Origin: Pyrinomonas methylaliphatogenes
Lineage (GTDB): Bacteria > Acidobacteriota > Blastocatellia > Pyrinomonadales > Pyrinomonadaceae
Direction: 5' to 3'
Length of the DNA stretch: 64,000 nucleotides
NCBI RefSeq assembly: GCF_000820845.2
Contig: NZ_CBXV010000001.1
Span: 248,001-312,000 of the forward strand
Below the pieces are notes generated by a model. That model saw only the letters and a list, made by a program, of their open reading frames with translations, did no database searches and was not told where the DNA came from. The position numbers and the translations under genes are program-made. The stretch's first letter is position 1, and the number at the start of each line of letters is the position of its first letter. Positions 1 to 64,000 of the stretch are shown here, one piece after another.

Positions 1-1
1 C

Positions 2-1420
2 GTCGCGGCGCCATCCTCTTTCGAGAAGGCCTCTTTGTGCCCATCCGATCCGCTGACATGGAAGCTCGTGCGCGCATACATCGAAGACCTCATCGCGCAG
101 ACCGGAGCCGATGGTCTCTACGTGACTTTCTGGGATCATTATGGCCTTTATTGTCAGGATGAGCGTTGCCGTCATAATGGATTGAACAAGTTCCCGAATG
201 AGCTTTACGAAGCGGTCAAGCAGTACGATGCGGCTTTGCGGCCTTTGAAGAAGAGGCTCGTCGTGCGCACGTGGTCCTCGGGCGTGCCGCACTGGTTGCG
301 GGGCGAGTTCGTCCATGCGCCCGGTTACGGCCATTTCGGCGGCACGGGCGTCGAATTGTGGGGGCGCGTCATTCGCGAGACGCCGCCCGACATAATCCTT
401 CAAACGAAGGTCTACAACGCCGATTGTCAACCTGACGCTCCTTTCAGTCCGCTGATCGGACAAGCCAGACCGCACGCGGAGATCGCTGAATACCAGATTT
501 CCGGTCAGACCATCGGCCGTTTCTACTTTCCGGCTTCGACCGTGGACTACATTGCGCGCACGATGCGCCGCGTCCATGAGTTGGTGGGAGGCGAAGGCGG
601 GGTCAACATCTTTCCGGGCGGCACGCGACAATCGAACTATTCGGTCTTCGATGACATCTTGAACAGCGTGAACCTGTACGCTTGGCGGGAGCTTTCTTGG
701 AACGTCAACGCCAACGTCGAAAAGATCTGGACCGATTGGGCGCTCCCCATTTATGGCGAACGCGCCGTTCCGCACGTCATCGAAGCGCTGCGCCTTTCGG
801 AAGAGGCCGTCTATCGCACCTTCTCGACGCTCGGCATGGGGTCGGAAACTAACTCATCTTTTGCCGAAAACATCGAGCGACGCGAGACGTTGCTCAAATA
901 CACGAACCGTTACTACCTGCCCGAATATGCGCGATTTCTTGAGCCGACCAAAGAGAACATCGAGCGCGTCATCGCGGAGAAAGAGGAGAACTTACGCCGC
1001 ATAGATCGAATGTTCGCGGCGTTGGAGCGCGCGCGTCCCCACTTGCGTGCTGAACAGTATGCGGAGATGCGGACGCGATTCGATTGGCTGAAGGAATATG
1101 CCATTTGCGCGCGTTACCTCGATGAGAGTCTGTGGCGCTATCGCTACTTGCGCCATCTCGCTTCGATGTTGACGACCGATCCCGAGCAGCTCAAATACAT
1201 CGCCGCCGCCTACGATGCCGTGATGGAGCACGAGAAGCGCCTTTTCCGTTACGATCCGGCGCAGAAATTCAGTTGCTATAACACGACCTTGGGCCAGTTG
1301 CGAATCAAACCGTCGCTCGGCAGCCCGGTGCCGTTGATGAAAGAGCTTTACGAGAAATCGAAGCAGTTGATCGAAAGCGCGGTTGGACCGGACTATTTGC
1401 CAACCGAATGGCTTCGCTGA
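2..1420 (+). CDS. GH67-like (alpha-glucuronidase-like) glycoside hydrolase, 5' truncated
   Basis: The reading frame is open from base 2, so the true start lies outside the window; the TTG at 35 is only the first possible start codon inside it. About 470 residues of the C-terminal part are seen. The segment with YCQDERC, HAEIAEYQISGQTIGRFYFP and the later LYAWRELSWNVNANVEKIW resembles the barrel end and helical C-terminal domain of GH67 alpha-glucuronidases, which remove (methyl)glucuronic acid from xylan oligosaccharides. The family call is by general pattern; catalytic acids cannot be assigned with certainty, and a related GH family is possible. It heads a same-strand run of three more polysaccharide-degrading enzymes, which supports a role in plant cell-wall sugar use. 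Confidence 0.6.
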   Translation, partial: VAAPSSFEKASLCPSDPLTWKLVRAYIEDLIAQTGADGLYVTFWDHYGLYCQDERCRHNGLNKFPNELYEAVKQYDAALRPLKKRLVVRTWSSGVPHWLRGEFVHAPGYGHFGGTGVELWGRVIRETPPDIILQTKVYNADCQPDAPFSPLIGQARPHAEIAEYQISGQTIGRFYFPASTVDYIARTMRRVHELVGGEGGVNIFPGGTRQSNYSVFDDILNSVNLYAWRELSWNVNANVEKIWTDWALPIYGERAVPHVIEALRLSEEAVYRTFSTLGMGSETNSSFAENIERRETLLKYTNRYYLPEYARFLEPTKENIERVIAEKEENLRRIDRMFAALERARPHLRAEQYAEMRTRFDWLKEYAICARYLDESLWRYRYLRHLASMLTTDPEQLKYIAAAYDAVMEHEKRLFRYDPAQKFSCYNTTLGQLRIKPSLGSPVPLMKELYEKSKQLIESAVGPDYLPTEWLR

Positions 1421-1522
1421 AGCGGCTCTGTGTGGTGGAGAGCGGACGGTCGCGATGAACGACAGCTTTCGGCGGAGTGCGATGATTCGAATTAGCTTCC
1501 ATCCGTTTAGGAGGTCACGACG

Positions 1523-2794
1523 ATGAGAAACCGGACCGATCTTTCCCGAAATTCTTTGGCTCTCATCTCGCTTTTAATTTTCGCTAGGTGCGTTCGGGCG
1601 CAAGTCGAGCCGCCGCGCGAGTGGATCGATCCCGACACGGGCCATCGCGTCATCCGTTTGTCGGAAGAGCCGGGCAGTCAGAGCCTCTACTTCCACCAGA
1701 ACGCTTATACGCCCGATGGCCGCAAGTTGATCATCTCGACGCCGACGGGGATCGCCGCTGTCGATCTTCAGACGCGCGCTGTCGAGAAGATCGTCGAAGG
1801 GCGCGTGCGCATCATCATGGTCGGAAGGAAGACCGGCAGCGTCTACTACATGCGAGGCAACGTCGTTTACGCGACCGATCCGCGAACGCGCGCGACGCGT
1901 GAAGTCGCCAAGCTTCCGCCGCGCGCTTCAGTTTCAACGGTCAACGCCGATGAGACGTTGCTCGCCGGGGCCATCACCGAAGGCGCGTTCGACGCCAGAC
2001 CGGGCGCAAATGGACCAGCCGCCGCGCCGCAAGACAACTATCCAGGCAAAGGCGAGATGATGGAGCGGCGTCTTGCCGCGCGCATCCCGATGCAACTTTT
2101 CACCATAGATACCCGAACGGGCGAGATGAGGACGCTGTTGCGCAGCACCGATTGGCTCAACCACATACAGTTTTCGCCGACCGATCCGACGCTGCTCATG
2201 TTCTGCCACGAAGGGCCGTGGCACAAGGTGGATCGCATCTGGACGATCCGCACCGATGGCACGGGCTTGAAAAAGATCCACGAACGCACGATGAAGATGG
2301 AGATCGCTGGCCACGAGTTCTTCAGCGCCGACGGCAAGTGGATCTGGTACGATCTACAGACTCCGCGTAGTCTGGTCTTCTGGGTCGCAGGCTACAACAT
2401 CGAAACAGGCGAGCGCGTGTGGTACAACTTGCAGCGCAGCGAGTGGTCCGTGCATTATAACATCTCGCCCGATGGGAAGCTGTTTGCCGGGGATGGCGGT
2501 GGACCAAATAGCGTCGCCGCGCCGGGGAATGGGCAGTGGATCTACCTCTTCCGTCCGGTAGCTGTGCCTGATCGTACGGAAGGGGCGCTGCCCGAAGCCG
2601 GGCTGATCTCTCCGGGCCTCTTCCAAGCTGAGAGGCTGGTCAATCTCTCGAAGCATGATTACCGGCTTGAACCAAACGTGACGTTCACGCCCGATGGGCG
2701 ATGGGTCGTCTTCCGCTCGAATATGCATGGGCCAACGCACGTTTACATGGTCGAAGTGCAAAAGAGCGGCGGTCAAGCGCGGCGTGCGAATTGA
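1523..2794 (+). CDS. oligogalacturonate lyase-like protein (PL22), secreted
   Basis: A protein of 423 aa with a Sec-type N-terminus (hydrophobic stretch [10 protein letters not shown], then CVRAQ near residue 28). The body is a beta-propeller of repeated units such as [29 protein letters not shown] and FTPDGRW. The [10 protein letters not shown] segment, the His-containing MFCHEGPW and the GHEFFSADG segment match oligogalacturonate lyases of family PL22, which cleave short pectin oligomers by metal-assisted beta-elimination. The start is backed by a strong AGGAGGT seven bases upstream (1509-1515). It lies 102 bp after the GH67-like gene and 76 bp before the fucosidase. A non-lyase propeller (TolB-like) is the alternative. 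Confidence 0.75.
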
Positions 2795-2870
2795 CTTCGT
2801 TCGCCGCATCCAGAAGATCGGGCGAAAGACGTTCTACCTCATGAGCACGAAACGTGATCCGTCAGAGGCG

Positions 2871-5249
2871 ATGATGCGAAGTTGGAGACGATGGTTTCGC
2901 GTCGCGGCGTGGTCGGTTTGCGCCTCGCTCCTCCTGATCTCGGCGAGTTTTGCGCAGCGATCGGAGGTTGGTCCAGATACTTTCGTCGGGGAATTTCGCC
3001 AAGAATCTCAACCGCCGGACGAACCGTTGAGCCTCTGGTACAGGCGACCGGCGAAACGTTGGGTTGAAGCGTTGCCCATCGGCAACGGGCGGCTCGGCGC
3101 GATGGTCTTCGGCGGGATCGAACGCGAGCGGTTGCAGCTCAACGAAGACACGCTCTGGGCCGGTGGGCCATATGATCCGAACAACCCTGAGGCGCTGGCG
3201 GCGCTGCCCGAAGTGCGTCGTCTGATCTTCGCCGGGAAATACACGGAAGCGCATCGGCTCATCGGCGAGAAGATGATGGCCAAGCCGATCAAACAGATGC
3301 CCTATCAACCGGTCGGCGATCTGATCCTCACTTTCCCGAAGGTCACAGCCGTCTCCGATTACCGGCGCGAACTCGATCTCGACGAAGCGATCGCGCGCGT
3401 TCAATACGTCGCGGATGGCGTGCGCTTCGCGCGCGAAGTCTTCGCCAGCCCCGTGGATCAAGTCATCGTCGTTCATCTGAGCGCGAGCGCGCCCGGACGG
3501 CTCGCTTTCAACGCGAGTATGCAGACGCCGCAACGCGCGACCATCGGCGTCGAGGGCTCCGATACGCTCGTGATGAGCGGGACGAGCGGAGACGCGCAAG
3601 GGATCAAAGGACAAGTCCGCTTCCAAGCGCGCGCGCGCGTTCAAACGCGAGGTGGGAGGTTGGTCGCGACGCGAGATTCTATCGCCGTCGAAGGCGCGGA
3701 CGAGGCCGTGATCTTCATCGCCATCGCGACGAGCTACAGAAGCTACAAGGACGTCGGCGGCGATCCTGAAGCTTTGGCGAAAGCGCAAATCGCCTCCGTC
3801 AGTCGGAAAGAGCTAAGCGAGATCGAGCGCGCCCATATCGCCGAACATCAACGACTGTTTCGGCGCGTGCGCCTCGATCTCGGAACGAGCGCAGCCATGC
3901 GCCTTCCGACTGATGAGCGGATAGAAGGATTCGCGCGGGGCGGAGATCCGCAGCTAGCCGCGCTCTACTTCCAGTTCGGGCGTTATCTTCTGATCTCGAG
4001 TTCGCGCCCCGGAACGCAACCCGCCAACCTTCAAGGCATCTGGAACGAGAGCATGACGCCTCCGTGGGAGAGCAAATACACGATCAACATCAACACGGAG
4101 ATGAACTACTGGCCCGCCGAGCCGACTAATCTTTCGGAGTTGGTCGAACCGCTCGTGCGGATGATCATGGAGCTTGCGGAAACGGGCGCACGCACGGCCC
4201 GCATCCACTACGGGGCGCGCGGCTGGGTGGTCCACCACAACACGGATATTTGGCGCGCGACGGCGCCGGTGGATGGTCCGCAATGGGGGATGTGGCCGAC
4301 CGGCGGCGCCTGGTTGTGCTTGCATCTTTGGGAGCATTACGAATTCACCGGGGACAGGAGTTTCTTGGCGCGCGTCTATCCGGTGATGAAAGGCGCAGCT
4401 CAATTCTTCCTCGATACGTTGGTCGAGGAGCCGAAACATGGTTGGCTCGTCACCTGTCCGTCGCTCTCGCCTGAGAACAGGCATCCCTTCGGCACGAGCA
4501 TCGTCGCTGGACCGACGATGGACAATCAGATCATACGAGATCTTTTTACAAACACCATCCGCGCGGCGGAGATCCTCGGCGTAGATCGCGCTTTTCGCCA
4601 ACAATTGGCCGCCGCGCGCGCGCGTCTGGCGCCGAATCAGATAGGCAAAGCCGGACAGCTTCAAGAGTGGCTGGAAGATTGGGACATGGAAGCGCCCGAG
4701 ATCCATCATCGTCACGTTTCGCATCTTTATGGACTCTTCCCCAGCGCGCAGATCACCGTCCGCGGAACGCCGGAGTTGGCCCAGGCGGCGCGTCGATCTT
4801 TGGAGATACGCGGCGATGAAGCGACGGGTTGGGGATTGGCGTGGCGGTTGAACTTGTGGGCGCGATTGCACGATGCCGAGCATGCCTACAAGATCCTGAC
4901 GATGTTGATCTCGCCGGGGCGCACCTATCCGAACATGTTCGATGCGCACCCGCCTTTTCAGATCGACGGGAACTTCGGCGGCACTTCAGGGATCGCCGAG
5001 ATGCTTCTCCAAAGCCACGCCGGAGAGATCGAGCTGTTGCCGGCGTTGCCTAAGGAGTGGCCGAGCGGCAGCGTCATGGGGCTACGCGCGCGCGGCGGGT
5101 TCGAAGTCGATATAGCTTGGCGAGAAGGGAAGCTGGTTTCGGCTCGCATACGCTCTCTGAACGGCAACCCGTGCCGCTTGCGCTATGGTGATGTAACGCG
5201 CGAAGTCAAACTGAAGCGCGGCGAAACTTTCGAATGGGATGGGCGCTGA
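2871..5249 (+). CDS. alpha-L-fucosidase family GH95, secreted
   Basis: About 792 aa with a signal peptide (arginine-rich n-region RSWRRWFR, hydrophobic core, SASFAQ cleavage region). The N-terminal beta domain carries [15 protein letters not shown] and [12 protein letters not shown], typical of GH95. The helical barrel contains [18 protein letters not shown] and [19 protein letters not shown], which hold the conserved Asn/Glu region used by inverting 1,2-alpha-L-fucosidases and L-galactosidases. The C-terminal part has [20 protein letters not shown] and a final beta domain. The frame is open from 2694. Codons 2841, 2871 and 2874 are possible starts; AGAGG at 2864-2868 favours 2871/2874. It probably removes terminal fucose or L-galactose from pectin or xyloglucan side chains. 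Confidence 0.88.
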
Positions 5250-5318
5250 TGTCCGACAAGGAGAGGAGCGTTCAACGCGAGCAGATGCGCTCCGGCGCGA
5301 AACGTCGGCTCACGCCAC

Positions 5319-5467
5319 ATCCATTCGCGCGCAGCCAATCGGGAGCGCGCCAGCATACAAGGAACTGGAGACGTACGTTCGATCCATTCGCGCGCGGCCA
5401 ATCGGCCCAATTTGACGCCGACACCGGTCCAGCTCGGCATGCGATCCATTCGCGCGCGGCCAATCGG
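5319..5467. repeat. three direct copies of a 24-bp repeat with 62-63 bp period
   Basis: Copies begin at 5319, 5382 and 5444. Each starts ATCCATTCGCGCGC, continues with one variable base (A in copy 1, G in the others) and ends GCCAATCGG. The 38-39 bp between copies are unrelated to each other. They sit in the 258-bp spacer between the fucosidase and the GH105 gene, the last copy 41 bases before the GH105 start. No cas gene is nearby and there are only three copies, so a CRISPR array is unlikely. The role is unknown. Confidence 0.85.
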
Positions 5468-5507
5468 GACATTTTCAATATGCCAACTCGTTTCAGTGAG
5501 GAGAGAG

Positions 5508-6608
5508 ATGAAGACGTCGTTTGAAAGATCTCTTTTCGTGTTTCTCTTGATCGTCTTGGGCATCGCGGAAGTCAGAGCGCAGTCAGACTATTTCGCTCGC
5601 TGGCCCGCCGGAGCTTCGCCGCGCGAGGTGGGCCGGCGCGTGGCGGAAAACTTTCTCGCACGGCCATTCGATTTCGAAACCAATCCGCGCCGCGCTTATG
5701 TCATCTATCCTGAAGTCTGCACGTGGTACGGCGCGTTGCGCGTGGCGCGCTTGACGGGCGATCGCGAGTTGCAGCGCCGTCTGATCGCGAAGTTCGATCG
5801 TTTCTTGACGCCTGAGGGAGCAAAGCGCATCTCGCCGGAAGCGCACGTTGATTTTCGCGTCTTCGGCGTCGTGCCGCTGGAGATCTACATGCAGACCAAG
5901 GATCGTCGTTACCTGGAGATCGGGAAGAGTTTGGCCGATCGGCAGTGGGAGAAGACGACGCCCGACGGGATCACGGCGGAAGCGCGTTACTGGATAGATG
6001 ATATGTACATGATCACCGCCGTGCAGGTGCAAGCTTATCGCGCAACCGGCGATGCGCGTTACCTTGAGCGCGCGGCCCAAACCATGGTCGCCTATCTCGA
6101 TAAGTTACAGCAGCCGAACGGGCTCTTCTACCACGCTCCCGATTCGCCCTACTTCTGGAGTCGCGGCAACGGGTGGGTCGCAGCCGGCATGACGGAACTG
6201 CTCATCTCCTTGCCGCGCAACCATCCGAAGCGTGAGCGGATCATGGAAGGTTACAGGAAGATGATGGCGACGCTGCTCAAGTATCAAGGCGAGGATGGAT
6301 TGTGGCGGCAGCTTATTGATCATCCGGAAGCGTGGGCCGAGACTTCTGGGACGGGGATGTTCACCTTCGCGATGGTGACCGGCGTTAAACGCGGCTGGCT
6401 CGACGCCAAGACTTATGGTCCAGCCGCGCGTAAGGCTTGGCTGGGATTAGTCAGTAGGTTAGACGAAAAGGCCAATCTGCGCGATGTGTGCGTCGGCACC
6501 AACAAAGGCTATTCGGTCCAGTATTATCTGGACCGTCCGCGCAGCACGGGCGATCTGCATGGTCAAGCGCCGCTCCTGTGGAGCGCCGCCGCTTTGCTCG
6601 AACATTAA
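5508..6608 (+). CDS. unsaturated rhamnogalacturonyl/glucuronyl hydrolase, GH105 (YteR-like)
   Basis: 366 aa from the ATG at 5508, chosen because GAGGAGAG lies just upstream and the protein then begins with a signal peptide (hydrophobic FVFLLIVLGIAEVRAQ). The alpha/alpha-barrel motifs fit GH88/GH105: CTWYGALRVARLTGD, RYWIDDMYMITAVQV with the acidic pair expected to supply the catalytic Asp, YFWSRGNGWVAAGM and the C-terminal GTNKGYSVQYYLDRPRSTGD. Such enzymes hydrate and release the unsaturated uronic acid left at the end of oligosaccharides by lyases, so this is a natural partner of the PL22 lyase upstream. The spacer before it carries the 24-bp repeats. Confidence 0.85.
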   Translation: MKTSFERSLFVFLLIVLGIAEVRAQSDYFARWPAGASPREVGRRVAENFLARPFDFETNPRRAYVIYPEVCTWYGALRVARLTGDRELQRRLIAKFDRFLTPEGAKRISPEAHVDFRVFGVVPLEIYMQTKDRRYLEIGKSLADRQWEKTTPDGITAEARYWIDDMYMITAVQVQAYRATGDARYLERAAQTMVAYLDKLQQPNGLFYHAPDSPYFWSRGNGWVAAGMTELLISLPRNHPKRERIMEGYRKMMATLLKYQGEDGLWRQLIDHPEAWAETSGTGMFTFAMVTGVKRGWLDAKTYGPAARKAWLGLVSRLDEKANLRDVCVGTNKGYSVQYYLDRPRSTGDLHGQAPLLWSAAALLEH

Positions 6609-6660
6609 CGTTGGCCGCGAAAGTTCGATCCGCCGTCGTCCATCGCGCCGCGTTTGCGAG

Positions 6661-7860
6661 TCAAGACGCGCGCCAGTTCATCATAAAGCTCTTCAGGCGA
6701 TCGAAGACGAGGTCGAGCGTTCTTTCGTCGGGCAAGTAGACCAAGCGAAAATAGCCTTCACGCGGATCGGCGCCGAATCCCGAACCGTGCACGACGAGCA
6801 TGTCGGTCGATCTGAGTAGATCGAGCACGAATCTCTCGTCAGTTCGCCCGCCGAGCTCCTTAACCTTGATCATCATGTAGAAGGCGGCTTGCGGTGGGAC
6901 GCATGACAATCCCCGGATCTCGCTGAGGCGCGATAGGGCGAGATCGCGCCGGCGCCTCAACTCGCGCCTGAAGTCGAGCTGAAAGCTTCTGTCGCCTTCA
7001 AGCGCGGGGCGAATGGCATATTGCGTCGGCGTCGGCGCGCATAGGCGTCCGCCGGCCAAACGCAAGATGGCGTTCGTCAGATCCTGAAGCCGTCCCGCGT
7101 GTGTGAAGCGCATCCATCCGACGCGCCAGCCCGGCACGAGATGGGTCTTCGAGAGGCTTTCCAGCGTGACGAGCGGGATGCCGATCTCTTCTGCGAGAAC
7201 GGACGCAGGGGTGGGACGATCCGCGAAGCATAATTCGCGATAGACTTCATCGGCGATGACGAGCAACCTATGACGCGCGGCGATCTCCAGCAGTCGAGCC
7301 ACTACCGCATCGGGAATGATCGCGCCTGTCGGATTGCTCGGATTGATCAACACGATGGCGCGCGTTCGCTCGCCGATCAGGCTTTCGATCTCGTCGGATG
7401 ATGGTTGCCATCCGTTCTCCTCATACAAGCGGTACTTGATCGGTCTGGCTCCGAGCTTGTTGAGAATGGCTGGATAGAGAGGGTAACCGGGGGCTGGGAT
7501 TAAGACCTCTTCGCCCGGATTGACGAGAGCCGTGAGCAGTAGATCGGCGGCTTCCGAAGCGCCCGAAGTGATAAAGACGTGGTCCGGTTCCGTGCGCGCT
7601 CCAAGTCCGGTCGCGTAGGCGGCGACCGCTTCGCGCGCCTCCAGAAGTCCTTTCGAAGAGGCATATCCGGTGAATCTGTCATGAAGCGCCCGCGCGACAG
7701 CCTCAATTAAATGTTCTGGAGGACGAAACCCATAGATCTGCGGATCGCCGATGTTCAGGTAGATGACTTGTCGTCCGGCCCGCTCGTGCTCTTCCGCCGC
7801 ACGGACGATGTTGCGTATAGCATAGTGAAAGTTGTCAGTTCTGCTCGATGGCGCGATCAT
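6661..7860 (-). CDS. PLP-dependent class I/II aminotransferase (AlaA-like)
   Basis: 399 aa from the ATG at 7860; the frame continues to 7980 but the extra 40 residues look unlike the family. Fold-type I motifs are clear: YLNIGDP near residue 35, ASSKGLLEAREAV, INPSNPTGA near 173, IADEVYREL near 203, and SLSKTHLVPGWRVGW, where Lys238 would bind pyridoxal phosphate. The GDP and ADEVY motifs resemble AlaA-type alanine aminotransferases, but aspartate or aromatic substrates are possible. It is convergent with the GH105 gene (52 bp apart) and divergent from the thioredoxin-fold gene. Confidence 0.85.
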   Translation of the reverse strand: MIAPSSRTDNFHYAIRNIVRAAEEHERAGRQVIYLNIGDPQIYGFRPPEHLIEAVARALHDRFTGYASSKGLLEAREAVAAYATGLGARTEPDHVFITSGASEAADLLLTALVNPGEEVLIPAPGYPLYPAILNKLGARPIKYRLYEENGWQPSSDEIESLIGERTRAIVLINPSNPTGAIIPDAVVARLLEIAARHRLLVIADEVYRELCFADRPTPASVLAEEIGIPLVTLESLSKTHLVPGWRVGWMRFTHAGRLQDLTNAILRLAGGRLCAPTPTQYAIRPALEGDRSFQLDFRRELRRRRDLALSRLSEIRGLSCVPPQAAFYMMIKVKELGGRTDERFVLDLLRSTDMLVVHGSGFGADPREGYFRLVYLPDERTLDLVFDRLKSFMMNWRAS

Positions 7861-8069
7861 CGTCAAAAACTCGATGCCCTTAGAAGTGAAGATCGCTGGC
7901 CGCAGCGATCGAACGCTTTGTGTAACATATAACGCGAGAGAAAAACAACAAGCGAGCGCCCTAAAGATCGCGGGAGACATGTGAGCGTTCGGCTCCGCAT
8001 CGCCACGGATGAAAACGGTTGGATCCCGCCGGTGGCGGTAGTATCATCATGATGGAGATCTAAACGGCC

Positions 8070-8537
8070 ATGAACGGCGATAGGTCGGCTCTCGTCAATC
8101 CGTCAGATCGAATGGGGCAGGTGGTCCTACCGTCTTTGATTGACGGTAAGCCGCAAGAGGTTATCTCATATGGCAAATGCTCTTCGGTCATCGCGTCAAT
8201 CCATGGCCTTTCATGCGCCGCCTGTCGCCGCTATCTCGAAGAGCTTGCCGCCAGGGCGCGAGAATTCGCCGAATGGGAAGGCAGAGTGGTCATCGTTTCT
8301 GCGGAAAGGTCAGGGGGGCTTGAAATCCCGTTCGCCTTGTTGCTCGACTCTGATGGTCAACTCAAACGCGCGGCTCGGATCGGCATCCCTTCCATCTTGA
8401 TCGTCGATAGGTGGGGAAGCGTCCAGCTTCGTCATGAAGCTAGGGAGGCGCATGACTTTCTCGCGCCGTCGGAGATCGAGGATTGGTTACGCTATCTGGC
8501 CATTCAGTGTCCGGAGTGCCAAGGTGAAGTCTTCTGA
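8070..8537 (+). CDS. thioredoxin/peroxiredoxin-fold protein with two CxxC motifs
   Basis: 155 aa, no signal peptide. HGLSCAACRRYLEEL places a CAAC motif at Cys49/Cys52 after a short beta strand, as in redoxins of the AhpC/Bcp type; the segment FALLLDSDGQLKRAARIGIPSILIVDRWG matches their central strands and the conserved Pro region (GIPS). A second pair, CPEC, lies at residues 147-150 just before the C-terminus and is not usual for the family. It is followed 14 bp later by the DUF488 gene. Thiol-disulfide exchange is likely from the family; the substrate is unknown. Confidence 0.7.
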   Translation: MNGDRSALVNPSDRMGQVVLPSLIDGKPQEVISYGKCSSVIASIHGLSCAACRRYLEELAARAREFAEWEGRVVIVSAERSGGLEIPFALLLDSDGQLKRAARIGIPSILIVDRWGSVQLRHEAREAHDFLAPSEIEDWLRYLAIQCPECQGEVF

Positions 8538-8551
8538 AATGCGCTGAGATC

Positions 8552-8929
8552 ATGATGAAGAGCGGGGCGGGAAAGATCGCCGTCAAGCGAGTTTATGAGG
8601 AGAGCGAGCCAGAGGATGGAGCGCGTTTCCTCGTCGAACGATTGTGGCCCCGTGGGATCAAAAAGGAGTCGCTGCGGATCGATGCTTGGTTGAAGGATGT
8701 CGCGCCGAGCGATGAGTTGCGCCGCTGGTTCAAGCATGATCCGGCGAAATGGTCAGAATTCCGGCGACGATACTTCGCGGAATTGGAATCTCACCCGGAA
8801 GCGTGGCGGCAGTTGCTGGAGCTCGTCCGGCGCGGAGAGCGCGTAACGCTGCTCTACAGCGCGCGCGACCGCGAGCACAACAACGCCATCGCCCTCAAAG
8901 AGTTCCTCGAAGCGAGGTTCAAAAAGTAG
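8552..8929 (+). CDS. DUF488 family protein (YeaO-like)
   Basis: 125 aa. The sequence has the DUF488 hallmarks FLVERLWPRGIKKESL, DAWLKDVAPSDELRRWF, a HDPAKW-type turn, and the terminal LLYSARDREHNNAIAL. The function of the family is not established. ATG at 8552 and 8555 are both possible starts. The stop is followed by a 150-bp spacer before the acyl-CoA dehydrogenase; that spacer shows TTCAAA-N16-TACAAT at 8918-8945 as a weak promoter candidate. Confidence 0.8.
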   Translation: MMKSGAGKIAVKRVYEESEPEDGARFLVERLWPRGIKKESLRIDAWLKDVAPSDELRRWFKHDPAKWSEFRRRYFAELESHPEAWRQLLELVRRGERVTLLYSARDREHNNAIALKEFLEARFKK

Positions 8930-9079
8930 GAGCGTGCGTTACAATCTTTGTGCCCGCCAGAACGTCTAGGCGCGGTCTCGGCGAGGGGATTTTTAGTCGG
9001 CTGAGGGGTATATTAACGCGGTTTGAGGTAGAATAAATATCGTCTATATCTCTTCGCGCGAGGTGATTTGAAGGCGAGA

Positions 9080-10231
9080 ATGAACTTCGAGCTGACTGAG
9101 GATCAGAAACAGATACGGATGAGCGTGCGCGAGTTTGCGGAAGCGGAGATCGCGCCGCGCGCGCGCGAGTGGGATGAAGCGCAGCATTTCCCCATCGAGC
9201 TTTTGCCGAAGCTTGCGGAGTTGGGCTTGATGGGCATCATCTTCCCCGAGGATTACGGCGGGGCGGGGCTGGGATACATCGAGTATGCGATAATCATCGA
9301 GGAGTTGGGGCGCGTCGATGGTTCGATTGGTCTATCGGTCGCTGCGCACAATTCGCTCTGTTCGAATCACATCTACATGTTCGGCACCGAGGAGCAGAAG
9401 AGGAAGTATTTGATCCCGCTCGCGCAAGGTCGGCATCTTGGCGCTTGGGGATTAACCGAGCCGAGCGCGGGATCGGACGCTTCGGGCACGCGCACCGTCG
9501 CCGTGCGCAAGGATGGCGGTTGGGTGGTCAACGGTTCGAAGAACTTCATCACACATGCCATTCATGCGGATACTTGTGTGGCGGTCGCTTCCACGGATCG
9601 TTCTAAGGGGAGCAAAGGGATCACGGCGTTCATCTTCGAGAAAGGGATGAAAGGTTTTTCGCCATCGAAGAAGGAGAACAAGCTCGGGATGCGCGCTTCG
9701 GAGACCGCTGGCGTCGTGTTTGAGGATTGTTTCGTGCCTGATGAGAATCGTTTGGGGGAAGAGGGCATGGGGTTTATCAACGCGATGCAGGTGCTCGACG
9801 GCGGGCGCATCTCGATAGCGGCTCTAGCCGTCGGGATCGCGCAAGGGGCTTATGAAGCGGCCATCCGATATGCCAAAGAGCGCGTGCAGTTCGGGCGTCC
9901 GATCGCGGAGTTCCAAGCGATCCAATTCAAGCTCGCTGACATGGCGACGGCGATCGAGGCGGCCAGATTGTTGACCTACCGTGCAGCTTATTTGAAGGAT
10001 CGCGGACAGCCAGTGACCAAACAGGCGTCGATGGCGAAGCTCTTCGCTTCTGAAATGTGCGTGCGCGTTTGCGAAGAGGCGATTCAGATCCATGGCGGAT
10101 ACGGTTACACGAAAGATTATCTGCCGGAAAAATGCTGGCGCGATGCGAAACTCCTTACCATCGGCGAAGGCACGTCTGAGATCCAACGCATCATCATCGC
10201 GCGACAGCTTCTCCGCGAGTTGGGCGAATGA
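9080..10231 (+). CDS. acyl-CoA dehydrogenase (short/medium/branched chain type)
   Basis: 383 aa from ATG 9080; a TTG at 9068 would add four residues. The FAD and substrate regions are intact: [59 protein letters not shown] and the C-terminal [18 protein letters not shown], in which the Glu of EGTS is the usual catalytic base. Such flavoenzymes introduce the alpha,beta double bond into acyl-CoA thioesters and pass electrons to ETF. It overlaps the next gene by ATGA, so it is probably translationally coupled to meaB, suggesting branched-chain or odd-chain acyl-CoA breakdown that ends in propionyl-CoA. Confidence 0.92.
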
Positions 10232-11172
10232 GTGAGATGACTTTCATCGAGCGAATCCTTGCCGGTGAGGAGCGGGCCATCGCGCGCGCCATATCAAAGG
10301 TCGAAGATGATGCGGAAGGCGCTGCCGATCTGATGAAGGCGCTTTTCCCGCATACCGGCCGTGCGTTCGTCATCGGGATAACGGGCGCTCCCGGGGCGGG
10401 CAAATCGTCGCTTGTCGATCGTCTCGCCGCCTTGTACCGCGAGCGCGGCGAGCGCGTCGGAGTCGTCGCCGTCGATCCATCGAGCCCTTTTTCGGGCGGA
10501 GCGATCTTGGGCGATCGGATTCGCATGAACCGTTTAGGGCTCGATCCTGGGATCTTCATCCGTTCGATGGCGACTCGCGGCCAGCTCGGCGGACTCGCCC
10601 GGGCCACCGTCGATGCCGTCACGATACTGGACGCTGCTGGATTCGGGCGCGTCATCGTCGAAACGGTCGGCGTCGGTCAAGATGAGATAGAGATCGTCAA
10701 AGCGGCTGATGTCACTTGCGTCGTGCTCGTGCCTGGGATGGGCGATGATGTGCAAGCGATCAAAGCCGGAATCATGGAGATCGGCGACATCTTCGTCATC
10801 AACAAAGCCGATCGGGACGGCGTCCTTCGGACGGAAAAGGAGCTCCAAGCTTTGCTCTCGTTGAGCGCGCGCGAGGATGGATGGCACCCGCCGATCGTCA
10901 AAACGGTCGCGACGGAGAACAAAGGAGTGGATGAATTGGCTGCGGCGATCGAAAGGTTCCGCGAGTTCCAGCGAAATGAACGGCGAGGGAATGAGCGTCG
11001 GGCGGCGATCGCGCGTTGGCGTATTTTGGATCTGTTGCGCGAACGCCTGCTTGCGCGCGCACTAAACGAGCCGGGAGCGGTCGAGCGTTTGAATGAGTTG
11101 GCTGCCGAAGTGGCGGATAAAACGCGCGATCCGTACTCGGCTGTGGACGAGATGATGCGAGATTTGATTTGA
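10228..11172 (+). CDS. meaB: methylmalonyl-CoA mutase-associated GTPase MeaB
   Basis: 314 aa G3E-type GTPase. Walker A is [14 protein letters not shown] near residue 55; the switch region has [19 protein letters not shown]; the Walker B region is [23 protein letters not shown] is the base-recognition motif. The C-terminal helical arm (residues 240-310) fits MeaB/ArgK dimerisation. MeaB protects and reloads adenosylcobalamin-dependent methylmalonyl-CoA mutase. The start overlaps the acyl-CoA dehydrogenase stop by four bases, and the epimerase follows after 15 bp. The mutase itself is not in the window. Confidence 0.93.
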
Positions 11173-11187
11173 GGGGGCGAGGTTCGC

Positions 11188-11625
11188 ATGGAGCTAGAGC
11201 ATATCGGGATTGCGACGCGAAGCATCGCTGAGACGTTAGCCTTCTGGCGGGATGCGCTCGGGCTAGAGAATCTACAGACCGAAGAGGTCGAAGAACAGCG
11301 CGTGCGCGTCGCCATGCTTCCGCTCGGCGGAACGCGCATCGAGCTATTGGAAGCGACTGGACCAGATTCGCCCATCGCTAGATTCATCGAAAGGCGCGGC
11401 CCGGGGATTCACCATATCGCCATCCGGGTTTCCGATTTAAGGGCGACGCTTCAACGTTTGAGGGAGAGGGGCGTGCGTTTGATCGATTATGAGCCGCGGC
11501 GTGGCGCGGATGGCACCCTGATCGCCTTCATCCATCCTTCCGCGGCTGGTGGCGTCCTTGTGGAGTTGGTCGAACACCAGTCGGATCGGGCCCGAGAAGA
11601 TTCCGCCGAAGCGCATTTAGATTGA
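11188..11625 (+). CDS. mce: methylmalonyl-CoA epimerase
   Basis: 145 aa glyoxalase/bleomycin-resistance fold with two beta-alpha-beta-beta-beta units. HIGIATRSI at the N-terminus and GPGIHHIAIRVSDL in the middle give the metal histidines; GGVLVELVEH at the end gives the metal-binding Glu. These are the positions used in methylmalonyl-CoA epimerase, which interconverts the (2S) and (2R) forms between propionyl-CoA carboxylase and mutase. GGGGCGAGG lies upstream of the ATG. The position behind meaB makes the assignment firm. Confidence 0.92.
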   Translation: MELEHIGIATRSIAETLAFWRDALGLENLQTEEVEEQRVRVAMLPLGGTRIELLEATGPDSPIARFIERRGPGIHHIAIRVSDLRATLQRLRERGVRLIDYEPRRGADGTLIAFIHPSAAGGVLVELVEHQSDRAREDSAEAHLD

Positions 11626-11694
11626 GCGCCGAAACGGTGTTAAGATGAAGGGCTTTTGTTTGAATCGAATCTTGCGGCAATTAGGATAGTTGAG

Positions 11695-12915
11695 ATGGAA
11701 CAAGAACCGTTGAGCGGAAAGAAGAAGGCCGCGATCGCAGCGATTCTAACGGTCATCGTGGCCTTCGCTTTGATCATTTGGTGGACGCGCACCTGGCGCG
11801 TTTCCGCCGCCGAGTTGACGGCTGAGGACATGTCGCTTCTTGCGAGCGACATGCCCGCGCAATTGCGCGTTCAATTGGCCTCGAGCGCGGAGGCGCGCAA
11901 GCAGTTCGCCGAAGACTTGAAGCGTTTGTTGGCCGTCGCTCAAGCGGCGCGTGCGGCGGGGATCGACAATCGTCCTGAAATCAAAAAGCAGCTCGAGATC
12001 TTGCGCGCCTTCGTCATCGCGCAGGAGTACGAATTCGAGCAGCGCAAGGCGGGGAAATCGCCAGAGGAGATCGTCTCGTCGGCGGAGCTCGATGCTTTTT
12101 GGAAAGAACCGGGACAGGATGCGCGCTTCGATCAATTCTTGGCGACGGCGCGCGAGATGGGACTCCCCTTGCCGGTCCACTTGAGCGACGAGCAGCTCAA
12201 GGAGTTGAAGCAAGAATGGGGGCGAGCCGAGATCGCGGCGCGCAAGGGGGTGGCTGCTGGTCTAGCGCGCGCGCGGCGCGTGCAATTGCAGATCGAACTG
12301 CAAGAAGCGCGCTTGCTCGCCGGTCTCTACTTCAAAGAGTTAGAACCGCGCGCGCGCGCGACCGATCAGGAGATCGACGCTTATCTTGCGCAACATCCGG
12401 AGCTCGATCCGAAGCGCGCGCGCGCCAAAGCTGAGGAGGTTCTAAAGCGCGCGCGCGCCGGAGAGGATTTTGCGACTTTGGCCAAAGAGTACTCATCCGA
12501 TCCGGGGAGCAAGGATCAGGGTGGCGATCTCGGCTGGTTCGGTCGTGGCGTGATGGTAAAACCGTTCGAGGATGCGGCCTTCGCTCTGCAACCCGGACAG
12601 ATCAGCGATATCGTCGAGACGCCTTACGGTTTCCACATCATCAAAGTCGAAGGGCGGCGGACGCAGAACAAGAATGGTAAGCCGGAAGAGGAGATTCACG
12701 CGCGCCACATCCTGATCTCTTCTGGGACCGAGCAGCAATTGAATCCTTTCATGCCGCCGCTTTCGCCGCGCGAGCAAGCGCGCGTCGCTGTCGAACGGGA
12801 GAAGCAGCAACGGCTCATCGATGAGATCGTCAAACGTTCGCGCGTGCGCGTGGCGGAGAACTTCAATGTGCCGATGCCGTCACAACCGAATGAAGGAAGA
12901 CCGGCGGTGCCGTGA
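11695..12915 (+). CDS. membrane-anchored PpiC-type peptidyl-prolyl isomerase
   Basis: 406 aa from ATG 11695 (AGGAT at 11683; an upstream TTG at 11656 would add an unlikely 13 residues). A basic n-region (GKKKAAI) and one transmembrane segment (residues 16-34) are followed by a helical SurA-N-like domain and a parvulin domain near residues 240-335, with [27 protein letters not shown] and [14 protein letters not shown]. It would help outer-membrane or periplasmic proteins fold. The tail repeats a second partial parvulin-like HARHILIS segment, which may belong to a fold-completing extension. Confidence 0.85.
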
Positions 12916-12960
12916 TTTCGATCGCGCGATGAGGCGGTAGGGAGGGACGGAAAGGCGAAG

Positions 12961-13803
12961 GTGCGGTTTGGCGATTATCGCATAGAGATAATCAGAGACG
13001 CGGAATTCGGTCTGGATGGTGGAGCGATGTTCGGCATCGTGCCGCGCGTCCTTTGGGCGAAGGTCAGCCCGCCCGATGAGCAGAACCGCATTCGACTCGG
13101 CCTCAACTGCTTGTTCATCGAAACGGGAACTGAGCGCATCATCATCGAAACAGGGATCGGCGATAAATGGGCTGAGAAGTATCGTCAAATCTATGCGATT
13201 CGTCGCACGCGGAGTTTGCCGGAGACGGTTCGAGTTGTGACCGGTTACAGTGCTGAACAGATAACCATCGTCGTCAACACACATCTTCATTTCGATCACG
13301 CTGGCGGCAACACGTCGCGCGACGAAGCGGGGCGCGTCGTCCCGACTTTCCCGAACGCGCGCTATCTCGTCTCGCGCGGCGAATATGAGCATGCTGAGGC
13401 CCCGACGGAGCGCGATCGCGCAAGCTATATCGCCGACGATTGGCAGGTCTTACGTCGGACGGGGCAACTGGAGTTGATGCCTGCTCATTATGAGGTCGTG
13501 CCCGGGTTGCGCATGGAGACGGTTCCCGGGCATAACCGCACGATGCAATGCGCTAGGTTGGAGCAAGGTGGGCAGACGCTCTACTTCTTCGCTGATGTCG
13601 TGCCGACGCGCGCCCATGTTCCATACGCTTGGATCATGGGTTATGATCTATTCCCTTTAGAGACGCTCGCGGCGAAGAAACGCTTGCTACCTCAAGCGGT
13701 GCGTGAAAACTGGTTGGGCGTTCTCTATCATGATCCCGATATGCCTTTGTGTCGGTTCGTAGAAGAGGGCGGGAAGATCAAGGCGGTGCGGGCCGACGTT
13801 TGA
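12961..13803 (+). CDS. metallo-beta-lactamase-fold hydrolase
   Basis: 280 aa with a GTG start preceded by GGAAAGGCGAAG. The zinc motif THLHFDHAGG (His108, His110, Asp112, His113) is intact, followed by VPGHNRTMQCA with the third-strand His and FADVVPTRAH with the bridging Asp. The N-terminal FIETGTERIIIETGIGDKW matches hydrolases of the quorum-quenching-lactonase-like or alkyl-hydrolase branch. The substrate cannot be read from sequence. It is followed 48 bp later by mtnP. Confidence 0.82.
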   Translation: MRFGDYRIEIIRDAEFGLDGGAMFGIVPRVLWAKVSPPDEQNRIRLGLNCLFIETGTERIIIETGIGDKWAEKYRQIYAIRRTRSLPETVRVVTGYSAEQITIVVNTHLHFDHAGGNTSRDEAGRVVPTFPNARYLVSRGEYEHAEAPTERDRASYIADDWQVLRRTGQLELMPAHYEVVPGLRMETVPGHNRTMQCARLEQGGQTLYFFADVVPTRAHVPYAWIMGYDLFPLETLAAKKRLLPQAVRENWLGVLYHDPDMPLCRFVEEGGKIKAVRADV

Positions 13804-13851
13804 GCGATTCGGTGACAATCGTTCGGGAATTTCGCTAGAGGTGAAGAGAGG

Positions 13852-14730
13852 ATGGCGAAAGCTCAGATCGGAATCATCGGCGGCAGCGGGCTCTATCAGA
13901 TGCCCGAGTTGACAGACGTGGAGGAGGTGAGGGTTGAAACCCCCTTCGGCGATCCTTCGGATGCGTTCATCATCGGAACGCTCGAAGGCGTAAGGGTCGC
14001 ATTCCTTCCGCGGCATGGGCGCGGGCACCGTATCCTTCCGACGGAGTTGCCGTTTCGCGCGAACATTTACGCATTGAAGCTGTTAGGCGTCGAGCGCATA
14101 CTTTCCGCTTCGGCGGTCGGCTCATTGCAGGAGCGCTATGCGCCGCTCGATATGGTCATCCCGGACCAGTTCTTCGATCGCACGCGCGCGCGCGCGCGCG
14201 AATCGACCTTCTTCGGCGATGGGATCGTCGCGCACATCAGCTTCGCGCACCCGGTCTGCTCAGATCTCGGCGATGTGCTCGAGGAGTCTTGTCGCGCCGT
14301 CGGCGTTAACGTGCATCGTGGCGGAACCTATCTTTGCATGGAGGGGCCGGCCTTTTCCACCAAAGCCGAGTCGAACGTCTATCGGGCGTGGGGGATGGAT
14401 GTGATCGGCATGACCAATCTGCAGGAGGCGAAACTCGCGCGCGAAGCGGAGATCTGTTACGCGACGCTTGCGCTTGTCACCGATTATGACTGCTGGCACG
14501 AATCCCATGATGTGGTGACGGTCGAGACGGTCGTTGAGAATTTGAATAAGAACGTGCGCCATGCGCAACTCGTCATGCGCGAGGCGGTCAAGCGTTTACA
14601 GGGAAGGCCGCGCGCTTGTGAGTGCGGCTCGGCGTTGAAGAACGCCATCTTCACGGCGCCGGAGCTGTGGCCGGAAGCGACAACCAAGCGGCTCGAAGCG
14701 ATCATCGGAAAGTACAAGAAGGCCGACTGA
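13852..14730 (+). CDS. mtnP: S-methyl-5'-thioadenosine phosphorylase
   Basis: 292 aa. Family motifs in order: [11 protein letters not shown] at the N-terminus (phosphate loop), [24 protein letters not shown] with the phosphate-binding Arg-His pair, [30 protein letters not shown] with the base/ribose region, [17 protein letters not shown], and TDYDCWHE. This combination is typical of MTA phosphorylase and not ordinary purine nucleoside phosphorylase, because the C-terminal CWH and VETVV segments are present. It splits MTA to adenine and 5-methylthioribose-1-phosphate for methionine salvage. The start has AGAGG upstream. Confidence 0.92.
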
Positions 14731-14766
14731 GGGGCGGCTTGTATCCGAAACGAGAAGGAGTGGCTG

Positions 14767-15240
14767 ATGGGACTGACGAAGGTGATCTGCGTTTGCCTCT
14801 TCGCGCTCGCCTTTTCGCTCGGCGGAATGGCGCAGACCGGCGTGCGTCGTGGACCCGATCCGGCGGTCATCCGTGACCCGGAATTGGAGAAGGAGGCGAT
14901 GCACAACCTCGAGGTGGCGCGCCACTATTTCAAAATGAAGAAAGCCTATCGTGCTGCGCTATCCCGCGTCGAAGAGATCATCGCCGGATATCCCAACTTC
15001 TCGCATTTGGATGAAGCGCTGTACATCGCCGGAATGAGCAGCCTCTATCTGGCCGAGAACAAGGGGAAGCAGTCTCCGCAGATCTCGGCTGATAAGTTGC
15101 GTGATGATGCGCGCACCTACTTTACGCGGCTGGTTCGGGAGTTTCCGGATAGCGATTTTCGCAAAGAGGCTGAAGAGCGCTTGCAGAAGCTCGGCGGGCC
15201 GAAGCCCGACGCCCAATCGAGCGGCAAAGTTTCGCCATAA
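14767..15240 (+). CDS. BamD-like tetratricopeptide outer-membrane/periplasmic protein
   Basis: 157 aa. A hydrophobic leader (FALAFSLGGMAQ) precedes helical repeats: NLEVARHYFKMKKAYRAALS, IAGYPNFSHLDEALYIAGM and FTRLVREFPDSDFRKEAEER. The pattern of paired helices with YP/FPDS turns is that of BamD/YbgF-like TPR proteins. It is shorter than BamD (about 240 aa) and lacks a clear lipobox Cys after the leader, so outer-membrane assembly is only a suggestion. It follows mtnP after 36 bp. Confidence 0.6.
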   Translation: MGLTKVICVCLFALAFSLGGMAQTGVRRGPDPAVIRDPELEKEAMHNLEVARHYFKMKKAYRAALSRVEEIIAGYPNFSHLDEALYIAGMSSLYLAENKGKQSPQISADKLRDDARTYFTRLVREFPDSDFRKEAEERLQKLGGPKPDAQSSGKVSP

Positions 15241-15327
15241 GCGCTTCGCGGCGTTTGCGCGAAGGCAGCTATCGAAGGATAATCTCCCGTTGCTCTACTC
15301 TCATCGCTTAGGGAGAATCGAAGCAAA

Positions 15328-16287
15328 GTGTCTCTGCTCGTTGTCGGTTCGATCGCTTTCGATGCCGTCGAGACGCCTTTCGGTAAAAGGGAACGCATGC
15401 TCGGCGGATCGGCGACGCATTTCTCGCTCGCCGCCAGTTTCTTCGCGAACGTGCGTATCGTCGGCGTTGTCGGCGGCGATTTCGGGGCGGATAACGTGGC
15501 GCTTCTCCAACGTCACGGCGTGGACACGACCGATCTCGAATGCCTTCCTGAAGGAAAGACCTTCTTCTGGCGCGGACGTTACGATTATGATTTGAACACG
15601 GCGCACACTTTGGAGACGCAGCTCAACGTCTTCGCCGATTTCAAACCGAAATTGTCGGAAGAGTCCAAGCGCGCGCGGTTCGTCTTCTTGGGGAATATTC
15701 AGCCCGATCTGCAATACGAGGTGCGCGAACAGGTGAAAGACGCGCAGTTTGTTGCGCTCGATACGATGAACCTGTGGATCGAAACGGCGCGCCCCTCTCT
15801 GATCAGGGCCATCGAGCGAGTTGACGCCGTCATCATCAACGATGCCGAAGCGCGTCAACTGGCCGACGAGCCGAATCTCATCCGCGCCGCGCGCAAGATC
15901 CTTTCTTGGGGACCAGCGGCTGTGGTCGTCAAACGAGGCGAATACGGGGCTGCGTTATTCACCTCTGATGCCTATTTTGCGATCCCCGCCTATCCGCTCG
16001 AATCGGTCTTCGATCCGACCGGCGCGGGCGACACCTTCGCCGGAGGGTTCATGGGATATTTGGCCAGTTGCGGCGAAGTGGATGAGGCGGCGATGCGGCG
16101 GGCCATGATCTTCGGCTCGGTCATGGCTTCGTTCAACGTCGAGGAGTTCGGCACGGAGCGAGTGCAACGCTTGACCTACGCGGAGATCAACGAACGCTTC
16201 CGCGAGTTCAAACGGATGACATCTTTCGAGGAGATCCCCTTCGAGCGCGTCGTGAAGGCGCTCGGCCCTTCGGCGATAAAAGTCTGA
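15328..16287 (+). CDS. PfkB-family sugar/nucleoside kinase
   Basis: 319 aa, GTG start with AGGGAG upstream. It has the ribokinase-fold landmarks: LLVVGSIAFDAVETP and MLGGSATHFSLAASFF near the N-terminus (sugar-site glycines), VVGGDFGADNVALLQRHGVD, FLGNIQPDLQ, and the PfkB signature PTGAGDTFAGGFMGYL near residue 230 with the catalytic Asp. The substrate is unclear; the adenosine- or fructose-kinase branches are possible. The adjacent gene for MTA salvage invites a link to 5-methylthioribose or adenosine, but that is inference. Confidence 0.85.
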   Translation: MSLLVVGSIAFDAVETPFGKRERMLGGSATHFSLAASFFANVRIVGVVGGDFGADNVALLQRHGVDTTDLECLPEGKTFFWRGRYDYDLNTAHTLETQLNVFADFKPKLSEESKRARFVFLGNIQPDLQYEVREQVKDAQFVALDTMNLWIETARPSLIRAIERVDAVIINDAEARQLADEPNLIRAARKILSWGPAAVVVKRGEYGAALFTSDAYFAIPAYPLESVFDPTGAGDTFAGGFMGYLASCGEVDEAAMRRAMIFGSVMASFNVEEFGTERVQRLTYAEINERFREFKRMTSFEEIPFERVVKALGPSAIKV

Positions 16288-16349
16288 TCGCCATTTGCAC
16301 GAAACGTCGGCTCCGGGCTAGACTAGCGGACTAAAAACAGAGGCAGGTC

Positions 16350-16736
16350 ATGACCATGTTCTGTCCGGTATGCGAAGCGGAATATGAGCCGGGCATCACA
16401 CGGTGCCCCGATGATGGCGCGGAGCTCGTCGAGAGGTTGACGCCGGAAGTGACTGCACACGATCACAGCGAAGCCAGATTCGTCCCGTTGCACGCTTTCG
16501 GGAATCCGGCGGAAGCCGAGATGGTCGCAGATATCCTGCAGAAGAATGGGATTCGCGCCGTCGTGCAATCGGGCGGCGCCGATGCCTTCGCGCCGCTTCT
16601 ATCGAGCGCGGCGCTCGGCTCATCCGTCTTGATCGATGAACGCGATCTGGATCGCGCTCGCGAGATCTATCAGGCCTTCTTCGGTGAGGACGAGACGCCG
16701 CTGACCGGCTCAGCCGAAGATGGCGAGCGATCTTAG
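16350..16736 (+). CDS. small protein with zinc-ribbon start and DUF2007 domain
   Basis: 128 aa. The N-terminus has CPVC (Cys5, Cys8) and a second knuckle CPDDG in which the fourth ligand is replaced by Asp. After a linker, residues 48-110 (VPLHAFGNPAEAEMVADILQ, GIRAVVQSG, VLIDERDLDRAREIYQAF) match the DUF2007 putative signal-transducing domain, a small alpha-beta fold of unknown function. It is 15 bp upstream of cutA and likely cotranscribed. Confidence 0.75.
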   Translation: MTMFCPVCEAEYEPGITRCPDDGAELVERLTPEVTAHDHSEARFVPLHAFGNPAEAEMVADILQKNGIRAVVQSGGADAFAPLLSSAALGSSVLIDERDLDRAREIYQAFFGEDETPLTGSAEDGERS

Positions 16737-16751
16737 AAGCCGGAGCGCGCT

Positions 16752-17120
16752 ATGGGGAACGAAACGGAGGCCATCGTCGTTCTGATTTCAGCGCCGAATC
16801 GCGAGGAAGCCTCGCGATTGGCTGAGATGCTGGTCGGGGCGAGGTTGGCGGCCTGCGTTCAAATCCTGCCGGAAATGGAATCTGTGTACCATTGGAAGGG
16901 GACTATACACAGAGATCCGGAGATCCTCCTGTTGGTCAAGACCGCGCGCGCGCGATTCGCCGAACTCGAACGCCAAGTGCGCGCTCTGCATAGCTATGAG
17001 ACTCCGGAGATCATCGCATTGCCTATCGTCGAATCTTCCGCGCCTTATCTTGCTTGGCTTCTCGAGAACACTCATGGCCTCACTAAAGCCAAGATCGCTC
17101 AGGACGAAAGCGAGGCATAG
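16752..17120 (+). CDS. cutA: divalent-cation tolerance protein CutA
   Basis: 122 aa, close to the usual CutA length. Ferredoxin-like fold with the conserved NREEASRLAEMLVGARLAAC, VYHWKGTIHRDPEILLLVKT and HSYETPEIIALPI motifs. CutA forms stable trimers; its role in metal tolerance is debated. The 3' end overlaps the 3' end of the convergent LOG-family gene by 22 bp. Confidence 0.92.
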   Translation: MGNETEAIVVLISAPNREEASRLAEMLVGARLAACVQILPEMESVYHWKGTIHRDPEILLLVKTARARFAELERQVRALHSYETPEIIALPIVESSAPYLAWLLENTHGLTKAKIAQDESEA

Positions 17121-17857
17121 TCGTTCGGCCTCGTATGATCGAGCTCTCTTAAGGAGTTCTGACTCTGCTCGACGATGGCGACCGCTTCGGTTGGGGAATC
17201 GGTCACGTGCATCAAGAACAGATCTTCGCGCGAGATGTTCTGCTCGGCTAAAACCGTTTTCTCGAGCCAGTGGCGCAGACCGGCCCAGTACGCTGATCCG
17301 AAGAGGATGACGGGGAAGTTCTTGATCTTGCGCGTTTGAATGAGCGTCAGGGCTTCGAACAGCTCATCGAGCGTCCCATAGCCGCCGGGGAAGATGATGA
17401 AGGCGGTGCTGTATTTGACGAACATCGTCTTGCGGACGAAGAAGTATTTGAACGTCAGCGAGCGCGTTTGGTAAGGATTGGGCTTCTGCTCGAACGGCAG
17501 TTCGATATTGCACCCGATCGAAGTGCCGCCAGCTTCGAACGCGCCGCGATTGGCGGCTTCCATGATGCCTGGCCCGCCGCCTGTGATGACCGTGTAGCCC
17601 GCGCGCACGAGGAGCGCTGCTGTCTCCTGCGCCGCGCGGTAGTATTCGCTGTCTGGGCGAGTGCGAGCTGAACCGAAGATGGAGACGCCGCGGGTGACGG
17701 TCGCCAGCTCATCGAAGCCGGCGACGAATTCGCCCATGATGCGGAAGACGCGCCACGTATCGGTGTGTGTGAACTCGTCCGGTTTGGGAGTTTCAAGCAG
17801 TTGTTCGTCTTGTGTGACGGGGCGCTTTAAATTGTTCTTGCTCCTCGTTTCAGCCAT
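17099..17857 (-). CDS. LOG-family protein (TIGR00730-type, putative nucleotide 5'-monophosphate phosphoribohydrolase)
   Basis: 252 aa from ATG 17857; the open frame runs to 18049 but overlaps fabI and lacks family similarity there. Rossmann-like core with VSIFGSARTRPDSEYY, VITGGGPGIMEAANRGAFEAGG and the LOG signature IIFPGGYGTLDELFEALT. Members cleave cytokinin- or AMP-type ribotides. CutA lies tail-to-tail with a 22-bp overlap and fabI starts 49 bp upstream on the same strand side. Confidence 0.87.
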   Translation of the reverse strand: MAETRSKNNLKRPVTQDEQLLETPKPDEFTHTDTWRVFRIMGEFVAGFDELATVTRGVSIFGSARTRPDSEYYRAAQETAALLVRAGYTVITGGGPGIMEAANRGAFEAGGTSIGCNIELPFEQKPNPYQTRSLTFKYFFVRKTMFVKYSTAFIIFPGGYGTLDELFEALTLIQTRKIKNFPVILFGSAYWAGLRHWLEKTVLAEQNISREDLFLMHVTDSPTEAVAIVEQSQNSLRELDHTRPNDYASLSS

Positions 17858-17906
17858 AAGCCCATCTTTCGAAGAGTCGGGATCGGAAAGCCTCCTGGAC
17901 GAGCTT

Positions 17907-18674
17907 TCAAAATGCCATGATGTTGTATCCGCAATCGACGTGGATGACTTCGCCGGTGATCCCCGAAGAGAGCGCGCTGCAGAGAAAAAGGGCCGTGTGG
18001 GCGACTTCGCGCGCTTCGACGTTTCGCCGCAGCGGGGCGCGCTCGGCATGGTGTTTCAGCATGGTCGTGAGGTTGCCTATCCCGCGCGCGGCGAGCGTTT
18101 GGATCGGCCCAGCGCTGATAGCGTTGACGCGAATGTTGCGCTGGCCCAGCTCTGCCGCCAAGTAGCGCGTGCTCGCCTCGAGAGCTGCTTTCGCCACGCC
18201 CATTACGTTATAGTGAGGGACGACCTTCTCCGCGCCGTAATAGGTCATCGTGACGATGCTTCCGCCGTCGGTCATCAGCGGGGCGGCGGCGCGCGCCAGT
18301 TCCGTCAGCGAATAAGCGCTTATCTCCAGCGCGGTCAAGAAGGCTTCGCGCGAAGTCTGAAGATACTCGCCCTCTAACGCCTCGCGCGGCGCATAAGCGA
18401 TGCTGTGGATGAGAAAATCGAGCCGCCCGAACTCCTCGCGCACGCGCGCGAAGGTCTGCGCGACCTCTTCGGGTCGCGTCACATCGCACTGCATCGTGAT
18501 CGAACCGGCGAGCGATTGCGCGAGCTCTTCGACGTTCTCGCGCAGGCGTTCGTTCTGGTAGGTGAGTGCAAGTCGCGCTCCCGCTTCGGCCAAGGCTTGC
18601 GCCGTCGCCCAAGCGATCGAACGTTTGTTCGCGACGCCGAAGATGATGCCAAGTTTGTTCCGCAAGTCTATCAT
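17907..18674 (-). CDS. fabI: enoyl-[acyl-carrier-protein] reductase FabI
   Basis: 255 aa, the normal FabI length. The NADH-binding start reads LGIIFGVANKRSIAWA, the divergent SDR glycine motif of FabI. The catalytic pair is Tyr155 and Lys162 in HYNVMGVAKAALE (Y-x6-K), with Tyr145 in MTYYGAEK. SAGPIQTLAARGI is the substrate loop. It performs the last reduction of each fatty-acid elongation cycle. It is read in the same direction as the LOG gene downstream. Confidence 0.95.
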   Translation of the reverse strand: MIDLRNKLGIIFGVANKRSIAWATAQALAEAGARLALTYQNERLRENVEELAQSLAGSITMQCDVTRPEEVAQTFARVREEFGRLDFLIHSIAYAPREALEGEYLQTSREAFLTALEISAYSLTELARAAAPLMTDGGSIVTMTYYGAEKVVPHYNVMGVAKAALEASTRYLAAELGQRNIRVNAISAGPIQTLAARGIGNLTTMLKHHAERAPLRRNVEAREVAHTALFLCSALSSGITGEVIHVDCGYNIMAF

Positions 18675-18775
18675 AAGCTCTCGCCTCTGGTGGTTTTCTA
18701 TCCGCGAAAAACGAAGCTACGATCTCAAACGCGCGAATTTCGCCGCCTGCCCTTATAGCGCGATCGATGGGCTTT

Positions 18776-19747
18776 TCAAGCGTCGATGCTGGCGTTCGCT
18801 CCGTTCAGCAATCGTTTATACTCGCCGCTATCGACCCATCTCAAGATTTCAGACACGCGCCAAACGGGGAACGGGTGCGTCAGGCCAGATGAGATGACGT
18901 CGGCCCAGAAGCGATCCAGCATATGTTCGTCATAGTTCTTCTGAAAATCGCGCGCTTGATTCAAGAACTCTCGGTAATCGACTTTAGAGGCGAAAGTGCC
19001 TCCGCACAGCTTCATCAACGTCCGTCCGACCACGTCAGGGTCTTGAGTGACGAGCAGCGCCGCGCGGTCACACGATAGTTCGGCGCGGCGCGCCCAAGCC
19101 AGAAGGGCGGCGCGCATCGTGCCTGACAGGATGGTCGTCGCCGCTTTGGCGATCGGGGCATTGGCGAGCGCGACGTTGGCGAGCGCTTCGAGAAGGCGCG
19201 CCGCGGTCAGATAGAGCACGTGTTCGGCATGAATGTGGCCCACTTCGTGGGCGATGACGGCCAGTACCTCTTCGTCCGTCAAGCGTTCGATGAGCGAAGA
19301 GTGAAGGACGATGACGGGGCGCTCGACGCCGCCCGTGAAGGCGTTGACCGTCGGATTCTGTTGTACGAAGAGTTCCGGTAGATCGACGCCCAAAGTGGTG
19401 CAAGCGACCTGAAGTTTCGCGTACAGGTCTGGACATTGTTTGGGCGTGACGTGGACCGCGCTCGCCATAAAGATCACACGGATGGCCGATTCGCCCGTCA
19501 CGGCCAAGAACTTCTTCAACGCGGAATCGATGCCCGGAATCGCCCGCAGCGCGGCGAGCGCGCGGCTATCGGCTGGGTGTACATATTCATGTTTGTTCAG
19601 CTCGGGGAATTTCTTGTGTGGTCTATCGGATAAGGGAAGGCGGCACCGACCGCAACGGGCTTCGCCAGTCCCTTCGGCGCGCGTTTGATTGAGTTGACCG
19701 CAATAGCGGCAGCGTATGGTTCCGTTCCGATCTGGAGCGATGGCCAT
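18776..19747 (-). CDS. M48-family metalloprotease with N-terminal zinc ribbon
   Basis: 323 aa from ATG 19747, preceded by GGAGAAGAAG. Residues 13-35 form a zinc ribbon (CRYCGQ ... CGRC: Cys13, Cys16, Cys32, Cys35). The peptidase domain has AHEVGHIHAEH with HEVGH at 167-171 and an ELSCDRAALLVTQD segment supplying the third zinc ligand, as in HtpX/Ste24-type peptidases. LYLTAARLLEALANVALANA is only weakly hydrophobic, so the usual four membrane helices of HtpX are not obvious and the protein may be soluble. It is divergent from the TPR gene. Confidence 0.83.
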   Translation of the reverse strand: MAIAPDRNGTIRCRYCGQLNQTRAEGTGEARCGRCRLPLSDRPHKKFPELNKHEYVHPADSRALAALRAIPGIDSALKKFLAVTGESAIRVIFMASAVHVTPKQCPDLYAKLQVACTTLGVDLPELFVQQNPTVNAFTGGVERPVIVLHSSLIERLTDEEVLAVIAHEVGHIHAEHVLYLTAARLLEALANVALANAPIAKAATTILSGTMRAALLAWARRAELSCDRAALLVTQDPDVVGRTLMKLCGGTFASKVDYREFLNQARDFQKNYDEHMLDRFWADVISSGLTHPFPVWRVSEILRWVDSGEYKRLLNGANASIDA

Positions 19748-19894
19748 CTTCTTCTCCGCGCGGAGCCCGCGCAAGATAAAAGTATCGTTGATCTGTGGCG
19801 GCGAGAGCAAGCGGCGAAGGCGATCTTCGCCCTTATGATCGTCTTCGCATCGCAACTCTGCTAGAATCCCTTCGCGAAGGTCGAACGGCTGAAA

Positions 19895-20635
19895 GTGAAC
19901 GCACGTAATTTAGGTTTCGCGCTCATCGGCTTCGGGCTCGGTCTCTTGTTCGGCTTCCTGCTCGCCAATTCGCTTGGTGTGAGGAACGCTCTCTCGATCG
20001 GGCAAACTCCAAATACCGCTCAGGCGCCGAAGGGGAAGTCCGGTGAACTCACCTTGTCGGAAGAGGAGCTACGCCGGGCGATCGCGCGGGCCGACGCTGA
20101 ACCGCAAGATCTCGAATTGCAAAGGTCTTTGGGGCGCGCTCTTTACCTCTATGCCGCGCAGACCGGCGACCGACAGGCTCTGGCAGCTTCCGTTAGATTG
20201 TTGCGCCGCGCCTATGAGATCGGGGCTACTGAGTATGATGATCTGATAGCGCTAGCCAACGCGCTCTTCGAAGAGGGAAGGGCGATGGATCGCTCGCAAT
20301 TAACGGAAGCGCGCGCCTTTTATCAAAGGGCGTTGGAAAGACGGGCGAACGACGCAGACGCGATCGCGCGCATCGGGTGGACCTTCTATTTCGAGCGCCC
20401 GCCAAAACTCGAACAGGCCATACGCGAATTCCGCCGCGCCCTCAGTCTCAATCCCAAACAGGAACTCGCTCTCCACGGATTGACCGTCGCCCTCATCACA
20501 GCCGGAGATCTCGACCGCGCGCAGAAAGCGTTGGCCGATCTGGAGCGGGCGAACGAAATCTATCCGGCATTGCCGGATTTGCGTGCTTACCTGGAGCAGA
20601 AGAAGAATGCGGGGGCCGCGATCGCAAAGCCGTGA
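19895..20635 (+). CDS. membrane-anchored TPR protein
   Basis: 246 aa with a GTG start. A single N-terminal transmembrane segment (LGFALIGFGLGLLFGFLLA) is followed by a low-complexity linker and tetratricopeptide repeats from about residue 60: LQRSLGRALYLYAAQTGDRQ, ARAFYQRALERRANDADAIA, AIREFRRALSLNPKQELALH and AQKALADLERANEIYP. This layout resembles CcmH/NrfG-type TPR proteins. The partner is not known; the small zinc-finger membrane protein follows after 30 bp. Confidence 0.7.
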   Translation: MNARNLGFALIGFGLGLLFGFLLANSLGVRNALSIGQTPNTAQAPKGKSGELTLSEEELRRAIARADAEPQDLELQRSLGRALYLYAAQTGDRQALAASVRLLRRAYEIGATEYDDLIALANALFEEGRAMDRSQLTEARAFYQRALERRANDADAIARIGWTFYFERPPKLEQAIREFRRALSLNPKQELALHGLTVALITAGDLDRAQKALADLERANEIYPALPDLRAYLEQKKNAGAAIAKP

Positions 20636-20665
20636 AGCGAGCGCGGCCATAAAGGGTATCTTCCG

Positions 20666-20941
20666 ATGAAAGTTCTCATCATCGCGCTTTTCGTTTTGCT
20701 TTTGATCATCTCTCTTTGGCGATTGCGCCCTTACATCATCATCGCGCGCGAGTTCTGGCGCTTCATGCGCGAGATCAAAGACTCGCAGAACGCCGCTCGC
20801 GCGCGCTCGTCTGGCACCGAGCGCCTGTTACGTTGTGCCTCTTGCGGCGTTTTGATTCCGGCTTCGCGCGCGCTCGTCGGGCGCGCCTCCTCGGCGATCT
20901 TCTGCTCCAGAGAATGCATGGAGAAGAAGGAAGCCCTATAA
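20666..20941 (+). CDS. small membrane protein with C-terminal Cys4 zinc finger
   Basis: 91 aa. One transmembrane helix (residues 3-18, VLIIALFVLLLIISLW) is followed by a basic linker and a CASC ... FCSRECMEKK finger with Cys57, Cys60, Cys80 and Cys84. This arrangement is seen in PP0621-type/MYND-like small proteins of unknown function. It has a clear upstream AAAGGGTATC region and probably forms an operon with the TPR gene. Confidence 0.65.
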   Translation: MKVLIIALFVLLLIISLWRLRPYIIIAREFWRFMREIKDSQNAARARSSGTERLLRCASCGVLIPASRALVGRASSAIFCSRECMEKKEAL

Positions 20942-20995
20942 CGTGTGGACCATCGAGCTTCGAGGATCGTTGTGGAGACGGATGCCGCTCATTTG

Positions 20996-22396
20996 TTAGA
21001 GGGCAGAGCGCTTCGTTGTGAGTGCACCCCAAAAGAAAAACAGCGTCGATATCACCAAAGATGCAGGAGCGATGAGCAGCGCGACGGATAGGTGCTCTCG
21101 TGCGGGATCGATCCTGAGCCATGCCCCGATCGCGGCCAGTTGCGGAAGGCTGCCGTTCCCGATCAGATCTGATAGCACCCCGACGGCCGCGCGCGAGATC
21201 GCGTCGCCGAAAGCGTGAATGGCGACGATGTTAAGCGCGACAGCGGTAGCCCTCTCTTCAGGGGGGACGCACTGTAGAAGTATAGCATTGAGGGGCGCAT
21301 TGCTGATGAATAGCAGCACGACAGCGATGAATGTGGCTGGGAGATAAACCCTCTGATCGTCGGCTGCTAGCGCGACGAGCGTCGGCGCGATCGCCAGAAG
21401 GGTGCTCACTGCGCAGACGCTGAAGTAAGCTTCACTTCTGCGGCGGGGGATGAGATCAGCGAGCCACCCGCCGCCGAACGTGCCGATGGCGCCGCCGATG
21501 AGCGTGATGATACCGAGCGTGATCGCCGCGCTCGCTTCGGGCATCCCCTTGTCGCGCGCCAGGAGCACTGTGGCCCAGGTGGCGAAGGCTCCGAGCGCCG
21601 CCGTGAGCGCGGTGTAACCGATGGTCGAAAGCAGCCAATCCCGTGTGCTCAGGATGCGTTCTATGGTGGTCCACCAGGAAATCTTCGTCTTCGGGGCGAG
21701 CGAATCCGAAAAGCCATCGAGCGCCCCTCTATGCGGTTCGCGGAGATTCCAGATCGAAATGGCCGTGACGATGCCGGGCAGGCCGACGAGCGTGAAGGCT
21801 ACGCGCCAGCCGAAAAAGTGCGCCAGCACGCCGCCGATCACGAATCCCAAAGAGAAGCCGATGGGGATCGCCGCTTGAAAGATACCCAACGCCGTCGCGC
21901 GTCGTCTCGGCGTAAAGTAATCGGCGATAAGGCTCGGCGTGATCGTCGAGTAAGCTGATTCGCCGATGCCAACAAGAGCGCGTATGAAGCAGAGCGCGAC
22001 CGCTGCGCCCGAAAGGACGGAGCCGAGGACGGGTAAGCGGAATCGAAAGTCCGCGGTCTGTCCGACAAGCTGGGGGATAAGGCCGGTCGCTGCGGTGGCC
22101 AAACTCCAGATGAGGGCCGCAACGGTTATGAGGCGTGTGCGGCGGAAGCGATCGCCGAGCAGCCCAAAGATGGGGGCGAAGAAGGTGAACGATAAGAGCA
22201 ACGCGGCCTCGATATAACCTAGCTCTGAATCGGTCAGATGTAGCGTCTCATCGCGTAACATCAAGGGCGCGACGGCGGGCAGAACCTGTCGATCGATGTA
22301 GTTGAGAAGGTTGACGAGGGTGAGGAGCGCGAGCGCATAGAGCGGATAATGCTTCGCGGTCGGCAAAGATTCGAAGAGCTTTTCGATCCACCGCAT
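20996..22396 (-). CDS. MFS transporter (spinster-like)
   Basis: 466 aa with twelve predicted membrane segments. The loop 2-3 motif appears as GLLGDRFRRTRLITVA, and the N-terminal half begins LVNLLNYIDRQVLPAVAPLM, typical of the spinster/hexuronate branch (NYxDR). PSLIADYFTPRRRATALGIF is the family's loop 4-5 region. The substrate is unknown; a sphingolipid or organic-acid substrate is possible. It starts 28 bp after the stop of the phosphatase-superfamily gene and is last in the minus-strand series. Confidence 0.83.
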   Translation of the reverse strand: MRWIEKLFESLPTAKHYPLYALALLTLVNLLNYIDRQVLPAVAPLMLRDETLHLTDSELGYIEAALLLSFTFFAPIFGLLGDRFRRTRLITVAALIWSLATAATGLIPQLVGQTADFRFRLPVLGSVLSGAAVALCFIRALVGIGESAYSTITPSLIADYFTPRRRATALGIFQAAIPIGFSLGFVIGGVLAHFFGWRVAFTLVGLPGIVTAISIWNLREPHRGALDGFSDSLAPKTKISWWTTIERILSTRDWLLSTIGYTALTAALGAFATWATVLLARDKGMPEASAAITLGIITLIGGAIGTFGGGWLADLIPRRRSEAYFSVCAVSTLLAIAPTLVALAADDQRVYLPATFIAVVLLFISNAPLNAILLQCVPPEERATAVALNIVAIHAFGDAISRAAVGVLSDLIGNGSLPQLAAIGAWLRIDPAREHLSVALLIAPASLVISTLFFFWGALTTKRSAL

Positions 22397-22424
22397 CTAC
22401 TGGATCCTCGTCGGTCGATCTGCC

Positions 22425-23309
22425 TCATCCTCTGAGCAGAGCGAGGATGGTCGGTGCGATATCTGCGAGCGAGCGGACTCGCTCGGCGACCAGTTCGCTT
22501 CTCGCCCCCCAAGCGATCGTCGGCACATCGTTGAGCGTATGATTATGCGTGCTCAAGTCTTCGATGTTTCCGTGATCGCTCGTGACGATGACGGTGGTCC
22601 GTTTCAAGTCGACCGATTCGATAGTGGCCCGCACGAAACGCGCAAGCTGCCGCAGCGTTCGCCGCGCGCTTTCGCTGTCTTGTGCGTGCCCGATGCGATC
22701 AGTCAAAAAATGTTCGTAGAGGGTGAAACGGTGTTCCGCCGCCAAGCGGGCGAGGATCGCCGCCGCTTCTTCGGCTGAACGGATCTCGATCGATTCGCCG
22801 CGCGAAAGAAGCTCGGCGTTGGTGAAATCATGAAAAAGGGCGCGCGCTTGTCGCAGATCATCGAGGGTGCGAAAACGAAGTCCGGCTGATTCGACGGCGA
22901 CGGTCGTCGCCGATACCCAGCGGGGTCGTTCGTTGAAGAAGCGTGGTGTGTAAGCGTTGGCGAAAGTGTTCGGTTCGATGCCAGCGCGCCTCAGTTGGAG
23001 GAAGATCGAATGTTCGTTCAGTATCTCGCGCAGAGGTTGATTCGGAAAGCCGTGTTTGTGATAGCCGAGTCTGGCTGGCGCGTTGATGCCCGTCAAGATC
23101 GTCGTTTGACCGGAGGCGCTTTGCGGGCGACCGGCGATGCCTAAGCGGGCATCGGTGCGCGCGAGCGTCCCTCCGCCCCAGACTTCGGTCTCTTCGCCAT
23201 CGAAGACGGCGAGCGGCGCCGCCTCTTCGCCGAGCAGGTGAAGCGGGTTGTGTGCGCCGCGCGTGCCGATGCCTAGACCGTCGATGAAGATCAGAAGGAC
23301 CGAGGACAT
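22425..23309 (-). CDS. alkaline-phosphatase-superfamily metalloenzyme (phosphoglycerate-mutase-like)
   Basis: 294 aa from ATG 23309. The metal-site motifs of the superfamily are present: LIFIDGLGIGTRGAHNP at the N-terminus, SASGQTTILTGINAPARLGYHKHG (the nucleophile Ser/Thr region), and VTSDHGNIEDLSTHNH near residue 255, with a paired Asp-His and two further His. The length is well below independent phosphoglycerate mutase (about 510) and ApgM (about 400), so the substrate is open. The pattern is a conserved-core protein lacking the large cap domain. Confidence 0.75.
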   Translation of the reverse strand: MSSVLLIFIDGLGIGTRGAHNPLHLLGEEAAPLAVFDGEETEVWGGGTLARTDARLGIAGRPQSASGQTTILTGINAPARLGYHKHGFPNQPLREILNEHSIFLQLRRAGIEPNTFANAYTPRFFNERPRWVSATTVAVESAGLRFRTLDDLRQARALFHDFTNAELLSRGESIEIRSAEEAAAILARLAAEHRFTLYEHFLTDRIGHAQDSESARRTLRQLARFVRATIESVDLKRTTVIVTSDHGNIEDLSTHNHTLNDVPTIAWGARSELVAERVRSLADIAPTILALLRG

Positions 23310-23382
23310 CGGACGATTGTGTAACACCGAAGCGGTTTATCGCGCAAGCTACGATCGCCATTTGGGTGATTCGGTCTGGGCC

Positions 23383-24804
23383 TCATTTCGACCTCGAATT
23401 GAACGAGCGTTGGTGATTGTTTTCGGCGATCAGACCGCGTTCGCGGTAAAGGCGGAGCTTGTTATGCAGGGTTTTCAGGCTGATCTGTAGCAGTTCGGCC
23501 GTGCGCGTCTTGTTACCCGCGCATTTTTGCAGAGTTCGCAGGATCATCTGCCGTTCGACCTCTTCGAGCGGCGTGCCGATAGGCAACGTGATCGTATCCT
23601 CATCTCTCGAGCGCGCCCGCTGGTCCACGGGATAAGGGGCGACGTGGTGGCGCTCGATCTGTTCACCGGAGCAGATGATGACGGCCCTTTCGATCGTGTT
23701 CCTCAGCTCGCGCACGTTCCCGGGCCAATTATAAGCTTGCAAGGCTTCGATGGCCGCTTGACTCAGAAAGCGCGCGGGACGATTGTGTTTCGCCGCAAGC
23801 TGTGTGACGAGATGTTGGGCGAGGAGCGGGATGTCCTCTTTGCGCTCGCGCAGCGGCGGGAGCGAGATCGTGATAACGTTCAGGCGGTAGAGCAGATCCT
23901 CGCGCAGCGTTCCGGCACGCACGGCTTCGACCGGATCCTTATTCGTTGCCGCCAGAACGCGCACGTCGACCGGTATCTCTTGTGAACCGCCGAGACGGCG
24001 CACCTTCCGCTCTTCGAGCACGCGCAGCAGTTTCGCTTGAAGCAGGGGCGGCATCTCTGCGATCTCATCGAGCAGCAGAGTGCCTGAATCGGCCAGTTCG
24101 AAACAGCCTTGGCGTTTGGCGATCGCACCCGTGAACGCGCCTCGCTCGTGTCCGAAGAGCTCAGATTCCATCAGCGTTTCCGGGATCGCCGAACAGTTGA
24201 TGGCGATGAATGGCGCGTTGCGGCGCGGGCTGAGCGAGTGGATCGTGCGTGCGACCATCTCTTTGCCCGTCCCCGATTCGCCCGTGATGAGGACGGAGGC
24301 CGAAGATGGAGCGACCTGTTCGATGAGCGCGTAGATTTGGCGCATCGCTTCGGACGCGCCGACGAGTTCGCCAAATGCGCCGTGGTCTTGCAATTGGCGC
24401 CGCAGCGCTTCGTTCTCACGCCGCGCATAGCCGTATTCGACGGCGCGTTCGATGACTAGACGTAATTTGCGCATGTCGATCGGTTTTTCAAAATAGTGAT
24501 AGACCCCTTCGTCCTGAATGGCGCGGGCCGCCGATTCGACGGAGCCCGGCGCGGTCAAGACGATGACGACGACGTCGGGGTAGCGCGTTCGGATCTGCTT
24601 CAGCAGCGCAAAACCATCCAGTCGGGGAATGGACAGGTCGGTGATGACGACCAACGGGCGAAAGTCTTCGGCGCGACGCAAAGCCGCCAGCCCGTCGCGC
24701 TCAACGGCTATCTCGAAGTCCCAAGACCGTAGATACTCGCACAACTGAGCGACGGAATCAAAATCGTCATCGGCGATCAAGATCCTTCCCTTGCTCATAG
24801 TCAT
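23383..24804 (-). CDS. NtrC-type sigma-54-dependent response regulator
   Basis: 473 aa; ATG at 24804 or 24798. Receiver domain (residues 6-120) with ADDD and Asp56 as phospho-acceptor; AAA+ domain with Walker A GESGTGKE, the sigma-54 contact loop ERGAFTGA, Walker [11 protein letters not shown], and the [20 protein letters not shown] arm; a C-terminal Fis-type helix-turn-helix ([20 protein letters not shown]). It should activate sigma-54 promoters when phosphorylated. The start lies 33 bp after the stop of hemD, so it may be cotranscribed with the haem genes. No partner kinase is adjacent. Confidence 0.93.
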
Positions 24805-24837
24805 CGGCAGTTTAGCATATAGCGAAGCGCTGGCGAG

Positions 24838-25683
24838 TCATCTTTGCCGTTCGAAATAGGCCACGATGGCGCGCACAAGCGCGGCGGTCGTGTACTCTTC
24901 GGGCTGGATGTGCGTCTGGAGCCCATATTCTGCCGCGGTCCGCGCGGTGATCTCGCCGATACAGGCGACTGCGACGCCCTCGAGCAGTTTGCTCAAGTCG
25001 GTCGTGTCGAAAAGTTGCGCGAAGTTCGTGACGGTCGAAGAGCTCGTGAAGGTGATGCAATCGACCGAACCGCCGATGAGCAGCGCTTCGATGCGCGCTC
25101 GGTCGGTCGATTGCGGGCGCACCGTCCGATATGCGGGGACGACATCGGCGCGCGCGCCAGCCTCTTCCAGGGCACGCGGCAAATAGTCGCGCGCGACCGC
25201 CGCGCGCGGAAGCAGGAAGACCATGCCGCGCAGGTGGTCGCGTCCCCCGACGGCGGTTTCGATCGCGGCGAAGACGCCTTCCGCGGTGAATCTGTTCGGG
25301 ATGAGATCGACGCGAACCCCTGCCTCGCGCAGGCTGCTGGCTGTCGCTTCGCCGATGGCACAAACGCGCAGTTCATCCAGCTCGCTCGTATCATGTCCGA
25401 GTTCGCGGAAGCGCCGCAAGAAGTATTCGACGCCGTTGACGCTCGTGAAGATCAGCCAGTCGTAGCCGTAGAGGTTATCTATCGCCTCATCGAGCAGATC
25501 GTAGCTCTCCGGCGGCACAATCTCGATCATCGGACAATGGATGACTCTCGCGCCGTGGCTTTCGAGCGCGGAAGCGAATTCGCGCGCTTGAGCTTCAGCG
25601 CGCGTGACGATGATCGTGCGCCCGGCGAGCGGGCTGGAGGGCGCATCAGCGGTTCGCGCTAGATCGTCTCGTCTCGCTTCCAT
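24838..25683 (-). CDS. hemD: uroporphyrinogen-III synthase
   Basis: 281 aa. The HemD fold of two alpha-beta lobes is suggested by RTIIVTRAEAQAREFASALE at the N-terminus, IFTSVNGVEYFLRRF, VCAIGEATASSLREAGV, VFLLPRAAVARDYLPRALE, and CITFTSSSTVTNFAQLF plus ACIGEITARTAAEYGL in the second half. HemD sequences are poorly conserved, but the place directly after hemC makes it clear. It closes and inverts ring D to give uroporphyrinogen III. The gene is 13 bp from hemC. Residues near the start (MEARRDDLARTADAPSSPL) are outside the family core. Confidence 0.9.
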   Translation of the reverse strand: MEARRDDLARTADAPSSPLAGRTIIVTRAEAQAREFASALESHGARVIHCPMIEIVPPESYDLLDEAIDNLYGYDWLIFTSVNGVEYFLRRFRELGHDTSELDELRVCAIGEATASSLREAGVRVDLIPNRFTAEGVFAAIETAVGGRDHLRGMVFLLPRAAVARDYLPRALEEAGARADVVPAYRTVRPQSTDRARIEALLIGGSVDCITFTSSSTVTNFAQLFDTTDLSKLLEGVAVACIGEITARTAAEYGLQTHIQPEEYTTAALVRAIVAYFERQR

Positions 25684-25696
25684 CGTATGCTAGCCC

Positions 25697-26629
25697 CTAA
25701 AATGAGAGGTCGGTTGCGCTCGCTTCTTTGATCTTCTCAGCCAATCTCTCCCCGATCGCTTCGGCTTGATCGCGCCTGCCCTCTAGCGAAGAGCGAACCA
25801 CGTGTGCGCCGTCTGCGGAGGCGATCATCCCTTCGATGAGGAGCCTTTCGCCTTCGCAGCGGGCATGGGCGGCAATCGGCAGGCGGCAGCCGCCACCGAG
25901 GGCGCGAAGGAAAGCGCGTTCTGCCGCTGTCGCACAGCGCGTCGGCCCGTGATCGAGCGGAGCGAGCAAGCGTTCGAGATCGAGATCGGCGGCGCGGATC
26001 TCAACGGCCAACGCGCCTTGTCCAACGGCGGGCAGCATCTCATCCGTAGAGAAGAGCGCGGTGATGCGATGCGCGAGTTGCAGGCGATTCAAGCCCGCCG
26101 CTGCCAAGATGATGGCATCGTAACTTTCGTCATCGAGTTTGCGCAAGCGCGTATCGACGTTGCCGCGTATTTCGCGCACCTCTAGATCAGCTCGCATCCG
26201 CTTGACTTGGACCAGTCGGCGGAGGCTCGAGGTGCCGATGACCGCCCCCGATCGGAGCGCGCGGAGATGAGCGGTGGCCGAACCATCCGCTTTCGCGCGC
26301 GCGATGAGCGCGTCGCGCGGATCCTCACGTTCTAGGATCGCGCCCAACTTCAATCCTCGGGGAAGCGTCGTCGGCAGATCTTTGAGCGAGTGGACGGCCA
26401 GATCTATGCGCGCCGCAAGCAGCGCCTCTTCGATCTCCTTGGTAAAAACGCCCTTCCCGCCGATCGCTGAAAGCGAAGCCGTTCGGGCGACATCGCCCAA
26501 GGTTTTGATGACTTCGACCTCGAAGGCGATCTCCGGATAGAGTTCGCGCAGTCGCACGCACACCAACTCTGTCTGCGCCAAAGCTAACCGTGAGCCCCTC
26601 GATCCGATGCGCAACCGCCGCTTGGTCAT
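25697..26629 (-). CDS. hemC: porphobilinogen deaminase (hydroxymethylbilane synthase)
   Basis: 310 aa. The sequence has RIGSRGSRLALAQTELV at the N-terminus, VFTKEIEEALLAARIDLAVHSLKDLP, IGTSSLRRLVQVKR and the cofactor-binding ALGGGCRLPIAAHA, with Cys248 expected to carry the dipyrromethane cofactor. It joins four porphobilinogen units into hydroxymethylbilane. It sits 103 bp downstream of hemA and 13 bp upstream of hemD. Confidence 0.95.
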   Translation of the reverse strand: MTKRRLRIGSRGSRLALAQTELVCVRLRELYPEIAFEVEVIKTLGDVARTASLSAIGGKGVFTKEIEEALLAARIDLAVHSLKDLPTTLPRGLKLGAILEREDPRDALIARAKADGSATAHLRALRSGAVIGTSSLRRLVQVKRMRADLEVREIRGNVDTRLRKLDDESYDAIILAAAGLNRLQLAHRITALFSTDEMLPAVGQGALAVEIRAADLDLERLLAPLDHGPTRCATAAERAFLRALGGGCRLPIAAHARCEGERLLIEGMIASADGAHVVRSSLEGRRDQAEAIGERLAEKIKEASATDLSF

Positions 26630-26732
26630 GATTCGAAGATCAGCCCGTTTCGGTCGTCCCCTGAAGCTGGCGAAGTTCGACGGCGGGTGCGTCGACGCCT
26701 CTTTGCGCGATTCGACACTTCGGTTTGTCGCC

Positions 26733-28025
26733 TCAATCGTCGAACTCTTTGCCCAGCCCTGAATCTAATTCGAAAATATCTCGCCATGCTTGTACGTTAT
26801 CGATGTTGCCCGCTTCGTATGAACGGCGCAATCGGTGGATGATCGGATGGGAGATCTTGTTGACCGTCGCCATCAGCATCGTCTCGATCGCCCTCTCTTG
26901 CTCGGGCGTGAGATGGCCGAGACGCGGGCGTTGACGGGCGTATTCGTGACGGGCGATTTCGATCAGCTTCTGCTTAAGGGCGCTTACGATCGGGCCGAAA
27001 TCCATATTGCGCAGTTGCTGCTGGAAGCGCATCACTTCCGCATCGACGATCAACTCCGCCCGTTGCGCCTCACGCTCGCGCTCGCGGATGTTCGACTCGA
27101 TCACCGCCTCCAGATCGTCTATATCGAAGACGAAGAGGTTGTCGAGTTCGCCGACCTTCGGATCGACGTTACGCGGGACGCTGATGTCGATGAAAAAGGC
27201 GGGCTGATGGCGACGCGCAACCAACGCTTGGCGGGCCATCTCGGATGTGATGACGTATCGGTCTGCCCCGGTCGAGCAGATGATGATGTCGGCTTGGGCC
27301 AGGTTCTCGACCAGGCGCGCGTAATCGACCGCTTCGCCGCCGAATCTCGTAGCCAACTCCTCCGCCTTCGCGTCCGTCCGATTGGTCACCAGAATGCGCG
27401 ATGCGCCAGCTTTGACTAGGTACTTGAGCGCGAGTTCGGCCATCTCACCGGCGCCGATCAGCAACACCGTGCGCCCGTCCAGCGATCCGAAGATCTTGCG
27501 CCCGAGTTCGACGGCTGTGTAGCTGACGGAGACCGCCGCCGCGCCGATCCCGGTCTCCGTCCGCACGCGTTTGGCCGTGCGGAAGGCGTGATGCAGAAGC
27601 CTGTGGAGCACCCGCCCGACCGTACCGGTTTCGACGGCGAGCGCGTAAGCCCTACGCACTTGTCCGAGTATCTGCGGCTCTCCGACGACCATCGAATCGA
27701 GCGAGGCGGCGACGCGAAAAACGTGGCGCACGGCTTGCTCGTCGGAGTGGACATAAAGATGGCGATGGAGAAGATCTTGTGGAACTTGACGAGTCTCGCT
27801 CAGAAAGTCGCTGATGCGCGCGGCGGTATCGGAGACTTGCCGCCCTTCGGTCGCGGTCAGGATCTCGACGCGATTGCAGGTCGAGAAGATCATCCCTTCG
27901 CGTATGGCGTCGCCATCGACCAACTTGCGGAGCGATTCGGCACATGCCTCTTCGGAGAAGGCGAGGCGCTCGCGCACTTCGACTGGCGCTGTGCGATGGT
28001 TGAGTCCGACAAGTACGATCGACAT
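26733..28025 (-). CDS. hemA: glutamyl-tRNA reductase
   Basis: 430 aa from ATG 28025 (the frame extends four codons further). The N-terminal catalytic domain has LVGLNHRTAPVEVRERL and MIFSTCNRVEIL with the nucleophile Cys50; an NADPH-binding domain begins VLLIGAGEMAELALKYLVKAGA; the helical dimerisation domain ends near residue 420. It reduces glutamyl-tRNA(Glu) to glutamate-1-semialdehyde, the first step of C5-pathway haem synthesis. It lies 74 bp after ccsA. Confidence 0.95.
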   Translation of the reverse strand: MSIVLVGLNHRTAPVEVRERLAFSEEACAESLRKLVDGDAIREGMIFSTCNRVEILTATEGRQVSDTAARISDFLSETRQVPQDLLHRHLYVHSDEQAVRHVFRVAASLDSMVVGEPQILGQVRRAYALAVETGTVGRVLHRLLHHAFRTAKRVRTETGIGAAAVSVSYTAVELGRKIFGSLDGRTVLLIGAGEMAELALKYLVKAGASRILVTNRTDAKAEELATRFGGEAVDYARLVENLAQADIIICSTGADRYVITSEMARQALVARRHQPAFFIDISVPRNVDPKVGELDNLFVFDIDDLEAVIESNIREREREAQRAELIVDAEVMRFQQQLRNMDFGPIVSALKQKLIEIARHEYARQRPRLGHLTPEQERAIETMLMATVNKISHPIIHRLRRSYEAGNIDNVQAWRDIFELDSGLGKEFDD

Positions 28026-28099
28026 AAAGGTGATCAACGCTCCAACTTAACGATCAACTATTTCTCGCGACCATCTACCGAACGCCCTCAGTCCCCCTT

Positions 28100-28918
28100 T
28101 CAGAAGACGTGATATCCGCCCATTAGTCGCGCCCCGAAGAAAGTGCACAGGACGAGCGCGAACCCGGCCACTCCGACCCAAGCGGCCCGGCGCCCGCGCC
28201 ATCCCGCTAAGTGGCGTTGGCTGAGCAGCGCGAGATAAAGCAGCCACGTCGTCGCGGCTAAGACCTCTTTCGGATCGTTACGCCAGACGCGCCCATCACG
28301 CGCGAAAGACCAGCTCATGCCCGCGATGATGCCGAGCGTCAAGAAGGCGAAGCCGATGCTTGCCGCCACGGCGCTTATCTCATCTATGGTGGCGAGCGCA
28401 GGCAAGCGATGGAAAGCGATGCCGAAATGTTTGAGCTTCAGTTCGCGCTCTTGCAACAGATACATGATACTGGCGATGAAGACGACGACGAAGGCCGCAT
28501 ATGCGAAGAAGAGCGACGTAGTGTGAATGGGAAAGAGCCAAGTCGCTTCGCCCCGCATCAGCGCATGAGGCCTCAAGTCTCCCTCTTTCTGGCTGATGTT
28601 CGCTGCTAGGACGAGCAACGCGACGAGCGGCAAGGTGAATCCGCCGAGAGCGTGCGCGCGGTAGTGGCGGAAGAAGATGGCGTAGGCGATCACGAGCGCC
28701 CAACCGAGAAAAGAGAAGGTCTCGCTAAAATGGAAGAGAGGATAATATCCGCCGCTCGCCCAATCCATGATGAGCGCGATCGTGTGCGCGGCGAATCCGA
28801 ATCCGAGCGAGAGATGAGCGACGCGCTCGAGCGCGCGCTTCTGGTTGATGAAGCCGAGGACCGAATGGATCGCCGCGACGATGTAGGCGGCGAGCGCTGT
28901 CAACAAAAAGATCTTCAT
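28100..28918 (-). CDS. ccsA: CcsA/HemX-type membrane protein, cytochrome c biogenesis
   Basis: 272 aa, about eight hydrophobic helices. It carries a CcsA/CcmF-family core with YPLFHFSETFSFLGW, FPIHTTSLFFAYAAF (His expected near haem), and the conserved terminal LARDGRVW-like turn: MSWSFARDGRVWRNDPKEV then ATTWLLYLALL. HemX-type proteins often precede hemA. In the System II view it would move or attach haem for cytochrome c. The promoter TTGCCG-N17-TAAAAT (minus strand) lies 30 bp upstream. Confidence 0.83.
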   Translation of the reverse strand: MKIFLLTALAAYIVAAIHSVLGFINQKRALERVAHLSLGFGFAAHTIALIMDWASGGYYPLFHFSETFSFLGWALVIAYAIFFRHYRAHALGGFTLPLVALLVLAANISQKEGDLRPHALMRGEATWLFPIHTTSLFFAYAAFVVVFIASIMYLLQERELKLKHFGIAFHRLPALATIDEISAVAASIGFAFLTLGIIAGMSWSFARDGRVWRNDPKEVLAATTWLLYLALLSQRHLAGWRGRRAAWVGVAGFALVLCTFFGARLMGGYHVF

Positions 28919-28951
28919 CGCTCGGTTCGACTCTAGAACAGACCTTCAAAC

Positions 28952-28980
28952 ATTTTATCTGCCCCCGTGGAAAGCGGCAA
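28952..28980 (-). promoter_or_regulatory. candidate sigma-70 promoter for the ccsA-hemACD series
   Basis: On the minus strand a -35 TTGCCG (28980-28975) and a -10 TAAAAT (28957-28952) are 17 bp apart. The predicted start of transcription is near 28945, about 27 nt before the ccsA ATG at 28918. The upstream edge overlaps the inverted repeat at 28970-29005. Confidence 0.45.
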
Positions 28981-29005
28981 GCGGTGGCGTATTCTCGCCG
29001 CTTTC
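28970..29005. promoter_or_regulatory. inverted repeat between ccsA and the HD gene
   Basis: GAAAGCGGC at 28970-28978 is mirrored exactly by GCCGCTTTC at 28997-29005, with 18 bases between. It overlaps the -35 box proposed for ccsA and could be an operator or an RNA hairpin. Nothing identifies a binding protein. Confidence 0.45.
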
Positions 29006-29061
29006 GTTTGCCGTGAAGGTTTCGGTAATATTCAGATCTAATCAATCGAATCAGGGGAACC

Positions 29062-29670
29062 GTGAAGATGGGAACAGAGGAGCGCAATTTCGATCGTGAA
29101 GAGGCCTGGAGGCTTCTTTGTGAGTATACGAAGAATGAGGCTTTGCGGCGTCATGCGCTAGCCGTTGAGGCCGCGATGCGCGCTTGTGCGACGAAGTATG
29201 GCGGACCAGAGGATGATCCGAACGTCTGGGGATTGGTTGGCTTGCTGCACGATCTTGATTATGAGATGTATCCGACGCCGGATCAGCATCCATATCGCGG
29301 AGCGGAGATACTACGTGAGCGCGGCTATCCTGAAGATTTCATTCGCGCCATTTTAAGTCATGCGTCCTATACGGGAGTGCCGCGCGACACGCAGATGGCG
29401 CGTGCGCTATTCGCTTGCGACGAACTATGCGGTTTCCTCGTCGCCTGCGCGCTTGTGCGCCCCTCGCGTAGCTTCGACGATATGGAGGTCTCTTCGGTTA
29501 AGAAGAAGTTGAAGGATAAGGCCTTCGCGCGTAACGTCAGCCGCGAGGACATACGCCAAGGGGCGGCGGAGCTCGGTGTCGATCTCGATGAGCATATAGG
29601 TTTCGTCATCCAAGCTTTGCGCCCGGTGCAGCGTGAGTTGGGGCTTGGGGCGATCAGCCGAGGAATCTGA
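29062..29670 (+). CDS. HD-domain hydrolase
   Basis: 202 aa; GTG at 29062 is preceded by AGGGG at 29053-29057, with ATG 29068 as the alternative. The HD ligands are visible: His31 (RRHALAVE), His63-Asp64 (LLHDLDYE), His100 (ILSHASYTG) and Asp120 (FACDELCG). The fold is that of small phosphohydrolases of the predicted-hydrolase type; the substrate is not known. The end overlaps by 17 bp the 3' end of the small membrane protein on the other strand. Confidence 0.8.
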   Translation: MKMGTEERNFDREEAWRLLCEYTKNEALRRHALAVEAAMRACATKYGGPEDDPNVWGLVGLLHDLDYEMYPTPDQHPYRGAEILRERGYPEDFIRAILSHASYTGVPRDTQMARALFACDELCGFLVACALVRPSRSFDDMEVSSVKKKLKDKAFARNVSREDIRQGAAELGVDLDEHIGFVIQALRPVQRELGLGAISRGI

Positions 29671-29938
29671 GATATGCGAGGAGGATGATCGCCATCCAGA
29701 GAGCGGAGAGAAGGCAGGTGAGGAGGGCTTGCCATTTGCGCCAACGCGCCGTGTGGCGGTAGATGAAGATGGCGGCCCAGAGCGTCGTCAGCAACGGGAA
29801 GACGAGGAAGCTCAGTTCGAACCACCGATCGCGGCCCGGCGAGGCGGAGTCGGAGAGCAGGAATAGAAGCAAAGCATCCACGCCCGCGCTCGTCATCGTA
29901 GCCAGTGAAGATGCGGCGATAATAAACTTCCATCGCAT
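29654..29938 (-). CDS. small three-helix membrane protein, unknown
   Basis: 94 aa with hydrophobic segments at about residues 4-29 (FIIAASSLATMTSAGVDALL), 42-60 (ELSFLVFPLLTTLWAAIFIY) and 72-90 (LLTCLLSALWMAIILLAYL), separated by short charged loops. No family is recognised. The gene is squeezed between the HD gene (convergent, 17-bp overlap) and the start of the proline dehydrogenase region (divergent). Membrane-like composition and the clear start argue for a real gene, but it could be accidental. Confidence 0.5.
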   Translation of the reverse strand: MRWKFIIAASSLATMTSAGVDALLLFLLSDSASPGRDRWFELSFLVFPLLTTLWAAIFIYRHTARWRKWQALLTCLLSALWMAIILLAYLRFLG

Positions 29939-30053
29939 GAGAGATAGCTGGCTTGCGGCTGCCGGTCAAAAGATGTCATGGCGCCAAAACGCTGCCAAGG
30001 ATATCACAGGCTTCGGGATTTTGAACCCACAGTTTTCAGGGGAACATGCATCA

Positions 30054-30974
30054 ATGGTGACAAGAAACGCGCTCCTTTTTCTCGCGCAGCGCGAAGAGGT
30101 AAAGGGCATCATCACGCGCTTTCGCCCGTTCAGGAAGCTCACCGAACGCTTCGTCGCGGGCGAGGAGATGGAAGAGGCTATCGCCGTCGTCAACGAGCTG
30201 AATTCGAGCGGTTGTTTGGCTTCCCTGGACCACTTGAACGAGGCGGTCACTTCAGTCGCCGAAGCGGAGGCTGAAGTGCGTGAATATTGGCGTTTGCTCG
30301 CGCGCATCGACGAAGCGCGGGTGCGTTCCAACGTTTCGATCAAGCTGACGCAACTTGGTTTGAACATCGATCATGAGCTCGCTTACCGAAATGCGCGTGC
30401 GGTTGTGGCCGAGGCTGCGCAGCGTGGCAATTTCGTCCGCATAGACATGGAATCGTCCAACGTCACGCAGATCACGATCGATATTTTCAAACGTCTGCGC
30501 GCGGAGTTTGGCTTGAACGATGTGGGCATCGTCCTGCAGGCTTATCTTCGCCGGACTTACGATGATCTGCTCGACCTTTTGAGACTGCCGGCGCGCATCA
30601 GACTCTGCAAGGGAGCTTATAATGAACCGCCAACGGTCGCCTTCCCGGACAAAGGTGAAGTCGATCGGAACTTCATCCGCCTTATGCAGATCCTACTTTC
30701 GAGCGGCATCTATCACGGGATCGCGACGCATGATGAGAGGATGATCGCCGCAACCATCGATTACGCACAACGTCAAGGCATCGGCAAAGAGGCGTTCGAG
30801 TTTCAGATGCTCTACGGGATAAGGCGCGACCTGCAGGAGCAACTTGCCCGTGAAGGGTATAACGTGCGCATCTATGTGCCGTATGGCAAGCATTGGTATC
30901 CGTACTTCATGCGCCGTTTGGCGGAAAGGCCGGCAAACATCTGGTTTGTGGTGAAGAACTTGTTCAAGGGATGA
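30054..30974 (+). CDS. proline dehydrogenase (monofunctional PRODH)
   Basis: 306 aa from ATG 30054 (AGGGGA at 30038), which matches monofunctional thermophile-type PRODH; the frame is open further upstream but has no similarity there. Family segments: VSIKLTQLGLNID near residue 98, VRIDMESS, GIVLQAYLRRTYDDLLDLL, RIRLCKGAYNEPPTVAF with the FAD-contacting Arg/Lys, GIATHDERMIAATIDYA, and EFQMLYGIRRDLQEQLAREGYNVRIYVPYG. It oxidises proline to pyrroline-5-carboxylate with FAD; the P5C dehydrogenase is not adjacent. Confidence 0.92.
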   Translation: MVTRNALLFLAQREEVKGIITRFRPFRKLTERFVAGEEMEEAIAVVNELNSSGCLASLDHLNEAVTSVAEAEAEVREYWRLLARIDEARVRSNVSIKLTQLGLNIDHELAYRNARAVVAEAAQRGNFVRIDMESSNVTQITIDIFKRLRAEFGLNDVGIVLQAYLRRTYDDLLDLLRLPARIRLCKGAYNEPPTVAFPDKGEVDRNFIRLMQILLSSGIYHGIATHDERMIAATIDYAQRQGIGKEAFEFQMLYGIRRDLQEQLAREGYNVRIYVPYGKHWYPYFMRRLAERPANIWFVVKNLFKG

Positions 30975-31090
30975 GGATATCTCTCGGGTAACGAAGGCGC
31001 CTTTTGGGTGTAAACTCTTGGTGACGCCGTCTATGCGACCGCATGCTCGGCGCGGGTGAACGGGAGGCGCTCGCGGGCGTGGAGAGGATT

Positions 31091-31585
31091 ATGATTTGGA
31101 TATTGTGGATCGTGTTCGGCGTGATCTTGATCATCGCTGAGATCTTCACCACGGGGTTCGTCCTTCTATGGTTCGGGATCGGCGCATTCATTGCGGCGCT
31201 CATGAGCCTTTTGGGCTTCGGGTATGTCGTTCAGTTCATCGCCTTCTTCTTCGTTTCATCCGTTTTGACCGCCGCTTCGCGCACCATTTGGGCCAAGTAT
31301 CTGTTCCGCGAGGAGGGCGGGACGGGCCTCAAAACCGGGGTCGATGCGCTGCCCGGAAAAGTGGGAACCGTCGTGCTGCCGAGTCGCGGCGCGCTCAACG
31401 AAGGTGCGGTGAAGGTCTATGGTTCCGTGTGGACCGCATATCCGGTCGAGGGGGAAGCGCCGCTCGAGGCTGGCGAGCGAGTGATCGTCGAGCGGGTCCA
31501 AGGAGCTTCGATCTATGTGCGTCGTTTCGATGCGTTACCCGAGTGGCGGAGATCAGAGTTGAAGGATAAAAACGAATCGGCGTGA
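31091..31585 (+). CDS. NfeD-family membrane protein
   Basis: 164 aa from ATG 31091, chosen for GGAGAGG immediately upstream. Two to three transmembrane segments (IWILWIVFGVILIIAEIF; FGIGAFIAALMSLLGF; VVQFIAFFFVSSVL) are followed by a C-terminal OB-fold (GKVGTVVLPSRGALNEGAVKV ... VEGEAPLEAGERVIVERVQG). This is short NfeD, often paired with a stomatin/SPFH protein, which is not seen here. It is convergent with the PP2C gene (11 bp apart). Confidence 0.8.
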   Translation: MIWILWIVFGVILIIAEIFTTGFVLLWFGIGAFIAALMSLLGFGYVVQFIAFFFVSSVLTAASRTIWAKYLFREEGGTGLKTGVDALPGKVGTVVLPSRGALNEGAVKVYGSVWTAYPVEGEAPLEAGERVIVERVQGASIYVRRFDALPEWRRSELKDKNESA

Positions 31586-31596
31586 AAGTTCGCTTC

Positions 31597-32487
31597 TCAA
31601 AGGAGCTTGAGTAGCTCTTCGGGGATCTCGTCGAAATGGGTCTCCTCCTCGACGGTGATCTCATTCGATTCAGCGACCTTCAGCTCATCTCCCGTGAAAC
31701 GGGCGAGGATCAGGGTGATGTTGTCTTCACCGCCGCGTTGATTAGCCCGTTCGATCAGCGCCTCGCCTGCGGCTTGAAGATCGGTCGCGCGATTGAGCGT
31801 GTCGAAGAGCTCTTCGGCCTCCAGTTTGTTCGAGAGCCCATCGCTGCAAAGCAGCAACGTATCGGACTCGCGCAACTTGAGCTTGCCGGTTACGGGATTG
31901 ATCTCGCGCTGGGCCCCTAAGGCTTGGAGGATGACGTTGCGGAACATGTGTATCCTCGCCTCTTCTTCTGTGATCTGGCCCATGTCGATCAGGCGTTGGA
32001 CGAGCGATTGATCGCGCGTGAGCAATTTGATCTGCGCGCCGCGGATGAGGTAAGCGCGGCTATCGCCGATTTGGATGAGGCCGAGTTCGCCTCGTTTGAT
32101 GGCTGCGCCCGTAAAAGTCGCTCCCATACCGTTGCAACATGGATCATTGAGGCTGCGACGGTGAATGGCGAGATTGGCGTAGAGCACGGCTTCGCGCAAC
32201 CGTTCGAGAAGCGGCCGTTCGCTTCGGCTTTCCATCGCGAGCCGGTCGCGCACGGATTCGACGGCCATACGACTGGCGATATCGCCGGCGAGCGCGCCGC
32301 CCATCCCATCTGATACAGCCAAGACGATCCCTTCCGGCCCGACCTCGAGCCGCCTCATCTCGGGCGGAAAGCTCCCTTCGGAAGCTGTTAGGGCGCGACC
32401 CGTGTGCAGATCGAGGACGAGGAAGTTGTCCTCGTTATTCTTCCTAGTGCGCCCGATATCGGTCTTGGCGTAAACTTCGGCGATCAT
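31597..32487 (-). CDS. PP2C-type protein serine/threonine phosphatase
   Basis: 296 aa from ATG 32487. All PPM metal motifs are present: KTDIGRTRKNNEDNF, LAVSDGMGGALAGDIAS, GDSRAYLIR, LLLCSDGLSNKL and RGGEDNITLILARF. This is the bacterial Stp1-like branch, expected to reverse Hanks-type kinase phosphorylation. No kinase is adjacent. It lies 25 bp after the cystathionine synthase-like gene, same strand. Confidence 0.92.
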   Translation of the reverse strand: MIAEVYAKTDIGRTRKNNEDNFLVLDLHTGRALTASEGSFPPEMRRLEVGPEGIVLAVSDGMGGALAGDIASRMAVESVRDRLAMESRSERPLLERLREAVLYANLAIHRRSLNDPCCNGMGATFTGAAIKRGELGLIQIGDSRAYLIRGAQIKLLTRDQSLVQRLIDMGQITEEEARIHMFRNVILQALGAQREINPVTGKLKLRESDTLLLCSDGLSNKLEAEELFDTLNRATDLQAAGEALIERANQRGGEDNITLILARFTGDELKVAESNEITVEEETHFDEIPEELLKLL

Positions 32488-32512
32488 ATGGCGGAATGGG
32501 ACCAAACGCGCT

Positions 32513-33652
32513 TCAAATCCGCGCGAGTGCCTGGTCCAGATCGGCGATGATATCTTCGACATCTTCGAGGCCGACGGAGATGCGCACCAAACCGTCGGTG
32601 ATGCCGAGCCGTGCGCGCACTTCGGGCGCGACGGCAGCGTGGGTCATCGTCGCCGGATGCGAGATGAGCGTCTCGACTCCGCCTAGGCTCTCGGCCAAGG
32701 TGCACAGGCGCACGGATTCAAGCACGGTGCGCGCTTTCTCCAACGATCCGGCGTCGAATGAGACCATGCCGCCGAAACCGCGTTGTTGGCGTTGGGCCAG
32801 TTCATGTTGTGGATGCGAGGCGAGCCCGGTGTAGTAAACCTTCTCGACCTTCGGATGTTCGGCCAAAAAGGCGGCGACGGCGCGCCCCGCGCGATCGTGT
32901 TGCTGCATGCGAAGGGCGAGCGTCTTCGTTCCGCGCAAGACGAGCCAAGAGTCGAATGGCGAGAGGATCGCTCCCGCGCTGTTTTGGATGAAGCCGAGAC
33001 GCTCGGCGCGCTCTTCGTCATTCAGGACGACGATGCCGCCCACCCCATCGGAGTGTCCGTTCAAGTATTTGGTCGTCGAATGGACGACGATATCGACGCC
33101 GAATTCTAGCGGTCGTTGCAGATAAGGCGACATGAAGGTGTTATCGCAAACGACGATCGCTCCGGCGGCATGCGCGATGTCGGAGACGGCGCGCAGGTCT
33201 GTGACGGCCATCACCGGATTGGTCGGCGTTTCGACGAAGACCATGCGCGTATTGGGCCGCAGCGCGCGTTCGACGTTGAGCGGATCGGTGGTGTCGACGA
33301 AACTGAACTCTATCCGGTAGTTGGAGAGGACGCGCGTGAAGAGGCGAAACGTCCCGCCATATGTGTTATCCGAGACGATGACGTGGTCATCCGCCTGGAC
33401 CAAGCGCAGGACCGCATCGATCGCGGCCATCCCCGAAGCGAAAGCGAAACCGAAACGCGCGCCCTCGAGAGCCGCGATGTTCCGCTCCAATGCCGAGCGC
33501 GTCGGATTGCGAGTGCGCGCGTATTCGTAACCTTTGTGCTTACCCAAGCCCTCTTGGGCGAAGGTCGATGTCTGGTAGATCGGGACCGTCACCGCGCCCG
33601 TCGTCGGGTCGGGTTCGTTGCCAGCGTGAATCGCGATCGTCGAAAAGCCCAT
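32513..33652 (-). CDS. cystathionine gamma-synthase/lyase family enzyme
   Basis: 379 aa. Fold-type I Cys/Met metabolism enzyme: TIAIHAGNEPDPTTGAVTVP, YARTRNPTRSALERNIAALE, FASGMAAIDAVL, YGGTFRLF, ETPTNPVMAVTDL, CDNTFMSPYLQRPLEFGVD and HSTTKYLNGHSDGVGG with Lys195 as the PLP lysine. Synthase and lyase (or homocysteine/methionine gamma-lyase) cannot be separated by eye. The location 57 bp after cysK suggests transsulfuration between cysteine and homocysteine. Confidence 0.9.
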   Translation of the reverse strand: MGFSTIAIHAGNEPDPTTGAVTVPIYQTSTFAQEGLGKHKGYEYARTRNPTRSALERNIAALEGARFGFAFASGMAAIDAVLRLVQADDHVIVSDNTYGGTFRLFTRVLSNYRIEFSFVDTTDPLNVERALRPNTRMVFVETPTNPVMAVTDLRAVSDIAHAAGAIVVCDNTFMSPYLQRPLEFGVDIVVHSTTKYLNGHSDGVGGIVVLNDEERAERLGFIQNSAGAILSPFDSWLVLRGTKTLALRMQQHDRAGRAVAAFLAEHPKVEKVYYTGLASHPQHELAQRQQRGFGGMVSFDAGSLEKARTVLESVRLCTLAESLGGVETLISHPATMTHAAVAPEVRARLGITDGLVRISVGLEDVEDIIADLDQALARI

Positions 33653-33709
33653 AACCTCAAAGTGAAGCCAGCGAGCGAAACGCGGAAGATCATTTCGGGA
33701 TTCGCTCGT

Positions 33710-34651
33710 CTAGCATTCGTTACCAAAATCGAAGATCCCTTGACTCATGTAGCGTTCGGCGCCATCGGGGAAGAGCGTCACCACGCGCTTGCCTTCGCCC
33801 AGCCTTTCGGCGACGCGCAGCGCCGCCGCCGCCGCCGCGCCGCTCGATCCGCCGCAGAGCACGCCTTCGGTGGCCGCCAATTTGCGCACCATCGCAAAGG
33901 CCTCGTCATCCGTAATCATGATGATCTCATCGACCACGTTCCAGTCAAGCACGGGAGGGATGAATTGCGATTGACCGATGCCCTCGACCTTGTGATCTCC
34001 GGGTGGACCACCGCCGAAGATCGAACCCTCGGGTTCGACCAGCACGCAAAGGGCGCGAGGGTTTATCTTCTTGACCGCGCGCGCGACGCCGGTGAAGGTT
34101 CCGGCTGTGCCCGCGCCGAGTACGACGGCATCGATCTGGCCCTCTAACTGTTCGATGATCTCTTGGGCTGTGGTCTGCTCATGAAAGTTCGGGTTGGCCG
34201 GATTGGCGAACTGTTGCGGGATGAAGCTGTTGGGGATCTGCCGCGCGAGTTCTTGCGCGCGTTCGATGGCGCCTTGCATTCCGGCCTCTTTGGAGACGTA
34301 CTCGATCTCTCCGCCCAGCGCCTCCATCACCTTCATCTTCTCGCGCGAGTATCCTTCGGGGACGCATAAGATGACGCGATAGCCGCGCGCCGCTCCGATC
34401 AAAGCTAAACCGATGCCCGTGTTGCCAGCCGTCGGTTCGATGATCGTCGCCCCCGGTTTCAAGAGGCCGCGGGCCTCGGCATCTAGGATCATGCCGAGCG
34501 CGGCGCGGTCTTTCACCGAACCTCCGGGATTGAAGTATTCGAGCTTCGCGTAGACTGAAGCGAGCGGTGGGCGAGCGAAACGTGCGAGATGTAACAGTGG
34601 TGTGCGACCGACAAGATCGATGATCTGTTCCGTTACCCCGAGCGACATCAA
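33710..34651 (-). CDS. cysK: cysteine synthase (O-acetylserine sulfhydrylase)
   Basis: 313 aa (ATG 34651 or 34648). IDLVGRTPLLHLARF, LEYFNPGGSVKDRAALGMI with PLP Lys47, EPTAGNTGIGLALIGAARGY, and the FIPQQFANPANPNFH segment match CysK. GAGTAGTFTGVARAVKKINP binds the PLP phosphate. It makes cysteine from O-acetylserine and sulfide, with the alternative of a cystathionine beta-synthase-like reaction. It heads the minus-strand series that includes the gamma-synthase/lyase and PP2C gene, with its own promoter at 34711-34740. Confidence 0.9.
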   Translation of the reverse strand: MMSLGVTEQIIDLVGRTPLLHLARFARPPLASVYAKLEYFNPGGSVKDRAALGMILDAEARGLLKPGATIIEPTAGNTGIGLALIGAARGYRVILCVPEGYSREKMKVMEALGGEIEYVSKEAGMQGAIERAQELARQIPNSFIPQQFANPANPNFHEQTTAQEIIEQLEGQIDAVVLGAGTAGTFTGVARAVKKINPRALCVLVEPEGSIFGGGPPGDHKVEGIGQSQFIPPVLDWNVVDEIIMITDDEAFAMVRKLAATEGVLCGGSSGAAAAAALRVAERLGEGKRVVTLFPDGAERYMSQGIFDFGNEC

Positions 34652-34710
34652 TCCCCCTTAAAGATCAGGTCCCACGCTTTGCGCGACCGCAATGCGAAAG
34701 AGCCTCGCTG

Positions 34711-34740
34711 GCATGTTAGACGCGCTTTGCGCGCACTGTC
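34711..34740 (-). promoter_or_regulatory. candidate sigma-70 promoter of cysK
   Basis: Minus strand: -35 TTGACA (34740-34735), 18-bp spacer, -10 TAACAT (34716-34711). The leader to the cysK start is about 55 nt. The spacer contains the near-palindrome GCGCGCAAAGCGCG, which could bind a regulator or could be chance in GC-rich DNA. Confidence 0.55.
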
Positions 34741-34804
34741 AAACGTCGTTTCGCGCCGCGTGTGCCGATCGTCGGAAGTTCGGCTCGCGAATCCGCCGGA
34801 TCTG

Positions 34805-34834
34805 TTGACAGAGATCGCACGCTCGGTTTATCGT
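34805..34834 (+). promoter_or_regulatory. candidate sigma-70 promoter of kdsB, leaderless arrangement
   Basis: TTGACA (34805-34810), 18-bp spacer and TATCGT (34829-34834). Transcription would begin near 34841-34843, almost on the GTG start codon at 34843, with no room for a Shine-Dalgarno site. It faces away from the cysK promoter at 34711-34740. Confidence 0.5.
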
Positions 34835-34842
34835 GAAGACCC

Positions 34843-37390
<2,548 letters not shown>

Positions 37391-37411
37391 GGGCGAGGTG
37401 AAGGGTTGAAG

Positions 37412-38257
37412 ATGAATGAGGCGACGGTTATGCCTTTCAGCGTCGGCGATGTGGTCTTCGGCGATGGACGGTTAACGGTCATCGCCGGGCCGTGTGTCAT
37501 CGAATCGCGCGAACATACTTTGATGCTGGCCCATGAGTTGCAGCGTCGCGCGCAGCGCGCCGGCCTCGATTTCGTCTTCAAATCATCTTTCGATAAGGCC
37601 AATCGCTCTTCGCATGAGAGCTTTCGCGGGCTCGGCATGCGCGTCGGTTTGGAGATTTTGCGCGCCGTGCGCGAGGAGACCGGAGCTCCCGTGACGACCG
37701 ACGTGCATGAGACAACGCAGGTCGAAGAGGTCGCTGAGGTCGCGGATATTTTGCAGATCCCCGCTTTCCTCTGCCGTCAAACCGATCTGATCGTGGCAGC
37801 GGCGCGGACCGGGCGCGCCGTCAACGTGAAGAAGGGGCAATTCCTCTCGCCTTACGATGCGCGCAACATCGTGCGCAAAGCGCGCGCTGCCGGTTGCGAA
37901 CGCCTCTTGCTGACCGAGCGCGGCACGACCTTCGGATATCACAACCTCGTCGTCGATATGCGCTCCTTCCCGATCATGCGCAGCTTCGGCGTGCCTGTGG
38001 TCTTCGACGTGACGCACTCCTTGCAACTGCCCGGCGGATTGGGGCATGCAACTGGCGGGCAAGCCGAATTCATCGAACCGCTGGCGCGCGCCGGAGTCGC
38101 CGCCGGAGTCGATGCCGTCTTTCTCGAAGTGCACGATGATCCGGCGCATGCCCCTTCGGATGGACCGAATATGCTGCCATTAGAGCGTTTCGAGCCGCTG
38201 CTCGAGATGCTTCGCGCGATCCATGAGTTGGTCCGCCGTAACGCTCCAGGATGGTGA
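37412..38257 (+). CDS. kdsA: 3-deoxy-8-phosphooctulonate synthase (Kdo-8-P synthase)
   Basis: 281 aa from ATG 37412 with AAGGG six bases upstream; a TTG at 37406 would add two residues. Family motifs: VIAGPCVIESREH, FKSSFDKANRSSHESFRG, TTDVHETTQVEEVAEVADIL, IPAFLCRQTDLIVAAA, VNVKKGQFLSPYDARNIV, LLTERGTTFGYHNLVVDMRS and VFDVTHSLQLPGG. It condenses PEP with arabinose-5-phosphate. Starts 21 bp after pyrG. Confidence 0.95.
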   Translation: MNEATVMPFSVGDVVFGDGRLTVIAGPCVIESREHTLMLAHELQRRAQRAGLDFVFKSSFDKANRSSHESFRGLGMRVGLEILRAVREETGAPVTTDVHETTQVEEVAEVADILQIPAFLCRQTDLIVAAARTGRAVNVKKGQFLSPYDARNIVRKARAAGCERLLLTERGTTFGYHNLVVDMRSFPIMRSFGVPVVFDVTHSLQLPGGLGHATGGQAEFIEPLARAGVAAGVDAVFLEVHDDPAHAPSDGPNMLPLERFEPLLEMLRAIHELVRRNAPGW

Positions 38258-38309
38258 TTCGTCGTCCCATCGCGCGACGAAGGGATTGAGCGAGTCTTCT
38301 GATTTGCAG

Positions 38310-40625
38310 ATGTTCCGCCTTTCACGCTCGGTTATGGTCATGAGGGGATGGGTATCTTCTTTCGTCATCATCTTCTTGCTCTTCGGCACAAAGGCGTTCG
38401 CTCAAGAGGAGGCTCGAGCGGCGTGGCAGATAATACGTTTCGAAGTCGCAGCGAGCGTCTCAGCGGCGACGCGCGCTTTGACCGTGCGGACGAAGCTCGC
38501 GGCGCGTAACGTCGGCCAGGGCGTCGGTCGCACTTTCACCGTGCGGTTGAATTCTGCGGCGCAAGTGAAATCGGCGTCCGTCAATGGCGCGAGCGCGACT
38601 TTCCGCTCGCGCGAAGAGCCGCGGACGAAGCTTCAGCAGACGACGGTCAATCTCCCGTCCTCGGTCGCGCCAAATCAGACGGTCACGCTCGAAATCGAAC
38701 ATAGCTTACCGGTCCAGCGGAACACGGGCTTGGCCGCCATCTCGCCGGAAGGCGCGCAATTCCTCCCGCTCGCTTTCTGGTATCCGATGCCGAACACGCC
38801 TTATTCCGCGCGCGGCGCTGATACGGCACCTTTTCAGTTGACCATCAGCGGTCTGAACGCGAACGAGAAGCCAGTTTCATCGGGGCGCGCTAACGGCAAT
38901 TCTTTCGACCAACCGCTTAACGCTCAACCGTTCTTCTTGACCGGGCGTTGGGAGGTGATCGAAGGCGCCGACGCTTCTCGTAACGTTAGCGCTTGGTTGC
39001 TCGCCGGTCCAACCGAGGAGGAACGGCAGGCGGCGGAGAGGCTGGTCAAACTGGCGAGTTCGGCGCGCGCTTTCTTTCAGGATCTTTTGGGGCCAGCGCC
39101 GGATGTGCCGATACGTCTGATCGCGGTTCGCCGCGGCGCCGGATTCAAAGATGGCGGGACACTGCTTTTGGAAGCCGCGGCGTTCCGTCGTTCGAAGATA
39201 GATTCATCGACCGCGCTGCTCATCGCCGAAACGGTCGCTGAATTGTGGCTCGGCGGCGCGACCCCGATCCGCGGCGAAGGATCGAGCGTGGTGCGCGAAG
39301 GGCTGGCGCGCTACTTGGCTCTGCTTTTCATCGAGAAGGAGTTCGGCAAGGAAGCGGCTGATGCCGAGCGCGACCGACAGCGGAGCGCCTATGCGGCTTT
39401 AGCGCGTCGCGATGGTCCGCTGTCGCAATCGTCGCCGCTCTTCGAGACGCATTTCGTCGCTGTGCCGAATAAAGGGGCGATGGTTTGGCGATTGGCGGAA
39501 AGAACGCTCGGTCGTGATGCGTTCTTGAGCGTCCTTCGCGCGCAATTGCAAGCCGGTCGCGAAAACGGCATCTCCTTATCCTCGCTTCGATCCGCGCTCG
39601 TCGAACGCGGCGGCGAGCGGCTTAAAGTTCTGCTCGATTACGAGTTGGATCAGCCCACCACCATGGATCTGCTCATCGGCTTGCCGCATCAGCAAGGGGG
39701 AGAGTGGGTCGCCGCTTTGCGCAACACTGGCCCAATCGATGCTTCGGTGACGGTACAGGCGACGACGGAGGGCGGCAAGAATCTATTGGCGGAGGCTGTT
39801 ATCCCAGCGCGAGATTTCGGCGAAGCCCGTTTCCGTACCGCGGAGCGAATCGCGCGCGTCGAAGTCGATCCGGAGAAATTCTATCCGCAGATAGATTACT
39901 CGAACGATGTCGCCCCGCACATGCCTTCAGTCGAAGAGGCTTTGAGCGAAGCTACGCGGCTTTTCACGCGCCAAGACTATGCGGGGGCGGAACGGATCGC
40001 CCGCGAGGGATTGTCGCGCTCGCCGCATGCCCAAGAGTTGCGTGTGATATTGGGGCGCGCGTTGCTCGCACAGAAGCGCTTGGATGATGCCGAACGAGAG
40101 TTTCGCGCCGTCATCGATGAAAAACTCCCAACCCCAGCCACCCTCTCTTGGGCGAACGTCGGTTTGGGAGAGATCGCTCTGCAAAGGGGGCAGACTGCGG
40201 AAGCCATAAAGCGTTTCGATGAGGCGGTCAGGAGCGAAGGACTACTCGCTGCCGTCATCGCGGCGCGGCAAGCGAGACTGCGCGCCGAATCTTCGCAAAG
40301 CTCGCCGCCGATCGATGAATCGGCGCGCGCTTTCTTCGCACAACTGGACCAGGCAATCAAAAGCGGCAGAAAAGCTGAGATCGAAGCGCTGATCATGCCC
40401 GGTGAGCTCAGCACGTTCGCCAGCGGGATCGTCGGCACGCAACCCGAACTTTGGCAAACGCATCTGTTGCGAACGGAACGCCAGAGCGGAGATCGGCTCG
40501 TCGCCGAAGCGACGATCAACGTCCGCGCGCTCGGACAGGAGAAGACCATCTCCGCCGTCCTTGTGCTCGCTCGCGCTGGCGCCGATTGGAAGCTCGTCGA
40601 AATACCCATCTTCGAGGAGCGCTGA
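38310..40625 (+). CDS. secreted M1-aminopeptidase-like protein with dead zinc site and TPR tail
   Basis: 771 aa from ATG 38310 (ATG 38334 also possible). An N-terminal leader (SFVIIFLLFGTKAFAQ) is followed by a beta-rich region like the M1 N-terminal saddle (residues 40-215) and an M1-like core. At residues 307-311 the zinc motif HExxH is replaced by ETVAE, followed by LWLGG where M1 enzymes have xWFGx; 18 residues later Glu330 in VREGLARY stands where the third ligand of HExxH-x18-E should be. The tail from about residue 560 has TPR-like repeats (ATRLFTRQDYAGAERIAREG, ELRVILGRALLAQKRLDDAE, EAIKRFDEAV) and an NTF2-like C-terminal region. It lies 52 bp after kdsA and 7 bp before kdsC, so it is probably part of the Kdo operon. 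A catalytic peptidase is unlikely; a scaffold or binding role is inferred. Confidence 0.75.
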   Translation: MFRLSRSVMVMRGWVSSFVIIFLLFGTKAFAQEEARAAWQIIRFEVAASVSAATRALTVRTKLAARNVGQGVGRTFTVRLNSAAQVKSASVNGASATFRSREEPRTKLQQTTVNLPSSVAPNQTVTLEIEHSLPVQRNTGLAAISPEGAQFLPLAFWYPMPNTPYSARGADTAPFQLTISGLNANEKPVSSGRANGNSFDQPLNAQPFFLTGRWEVIEGADASRNVSAWLLAGPTEEERQAAERLVKLASSARAFFQDLLGPAPDVPIRLIAVRRGAGFKDGGTLLLEAAAFRRSKIDSSTALLIAETVAELWLGGATPIRGEGSSVVREGLARYLALLFIEKEFGKEAADAERDRQRSAYAALARRDGPLSQSSPLFETHFVAVPNKGAMVWRLAERTLGRDAFLSVLRAQLQAGRENGISLSSLRSALVERGGERLKVLLDYELDQPTTMDLLIGLPHQQGGEWVAALRNTGPIDASVTVQATTEGGKNLLAEAVIPARDFGEARFRTAERIARVEVDPEKFYPQIDYSNDVAPHMPSVEEALSEATRLFTRQDYAGAERIAREGLSRSPHAQELRVILGRALLAQKRLDDAEREFRAVIDEKLPTPATLSWANVGLGEIALQRGQTAEAIKRFDEAVRSEGLLAAVIAARQARLRAESSQSSPPIDESARAFFAQLDQAIKSGRKAEIEALIMPGELSTFASGIVGTQPELWQTHLLRTERQSGDRLVAEATINVRALGQEKTISAVLVLARAGADWKLVEIPIFEER

Positions 40626-40632
40626 CCTGGCG

Positions 40633-41172
40633 ATGATGGGACGAGAAAGACTGCTGGATCGCGCCGCGCGAGTGCGTTTGCTTCTGATGGATTGCGATGG
40701 AGTGCTTACCGACGGGCGCATCTACCTGTTGCCGGACGGCGAAGAGATGAAAGCTTTCCATGTCCGTGATGGTCATGGATTGGTCATGTGGCATAGCGTT
40801 GGGGGGATCTCCGCGATCGTTTCCGGACGCTCATCTAAGGTGGTCGAACGTCGCGGGCACGAACTCGGCATAAGTTTCGTTCGCCAAGGAGTTGACGACA
40901 AGCTCGCGGAGCTCACGCGGATCTTGGCGCAGACGCGATTGAGTGCCGAACAGGCGGCGTTCATCGGCGATGATCTCGCTGATATTCCGCTCATGAAGCG
41001 AGTCGGGTTGGCCATCGCCGTGGCTGATGCGAGCGAAGAGGTGCGGCGAATCGCTCATTACGTTACGCGGCTTGCCGGCGGTCATGGTGCGGTTCGCGAA
41101 GTGACGGAACTCCTGTTGAAAGCTCAAGGCAAGTGGGCGGAAGCGTTGAATCATTATTTGGAAGAAAAGTAG
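40633..41172 (+). CDS. kdsC: Kdo-8-phosphate phosphatase
   Basis: 179 aa from ATG 40633 (40636 also possible). HAD-superfamily class C0: LLLMDCDGVLTDGRIYL with both catalytic Asp, GLVMWHSVGGISAIVSGRSS, VDDKLAELTRIL and FIGDDLADIPLMKRVGLAIAVADA, then RLAGGHGAVREVTELLL, which is the KdsC C-terminal signature. It removes phosphate from Kdo-8-P to give Kdo for KdsB. It completes the operon. Confidence 0.93.
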   Translation: MMGRERLLDRAARVRLLLMDCDGVLTDGRIYLLPDGEEMKAFHVRDGHGLVMWHSVGGISAIVSGRSSKVVERRGHELGISFVRQGVDDKLAELTRILAQTRLSAEQAAFIGDDLADIPLMKRVGLAIAVADASEEVRRIAHYVTRLAGGHGAVREVTELLLKAQGKWAEALNHYLEEK

Positions 41173-41244
41173 CTCGAAAGATCGAAGTTTGAGCTACAAT
41201 GGAGTTGGCCTTAGAGGCGATTAGTTGTTATTGGGTTTGGTCAT

Positions 41245-41625
41245 ATGATGAAAGATGTCGCCGATAGAAAGACCGTGCTTTTCGTCGACGATACGGCCGA
41301 TACGCGAGACCTCGTCACGTTCAGTCTGAGTCGCGAGGGGTTCAATGTGGTGACGGCGCAGACGGCGGAGGAAGGGCTCGCGCTCGCCCATCGCGGGGAG
41401 TTCGCCCTCATCCTGCTTGACATAGGGTTGCCGGATATGGACGGGCTCGAGCTGTGTCGCGAGATACGACGTTTCGATCAGCAAACGCCGATACTCTTCT
41501 ATACAGCGTTCGCCGATCTCTTGGACCATGAGGAGGCCAAGCGCGCCGGAGCGCAAGGGTGTCTACGTAAACCTGAGGATACTTCGCGGCTCGCGCAGGT
41601 CGCGCGGATGATGGTCGGCAAGTGA
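41245..41625 (+). CDS. single-domain response regulator (CheY-like)
   Basis: 126 aa receiver only. VLFVDDTADTRDLV gives the acidic pocket, LILLDIGLPDMDG holds the phospho-acceptor Asp59, ILFYTAFADL contains the switch Thr, and GCLRKPEDTS has the conserved Lys. There is no output domain, so it should signal by protein contact. No kinase is near. Just upstream, the hairpin-forming AGCTC...GAGCT pair at 41171-41195 follows the kdsC stop. Confidence 0.9.
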   Translation: MMKDVADRKTVLFVDDTADTRDLVTFSLSREGFNVVTAQTAEEGLALAHRGEFALILLDIGLPDMDGLELCREIRRFDQQTPILFYTAFADLLDHEEAKRAGAQGCLRKPEDTSRLAQVARMMVGK

Positions 41626-41654
41626 GCCCTAATTTTAGACCGAACCATCTCCCA

Positions 41655-41683
41655 TTGACAGTTAGCCCCGTTCTGAGTATCCT
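41655..41683 (+). promoter_or_regulatory. sigma-70 promoter of tRNA-Gly
   Basis: TTGACA (41655-41660), exactly 17 bp, then TATCCT (41678-41683). The predicted RNA start is near 41690, 25 nt before the mature tRNA. This is one of the best-matching promoters in the window. Confidence 0.7.
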
Positions 41684-41714
41684 TACCATCTTCCTTGGTA
41701 GATCCTTCGAGCGA

Positions 41715-41789
41715 GCGGGTGTGGCGCAACGGTAGCGCAACAGCTTCCCAAGCTGTGGGTTGCGGGTTCGAATCCCGTCACCCGCTCCA
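41715..41789 (+). tRNA. tRNA-Gly (anticodon CCC)
   Basis: The acceptor stem GCGGGTG pairs with CACCCGC; the D-arm is GCGC-loop-GCGC; the anticodon stem ACAGC/GCTGT encloses the loop TTCCCAA with anticodon CCC; the T-arm is GCGGG-TTCGAAT-CCCGT. The discriminator base is T at 41786 and CCA is encoded at 41787-41789. It reads the glycine codon GGG. Confidence 0.95.
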
Positions 41790-41864
41790 GTGCGAACCTC
41801 AAGTCACTTAACTTTGACCGCAGAAGGCCTAGGATCGTTTTCTTCCCTCAATCGCTGCAGCGCC

Positions 41865-41950
41865 GTTTAGGCTTTATCGAAATGCTTCTATCGGTTGCGA
41901 TCGGCGCCCGAGCGGCAATCGAACGAGGGATGACGTTTAGGCTTTGGCGA
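41865..41950. repeat. pair of short direct repeats, period 70 bp
   Basis: GTTTAGGCTTT occurs at 41865 and again at 41935 in the 176-bp spacer between the tRNA and pdxH; similarity decays after 11 bases. The spacing is like that of the other intergenic repeats in this window. Confidence 0.5.
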
Positions 41951-41965
41951 CGGCAGATCTTCAGG

Positions 41966-42613
41966 TCAAGGGGCGAGTCTTTTGATCTCCCACGTTGGGC
42001 CGTCCTTGAGGTATAGGATTCTGTCATGTAGCCTATTCTCTCTTCCTTGCCAGAACTCGAAGCTCGTCGGAACGAGACGATAGCCGCCCCAAAATGGCGG
42101 GCGCGGGACTTCGTTGCCGCGGAAGGATTCTTCCGCCTTGGCGAAAGCCTCTTCCAACGCGCGCCTCGACTCGATCACTTCGCTTTGATGGGAGATCCAC
42201 GCGGCGATCTGGCTCTCTCGCGGTCGGGTGCGGAAATATGCATCGGACTCTTCATCCGTAGTTCGTTCCGCGACCCCCTCGATTCTGACTTGCCTGTTCA
42301 GTTCCGGCCAGAACAGGAGCCCAGAAACGCGCGGGTTCTCGGCGATCTCTTTCGCTTTCCGACTGGCATAGTTCGTATAGAAGACCAATCCGCGTCTATC
42401 GAAACCGCGCAGTAGAACTGCTCTTATCGACGTGATCCCCTGCGCCGAAGCCGTCGCCAAGATCAACGCGTTCGGCTCAAGGACCTGGCTTTCGATGGCC
42501 TCCTTCAGCCAGAGCTCGAGCTGTTGAAACGGATCGCGATGAACGCTCGCCTCATCAAGCGGCTTCCCGGTATATTCGCGCCGGACCGTCAAGATGAAAT
42601 CCTGTATTGACAT
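41966..42613 (-). CDS. pdxH: pyridoxamine 5'-phosphate oxidase
   Basis: 215 aa from ATG 42613; the frame is open to 42634. Motifs: DPFQQLELWLKEAIESQ, NALILATASAQGITSIRAVLLRGFDRRGLVFYTNYASRKA with the FMN-contacting Arg and Lys, LLFWPELNRQVRIEGVAERT, and YFRTRPRESQIAAWISHQSEVI. The C-terminus ends in WEIKRLAP as in the family. It oxidises pyridox(am)ine phosphate to PLP with FMN. Confidence 0.93.
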   Translation of the reverse strand: MSIQDFILTVRREYTGKPLDEASVHRDPFQQLELWLKEAIESQVLEPNALILATASAQGITSIRAVLLRGFDRRGLVFYTNYASRKAKEIAENPRVSGLLFWPELNRQVRIEGVAERTTDEESDAYFRTRPRESQIAAWISHQSEVIESRRALEEAFAKAEESFRGNEVPRPPFWGGYRLVPTSFEFWQGRENRLHDRILYLKDGPTWEIKRLAP

Positions 42614-42697
42614 AAGCCGATCTTCGATCCTCATCTCTATAAGCTCGGACCGACCCGCAGGTCAAGTGTGGGTGATCGCAAGGTCCCACTCTCTGCG

Positions 42698-44038
42698 TCA
42701 AACCGAGAGCAGCACTCTTAAGTCACGAACGTTCGTCCCTGTCGGTCCGGTGATGATCGCATCGCCCAAGAGACGAAAGAAGGTGTAAGAATCGCTCCTT
42801 TCGAGAAAATCGCGCGCGTCCAATCCAGCAATGCGCGCGCGCGCTAAAGTCGTATCATCGCTTATCGCCCCCGCCGCTGGGCTGTTGCCATCGATGCCGT
42901 CCGTTCCCATTGAGAGGGCGAGAACATGTGGCGAAGCTTCTGCCGGGCGCGATAAGCCTTGCGCTTCAAACTCCAAAGCGCAACGCAGGGCCGTTTCCGC
43001 GTTGCGTCCGCCTTGACCATCTCCGCGTTTAGGGCAGCCGAACTCGCCGCCGGAAATCAAACATACTCGATAATGATCCCGTCTCCTTTCGCAAAGTCGG
43101 CGGACGAGCTCCGCACATCCTTCTTCGATCCTCTGTTCGACGATGTCGCTGGCAATCTGCGTGCTGAAGCCGCAGGCGCGCGCCTTCACCGCAGCCGCTT
43201 GAACCGCATCCGAGTTGCTCAGCAGAACGTAATGGCGGCGTAGCGCGCGACTCCCCGTATCTTGAACCTCTCGTTGTGCGATCGCCTTTCGAATCGCGTG
43301 AATGATCGAGGCGGGGAGCCGCGTTCCGAGTTCGTATTTGGTGATGATGGTCCATAGTTCAAGTTCGTCGGTTTGCGGTTGAGGGATCGTTGGGCCTGAG
43401 GCGACGTTCATCTCATCGCCGGAGTTAGTGTCGGAGATAATTAGCGTGACTTGGTCCGTATGCGGAGCTGCATCGCTCAATCTACCACCTTTGATCGCAG
43501 AGAAAGCGCGCCGCACGGCATTGATCTCCGCGATCGTCGCGCCGCATGTCGTCAGAACGAGATTAGCGGTGCGTAAGTCCTCCAATGAGATGAGTTCATC
43601 GCGCGGCCATTCCATCATCGCTGATCCGCCGCCTGAGACGAGGAAAAGAACCAAAGCTCTTCTTTCGTCCGCCTCGCGCAGTAGCGTTAGGGCGGCGCGT
43701 GCGGCTTCAAGGCTTTCGCGATTGGGGAGCGGATGGCCCCCGAGGAATATCCGCCATCGCCTCGATATCGGCTGAGCGGGCGGCGCGATCGAAGCCACTC
43801 CCGCGGTCAGTTGATCGCCTAGAATCGCATCGAGCGCCGCGGCCATTGGCCCAGCCGCTTTGCCGAGGGCGACAGCATAGATCGGGCGCGACGAGGAGAG
43901 GTCAAAAGTCGAATCGAAAATCCTCATCTTGCGATCTTTTACCGAAACGGCGCGGTAAACCGCTGCCTTGGCATCGACCGCTTGAAGCGCGTAAGCCAAG
44001 ATCTCGCGGGCCAGTTGGCGCAGATCATAAGTTTCCAT
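42698..44038 (-). CDS. glycerate 2-kinase (GckA/TtuD, MOFRL family)
   Basis: 446 aa from ATG 44038; the open frame to 44185 overlaps the resolvase relic and is not family-like. The N-terminal DUF4147 domain has VALGKAAGPMAAALDAIL and FLVSGGGSAMMEWP; the middle has LIISDTNSGDEMNVASGPT; the C-terminal MOFRL part has ISGGEFGCPKRGDGQGGRNAE and LSMGTDGIDGNSPAAGAISD. It phosphorylates D-glycerate to 2-phosphoglycerate. Confidence 0.9.
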   Translation of the reverse strand: METYDLRQLAREILAYALQAVDAKAAVYRAVSVKDRKMRIFDSTFDLSSSRPIYAVALGKAAGPMAAALDAILGDQLTAGVASIAPPAQPISRRWRIFLGGHPLPNRESLEAARAALTLLREADERRALVLFLVSGGGSAMMEWPRDELISLEDLRTANLVLTTCGATIAEINAVRRAFSAIKGGRLSDAAPHTDQVTLIISDTNSGDEMNVASGPTIPQPQTDELELWTIITKYELGTRLPASIIHAIRKAIAQREVQDTGSRALRRHYVLLSNSDAVQAAAVKARACGFSTQIASDIVEQRIEEGCAELVRRLCERRRDHYRVCLISGGEFGCPKRGDGQGGRNAETALRCALEFEAQGLSRPAEASPHVLALSMGTDGIDGNSPAAGAISDDTTLARARIAGLDARDFLERSDSYTFFRLLGDAIITGPTGTNVRDLRVLLSV

Positions 44039-44127
44039 CGTGACCGATAGCCCTAAGCCTACGATTGAAGTGCAAGCCATATTCTCACATAAAATTCGCA
44101 GATTGCGTCGCAAAATCCGCGATAGTT

Positions 44128-44417
44128 CCACTCGCTCACCGATCGCATCGACACGACGAGCGCCGCGGGCAAGCTCGTGTTCCATATCTTCGCCGCGCTC
44201 GCCGAGTTCGAGCGCGAGCTGATCCGCGAACGGACGCGCGCCGGGCTAGTGGCGGCGCGCGCGGGGGCGCGTCAGCGGTCGGCCTCGCATCCTCGCCGCG
44301 GAGCGGTTGGAGATGGCGCGGGCCGCGCTCACCTCGGGCCAGAGCGCGCGGCAAGTGGCCCGGGCGCTCGGCGTCAGCGAGCGGACCATCCGGCGCTACT
44401 GTCGAGGATCCCGGTGA
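44128..44417 (+). pseudogene. resolvase/invertase-family recombinase remnant
   Basis: The frame starting HSLTDRIDTTSAAGKLVFHI and then FAALAEFERELIRERTRAGL is the end of the catalytic domain of a Tn3-type serine recombinase. It breaks into another frame in the G-rich run near 44261-44267, after which RPRILAAERLEMARAAL and ARQVARALGVSERTIRRYC give the C-terminal helix-turn-helix, ending at TGA 44415-44417. The N-terminal half with the catalytic Ser is missing (an in-frame stop lies just upstream). This is a relic of a mobile element and too degraded to act. Confidence 0.85.
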
Positions 44418-44520
44418 GACCTGCGAGCTTCTCTACTGCCGAGGCCTCAGTCTCCGAGGCCTGCGAGCTGAGAGCCTCTTCTGGTGGCCACCAGCGAGGT
44501 CTTCGCTACTGTCGTAGGGC
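44395..44520. repeat. recurring short motifs at the 3' end of the resolvase relic
   Basis: CGCTACTGTCG occurs at 44395 and 44504, with the variant CTCTACTGCCGAGG between them at 44431. CCTGCGAGCT occurs at 44420 and 44460. GAGGCCT appears twice near 44441-44459. The pattern is suggestive of element-end or recombination-site sequence or of slipped duplication. Nothing in it is a recognised res site. Confidence 0.4.
44481..44494. other. perfect 14-bp palindrome
   Basis: CTGGTGGCCACCAG at 44481-44494 is an exact palindrome. The flanking CCTC (5') and GAGG (3') extend it imperfectly. It may be an operator or part of the decayed recombinase element; no binding protein can be named. Confidence 0.4.
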
Positions 44521-44553
44521 GAACGATAGCTGAACGGATTTCACGCCAGACCA

Positions 44554-44582
44554 TTGACAAGCGCAGGTATCATGGATAGGAT
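44554..44582 (+). promoter_or_regulatory. candidate sigma-70 promoter without an evident gene
   Basis: TTGACA (44554-44559), 17 bp, TAGGAT (44577-44582). The predicted RNA start is near 44589. No convincing gene follows before comEA at 44901, so it would drive a leader of about 310 nt, or a small RNA. Confidence 0.4.
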
Positions 44583-44611
44583 ACGCGCGGCTTAGTCCGG
44601 CGCGGGCTAGC

Positions 44612-44639
44612 CATGAGACGAGCTAGCTACTCTCTCATG
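44612..44639. repeat. inverted repeat with a palindromic loop
   Basis: CATGAGA (44612-44618) is matched by TCTCATG (44633-44639). The loop contains AGCTAGCT, itself a palindrome. It lies about 23 nt downstream of the predicted start of the promoter at 44554, so it would be a hairpin near the 5' end of that RNA. Confidence 0.4.
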
Positions 44640-44796
44640 TTGACGGGGTTGACGCTGCTGATCCCGCCCGCGCCGCACCACTGCAGCAGCGGCTCTGTGA
44701 CGCAGCGGAGAGATGACGATGCACCACCACCAACCACCATCCATCTATCTCAGCGATCAAGGAACCTCAGGGAGCGCTCGAGGGAAAGCGCCCGCG

Positions 44797-44887
44797 ATTT
44801 CCACAGAGTTTGTGGAAAAGTCTGTGGAAATCTGCCCTTTGAAAGTTACAAGTTTATGAAAAATTTGGACTTCTAGCATTTTGCACA
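44797..44887. other. cluster of four DnaA-box-like 9-mers beside an AT-rich segment
   Basis: Against the loose box TTWTNCACA: ATTTCCACA at 44797-44805 (one mismatch), TTTTCCACA on the minus strand at 44811-44819 (match), ATTTCCACA on the minus strand at 44823-44831 (one mismatch) and TTTTGCACA at 44879-44887 (match). Between the third and fourth lies an AT-rich run (44838-44880), unusual in this GC-rich DNA. This would fit a small replication origin or another DnaA target. No dnaA or dnaN gene is adjacent, so it is a candidate only. Confidence 0.35.
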
Positions 44888-44900
44888 CGATCGCGGCAAA

Positions 44901-45317
44901 ATGGATAAGTCGTTCGGATTCAAACATTTGACTATTACGACCGGGGCATTCCCGGCACTAATCCTGTTTTTCTTTGTCCTGCCTCTTTGTTTTCTAGGGC
45001 CAACTGCTTGTGCTCTTTTATCTCCCTCAGCAAGGAAGCTGTCTGAGGCGAAAACAGATGTGGTCTCGACCCCGAGTGACTTAGCCGTTACTCAGGGCAG
45101 CTTGCCAAATGAATCATCCAATTTGCGCGTCAATATCAACAAAGCGACGCAAAGCGAATTGGAGAGGCTGCCCGGCATAGGGCCTGCCCTCGCTGCTCGC
45201 ATTATCGAATATCGCCAGCGCTACGGCCCTTTCCGTCGTCCGGAAGAGATCATCTTAGTTCGCGGATTCAGTGAACGGCGTTTCTATCAACTGAAGCCTT
45301 ACATCACCGTCGAGTAA
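44901..45317 (+). CDS. ComEA-like helix-hairpin-helix DNA-binding protein
   Basis: 138 aa. A hydrophobic N-terminus (residues 14-38, including ILFFFVLPLCFLG) acts as leader or anchor, then a Ser/Thr-rich linker and a tandem helix-hairpin-helix domain at residues 73-138: VNINKATQSELERLPGIGPA, ARIIEYRQRYGPFRRPEEI and FSERRFYQLKPYITV. This is the ComEA DNA-receptor fold used in uptake of transforming DNA; family members without uptake roles exist. No ribosome site is obvious, and the gene follows the DnaA-box-like cluster directly. Confidence 0.82.
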   Translation: MDKSFGFKHLTITTGAFPALILFFFVLPLCFLGPTACALLSPSARKLSEAKTDVVSTPSDLAVTQGSLPNESSNLRVNINKATQSELERLPGIGPALAARIIEYRQRYGPFRRPEEIILVRGFSERRFYQLKPYITVE

Positions 45318-45424
45318 TGTCTATCCTTGGCCTCAGAAACAGCGACCTCTAGCAGATTAGGTCGTTCGACCCGCAAAATTCTTGACTTCCTCCTTGGAGC
45401 TAAAGCCTAGAAGTTCTTTCGAAC

Positions 45425-45605
45425 GACTTAGCTCTATTTTCGCCTTCCCATCTCCCGGGCTTGTGAGCGTTGGGGAACCGGACTAAGCGGGCGACTTTGT
45501 AGCTCTATCTTCTTTGGAGTGTTGTAACTTCTTCTTTTTCTTCTCCGTCTAAGCCGGCGACTTTGTAACTCTATTTTTCGCCTCTACGTCTCCCAGAGCC
45601 GGGCT
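45425..45605. repeat. decayed tandem array, period 66-68 bp, between comEA and the MFS gene
   Basis: Three related segments begin at 45425, 45493 and 45559 with GACTT and continue GCTCTAT/ACTCTAT. The second and third share the stretch from CTAAG through GGCGACTTTGTA to CTCTAT with two mismatches; the first and third share CTATTTT, CGCC and the later TCTCCC/GGGC. The whole gap 45318-45641 (324 bp) has no gene and is rich in TTC/CTT runs. Confidence 0.6.
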
Positions 45606-45630
45606 GAAAGAGTGCGCGTGGCGGTCGCAC
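45606..45630 (-). terminator. weak candidate terminator after the MFS gene
   Basis: On the minus strand GTGCG/CGCAC (45630-45612) form a five-base stem with a nine-base loop, followed by TCTTTC. The stem is short and the T-run is interrupted, so it is only a suggestion. Confidence 0.25.
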
Positions 45631-45641
45631 CGTCTTTAAGA

Positions 45642-46859
45642 TTATCGGGCTTCGCCTTCATTTAGAGCGGCGATGATCAGCGGGACGGCGAGCAGTTGCA
45701 CGATGATCGAAACTGTGACCAGCAAAAAGATCGAGCGATCGTAAAGGTATCCGAGCAACAAACTGCCCAGAAACCAAGCGAACCCGTAACCTGCGTCGAA
45801 GATGCCGTAAGCCGATCCGCGCCTCGTAGGTGGAACCATATCGGCGATCGCGGCGCGCATCAACGATTCTTGCGCTCCCATGCCGAATCCCCAGAGACCA
45901 ACGCCCAACGCTGCCCAAACGAAGCCGCCGTAGAAGGCTAGCGGCGCGAACATCGCGGCAAGCAGCACGCTCGCGGCGAGCACAGTGAAGCCGATCCGAT
46001 CGAACAATCTGCCGAGCACCAACGCGGCCAACGCATCTATGCCCATCGCGACGGCATAAAGTAGTGGGATTGAGCCGTTGGAGACGACCGCTGTGCGCTC
46101 GAAATGGTACGCGATGAGCGAAAAATCGGCGTACCCGATGGCGACCAAGGCGAAAGCGAGCAGGTAGATCCAGAAACGACGATCGAGCCCTTGGGTCTCG
46201 AGTCTAGCGGTTACGGGTTCAAGATCTTGCGGGCGTGGGTAGAGAGCGCGCGCAACCGTTAACGTTGCAAGCGACAGAAGCGCTGGCGCGAGCAGGATGA
46301 GGAAACTTAGTCGGTAGTCGTTCTTGAGATAGAGCACGAGCGCGACGACCAAGGGACCGAACGTTGCGCCGATCTGGTCCATCGCTTCATGCACGCCGAA
46401 CCCCCAGCCGCGTCCCGTTTCGCTGGCAGCGTGCGAAAGCATCGCATCGCGCGCTGGCGTGCGAATGGCGCGCCCGGCCCTCTCCAAGATGAGCAACGCC
46501 GCTGCCGCTTGCCAGTTGTGTGCTAAAGCGAGCGCGGGCACGGCTAATAGATTGATCGCGTAACCGATGAAGGTGATCGTCCAGTAGCGATGCAGGCGAT
46601 CGCTGAGGTAGCCTGAAAGAAGGCGCAAGCCGTAGCCGGCGAATTCGCCGAAACCGGCGACGAACCCGACGACCGTTGCGCTCGCGCCGAGTAGGCTCAA
46701 ATATGGACCAGCGATGCTGCGCGCGCCTTCGTAGGTCGCATCGGCGAACAGACTGACGACGCCAAGCAAGAGAATGAATCTAATCGCCGACCTCTTCGCC
46801 GTCGCGGTCCGTTCGGCAGCGCTCGAAGCCGCAAGATCTTGTCCCACTTCACCGCTCAT
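45642..46859 (-). CDS. MFS transporter
   Basis: 405 aa with twelve probable membrane segments. The N-terminal half includes LFADATYEGARSIAGPYLSL, the loop motif GYLSDRLHRYW, and RAGRAIRTPARDAMLSHA; the second half includes GRLFDRIGFTVLAAS and GFGMGAQESLMRAAIADMVP. The type resembles MFS families often annotated as drug or sugar exporters; the substrate is unknown. The 244-bp spacer to the efflux operon carries a copy of the end of the RND gene. Confidence 0.82.
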   Translation of the reverse strand: MSGEVGQDLAASSAAERTATAKRSAIRFILLLGVVSLFADATYEGARSIAGPYLSLLGASATVVGFVAGFGEFAGYGLRLLSGYLSDRLHRYWTITFIGYAINLLAVPALALAHNWQAAAALLILERAGRAIRTPARDAMLSHAASETGRGWGFGVHEAMDQIGATFGPLVVALVLYLKNDYRLSFLILLAPALLSLATLTVARALYPRPQDLEPVTARLETQGLDRRFWIYLLAFALVAIGYADFSLIAYHFERTAVVSNGSIPLLYAVAMGIDALAALVLGRLFDRIGFTVLAASVLLAAMFAPLAFYGGFVWAALGVGLWGFGMGAQESLMRAAIADMVPPTRRGSAYGIFDAGYGFAWFLGSLLLGYLYDRSIFLLVTVSIIVQLLAVPLIIAALNEGEAR

Positions 46860-47023
46860 CGCACGTGCATCCTACAGATCCCCCCTTTCGCTTTCAAGTC
46901 GATAGCTATCCGGGGCAATATCACATCGCGCCGTCAACGCCATGCTTACGGGCGACTGAAGACTGCATCGAACCGATTATACCGGAAGCGATTTTCGGGC
47001 CACCTTCTGCGATGGCGGCTGCG

Positions 47024-47121
47024 TTGTGCGCTTCAATTCCTCTCTTCTTCAAGCGCATATCCTCGATCGCCCGCACGGCGGCCAGACTGCTGCATTGTGC
47101 ACTTCAATTCTTCTCTTCTTC
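47024..47121. repeat. 71-bp offset duplication of the RND gene's 3' end
   Basis: TTGTGC(G/A)CTTCAATTC(C/T)TCTCTTCTTC occurs at 47024-47050 and at 47095-47121. The second copy is the end of the RND gene: read on the minus strand it encodes the C-terminal Leu-Glu-Glu-Glu-Lys-Asn and stop. The first copy, downstream of the stop on that strand, keeps the Glu-Glu-Glu-Arg-Asn-stop pattern. Two of 27 bases differ. Confidence 0.7.
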
Positions 47122-50100
47122 GAGGACTGCGTACACGGTCGGCGTGACGACGAGCGAGAAGAAGAAGCCGATCGCCAATCCGCCCATCACGGCGATGGCC
47201 AAAGGCTGCAAGAGGCTCGCGCCAGCGCCGATCGCCAACGCGAGCGGAAGAAGGCCGAGCATCGCCGCCAGACTTGTCATCAACACCGGGCGAAGGCGGC
47301 GACGTCCGGCATAGAGCAGAGCGTCTTTCAAGGCGTCTCCGCGCGCGCGCCGTTCATCCGCCGCGTCGAGCAGAAGGATGCCATTTTTGGCGACGATACC
47401 GACCACCATGATGATGCCCATCAGGCTGACGACGTTGAGCGTCATCTTCGTCAGAAAGAGCGCGGCGAGCGCGCCGCTCAAAGCGAGCACCGCTCCAATG
47501 ACGATCGCCGTTGGGTGAACGAAGGAGTGGAATTCGATGAGCAGGACGAGAAAGACTAGCGAAGTGGCGAGCACAAGCGTGATCAGCAGTTCGCGGAAGC
47601 TCTCTTGCTGTTCGCGATATAATCCGCCGAATTCCATTTCGACGCTGGGCGGCAAGATGACTTCTTTGGCCAGCCGTTCTTTGATGCGCGCGATGGCCGT
47701 GCCGAGATCCGTTCCCGACAGTCGTGCCGTAACCGCGACAGATTGTCGGAGACCATCGCGCGCGATCTCCGCTTGTCCGGGATCGTATTCCAGATCGGCC
47801 ACTTGGTCGAGCCGAAAGAGCGCGCCCGTGGCGCTCGATCGAACGAGCAGATTGCGCAGGAAATCGAGCGAATGGCGCGCCGTTTCAGGCATGATGACTC
47901 GAACTGGCAGCACGCGATCTTGTTGCAAGACGTTCGTCGCCGCGTCGCCACTCATCGCGATCGTGATCGCATTGGCGACTTCGGTCGCATCGACGCCTAA
48001 TTTAGCCGCGCGCGCGGAATCGATGCGGAAGGTGATGGCTGGGCCGCTGACGATGACGCCGTTGAAGGTGTCTACGACGCCTGGGACGCTCTTGATAGCT
48101 TCTTCGATCCGGCGCGCCGTTTGGTGCAACGCAGCCGGATCTTCGCCGAAGAGCCGGATCTCGATGGGCGCCGGTGAGCTCGTCAGATCGCCGATCAGAT
48201 CCGACAAGATCCCGACGAATTCGACGCGCAACGCGGGCTCGCTCTGTTCGATCTGTTGTCGCAGATCGTCTATGACTTCGCTCGTCGGGCGAGCGTGATC
48301 GGGTTTGAGTTTGACGAGAAAGTCGCCGGTGTTCGGTTCGGTGATGGCCAGCCCCAATTGCAGACCTGTACGTCGCGAATAGCTTTCGACCTCGGGCGTT
48401 TCGCGCAACATCTGTTCGACGTGACGCAACATGCGATCGGTTTCGGCGAGCGACGTCCCCGGCGGCGCGACATAGTCGAGGACGAAGGCGCTTTCGTCAA
48501 ACTCCGGAAGGAATTCCGATCCGGTCGCGCGGTAGAGAAAGAGCGCGCCAAGGACGATGGCGAGCGAAAGGATCGCCACCGCAGAGCGATGCGCAAGCGC
48601 CCAGTTCAGCAATCGCTCGTATCCATCGAGCGCGGTTCGCCACAAACGCCCGTCCGCCGATCCCTCAACCGGTTCATCGCTCAGCTCGCCCTTCGGTTTG
48701 TGATCTTCGATTTCGCCCTCTTCTCGCTCATCATGTGAGCGGACGAAGATGCGCGCGAGCGCCGGGGTCAAAGAGAGGGCGAGGGCGAGCGAAGTCAGCA
48801 GCGCGACGGCCATCGTCAGGGCGAGCGAACGGAAGAAGACTCCCGTCACGCCGCTCAGCAGCGAGAGCGGCAAAAAGACGACCACCGGCGTGATGGTCGA
48901 ACCGGTGATCGGAGCAGCGATCTCCGCTAGCGCCTGTTCGATCGCTTGACGTTTCGTTTGTCCACGCGCTAGGTGCGTGTGGATGTTCTCGACGACGACG
49001 ATCGCATCGTCTATCACCAAACCGATGGCCGCAGCTACCCCGCCCAGCGTCATCAGATCGAACGATAGTCCGACCAGGTACATCGCCAGAAAAGCGACGA
49101 GCACGGTGACAGGGATGACCATGGCGGCGATCAGCGTCGTCCTCCAGTCGCGCAGGAAGCCGTAGATGACGAGCGCGGAAAGGATCAGCCCGAGGATGAT
49201 CGCATCGCGGACTGACTTCATCGCGTCGCGCACGAGCAACGATTGATCGTAGAAAGGCGTGATCTTCACGTCTTTGGGAAGTTGCGCGCGCGCCTTCTCC
49301 AGCGCTGCCTTTACGGCATCGGCGACGGCGACGATGTTCGCGTCCGGTTGGCGCAAGATGTTGAGCAGAACGGCGGGTTGCCCATCGGCGGTGACGATGG
49401 TGTATTTCGGTTCGGCGCTCGCACGCACGTCGGCCACATCGGCGACGGTGACCGGCGCGTTGTTCGCGTTGGCGATGACGATCGAACCGATTTGATCGGG
49501 CGTTGCGGGCTGACCATTGATGAGCACCAATTGAAGCTGATGGTTCTCTTCGACGAGACCCGGCGAGGCGATGAGCGAAGATCGCTTGATGGCATCGGCT
49601 ACTTGTTGCGGAGTCAGCCCATGCGCGTTCAAGCGCTCTGGATCGAGGACGACGTGATATTCGCGCACGTCGCCGCCGACGATCTGAACGTCAGCGACTC
49701 CGGGCAGACGCGCAAGCTGCGGTTTGATCGTGTAGACCGCCAGATCGCGCAAGAAGGCCGGATCGCGCGCCGTCGAGGTGAGGCTATAACCCATGATGGG
49801 AAAGACGGCGAAGGTCAAACGTTCGACGCGACGGACCGACACGGTCGGCGGCAACGTCGTCAGCAGTTGCGACAGTCGCGCCTGCACGAGTTGCAGCGCT
49901 TGGACCATATCCACATTCCACGCGAAGAAGAGGTTGATCTCACACGAACCGCGCCCGGTCGCCGATTTGATGCGGACGATGCCGGGGATGCCTTTCATCG
50001 CTTCTTCGACAGGGCGCGTGACTGAAACGAGCATCTGTTGTGCCGGGACGACGCCGTCATCGAGAATGATGATGATGCGCGGAAAATCGGTCTGCGGGAA

Positions 50101-50208
50101 GAGGGCCGATGGCAGACGCCAAGCGGCCAGCAACCCAGCTGCGCACAGGAGAAGCGCGAGGACCAGAACGGCCCGTTCCTGTTTGATGATGAAGGACATC
50201 GGATTCAT
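47104..50208 (-). CDS. RND-family efflux pump, inner-membrane component (AcrB/MdtB type)
   Basis: 1034 aa, the usual RND length. The membrane domain starts with ILVLALLLCAAGLLAAWRL-type hydrophobics; the fourth helix carries the proton-relay aspartates in GLVIDDAIVVVENIHTHLARG; the second half repeats the fold (VVGIVAKNGILLLDAADERRARG). Two large periplasmic loops have FPIMGYSLTS and VADLEYDPGQAEIAR. HAE-type drug or solvent efflux is more likely than metal efflux because the metal-type methionines are not obvious, but this is not settled. It starts 95 bp after the adaptor stop. Confidence 0.92.
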   Translation of the reverse strand: MNPMSFIIKQERAVLVLALLLCAAGLLAAWRLPSALFPQTDFPRIIIILDDGVVPAQQMLVSVTRPVEEAMKGIPGIVRIKSATGRGSCEINLFFAWNVDMVQALQLVQARLSQLLTTLPPTVSVRRVERLTFAVFPIMGYSLTSTARDPAFLRDLAVYTIKPQLARLPGVADVQIVGGDVREYHVVLDPERLNAHGLTPQQVADAIKRSSLIASPGLVEENHQLQLVLINGQPATPDQIGSIVIANANNAPVTVADVADVRASAEPKYTIVTADGQPAVLLNILRQPDANIVAVADAVKAALEKARAQLPKDVKITPFYDQSLLVRDAMKSVRDAIILGLILSALVIYGFLRDWRTTLIAAMVIPVTVLVAFLAMYLVGLSFDLMTLGGVAAAIGLVIDDAIVVVENIHTHLARGQTKRQAIEQALAEIAAPITGSTITPVVVFLPLSLLSGVTGVFFRSLALTMAVALLTSLALALSLTPALARIFVRSHDEREEGEIEDHKPKGELSDEPVEGSADGRLWRTALDGYERLLNWALAHRSAVAILSLAIVLGALFLYRATGSEFLPEFDESAFVLDYVAPPGTSLAETDRMLRHVEQMLRETPEVESYSRRTGLQLGLAITEPNTGDFLVKLKPDHARPTSEVIDDLRQQIEQSEPALRVEFVGILSDLIGDLTSSPAPIEIRLFGEDPAALHQTARRIEEAIKSVPGVVDTFNGVIVSGPAITFRIDSARAAKLGVDATEVANAITIAMSGDAATNVLQQDRVLPVRVIMPETARHSLDFLRNLLVRSSATGALFRLDQVADLEYDPGQAEIARDGLRQSVAVTARLSGTDLGTAIARIKERLAKEVILPPSVEMEFGGLYREQQESFRELLITLVLATSLVFLVLLIEFHSFVHPTAIVIGAVLALSGALAALFLTKMTLNVVSLMGIIMVVGIVAKNGILLLDAADERRARGDALKDALLYAGRRRLRPVLMTSLAAMLGLLPLALAIGAGASLLQPLAIAVMGGLAIGFFFSLVVTPTVYAVLEEEKN

Positions 50209-50303
50209 CGTCGATTTGACCGATCAAGTGGCGCGTCGTTCGATCGACCCTTGATTCTTGATCGCTTGCGCGTCGTTTCGTGCGAGCGGCGAACGAAATG
50301 AAA

Positions 50304-51707
50304 TCACGATCTTTCCTCTTCGATCTTGACTTTCGTTCCGTCGGGCAGAGCGTAGTTGCCTTCGACGATGACCAGTTCGCCTCCTTGCAAACCGGATCTG
50401 ATTTCGGCGAGCGACGACGTGCGGATGCCGACCGTCACTTTCACTTCGTGCGCTATCTGTTGCTGATCGACGACCATTACTATCCCTTCGTCGAAGCCCC
50501 CGGTCGTGAAAGTGATCGCTGAAAGCGGGACGACTATGGTGTCATCCGCTCTTCGCGTCGTGACGGTGACGCGCGCGGCGCTTCCGACCCGCAGCCTTCC
50601 ACCGGCGTTATTGAGTGTGATCCAAACCTCGACCATCCTGTTGTTGGGATCGCTCGAACGGCTGACGAGCGTCACCGGTCCAGTCAAAGTCTCTCCGGGC
50701 GAGTCCATCGGCTGGACCGTCGCCGCGTCGCCGACCTTCAACTCATCGGCGACCGTGTCGGGGAATTGAGCCTTCACGATCACCGAAGATGTGTCGGCGA
50801 TGGCGACGAGGCGCGAGCCGGGCGCGACGTACTCGCCTTGGAATTGATATTGATCCGTGATGATGCCGGAGATCGGCGCGCGCACGGTCGCGTAACTGAT
50901 CTGCGTGTTGAGCGAAGCGAGACGTTCTTCAGCCTGTTTGACGCGCGCTTGCGCTGCCGCGCGATCGGTCGGATTGATCGTGCGCGCGCGCAATTCCGCC
51001 GTCCGCTCCGCCAGACGTAAGCGGTTCTCTGCGGTGGTGAGCGCAAGCTGCGCCGCTTCCAACTCTTTCAACGCGATGCCGCCCTGTTCATAAAGCGCGC
51101 GCCGCCGTTCATACAAAGCGCGCGCGTTCTGCAGTTCGGCGCGCGCATCGCGCAGTTCACGCTCCGTCTGTACGTCAGTTTGCGGGATCGAACCGGCGCT
51201 CAAATTGCGTAGATTCAATCGCGCCTCCTCAAGCGCCGCAGCGGCTTCAGCCCGCTGCGCTTCGAGATCGCGCACGTCTATCACGGCGATCACGTCGCCT
51301 TTGCGGACGAAAGCGTTTTTCAGGAGGCGCATCCGTTTGATCTGGCCACTCGTGCGCGCGCTCACCACGGCCTGCTCGTGCGGTGAAATGGTGCCGAGCG
51401 CCGCGACCTGCGCCGCGATCGATCGGCGTTCGGCGCGCGCAACGCGGACGCTGACGATCGGATTGGACGATTGATCTTCCTCGCCGTTACGGTTCGTAGC
51501 GAACCATGCGGCGATGAGCGCGAGCGAAACCGTTGAAGCGATCAATAGGAACCGCCTTCGATTCGCTTTCGGTTTGAGCGATGGATTCAAAGCTGAACCC
51601 ACGCGTGCCCCATCTTCGGCATCCGCCTCATGCGAGGCGACGGTTTCCGCTGTAAGATGCGCTTTGTTCTCTCGTTCTGACATGGTCGAACTTCGCTCCG
51701 CCGTCAC
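50304..51707 (-). CDS. RND periplasmic adaptor (HlyD/AcrA-type membrane-fusion protein)
   Basis: 467 aa. GTG 51707 overlaps the TolC stop (four bases); ATG 51683 is an alternative start with eight fewer residues. A transmembrane anchor (residues about 50-66, RRFLLIASTVSLALIAAWF) precedes a barrel-sandwich half (VVSARTSGQIKRMRLLKNAFVRKGDVI), a long coiled coil (residues 150-260, rich in Ala/Glu/Arg), the second half (ISYATVRAPISGIITDQYQF), and beta-barrel plus membrane-proximal domains. It links the RND pump to the TolC channel. Confidence 0.9.
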   Translation of the reverse strand: MTAERSSTMSERENKAHLTAETVASHEADAEDGARVGSALNPSLKPKANRRRFLLIASTVSLALIAAWFATNRNGEEDQSSNPIVSVRVARAERRSIAAQVAALGTISPHEQAVVSARTSGQIKRMRLLKNAFVRKGDVIAVIDVRDLEAQRAEAAAALEEARLNLRNLSAGSIPQTDVQTERELRDARAELQNARALYERRRALYEQGGIALKELEAAQLALTTAENRLRLAERTAELRARTINPTDRAAAQARVKQAEERLASLNTQISYATVRAPISGIITDQYQFQGEYVAPGSRLVAIADTSSVIVKAQFPDTVADELKVGDAATVQPMDSPGETLTGPVTLVSRSSDPNNRMVEVWITLNNAGGRLRVGSAARVTVTTRRADDTIVVPLSAITFTTGGFDEGIVMVVDQQQIAHEVKVTVGIRTSSLAEIRSGLQGGELVIVEGNYALPDGTKVKIEEERS

Positions 51708-53083
51708 TTCCCAGTAGCCTGTTTTAGACGCGCTCGTGCGACTTGATAGTCGTAGATCGCTTGATAAAGCGCTGCTTGCTGGGCGACCAGCGTCGTTTGC
51801 GCGTCGGTCACTTCGATGATGCTGGCTTCGCCAGCGCGATAGCGCGCGATTGACGTGCGCAGATTACTCTCCGCCGCTTTGACGCTCTCGCCGATCGTGC
51901 GCAGCCGGCGCAGCGCGGCGAGCGCTTGCGCGCGCGCATCGTTGAACTCTTGGATGAAACGGCGGCGCGCGAGCGCAAGTTCGGAATCGGTCACTTGCGC
52001 GCGAAGCAGGGCTTGTCGTTCGCGACTGCGGCTTGCGCCCCAATCGAAGATGGGTATCGCGAGGCCGACGGTCGCCGTCAGTCCGGCATTTTGACCTGCG
52101 TGAAACAGCGAGCTTGAGTCGCTGCCGCCGCCGAAAGAGTAAGTGATCTGGGGACGGCGTTCGGCGCGGGCCAGTCTGGCTTCTTCGAGCGAAGCGCGCC
52201 GTTCGGCTTCAAGCTGAGCCAGCTCCGGTCGTTGCTGGACCAGATCCGCAGCATAGCGTTCGAGCTCACCTTCTTGCGGCATGGCGGCGAGCAGGTCGCG
52301 AACGGCGATCGGTTGCGCCTCGCTATAACCGATGAGCGCGCGTAAGAGATTGGCTGCGACCGTCTCCTCGGTTCGGGCGCGCTCCAGCTCATCGCGCCGC
52401 GTCGCCGTTTGCACTTGCGCGCGCACGAGATCCACTGGCGCTACTTCGCCGCCGTCCAATAGAAGCCGCGTGATCCGTTCGAACTCTTCCGCCGCCGCTA
52501 GGTTGCGTTCGGCAGCTTGCCGCCGCGCCGTCGTTAAAGCCAGTTGATAATAGGCTTCTGTCGTCGCAAAGATGAGTTCACGACGCGCAGCTTCGGTTCC
52601 AGCTCGTGCCGCTTCTAGCAACGCGCGCGCACGCCCGAGATTGGCGCGCAAGCGCCCGGAAAGGTCCACTTCTCCGCCGACCGAGAGCAGCAGTTGATAT
52701 TCGTTAATGGCGTTAGCGGCGATGAAGCTCGGCGCGGTCGCGCCCTGCATGCCGCTCGGCGAGGTATAGATGTATGAAGAGCCGAGTTGCACGCGCGGGC
52801 GAAAAGCCGCGCGCGCCTGGGCCAGTTCCTCCTGCGCGATGAACTGATTGAGTTCAGCTTGCCGAAAGGTAGAGACCTGTCGCAGCGCAAGATCGATGGC
52901 GTTCTCCAGCGAGAGCGGAGACTCGGTCGGCTGGCGATCGCCAATGGATACGGATCGACCTGTCCCGACCGCCGAAAGAGATGGTCCGGAGGTGGGTCGT
53001 GAAAGTTCATCTTGGCCGCGGGCGGTTGGCTGTAGAGCGATGAACAGGGCGAGCGTCAAGCAACGTGATCGGATGAATCTCAT
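51704..53083 (-). CDS. TolC-family outer-membrane efflux protein
   Basis: 459 aa with a signal peptide (CLTLALFIALQPTARGQ). Two outer-membrane-efflux repeats are evident: SLENAIDLALRQVSTFRQAELN, QARAAFRPRVQLGSSYIYT, and in the second half AERRPQITYSFGGGSD and VGLAIPIFDWGASRSRERQA. The long helical stretches contain many Ala-Arg-Glu. It is the first gene of the operon TolC-adaptor-pump. Confidence 0.92.
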   Translation of the reverse strand: MRFIRSRCLTLALFIALQPTARGQDELSRPTSGPSLSAVGTGRSVSIGDRQPTESPLSLENAIDLALRQVSTFRQAELNQFIAQEELAQARAAFRPRVQLGSSYIYTSPSGMQGATAPSFIAANAINEYQLLLSVGGEVDLSGRLRANLGRARALLEAARAGTEAARRELIFATTEAYYQLALTTARRQAAERNLAAAEEFERITRLLLDGGEVAPVDLVRAQVQTATRRDELERARTEETVAANLLRALIGYSEAQPIAVRDLLAAMPQEGELERYAADLVQQRPELAQLEAERRASLEEARLARAERRPQITYSFGGGSDSSSLFHAGQNAGLTATVGLAIPIFDWGASRSRERQALLRAQVTDSELALARRRFIQEFNDARAQALAALRRLRTIGESVKAAESNLRTSIARYRAGEASIIEVTDAQTTLVAQQAALYQAIYDYQVARARLKQATGK

Positions 53084-53544
53084 CTCTATCGCAACGACTG
53101 ATTTCCCTTTTGAATGATTCGGCGCGACCCGTCGCTCGTATCGCGCGTCCTCTGGCGCTCAATCGAAAGACAGGATTTCGCTCTCGCGCGCGGAATAGAT
53201 TCCTCGAAACTCGTCCTCAAATTTCATCCAAAATCCTCCCCGTAAAGCGCGCCTTTTCGACAGCGCATTCTACGTTGCAGAAGATAAACGGAAGATTAAT
53301 TCCTTCGGAAGCGACGATCCACTCGAGAACGTATTTGAACTGCACCTAGGATTGCACAACCGAAGCGGCGACGATCTCGGAAGCGACGGTCGGCTGGAGA
53401 GTGTATTTGAACCTTATGCGCGAACTTTCGGGGATCTCGGCCCATCCGGTCATTCGTGCCGGAATCGGCTGACGGATTCGCCTCGTAACGCAGGCTAAGC
53501 CACGATGATGATCGCCCTTTCGCGGGCCGTGAAGAGGCGAGGAC
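53084..53544. other. 461-bp spacer between the efflux operon and the sensor kinase gene
   Basis: No convincing gene is seen. The part 53305-53410 holds two direct repeats (next entry). It is the only sizeable room for efflux-operon promoters read to the left, but no near-consensus pair was found. Confidence 0.6.
53305..53410. repeat. direct repeat pair, period 72 bp
   Basis: Copies begin at 53305 and 53377 with CGGAAGCGACG; after a variable part both continue GAGA, then GTATTTGAAC. About 26 of 35 positions agree. They lie upstream of the TolC gene. Confidence 0.55.
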
Positions 53545-55056
53545 TTATCCGGCCACTTGGTTTTGCGCGGCTAACTCGGAGCGTAGGGGCAAGCGGGCGG
53601 CGAAAGTGCTGCCGGTTTCATCTGATCGGACCAGCTCGATCTTCCCACCGTGCACAGCAGCGATCCATGCGGCGATGGAAAGGCCGAGGCCGGCGCCGCT
53701 TCCTGCTCCCGCCATCTCGGAGCGCGAACGCGCTGGGTCCAGCCGCCAGAATCGCTCGAAGATGCGCGATTGCGCCTCGGGCGGAATGCCGGGACCGGCA
53801 TCGCTGATCGTGATCACGTAGTGCGTCGAATCGCGCTTGCAGATCGCTCGTACCGCGCTCGCCCGCTTCGTGTACTTTATCGCGTTGTCGAGCAGGTTGA
53901 TGAGCATTCGCCGGATCAAATTTTCGTCGCCGTTGAAGATGAGTTCGCGATCGTATTCGGCGCAGAGCTTGACGCCGCGATGGGCTGCGAGCGTACGCAT
54001 GGCGTGAACGACCTCTTCGAGCAATTCGTCCAGATAAAAGTTCGTCGGCGCAAGCGGGTACTGTCCGGCATCGGCTCGCGCGAGCAAGAGAAGATCTTCG
54101 ACGATGCGCGCCATGCGTCGTCCTTCGTCGTAGACGATCTCTAGCGATTCGCGCAATTCTTCGGAAGAGCGATCTCCGCGCGAGAGGGCCACCTCCGCTT
54201 CGCCGCAGATGATCGCCACAGGCGTGCGCAGTTCGTGTGAGGCGTCGGCCATAAAACGCCGCTGCTGTTCGAAGGACGTTTGCAGGCGAGCGAGCAGTCC
54301 GTTGATCACCGCAGCCAACTGGCCCAGTTCATCGTGTTCATTGATGATGGGCAGTCGCTCGTCGAGATTGGCGGCGCTGATCGAGGCCGCCCGTGCGCTC
54401 ATCTCGCTCACCGGAGCGAGGCTGCGGCGCGCGAGAAAATAGCCGCCGAAGCCGGCAAGCAGCAGTGAGAGCGGAATGGCGGCGAGGAAGACCAGGCGCA
54501 ATCTTTGCAGAGTCTCATGCCGGTCATGGAGCGAGCGAAGCGCTAGCACCTCATAAGTCTGGCCGCGGAATTTCAAGGTGCGGGCGAAGGCGCGCCATTC
54601 CTCTCCCCCAAGGCGCAGGCTCGCATATGCCTTCCCATCACGCGATGCTCGAGCGAGCAAGGACTCGACCTTTCGAGTCAGTCTCTCTCTGCTAGCCCAT
54701 GGTAATTGAGAATTGGGAGCGAATATGAGTCGGGCGTTCGCATCGTAGACGAACAGGCGGTAGTTCTCCATCTGAAAGTCGCTCGCTTCGCGGGCGACCA
54801 ATTCCGCATCGGATCCAGCGTTGCTTTCTGTCTGCGCGTTGTTGATTTCGCGCTCTAGGGCGCTAGCCGCTTCGGCGAGCAGCTTATCTATCTGCGCATC
54901 GGATGAGTTGATGAACAACAGAAAGGCGGAGGAGGCGAAGGCGAGAAGCGTTAGGGCGAGGATGATCGAATACCACAAAGTCAATCGCGCGCGCACTGAC
55001 ATGCGACGACCTTTCGTCAACCACTCGGCGAAAAGGCGCGCGCAGCTAGCTTTCAT
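53545..55056 (-). CDS. sensor histidine kinase (EnvZ/CusS type)
   Basis: 503 aa from ATG 55056, overlapping the response-regulator stop by eleven bases; ATG 55002 with AAAGG eight bases upstream is a plausible alternative. Two membrane segments flank a periplasmic domain; a HAMP segment (ARRSLAPVSEMSARAASISA) follows. DHp: FMADASHELRTPVAIICGEA with the phospho-His. ATPase: MLINLLDNAIKYTK (N box), ISDAGPGIPPEA (G1), IFERFWRLDPARS and GSGAGLGLSIAAWIA (G2). It should pair with the adjacent regulator. The orientation next to the efflux operon suggests envelope or toxicant sensing. Confidence 0.92.
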   Translation of the reverse strand: MKASCARLFAEWLTKGRRMSVRARLTLWYSIILALTLLAFASSAFLLFINSSDAQIDKLLAEAASALEREINNAQTESNAGSDAELVAREASDFQMENYRLFVYDANARLIFAPNSQLPWASRERLTRKVESLLARASRDGKAYASLRLGGEEWRAFARTLKFRGQTYEVLALRSLHDRHETLQRLRLVFLAAIPLSLLLAGFGGYFLARRSLAPVSEMSARAASISAANLDERLPIINEHDELGQLAAVINGLLARLQTSFEQQRRFMADASHELRTPVAIICGEAEVALSRGDRSSEELRESLEIVYDEGRRMARIVEDLLLLARADAGQYPLAPTNFYLDELLEEVVHAMRTLAAHRGVKLCAEYDRELIFNGDENLIRRMLINLLDNAIKYTKRASAVRAICKRDSTHYVITISDAGPGIPPEAQSRIFERFWRLDPARSRSEMAGAGSGAGLGLSIAAWIAAVHGGKIELVRSDETGSTFAARLPLRSELAAQNQVAG

Positions 55057-55744
55057 GAAGATCCATCGTGTCCGCGGGCTCCAGTAAGACATATCCTGCG
55101 CCCCGTCGCGTGTGAATGAGCGGTGTGCCGAAGGGCTCGTCAATTTTGCGCCGCAGGCGATTGATATAGACTTCGATCAGGTTCGAGAACGGATCGAAGC
55201 GCTCATCCCAAACGTGTTCGGCGATCTCTTCGCGCCGGACGATGCGTCCGGCATTGCGGGCTAGATACTCAAGCAGCGCGTATTCTTTAGCCGTAAGCTC
55301 GATAGGCTGCCCGCCGCGGCGGACACGCTGCCCGTTGGTATCGATCTCGAGATCGGCGATCCTTATGATGCTCGGTCGAAGTTCATCGCTGCGGCGCAGT
55401 AGGGCACGCAAACGAGCCATCAGCTCTTTGAAAGCGAAAGGCTTCGTCAAATAATCGTCAGCTCCTAAGTCTAACCCGCGCACCCGATCTTCAACCGCAT
55501 CGCGCGCGGTGAGAAGAAGGATGGGGCGGCGCCACCCCTTTTGGCGCAATTCGCGGCAAACTTCGAAGCCATCTCTTTTGGGCAGCATTACATCGAGAAT
55601 GGCGATGTCGTAGTCATTGATTTCGACCTTGTAGAGCGCTTCATCGCCATCTGCGGCGACATCAACGGCATAAGCCTGTTCCCGCAGCCCACGCGCGATG
55701 AGACGCGCCATACGCGGATCATCTTCGGCAAGTAAAACGCGCAT
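55046..55744 (-). CDS. OmpR/PhoB-family response regulator
   Basis: 232 aa. Receiver: VLLAEDDPRMARLI, Asp51 in AILDVMLPKRDGFEV, LLTARDAVEDRVRGLDLGAD and LTKPFAFKELMARL. Winged-helix DNA-binding domain: IELTAKEYALLEYLARNAGR, HVWDERFDPFSNLIEVYINR and IHTRRGAGYVLL. It resembles the CusR/QseB branch. The kinase gene overlaps its 3' end, so the two are coupled. Confidence 0.94.
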   Translation of the reverse strand: MRVLLAEDDPRMARLIARGLREQAYAVDVAADGDEALYKVEINDYDIAILDVMLPKRDGFEVCRELRQKGWRRPILLLTARDAVEDRVRGLDLGADDYLTKPFAFKELMARLRALLRRSDELRPSIIRIADLEIDTNGQRVRRGGQPIELTAKEYALLEYLARNAGRIVRREEIAEHVWDERFDPFSNLIEVYINRLRRKIDEPFGTPLIHTRRGAGYVLLEPADTMDLHES

Positions 55745-55814
55745 AAGGAGTCGCTCTGGCGACGATGTGATTAGTCTAGCGATTGCGTTCGGGGAAATAA
55801 AAGCGCGCGGCGTC

Positions 55815-55834
55815 TAAAAATCGCCCCCGGGGCG
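55815..55834 (-). terminator. rho-independent terminator after the TerC gene
   Basis: On the minus strand CGCCC-CGG-GGGCG (55834-55822) forms a short GC stem, followed by ATTTTTA (55821-55815). It lies 43 bp beyond the TerC stop and separates that gene from the two-component pair. Confidence 0.55.
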
Positions 55835-55876
55835 GACCGTTTGCGGCTCAGGTCGCTGCGATCTCCCAATCGGTTG

Positions 55877-56860
55877 CTAGAGTTCTTCGGACGTGACCTC
55901 TTGTTCGGTCTTCTCTTTGGGGGCGGATAGAGCGCGCCGGGGCCAGATGAGCGAAGCGATGATGGAGATAGCGAGCACCGCTACGACGATCGAAAGCGGG
56001 AGGATCGGCGAGATATGATAACCATACCGCTCTTCGATGACATCTTCGGCCAACATCTTGAACCCGATGAAGATCAGGACGATCGAAAGGCCAATCCTAA
56101 GGTAGTGGAATCGCTCGACGACTTTCGCGAGGAGAAAGTAGAAGGTGCGCAGCCCCAGGATGGCAAAGACATTCGAGGTGTAGACGATAAATGGATCGCG
56201 CGTTACAGCGAAGATGGCCGGGATGGAATCGACGGCGAAGACCAGATCGGTCGTCTCGACCATCACCAGAACGAGGAAGAGTAGCGTCCCGTTCAAACGA
56301 CCGCGGACGCGCGTGAAGAACTTCTCGCCTTCGTAATGCTTCGTGATCGGAACGTATCGGGTGACGAAGCGCACCACGGGATTCTGCTCCGGGTGAATCT
56401 CCGTCTCCTCTTCGCGCAACATGCGAATCCCCGTGAAGATGAGGAACGCGCCGAAGATGTAGATTATCCAGTGGAAGCGGTTGATGAGCGCCGCGCCCAT
56501 CAGGATCATCACCGCGCGCATCACCAGCGCGCCCAACACGCCCCAAAAGAGGACGCGGTGTTGGTATTCGCTGGGGACGCGAAAATAAGAGAAGATCAGA
56601 AGGAAGACGAAGAGATTGTCGACCGAGAGCGAGAGTTCGATAAGATAACCGGTCAGAAACTCTACGCCTTTGACGTGGCCGAGTTGATGGAAAACGCCCG
56701 CCGCAAAGATGAGCGCCAGCGAAATCCAAATGATGCTCCAAGTGATCGCCTGACGCGAACTAATAACGCGCGATCGGCGATTGAGGAGCCCAAGATCGAC
56801 AGCGAGCAATAGAAGGATGAAGAGCGTAAATCCGCCCCAAGCCCATATCGAGTGCTCCAT
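55877..56860 (-). CDS. TerC-family integral membrane protein
   Basis: 327 aa from ATG 56860. About eight membrane segments with the two TerC acidic motifs: ELSLSVDNLFVFLLIF in the first half and VETTDLVFAVDSIPAIFAVT in the second, both holding the D-x-x-x-x-D pattern expected to bind a cation. GLRTFYFLLAKVVERFHYLR follows. Members have been linked to tellurite resistance and to manganese export. The C-terminus is highly charged (KEKTEQEVTSEEL). Confidence 0.9.
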   Translation of the reverse strand: MEHSIWAWGGFTLFILLLLAVDLGLLNRRSRVISSRQAITWSIIWISLALIFAAGVFHQLGHVKGVEFLTGYLIELSLSVDNLFVFLLIFSYFRVPSEYQHRVLFWGVLGALVMRAVMILMGAALINRFHWIIYIFGAFLIFTGIRMLREEETEIHPEQNPVVRFVTRYVPITKHYEGEKFFTRVRGRLNGTLLFLVLVMVETTDLVFAVDSIPAIFAVTRDPFIVYTSNVFAILGLRTFYFLLAKVVERFHYLRIGLSIVLIFIGFKMLAEDVIEERYGYHISPILPLSIVVAVLAISIIASLIWPRRALSAPKEKTEQEVTSEEL

Positions 56861-56974
56861 GCTGGTTAGATATAGCATCCGCTCTTCGAGAGAGGCAATC
56901 TGCGACGCGGCGAGCTTGCGCTGCGGCGAATAAACTCCTTAAGCTGTGATGGCGAAGGGAGCGCAAAATAGACG

Positions 56975-57889
56975 ATGGACCGCTTCAGGCGTCATCCGCA
57001 GAATCCGATCATAACGGTCGATGATCTGCCGTTTCCGGCGATCGGTGTCTACAACCCCGGTGTCGCTGAGGTGAAGGGCGAGATCGTCCTCTTGCTCCGC
57101 GTCGAAGGGGTTGACGGCAGATCGCGGCTCCATGTCGCACGTAGCCGTGATGGCATCGGCAGTTGGCGCATCGATGAGACGCCGCTGCTCGCCCCGGAAG
57201 ATCCGGAAAGTCCATATGAAGAACTCGGCTGCGAGGATCCGCGAATCACCTATGTCGAAGAGATAGATGAGTATGTGATCGCCTATGTGGTGGTCAGTTC
57301 GCCAGGGCCGGGCATCGCTCTCGCTCGCACGAAAGATTTCCGTCGGGCGAGTCCGATCAAAATGGTCTTATCGCCGCCCAACAAGAACGCAGCCCTCTTC
57401 CCGCGGCGGATCAACGGCGAATGGGTGATGCTGCATCGCCCGTCATCAAACGGCGTGGCGCATATTTGGATCGTTCGCTCGAAGGATCTGGTTTATTGGG
57501 GGCATCCGCAACTGGTCTTAGCCGAGCGCGGTGGGACGTGGTGGGATGGCGCGCGCGTCGGGGCTGGCGCCGTCCCGATCGAAACGCCCGAAGGCTGGTT
57601 GCTTATCTATCATGGCGTGAAGATGGTCGCCGGGACGCCGAACTACCGCCTCGGCTTGGCGCTGCTCGATCTGGACGATCCGACGCGGGTCATCGCGCGC
57701 TGCCGCCATCCCGCTTTCAGCCCTAATGCGCCTTATGAGCGCGTCGGAAACGGAATGAACATCGTCTTCACCTGCGGAGCGTTGCTGCGTGGCGATGAGG
57801 TTTGGATGTACTATGGTGCGGCTGATACTTGCATCGGGTTGGCGACGGCGAAGTTGAACGATTTGCTCGAATTCGCGCGCGAGACATGA
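56975..57889 (+). CDS. GH130-type glycosidase/phosphorylase
   Basis: 304 aa five-bladed beta-propeller family. FRRHPQNPIITVDDLPFPAI and GVYNPGVAEVKGEIVLLLRV at the N-terminus, RLHVARSRDGIGSW, YEELGCEDPRITYVEEID with the catalytic Asp region, NKNAALFPRRINGEWVMLHR, and TPEGWLLIYHGVK. GH130 contains mannosylglucose- and beta-1,4-manno-oligosaccharide phosphorylases and mannosidases; which one is not clear. Divergent from TerC by 114 bp. Confidence 0.87.
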   Translation: MDRFRRHPQNPIITVDDLPFPAIGVYNPGVAEVKGEIVLLLRVEGVDGRSRLHVARSRDGIGSWRIDETPLLAPEDPESPYEELGCEDPRITYVEEIDEYVIAYVVVSSPGPGIALARTKDFRRASPIKMVLSPPNKNAALFPRRINGEWVMLHRPSSNGVAHIWIVRSKDLVYWGHPQLVLAERGGTWWDGARVGAGAVPIETPEGWLLIYHGVKMVAGTPNYRLGLALLDLDDPTRVIARCRHPAFSPNAPYERVGNGMNIVFTCGALLRGDEVWMYYGAADTCIGLATAKLNDLLEFARET

Positions 57890-57899
57890 TGCGGTAAAG

Positions 57900-57929
57900 T
57901 TGCGACCGAGCCGCGCTCTCTTTTACAAT
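57900..57929 (+). promoter_or_regulatory. candidate promoter of the SurA/PpiD-like gene
   Basis: TTGCGA (57900-57905), 18 bp, TACAAT (57924-57929). The RNA would start near 57936, with a leader of about 70 nt. The leader has the perfect hairpin GTACGC-CGAGA-GCGTAC at 57955-57971. Confidence 0.5.
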
Positions 57930-58004
57930 CCGCCGGTTCGGGAGCGATTAACCGGTACGCCGAGAGCGTACGACACCGAGTTAAGTCTTTGAGAGAGTGA
58001 AGAC

Positions 58005-60017
58005 ATGATCAAATTGTTGAGCCGCATGGAGCGGACGCGAAGCCTGATCATCATCGGATTCGCGCTGTTGATGGGAGTAAGCCTCGTGCTCTTTTACGCC
58101 CCCGGGCGAGGTGGCAGCGTCACGCCTGCCGCCTTAGCCAGAGAGGTCGTGGCCCGCGTCGGGCGTGAAGAGATCACCGTCGGCGATCTGAACGCGGTCA
58201 AGCAGATCTACAGCCAGATGTTCGGCGGACCGTTAGGATTGCTTCAACTTGGCGGCGATAAGCGGATCTTGGATGGGCTGATACGCGATCGCGTCATCGC
58301 TCAAGAGGCGGCTCGCTTAGGGCTTGCGCCTTCGGATGCGGAAGTGGCCGATGCGATCCGCCGTCAGTTCACCGATGCTTCGGGAAAGTTCATCGGCTTC
58401 GAACGCTACAAGGAGACAGTCGTCGCGCGGTACGGTAGCGTCGAGAATTTCGAGCGGCAGATGCGAAACGCGGTCGCGGAAGAGAAGTTGCGCGCCTTCG
58501 TCACCGCCGGAGTGCAAGTTTCGGAAGAGGATGTTCTGGATACCTTCAAACGGCGTAATACGAAGTTTGATCTCATTTACGTGCCCGTGACGGTCGATAA
58601 ACTGGCCCAGAAGATCCAACCGTCCGAAGACGAATTGCGCGCTTTTTACGAAGAGCATAAGACCGATTTCCGCATCCTCGAACCGCAGAAGAAGATCCGC
58701 TATATCTACATCGATCAGGAGAAGGTCGGACAGAGGATCAAAATTTCAGACGATGAGTTGCGGGCCGAATATGAGAAGCTGTCGCCGGAAAACAAACAGG
58801 CCGGCGTGCGCGTGCAGCAGATCGTGCTGAGGGTCGCGCGTCCCGAACTCGACTCGACGGTGCGTGAGAAGGCCGATGCGCTGGTGAGCAAACTTCGTGG
58901 CCCAGATGGCAAAGCGAGCGAAGAGGCGTTTGCCGAGGCCGCTCGCGGCAATTCGGAGGATCCGGCCACAGCGCGCGCGGGCGGATATCTGCCGCGGCCT
59001 GTTCGTCGTAATCCGAATAAACCTGACGATCCTTTGCAGCGAACGCTCGATGCCGAAGAGGGACAAGTCATCGGTCCAATTAAGTACGGTAACGCTTATT
59101 ACATCTTCCGTCGCGGAGCGGCGGTGCCGAAAACCTTCGAAGAGGCGAAGCGCGAGCTGGAAGTCTCTTTGCGTAATCGCAAATCTTATGATGCGGCGGC
59201 GAAATTGGCCGATCGCGCCGTCGCTCTTTTGAAAGAGACGAAGGATGTGCAGCGGGTCGCTCAGGAGCTGGCTCCCGAAGCGAACATGTCGCCGCAGGAG
59301 ATGGTGCGCGAAACGCCATATGTAAAGCCGGGCGACGATGTGCCCAACATCGGCGTAAATCCGCAATTCGAGGAGACGATCGCCCCGCTCAATGAGGTTG
59401 GCGATGTCGGAAATCGCGTCGGCGTGCGTGGCGGCTTCGCCATCCCGATGCTCGCCGATAAGCGCGATCCGCGGATCCCCGACTTCGCCGAGGTGAGGGA
59501 TAAGGTGCTCGATCGCGTGCGCCGAGAGCGCGCTCGGCAGCAGCTCGAACAAGTGGCTCGCGAAATAGCTGACGGCGCGCAAAAACCAGAGGACCTGAGA
59601 ACGCTCGCCGAAAAGCATGGCCTGCAGGCTCAAACGAGTTCAAATTACACGCTCGGGACGCCGATCACCGATGTCGGCACGAGCGCCGCCGCCGATGAAG
59701 CGATCTATGCGTTGCAGGCCGGACAGGTGACGAAGAATCCGATTAAGGTCAGCGATTCTTTGGTCGTCGTCGGCGTCACTAAGCGGACGGAGGCGGATCT
59801 TGCGGAGTTCGCCAAACAGCGCGATACGTTGATGGAAGAGGCGCTCGCCGAACGGCGCGCGCAGATCTTCAACGACTACGTCGAGCAGGCGCGCGCGCGC
59901 ATGGAGCGTGAAGGGAAGATCAAGATCTACGACGATGTGCTTAAGCGCGCCGCCGAGTTCGATCAGTCGCTCTCCCGCCTCATCGAATTCGGCAAACCCG
60001 AGGAACGGCTCGTTTGA
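58005..60017 (+). CDS. SurA/PpiD-type peptidyl-prolyl isomerase, membrane anchored
   Basis: 670 aa. A single N-terminal membrane anchor (SLIIIGFALLMGVSLVLFY) is followed by a helical SurA-N domain (residues 40-200, with ILDGLIRDRVIAQEAARLGL), a parvulin domain near residues 260-375 (GYLPRPVRRNPNKPDDPLQ, IGPIKYGNAYYIFRRGA), and a long C-terminal extension with a second parvulin-like region (IPDFAEVRDKVLDRV). The organisation is PpiD-like. It likely assists folding of exported proteins. Start ATG 58005 follows GAGAGTGAAG. Confidence 0.87.
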   Translation: MIKLLSRMERTRSLIIIGFALLMGVSLVLFYAPGRGGSVTPAALAREVVARVGREEITVGDLNAVKQIYSQMFGGPLGLLQLGGDKRILDGLIRDRVIAQEAARLGLAPSDAEVADAIRRQFTDASGKFIGFERYKETVVARYGSVENFERQMRNAVAEEKLRAFVTAGVQVSEEDVLDTFKRRNTKFDLIYVPVTVDKLAQKIQPSEDELRAFYEEHKTDFRILEPQKKIRYIYIDQEKVGQRIKISDDELRAEYEKLSPENKQAGVRVQQIVLRVARPELDSTVREKADALVSKLRGPDGKASEEAFAEAARGNSEDPATARAGGYLPRPVRRNPNKPDDPLQRTLDAEEGQVIGPIKYGNAYYIFRRGAAVPKTFEEAKRELEVSLRNRKSYDAAAKLADRAVALLKETKDVQRVAQELAPEANMSPQEMVRETPYVKPGDDVPNIGVNPQFEETIAPLNEVGDVGNRVGVRGGFAIPMLADKRDPRIPDFAEVRDKVLDRVRRERARQQLEQVAREIADGAQKPEDLRTLAEKHGLQAQTSSNYTLGTPITDVGTSAAADEAIYALQAGQVTKNPIKVSDSLVVVGVTKRTEADLAEFAKQRDTLMEEALAERRAQIFNDYVEQARARMEREGKIKIYDDVLKRAAEFDQSLSRLIEFGKPEERLV

Positions 60018-60105
60018 GCGACATAAGCTTAAGTTGGACCCAGGGGGCGAATTTGCGCGGATTGCCAACTCGTCCAAGCCCTGTGCCTCGGATAGGAGTC
60101 GACCT

Positions 60106-61110
60106 TCACAATCCGCGCATCAATTCGGCCATCTCCGTTTGAGCCAATTCAAGGCGTAGCAAAACTTCGTCGCCCTGTGTGGCGATGCTCAAGTTGTTGA
60201 GCGCAATCTGGGCCAGGCGCCCGCGATTGCCGGGCAACTGTGAAGCCAACGCTCCGCCGATCTGTTTCACTGCGACGATCGTATCGCCCAGATATTTTGC
60301 GTTTTCCGGCGATTGCGACCGCGCCGTTAGCAGAAGCTCAAAGCCTCGCGCCGTCGTGCTGATCGATCCGTAAAACTGCTTGACGGCGCGAATCGCGTTC
60401 GCCACTTCATCGTTGCCCATAATGTCGGCATCGAAGATAGCCGGTGGGACGGTGCCGCCGAAGCCGATGATCGCGTTGGCGTTGCGCGCTGCGAGCGCGA
60501 CCAGATCATTGTTGACGCGATTGCGCCCCTTTTGCGCATCGAGCAGAGCCCGCACGCGCGCTGGCGTTCCCAACGCTAACGTGTGCGCGTCGAACTCCGT
60601 GACCGCGATCTCGCCCAGTTTAGCTGGCAGCAGACCTAAAAGCTTCACCTGTTCATCCGGAGTGAAGATATAGATCGAGCGCCCGCCGTAACGTTCTTCG
60701 CGGTACTTGCCTTTAGCCGCGATCCGTCCCGCGGCGATCATCGCGCCAGCGTTGAACCTGCCGCGCGCCAGGACCGCCGGTTCAACCTTCGTGGCCCCCG
60801 ACGGCGCGCTGGTGAAATTGGCCCCGATGGCGATCCGTTCGAACGATCGCGGATCGATCCCCGTGCGTGATTTGAACTGATCCAGTTCTGAATTGATCTG
60901 ATTGAGCTTCGCTGTATCGTTGGCATAGAGGCGCGGGAGCGCTTCGTTCAAGAGGCGTTGCGCATCGACGAACATTATCGCGTCAGAAGCCGGCAGCGCG
61001 GCCAACAGCGGATCGCTAACGCTTGAAGAAGCGCTTCGTTGCGCTGAGCCAACCGGCGAGAGGAGCAGCGAGATTAGACAGAGCGGGAAGAACGCGATTC
61101 TTCTTCTCAT
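60106..61110 (-). CDS. secreted protein of unknown function, lineage-type
   Basis: 334 aa with a signal peptide (RRRIAFFPLCLISLLLSPVGSAQ ends near residue 24). The mature part is an alpha-beta protein with LLAALPASDAIMFVDAQRLL, RTGIDPRSFERIAIGANF, VLARGRFNAGAMIAAGRIAAKG and LALGTPARVRALLDAQKGRN. Such proteins of about 300-400 aa with a leading PASD motif are often annotated as hypothetical in Acidobacteria. No catalytic motif is seen. It is convergent with the PpiD-like gene (88 bp apart). Confidence 0.65.
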   Translation of the reverse strand: MRRRIAFFPLCLISLLLSPVGSAQRSASSSVSDPLLAALPASDAIMFVDAQRLLNEALPRLYANDTAKLNQINSELDQFKSRTGIDPRSFERIAIGANFTSAPSGATKVEPAVLARGRFNAGAMIAAGRIAAKGKYREERYGGRSIYIFTPDEQVKLLGLLPAKLGEIAVTEFDAHTLALGTPARVRALLDAQKGRNRVNNDLVALAARNANAIIGFGGTVPPAIFDADIMGNDEVANAIRAVKQFYGSISTTARGFELLLTARSQSPENAKYLGDTIVAVKQIGGALASQLPGNRGRLAQIALNNLSIATQGDEVLLRLELAQTEMAELMRGL

Positions 61111-61276
61111 AAATCGTCACCTCGGAGAAGATTCGATCGATGACACGGTTGCGATCGGTTGTTCGGATGCTGTGCCAACCGTTCGGGTTGGCCGTTGCGG
61201 ATCAAAGGTATCCGCTGGGCCGTGACCGAGCGAAGGGCGAGCGCGCGCATCTGAGCGGAACGCCCCTCACTCGGTT

Positions 61277-62458
61277 TCATGGCGCCTCGACGAGCAGCGC
61301 CAGACCCATGCCGCCGCTGACGCAGAGCGTCGCCAACCCGCGCCGCGCGCGCCGTCGCCCCATCTCATGCAGGAGCGTGACGACGATGCGCGTGCCGGTG
61401 CAGCCTATCGGGTGGCCCAGTGCGATCGCCCCACCGTTGACGTTCAATCTCTCCGGATCGAATTGTAGTTCGCGATCGCAAGCGATGACTTGGGCGGCAA
61501 AGGCCTCATTGAGTTCGACGAGATCTATCTCGTCGAGCGAAAGCTTTTGTCGTTCGAGCAAATTGCGCACAGCCGGCACTGGACCGATGCCCATCAGGTC
61601 CGGCGCGACCCCCACGATCTCATAATCGACAACGCGCCCTTGCGGGCGAAGTCCCATCCTCTCGACGGCGGTTTCGTCTGCCACTACGATGGCTGCCGCC
61701 CCATCCGTGATCCCTGAAGAGTTGCCCGCGGTCACGGTTCCATCTTTGGCGAAGACCGGCGGCAGCTTGCGCAGCGCTTCGAGCGTTGTATCGGGGCGCG
61801 GATGTTCGTCGTGAGAGAATAACTCGGGTTCACCGCGCGGCCCTTTGATCTCGACGGGAACGATCTCGGCTTCGAACCGTCCCGTGCCGATCGCTTCCGC
61901 CGCCCTCTTTTGCGAGCGCAAAGCGAAAGCATCTTGCTCCTCGCGCGAGATGGCGTAAATCTGGGCCAGTTTCTCCGCCGTCTCGCCCATCAACATTCCC
62001 GAAAGGGGATCGAGAAATCCGTCGCGATACATCGCATCGCTCAACTCCGCATGGCCCATGCGCAGTCCCCAACGTGCGCCCTCGACCAGATAGGGCACGC
62101 GCGACATCGTCTCTACGCCACCGGCGAGCACGATTGAAGCGCGCCCTAACATGATCTCTTGTGCCGCGAGGATGATCGCTTTCAGTCCAGAGCCGCACGC
62201 TTGATTGACCGTGTAAGCCGGGATCTCCTCCGAAAGGCCAGCCCGATAGGCGATCTGGCGTGCGACGTTAGGGCCGAGGCCGGCTTGTCGTGCCGAACCC
62301 CAGATGACTTCGCGCACCGCGGCGGGATCGATATGCGCGCGTCGCAAACTCTCGCGCGCGACGATGGAACCGAGTTCGGCTGCGCTGTGCTGGGCCAAAG
62401 AGCCGCCGAAACGACCGATCGGCGTGCGCACAGCTCCAAGCAGGTATACGCTCTTCAT
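61277..62458 (-). CDS. acetyl-CoA acetyltransferase (thiolase)
   Basis: 393 aa from ATG 62458, the usual length; the open frame to 62533 adds residues unlike the family. [20 protein letters not shown] at the N-terminus, [18 protein letters not shown] with the nucleophile Cys88, [29 protein letters not shown] and [19 protein letters not shown] with the catalytic His, and the terminal [15 protein letters not shown] with the second Cys. It condenses or cleaves acyl-CoA (degradative or PHB/acetoacetyl-CoA type). It lies on the opposite strand to the nuclease-like gene. Confidence 0.93.
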
Positions 62459-62671
62459 CTTGCGGCCTCGATGGCGTATCTCATATCCTTCTTCGCTCGC
62501 TTCTTTCGTTGACGACGGACTCAAGCGAGCCATCCTCTGTTACGCTCTCGATATCTGCGGGGAGGACAATCCCTGCTCGGTATGGAATCTGCTTCATGAT
62601 CAGGCGGAATATTAACATAGATGGGCGGTAGAATCGATCAGCGCCATGCAAGGCGCTTTTGACGAGGAACG

Positions 62672-64000
62672 GTGGCGAGTCGAGGGTTGAGCGAAGAGTT
62701 CGCGCGCCAATTGGCCGGCGCGCTCGATGAGAGAGAGGAATGGGTGTGTGCGGAGGTGCCTGATGGCCCCGCCGTACTTTTGCGGCGCGGCGAATGGGAG
62801 GTGAGCCTAGCGCATGGGCAAGCGTTCCTCGCCTTCTGGACCAGAGCGGGAACGGCGATCTGGCGCGTTCTGTCGTGTGAGCGATCGGCAAGGGGACTGA
62901 TGGTCGAGGTCGAGCGGCGTGCCGGGGCGGAAAAGTGTTGGCTGCGTTTTATGCCGCGCGCTTCCGAAGGGAGAACGCAAATTGAAGAGGCCCGCCGGGC
63001 GCGTTGTGCGCAGATCGTTGAGCTATTTCGCCAGCGTTTTGCTGGCGCGCGGATCTTGAGCCAGCGTTTGAGTAGAAGCGCGCGGCCTGGTGAAGCGGGC
63101 AGATTCGCGCGCATTCTTCTGTCGCAAGGGCGCACGCTTCGGGCCATCACTGGGCCGGTAGCTGAGTTGAAGACTCATGAGACGGATGCTTTCCTCGCTT
63201 CATCGCTCATCTGGTTCGCGCGGATCAATAGGCGCGACCACTCGGCGAAATTGTGTCTCGCAGTCGATTCGCCCCTAGCCGAAGATCTGGCCGAGCGCGT
63301 CGTGCTACTTCGTGAATCATGGCGACGGTGCATTGAGGTCTATAAACTGAAAGACCGTTCGCTCGAGCCTCAGCCTATCCCCTCGCTTGAAGATCTGCTC
63401 GCCGATGCTCCACCGCTTCGCGTGGCGCGCGCGTTCGAGTTGAGTCAAACGGCACGGCGCATCCAGATGCTCGCTCCCGAGGCCGTTGAGATCGCGCGCG
63501 CGCGGCATGGCGAGACGCTGCGTTTTCGCGGCTTGAGTTTCGCGCGCGTAAGGCGCGTCGTCGGTGGCGAGCGCGCTTGGTTCGGCATTGAGCGGCGGCG
63601 GCAACTCGATGAGTCATCTTGGCCGGAACTTTGTCGTTTGGTCGAGGATCTGCGCGCGCATCGAAGGGCTGGAGCGGAGAACAAAGAGCACGCTTTCTAT
63701 CGTGCGGAGCCGGAAGCTTGGCTCGAATTCATGTTGAAACGGGAGATCGCCGCGCTCGATGCGAACTTACGGCTATCGCCGCTCCACGCGCAATTCCGTG
63801 TCGCCCAGAGCGGAGAGTCGGGTCGTCCTATCGATCTGATCGCGCAACGGCGAGATGGTCGGCTCGTGGTGATCGAGTTGAAGATCAAAGTGGACGCCGG
63901 TTTCGTCATTCAAGGCGCGGATTACTGGCGACGGATCGAGGCCCAACGACGGAAAGGCAATTTAGCGCGTTTCTTTCCAGATGTGCCGATCGCCGACGAT
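62672..64000 (+). CDS. uncharacterised protein with C-terminal PD-(D/E)XK nuclease-like domain, 3' truncated
   Basis: The frame is open from GTG 62672 (GAGGA at 62664-62668; an in-frame TGA at 62660 excludes an earlier start) to the last base of the window, 443 codons, with no stop. The N-terminal 330 residues are Arg- and Glu-rich, with no recognised family. From about residue 355 the sequence turns to GRPIDLIAQRRDGRLVVIEL followed by Lys404: Asp388, Glu402 and Lys404 reproduce the D-(x13)-E-x-K core of PD-(D/E)XK nucleases of the NucS/DUF91-like kind, with QGADYWRRIEAQ after it. Function (DNA repair or defence) is inferred only. Confidence 0.7.
   Translation, partial: MASRGLSEEFARQLAGALDEREEWVCAEVPDGPAVLLRRGEWEVSLAHGQAFLAFWTRAGTAIWRVLSCERSARGLMVEVERRAGAEKCWLRFMPRASEGRTQIEEARRARCAQIVELFRQRFAGARILSQRLSRSARPGEAGRFARILLSQGRTLRAITGPVAELKTHETDAFLASSLIWFARINRRDHSAKLCLAVDSPLAEDLAERVVLLRESWRRCIEVYKLKDRSLEPQPIPSLEDLLADAPPLRVARAFELSQTARRIQMLAPEAVEIARARHGETLRFRGLSFARVRRVVGGERAWFGIERRRQLDESSWPELCRLVEDLRAHRRAGAENKEHAFYRAEPEAWLEFMLKREIAALDANLRLSPLHAQFRVAQSGESGRPIDLIAQRRDGRLVVIELKIKVDAGFVIQGADYWRRIEAQRRKGNLARFFPDVPIADD

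Follow-up and report, generated by a model that had tools for sequence, protein, structure and literature searches.

A secreted M1 pseudopeptidase conserved across the Blastocatellia and usually encoded next to kdsA

Locus and domain organization

The window analyzed here, i.e., the whole stretch of 64,000 nt to which all coordinates without a locus label refer, corresponds to positions 248,001–312,000 on the forward strand of contig NZ_CBXV010000001.1 from Pyrinomonas methylaliphatogenes (GCF_000820845.2), and all features described in it lie on the plus strand. Four envelope-sugar and nucleotide genes were identified by NCBIfam: kdsB (CMP-Kdo synthetase, 34843..35712), pyrG (CTP synthase, 35708..37390), kdsA (Kdo-8-phosphate synthase, 37406..38257) and kdsC (Kdo-8-phosphate phosphatase, 40633..41172). 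Between the last two, separated from them by 52 bp and 7 bp respectively as a first-pass annotation of the sequence had described, is an ORF of 771 aa (38310..40625) which profile and fold searches assign to a secreted M1 pseudopeptidase with TPR and NTF2-like C-terminal parts. No terminator-like site was found in the gaps linking kdsA, the pseudopeptidase gene and kdsC, and a promoter-like site on the plus strand was seen near the operon start at one place only, upstream of kdsB. Translation may truly begin at codon 11 (38340) of this ORF, as all sequences in a six-sequence alignment of orthologues share the Met there.

The predicted protein opens with what reads as an ordinary signal peptide (38310..38402, predicted cleavage between AFA and Q, lipobox Cys absent), and a hydrophobic N-terminus is found in every orthologue shown in the alignment, supporting the secretion that had been proposed. 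This is followed by a beta-rich M1 N-terminal domain (residues 33–224, 38406..38981; hhalign to active M1 proteins and AlphaFold2 model), an M1 catalytic-like domain (residues 225–446, 38982..39647; profile search, hhalign and Foldseek), and a beta domain resembling M1 domain III (residues 450–518, 39657..39863; hhalign and model). The strongest conservation of the whole protein in the orthologue alignment falls on the stretch EVDPExxYPQxDYxNDxxP (residues 518–537, 39861..39920), located after the M1 domains and ahead of the TPR repeats (residues 541–645, 39930..40244; Pfam, profile search and model). The tail had been described as TPR, and the repeats are indeed there, but the last 100 residues belong to a separate NTF2-like domain outside them (residues 668–771, 40311..40622; AlphaFold2 and Foldseek). 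Folded alone, this domain gave a pLDDT of 79 and matched SgcJ, ketosteroid isomerase, LEH and designed NTF2 folds, with modest e-values (~3e-4 and up).

On the window protein alone, the Pfam M1 match is sub-threshold (13.3 bits vs. a cut-off of 27.7). At the family level, PF01433 was matched by 23 of 42 orthologues (best e-value 1.6e-6), a profile of these 42 sequences retrieved solved aminopeptidases N from the PDB (e-values 6e-8 to 1e-6, residues ~296–444), and an hhalign comparison with active M1 proteins from the same phylum reached a probability of 100 over 569 columns. A Foldseek search with the AlphaFold2 model returned M1 enzymes only among its best 50 PDB matches (aminopeptidases and LTA4 hydrolases, e-values ~1e-13 to 1e-11), with the whole-protein model (pLDDT 61, six sequences, low global TM) backing the fold and not the details of the cleft. 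The sole matches in a viral fold library were one M1-like protein and TPR proteins. A chance resemblance is thus ruled out by the family profile, hhalign and Foldseek, and the M1 layout noticed in the first-pass annotation is borne out: the protein almost certainly carries the M1 fold (domains I–III).

Loss of the zinc site

When aligned with active M1 proteins, the pseudopeptidase displays ETVAE (residues 307–311, 39228..39242) in place of HExxH, so that the first zinc His corresponds to E307, the catalytic Glu to T308 and the second His to E311, and only the third ligand is preserved as E330 (39297..39299), at the x18 distance already noted from the sequence; both hhalign and the alignment agree on this spacing and on these losses. 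PNKG (residues 386–389, 39465..39476) takes the place of YxKG, the catalytic Tyr motif, and, in the rows compared, a GFxxGGT-like turn stands where the GAMEN exopeptidase motif would be. Among 109 orthologues, none has HExxH at this site and the catalytic Tyr is kept in four and lost in 105, which makes the loss of the zinc and catalytic site close to certain; as far as the alignments can tell, the protein cannot be an ordinary zinc peptidase.

The replacements follow a pattern. Across orthologues, the first His position is E or D in 94/109, the catalytic Glu position A, S, G or T in 104/109, the second His position R or K in 100/109, and the third-ligand position E or D in 106/109 (78 and 28, respectively). 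The norm at the first two ligand positions is therefore E/D-x3-R/K, and 91 orthologues have an acid, a basic residue (R, K or H) and an acid at the three ligand positions, from which it looks as though the zinc had been replaced by an acid–basic–acid salt bridge. Glu at all three positions (E307, E311, E330) is restricted to the genus of the window (2/109). Positions 307, 308, 311 and 386 are only moderately conserved (28th to 63rd entropy percentile); W313, G315, G331 and the KG of the former YxKG motif are well conserved.

Compared with peptidase family M1 (PF01433, which includes aminopeptidase N, ERAP/IRAP and LTA4 hydrolase), the pseudopeptidase thus shares the three-domain fold along with WxGG, which frames the site helix, EG(L/F), on the third-ligand helix, and KGA. 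It differs in having neither HExxH, nor the catalytic Tyr, nor GAMEN, and in carrying TPR and NTF2-like domains where classical M1 enzymes have a helical C-terminal domain.

Selection, distribution and nearest relative

Between two congeners, dN/dS is ~0.12 for the whole gene (dN 0.17, dS 1.44) and 0.09 for the M1 core (dN 0.14, dS 1.54), these dS values being near saturation. The sequence comparisons hence indicate that the gene is under purifying selection, with the catalytic loss fixed in all orthologues. At an e-value < 1e-30, it is present in 152 of 162 Blastocatellia genomes; the matches in G092 and G095 (e-value ~1e-30) are probably to a paralogue, so that the true total would be about 150/162. 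Nine of the ten class genomes in which the gene is missing also lack a full kdsA, as a single linked locus missing from a draft assembly would produce. Outside the class, searches of the phylum turned up remote relatives only.

In a tree of the M1 core, built with the zinc-site columns left out, the kdsA-linked pseudopeptidases form a single clade (99/96), whose nearest neighbor is a protein from another class of the phylum (L137 in genome G152), recovered as its sister at 99/99, a placement less sure than this support implies since L137 is on a long branch. Over 532 columns the two are 25% identical, sharing M1 domains I–III and a VDPE..Q...ND..P stretch, but L137 keeps an intact zinc motif (HELSH...SEGL) and YQKG, and no TPR match was found in it. 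That the nearest outside relative bears HExxH points to a loss in an ancestor of the family rather than to local decay. Another possible relative, L138, was dropped, its tblastn match being absent.

Linkage to kdsA and other Kdo genes

Within the Pyrinomonadaceae, 83 of the 85 testable loci have kdsA directly upstream of the pseudopeptidase gene in the same orientation, the two loci with enough flank but without kdsA (L049 and L053) belonging to one genus; kdsC, wherever it was found (81 loci), follows the gene in that orientation too. Among 43 other genomes of the class, 27 are kdsA-linked, 13 unlinked, and three cut by contig ends. The unlinked ones comprise ten genomes of a single family (f3) as well as G331, G499 and G500, in which kdsA was undetected and kdsB present. 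When 19 class loci outside Pyrinomonadaceae were inspected with 5-kb flanks, kdsA was adjacent in 13, kdsC in six and pyrG in two, which identifies the pairing with kdsA as the most durable link.

Since kdsB was found in every genome checked and lpxC in 14 of 15, the LPS pathway does not seem to have been lost where kdsA is undetectable; a displaced Kdo-8-phosphate synthase is possible in G331, G499 and G500, and in G331 the gene (L122) comes directly after pyrG. In two f3 genera, the place of kdsA directly before the orthologue is taken by a gene for an M17 leucyl aminopeptidase (L110:3395-4888, from Pfam, and L113:3326-4828, judged by similar start and length). Elsewhere, several genomes of one genus encode a small secreted Cys-containing protein with a VCG motif (~165–180 aa) between the pseudopeptidase and kdsC (L069:4701-5243, L079:4749-5243 and L088:4775-5284).

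Overall, gene order indicates that the link to Kdo genes seen in the window is old and real, with placement directly after kdsA as the ancestral state, and also that it is dispensable: it holds in most Pyrinomonadaceae and in much of the rest of the class, but not in family f3 or in the three genomes without detectable kdsA. These exceptions rule out a strict dependence on the Kdo operon, and a gene kept without kdsA alongside suggests a job that is independent of this operon.

A putative non-catalytic scaffold in the periplasm

Taken together, these observations make it probable that the protein is a periplasmic (secreted) M1 pseudopeptidase which has ceased to be an ordinary zinc peptidase and works as a non-catalytic binding scaffold. 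The former substrate cleft, with its zinc swapped for an acid–basic–acid salt bridge, would still hold a polypeptide, and the TPR and NTF2-like parts would serve partner binding or self-association. Made from one transcript in step with Kdo synthesis, the protein could then act in outer-membrane or LPS assembly. The durable link with kdsA favors such an outer-membrane role, and the persistence of the gene without this link favors a broader envelope role. The binding of LPS precursors put forward in the first-pass annotation received no direct support, and we hold an LPS-specific client or role to be rather doubtful.

A serious competitor, to which we would grant somewhat less than an even chance, is that the protein serves secreted proteins in general, as a periplasmic chaperone or an assembly scaffold, without a special tie to LPS; its gene would then have stayed behind kdsA as ancient synteny, maintained through a shared transcript. 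The gene is indeed class-wide whatever the location of kdsA, the M17 aminopeptidase gene adjoins the orthologue in two f3 genera, and no kdsA was seen within ~4 kb of the genes for related dead M1-TPR proteins in the phylum. Frozen synteny nonetheless explains poorly why adjacency to kdsA outlasts adjacency to kdsC and pyrG across six families of the class. Far less probable is an enzyme with a changed site, using either another metal at the three ligand positions or metal-free chemistry: E307, E311 and E330 could conceivably form a three-carboxylate metal site in the genus of the window, and the conservation of W313, G315, G331 and the old KG would suit a working site, but the general-base Glu, the catalytic Tyr and GAMEN are all gone, R or K is the norm at position 311, and the altered positions (307, 308, 311 and 386) are not specially conserved.

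The possibility that an active M1 peptidase gene decayed locally, leaving a pseudogene-like copy in the window, has a negligible probability. The HELSH and third-ligand Glu retained by the closest relative outside the class are what such a history would start from; however, a survey of homologues for HExxH, suggested at the outset as a way to recognize local decay, found the site abolished in 109/109 orthologues, with intact frames and strong constraint on the protein. This survey and the dN/dS refute the decay scenario, purifying selection being sufficient to exclude it.

Returning to the non-catalytic scaffold, we know of no TPR or signal peptide in TAF2 or yeast Tma108, the closest precedents for such a use of this fold. 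TAF2, a subunit of TFIID, has a fold like that of aminopeptidases (PMC4309443), and Tma108, which retains most site residues and whose inactivity is uncertain, uses its substrate pocket to bind nascent chains (PMC11266112). Both resemble the pseudopeptidase in using an aminopeptidase-like fold for binding, which by analogy supports a scaffold role, but are eukaryotic and intracellular. In literature on Acidobacteria LPS genes, kdsA-pyrG operons and the Blastocatellia envelope, we found nothing on this protein. The M1 pseudopeptidases that we did find in the literature are eukaryotic, whereas here a whole bacterial class appears to have fixed one, usually in an envelope-sugar operon. It would be a testable candidate for an envelope-assembly factor in Acidobacteriota, a phylum in which the biology of the outer membrane has received little study. 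With an HExxH-bearing relative still extant, it would also offer a case in which to follow the passage from protease fold to scaffold.

A second dead M1-TPR lineage

The tree also contains a second clade of dead M1-TPR proteins in Acidobacteriota (L145, L129 and relatives), separate from the kdsA-linked family. The two have in common a dead M1 part followed by TPR, with a profile–profile probability of 100 over 607 columns, but differ in their site replacements (RExxY..Q or NTxxH..N in the second clade); in the latter, no NTF2-like domain was found, and kdsA was absent within the ~4-kb flanks inspected. The best tree requires three changes to account for the dead states, which disfavors a single loss common to both clades, and forcing their union gave a p-AU of 0.064, short of formal rejection. 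From the tree, the second lineage is possibly of independent origin. It is tempting to speculate that the kdsA-linked family is one of two conversions of M1 into a TPR scaffold, yielding a class-specific non-catalytic outer-membrane assembly factor that would be co-transcribed with Kdo genes and act in the periplasm as a carrier or a docking platform, serving LPS or the machine that transports it, although we consider this full scenario unlikely.

One member of the second lineage is encoded in the genome of P. methylaliphatogenes itself (L145:8772-10787, on G000:C8). Its site reads RExxY and Gln in place of HExxH and Glu, and related proteins occur widely across the phylum.
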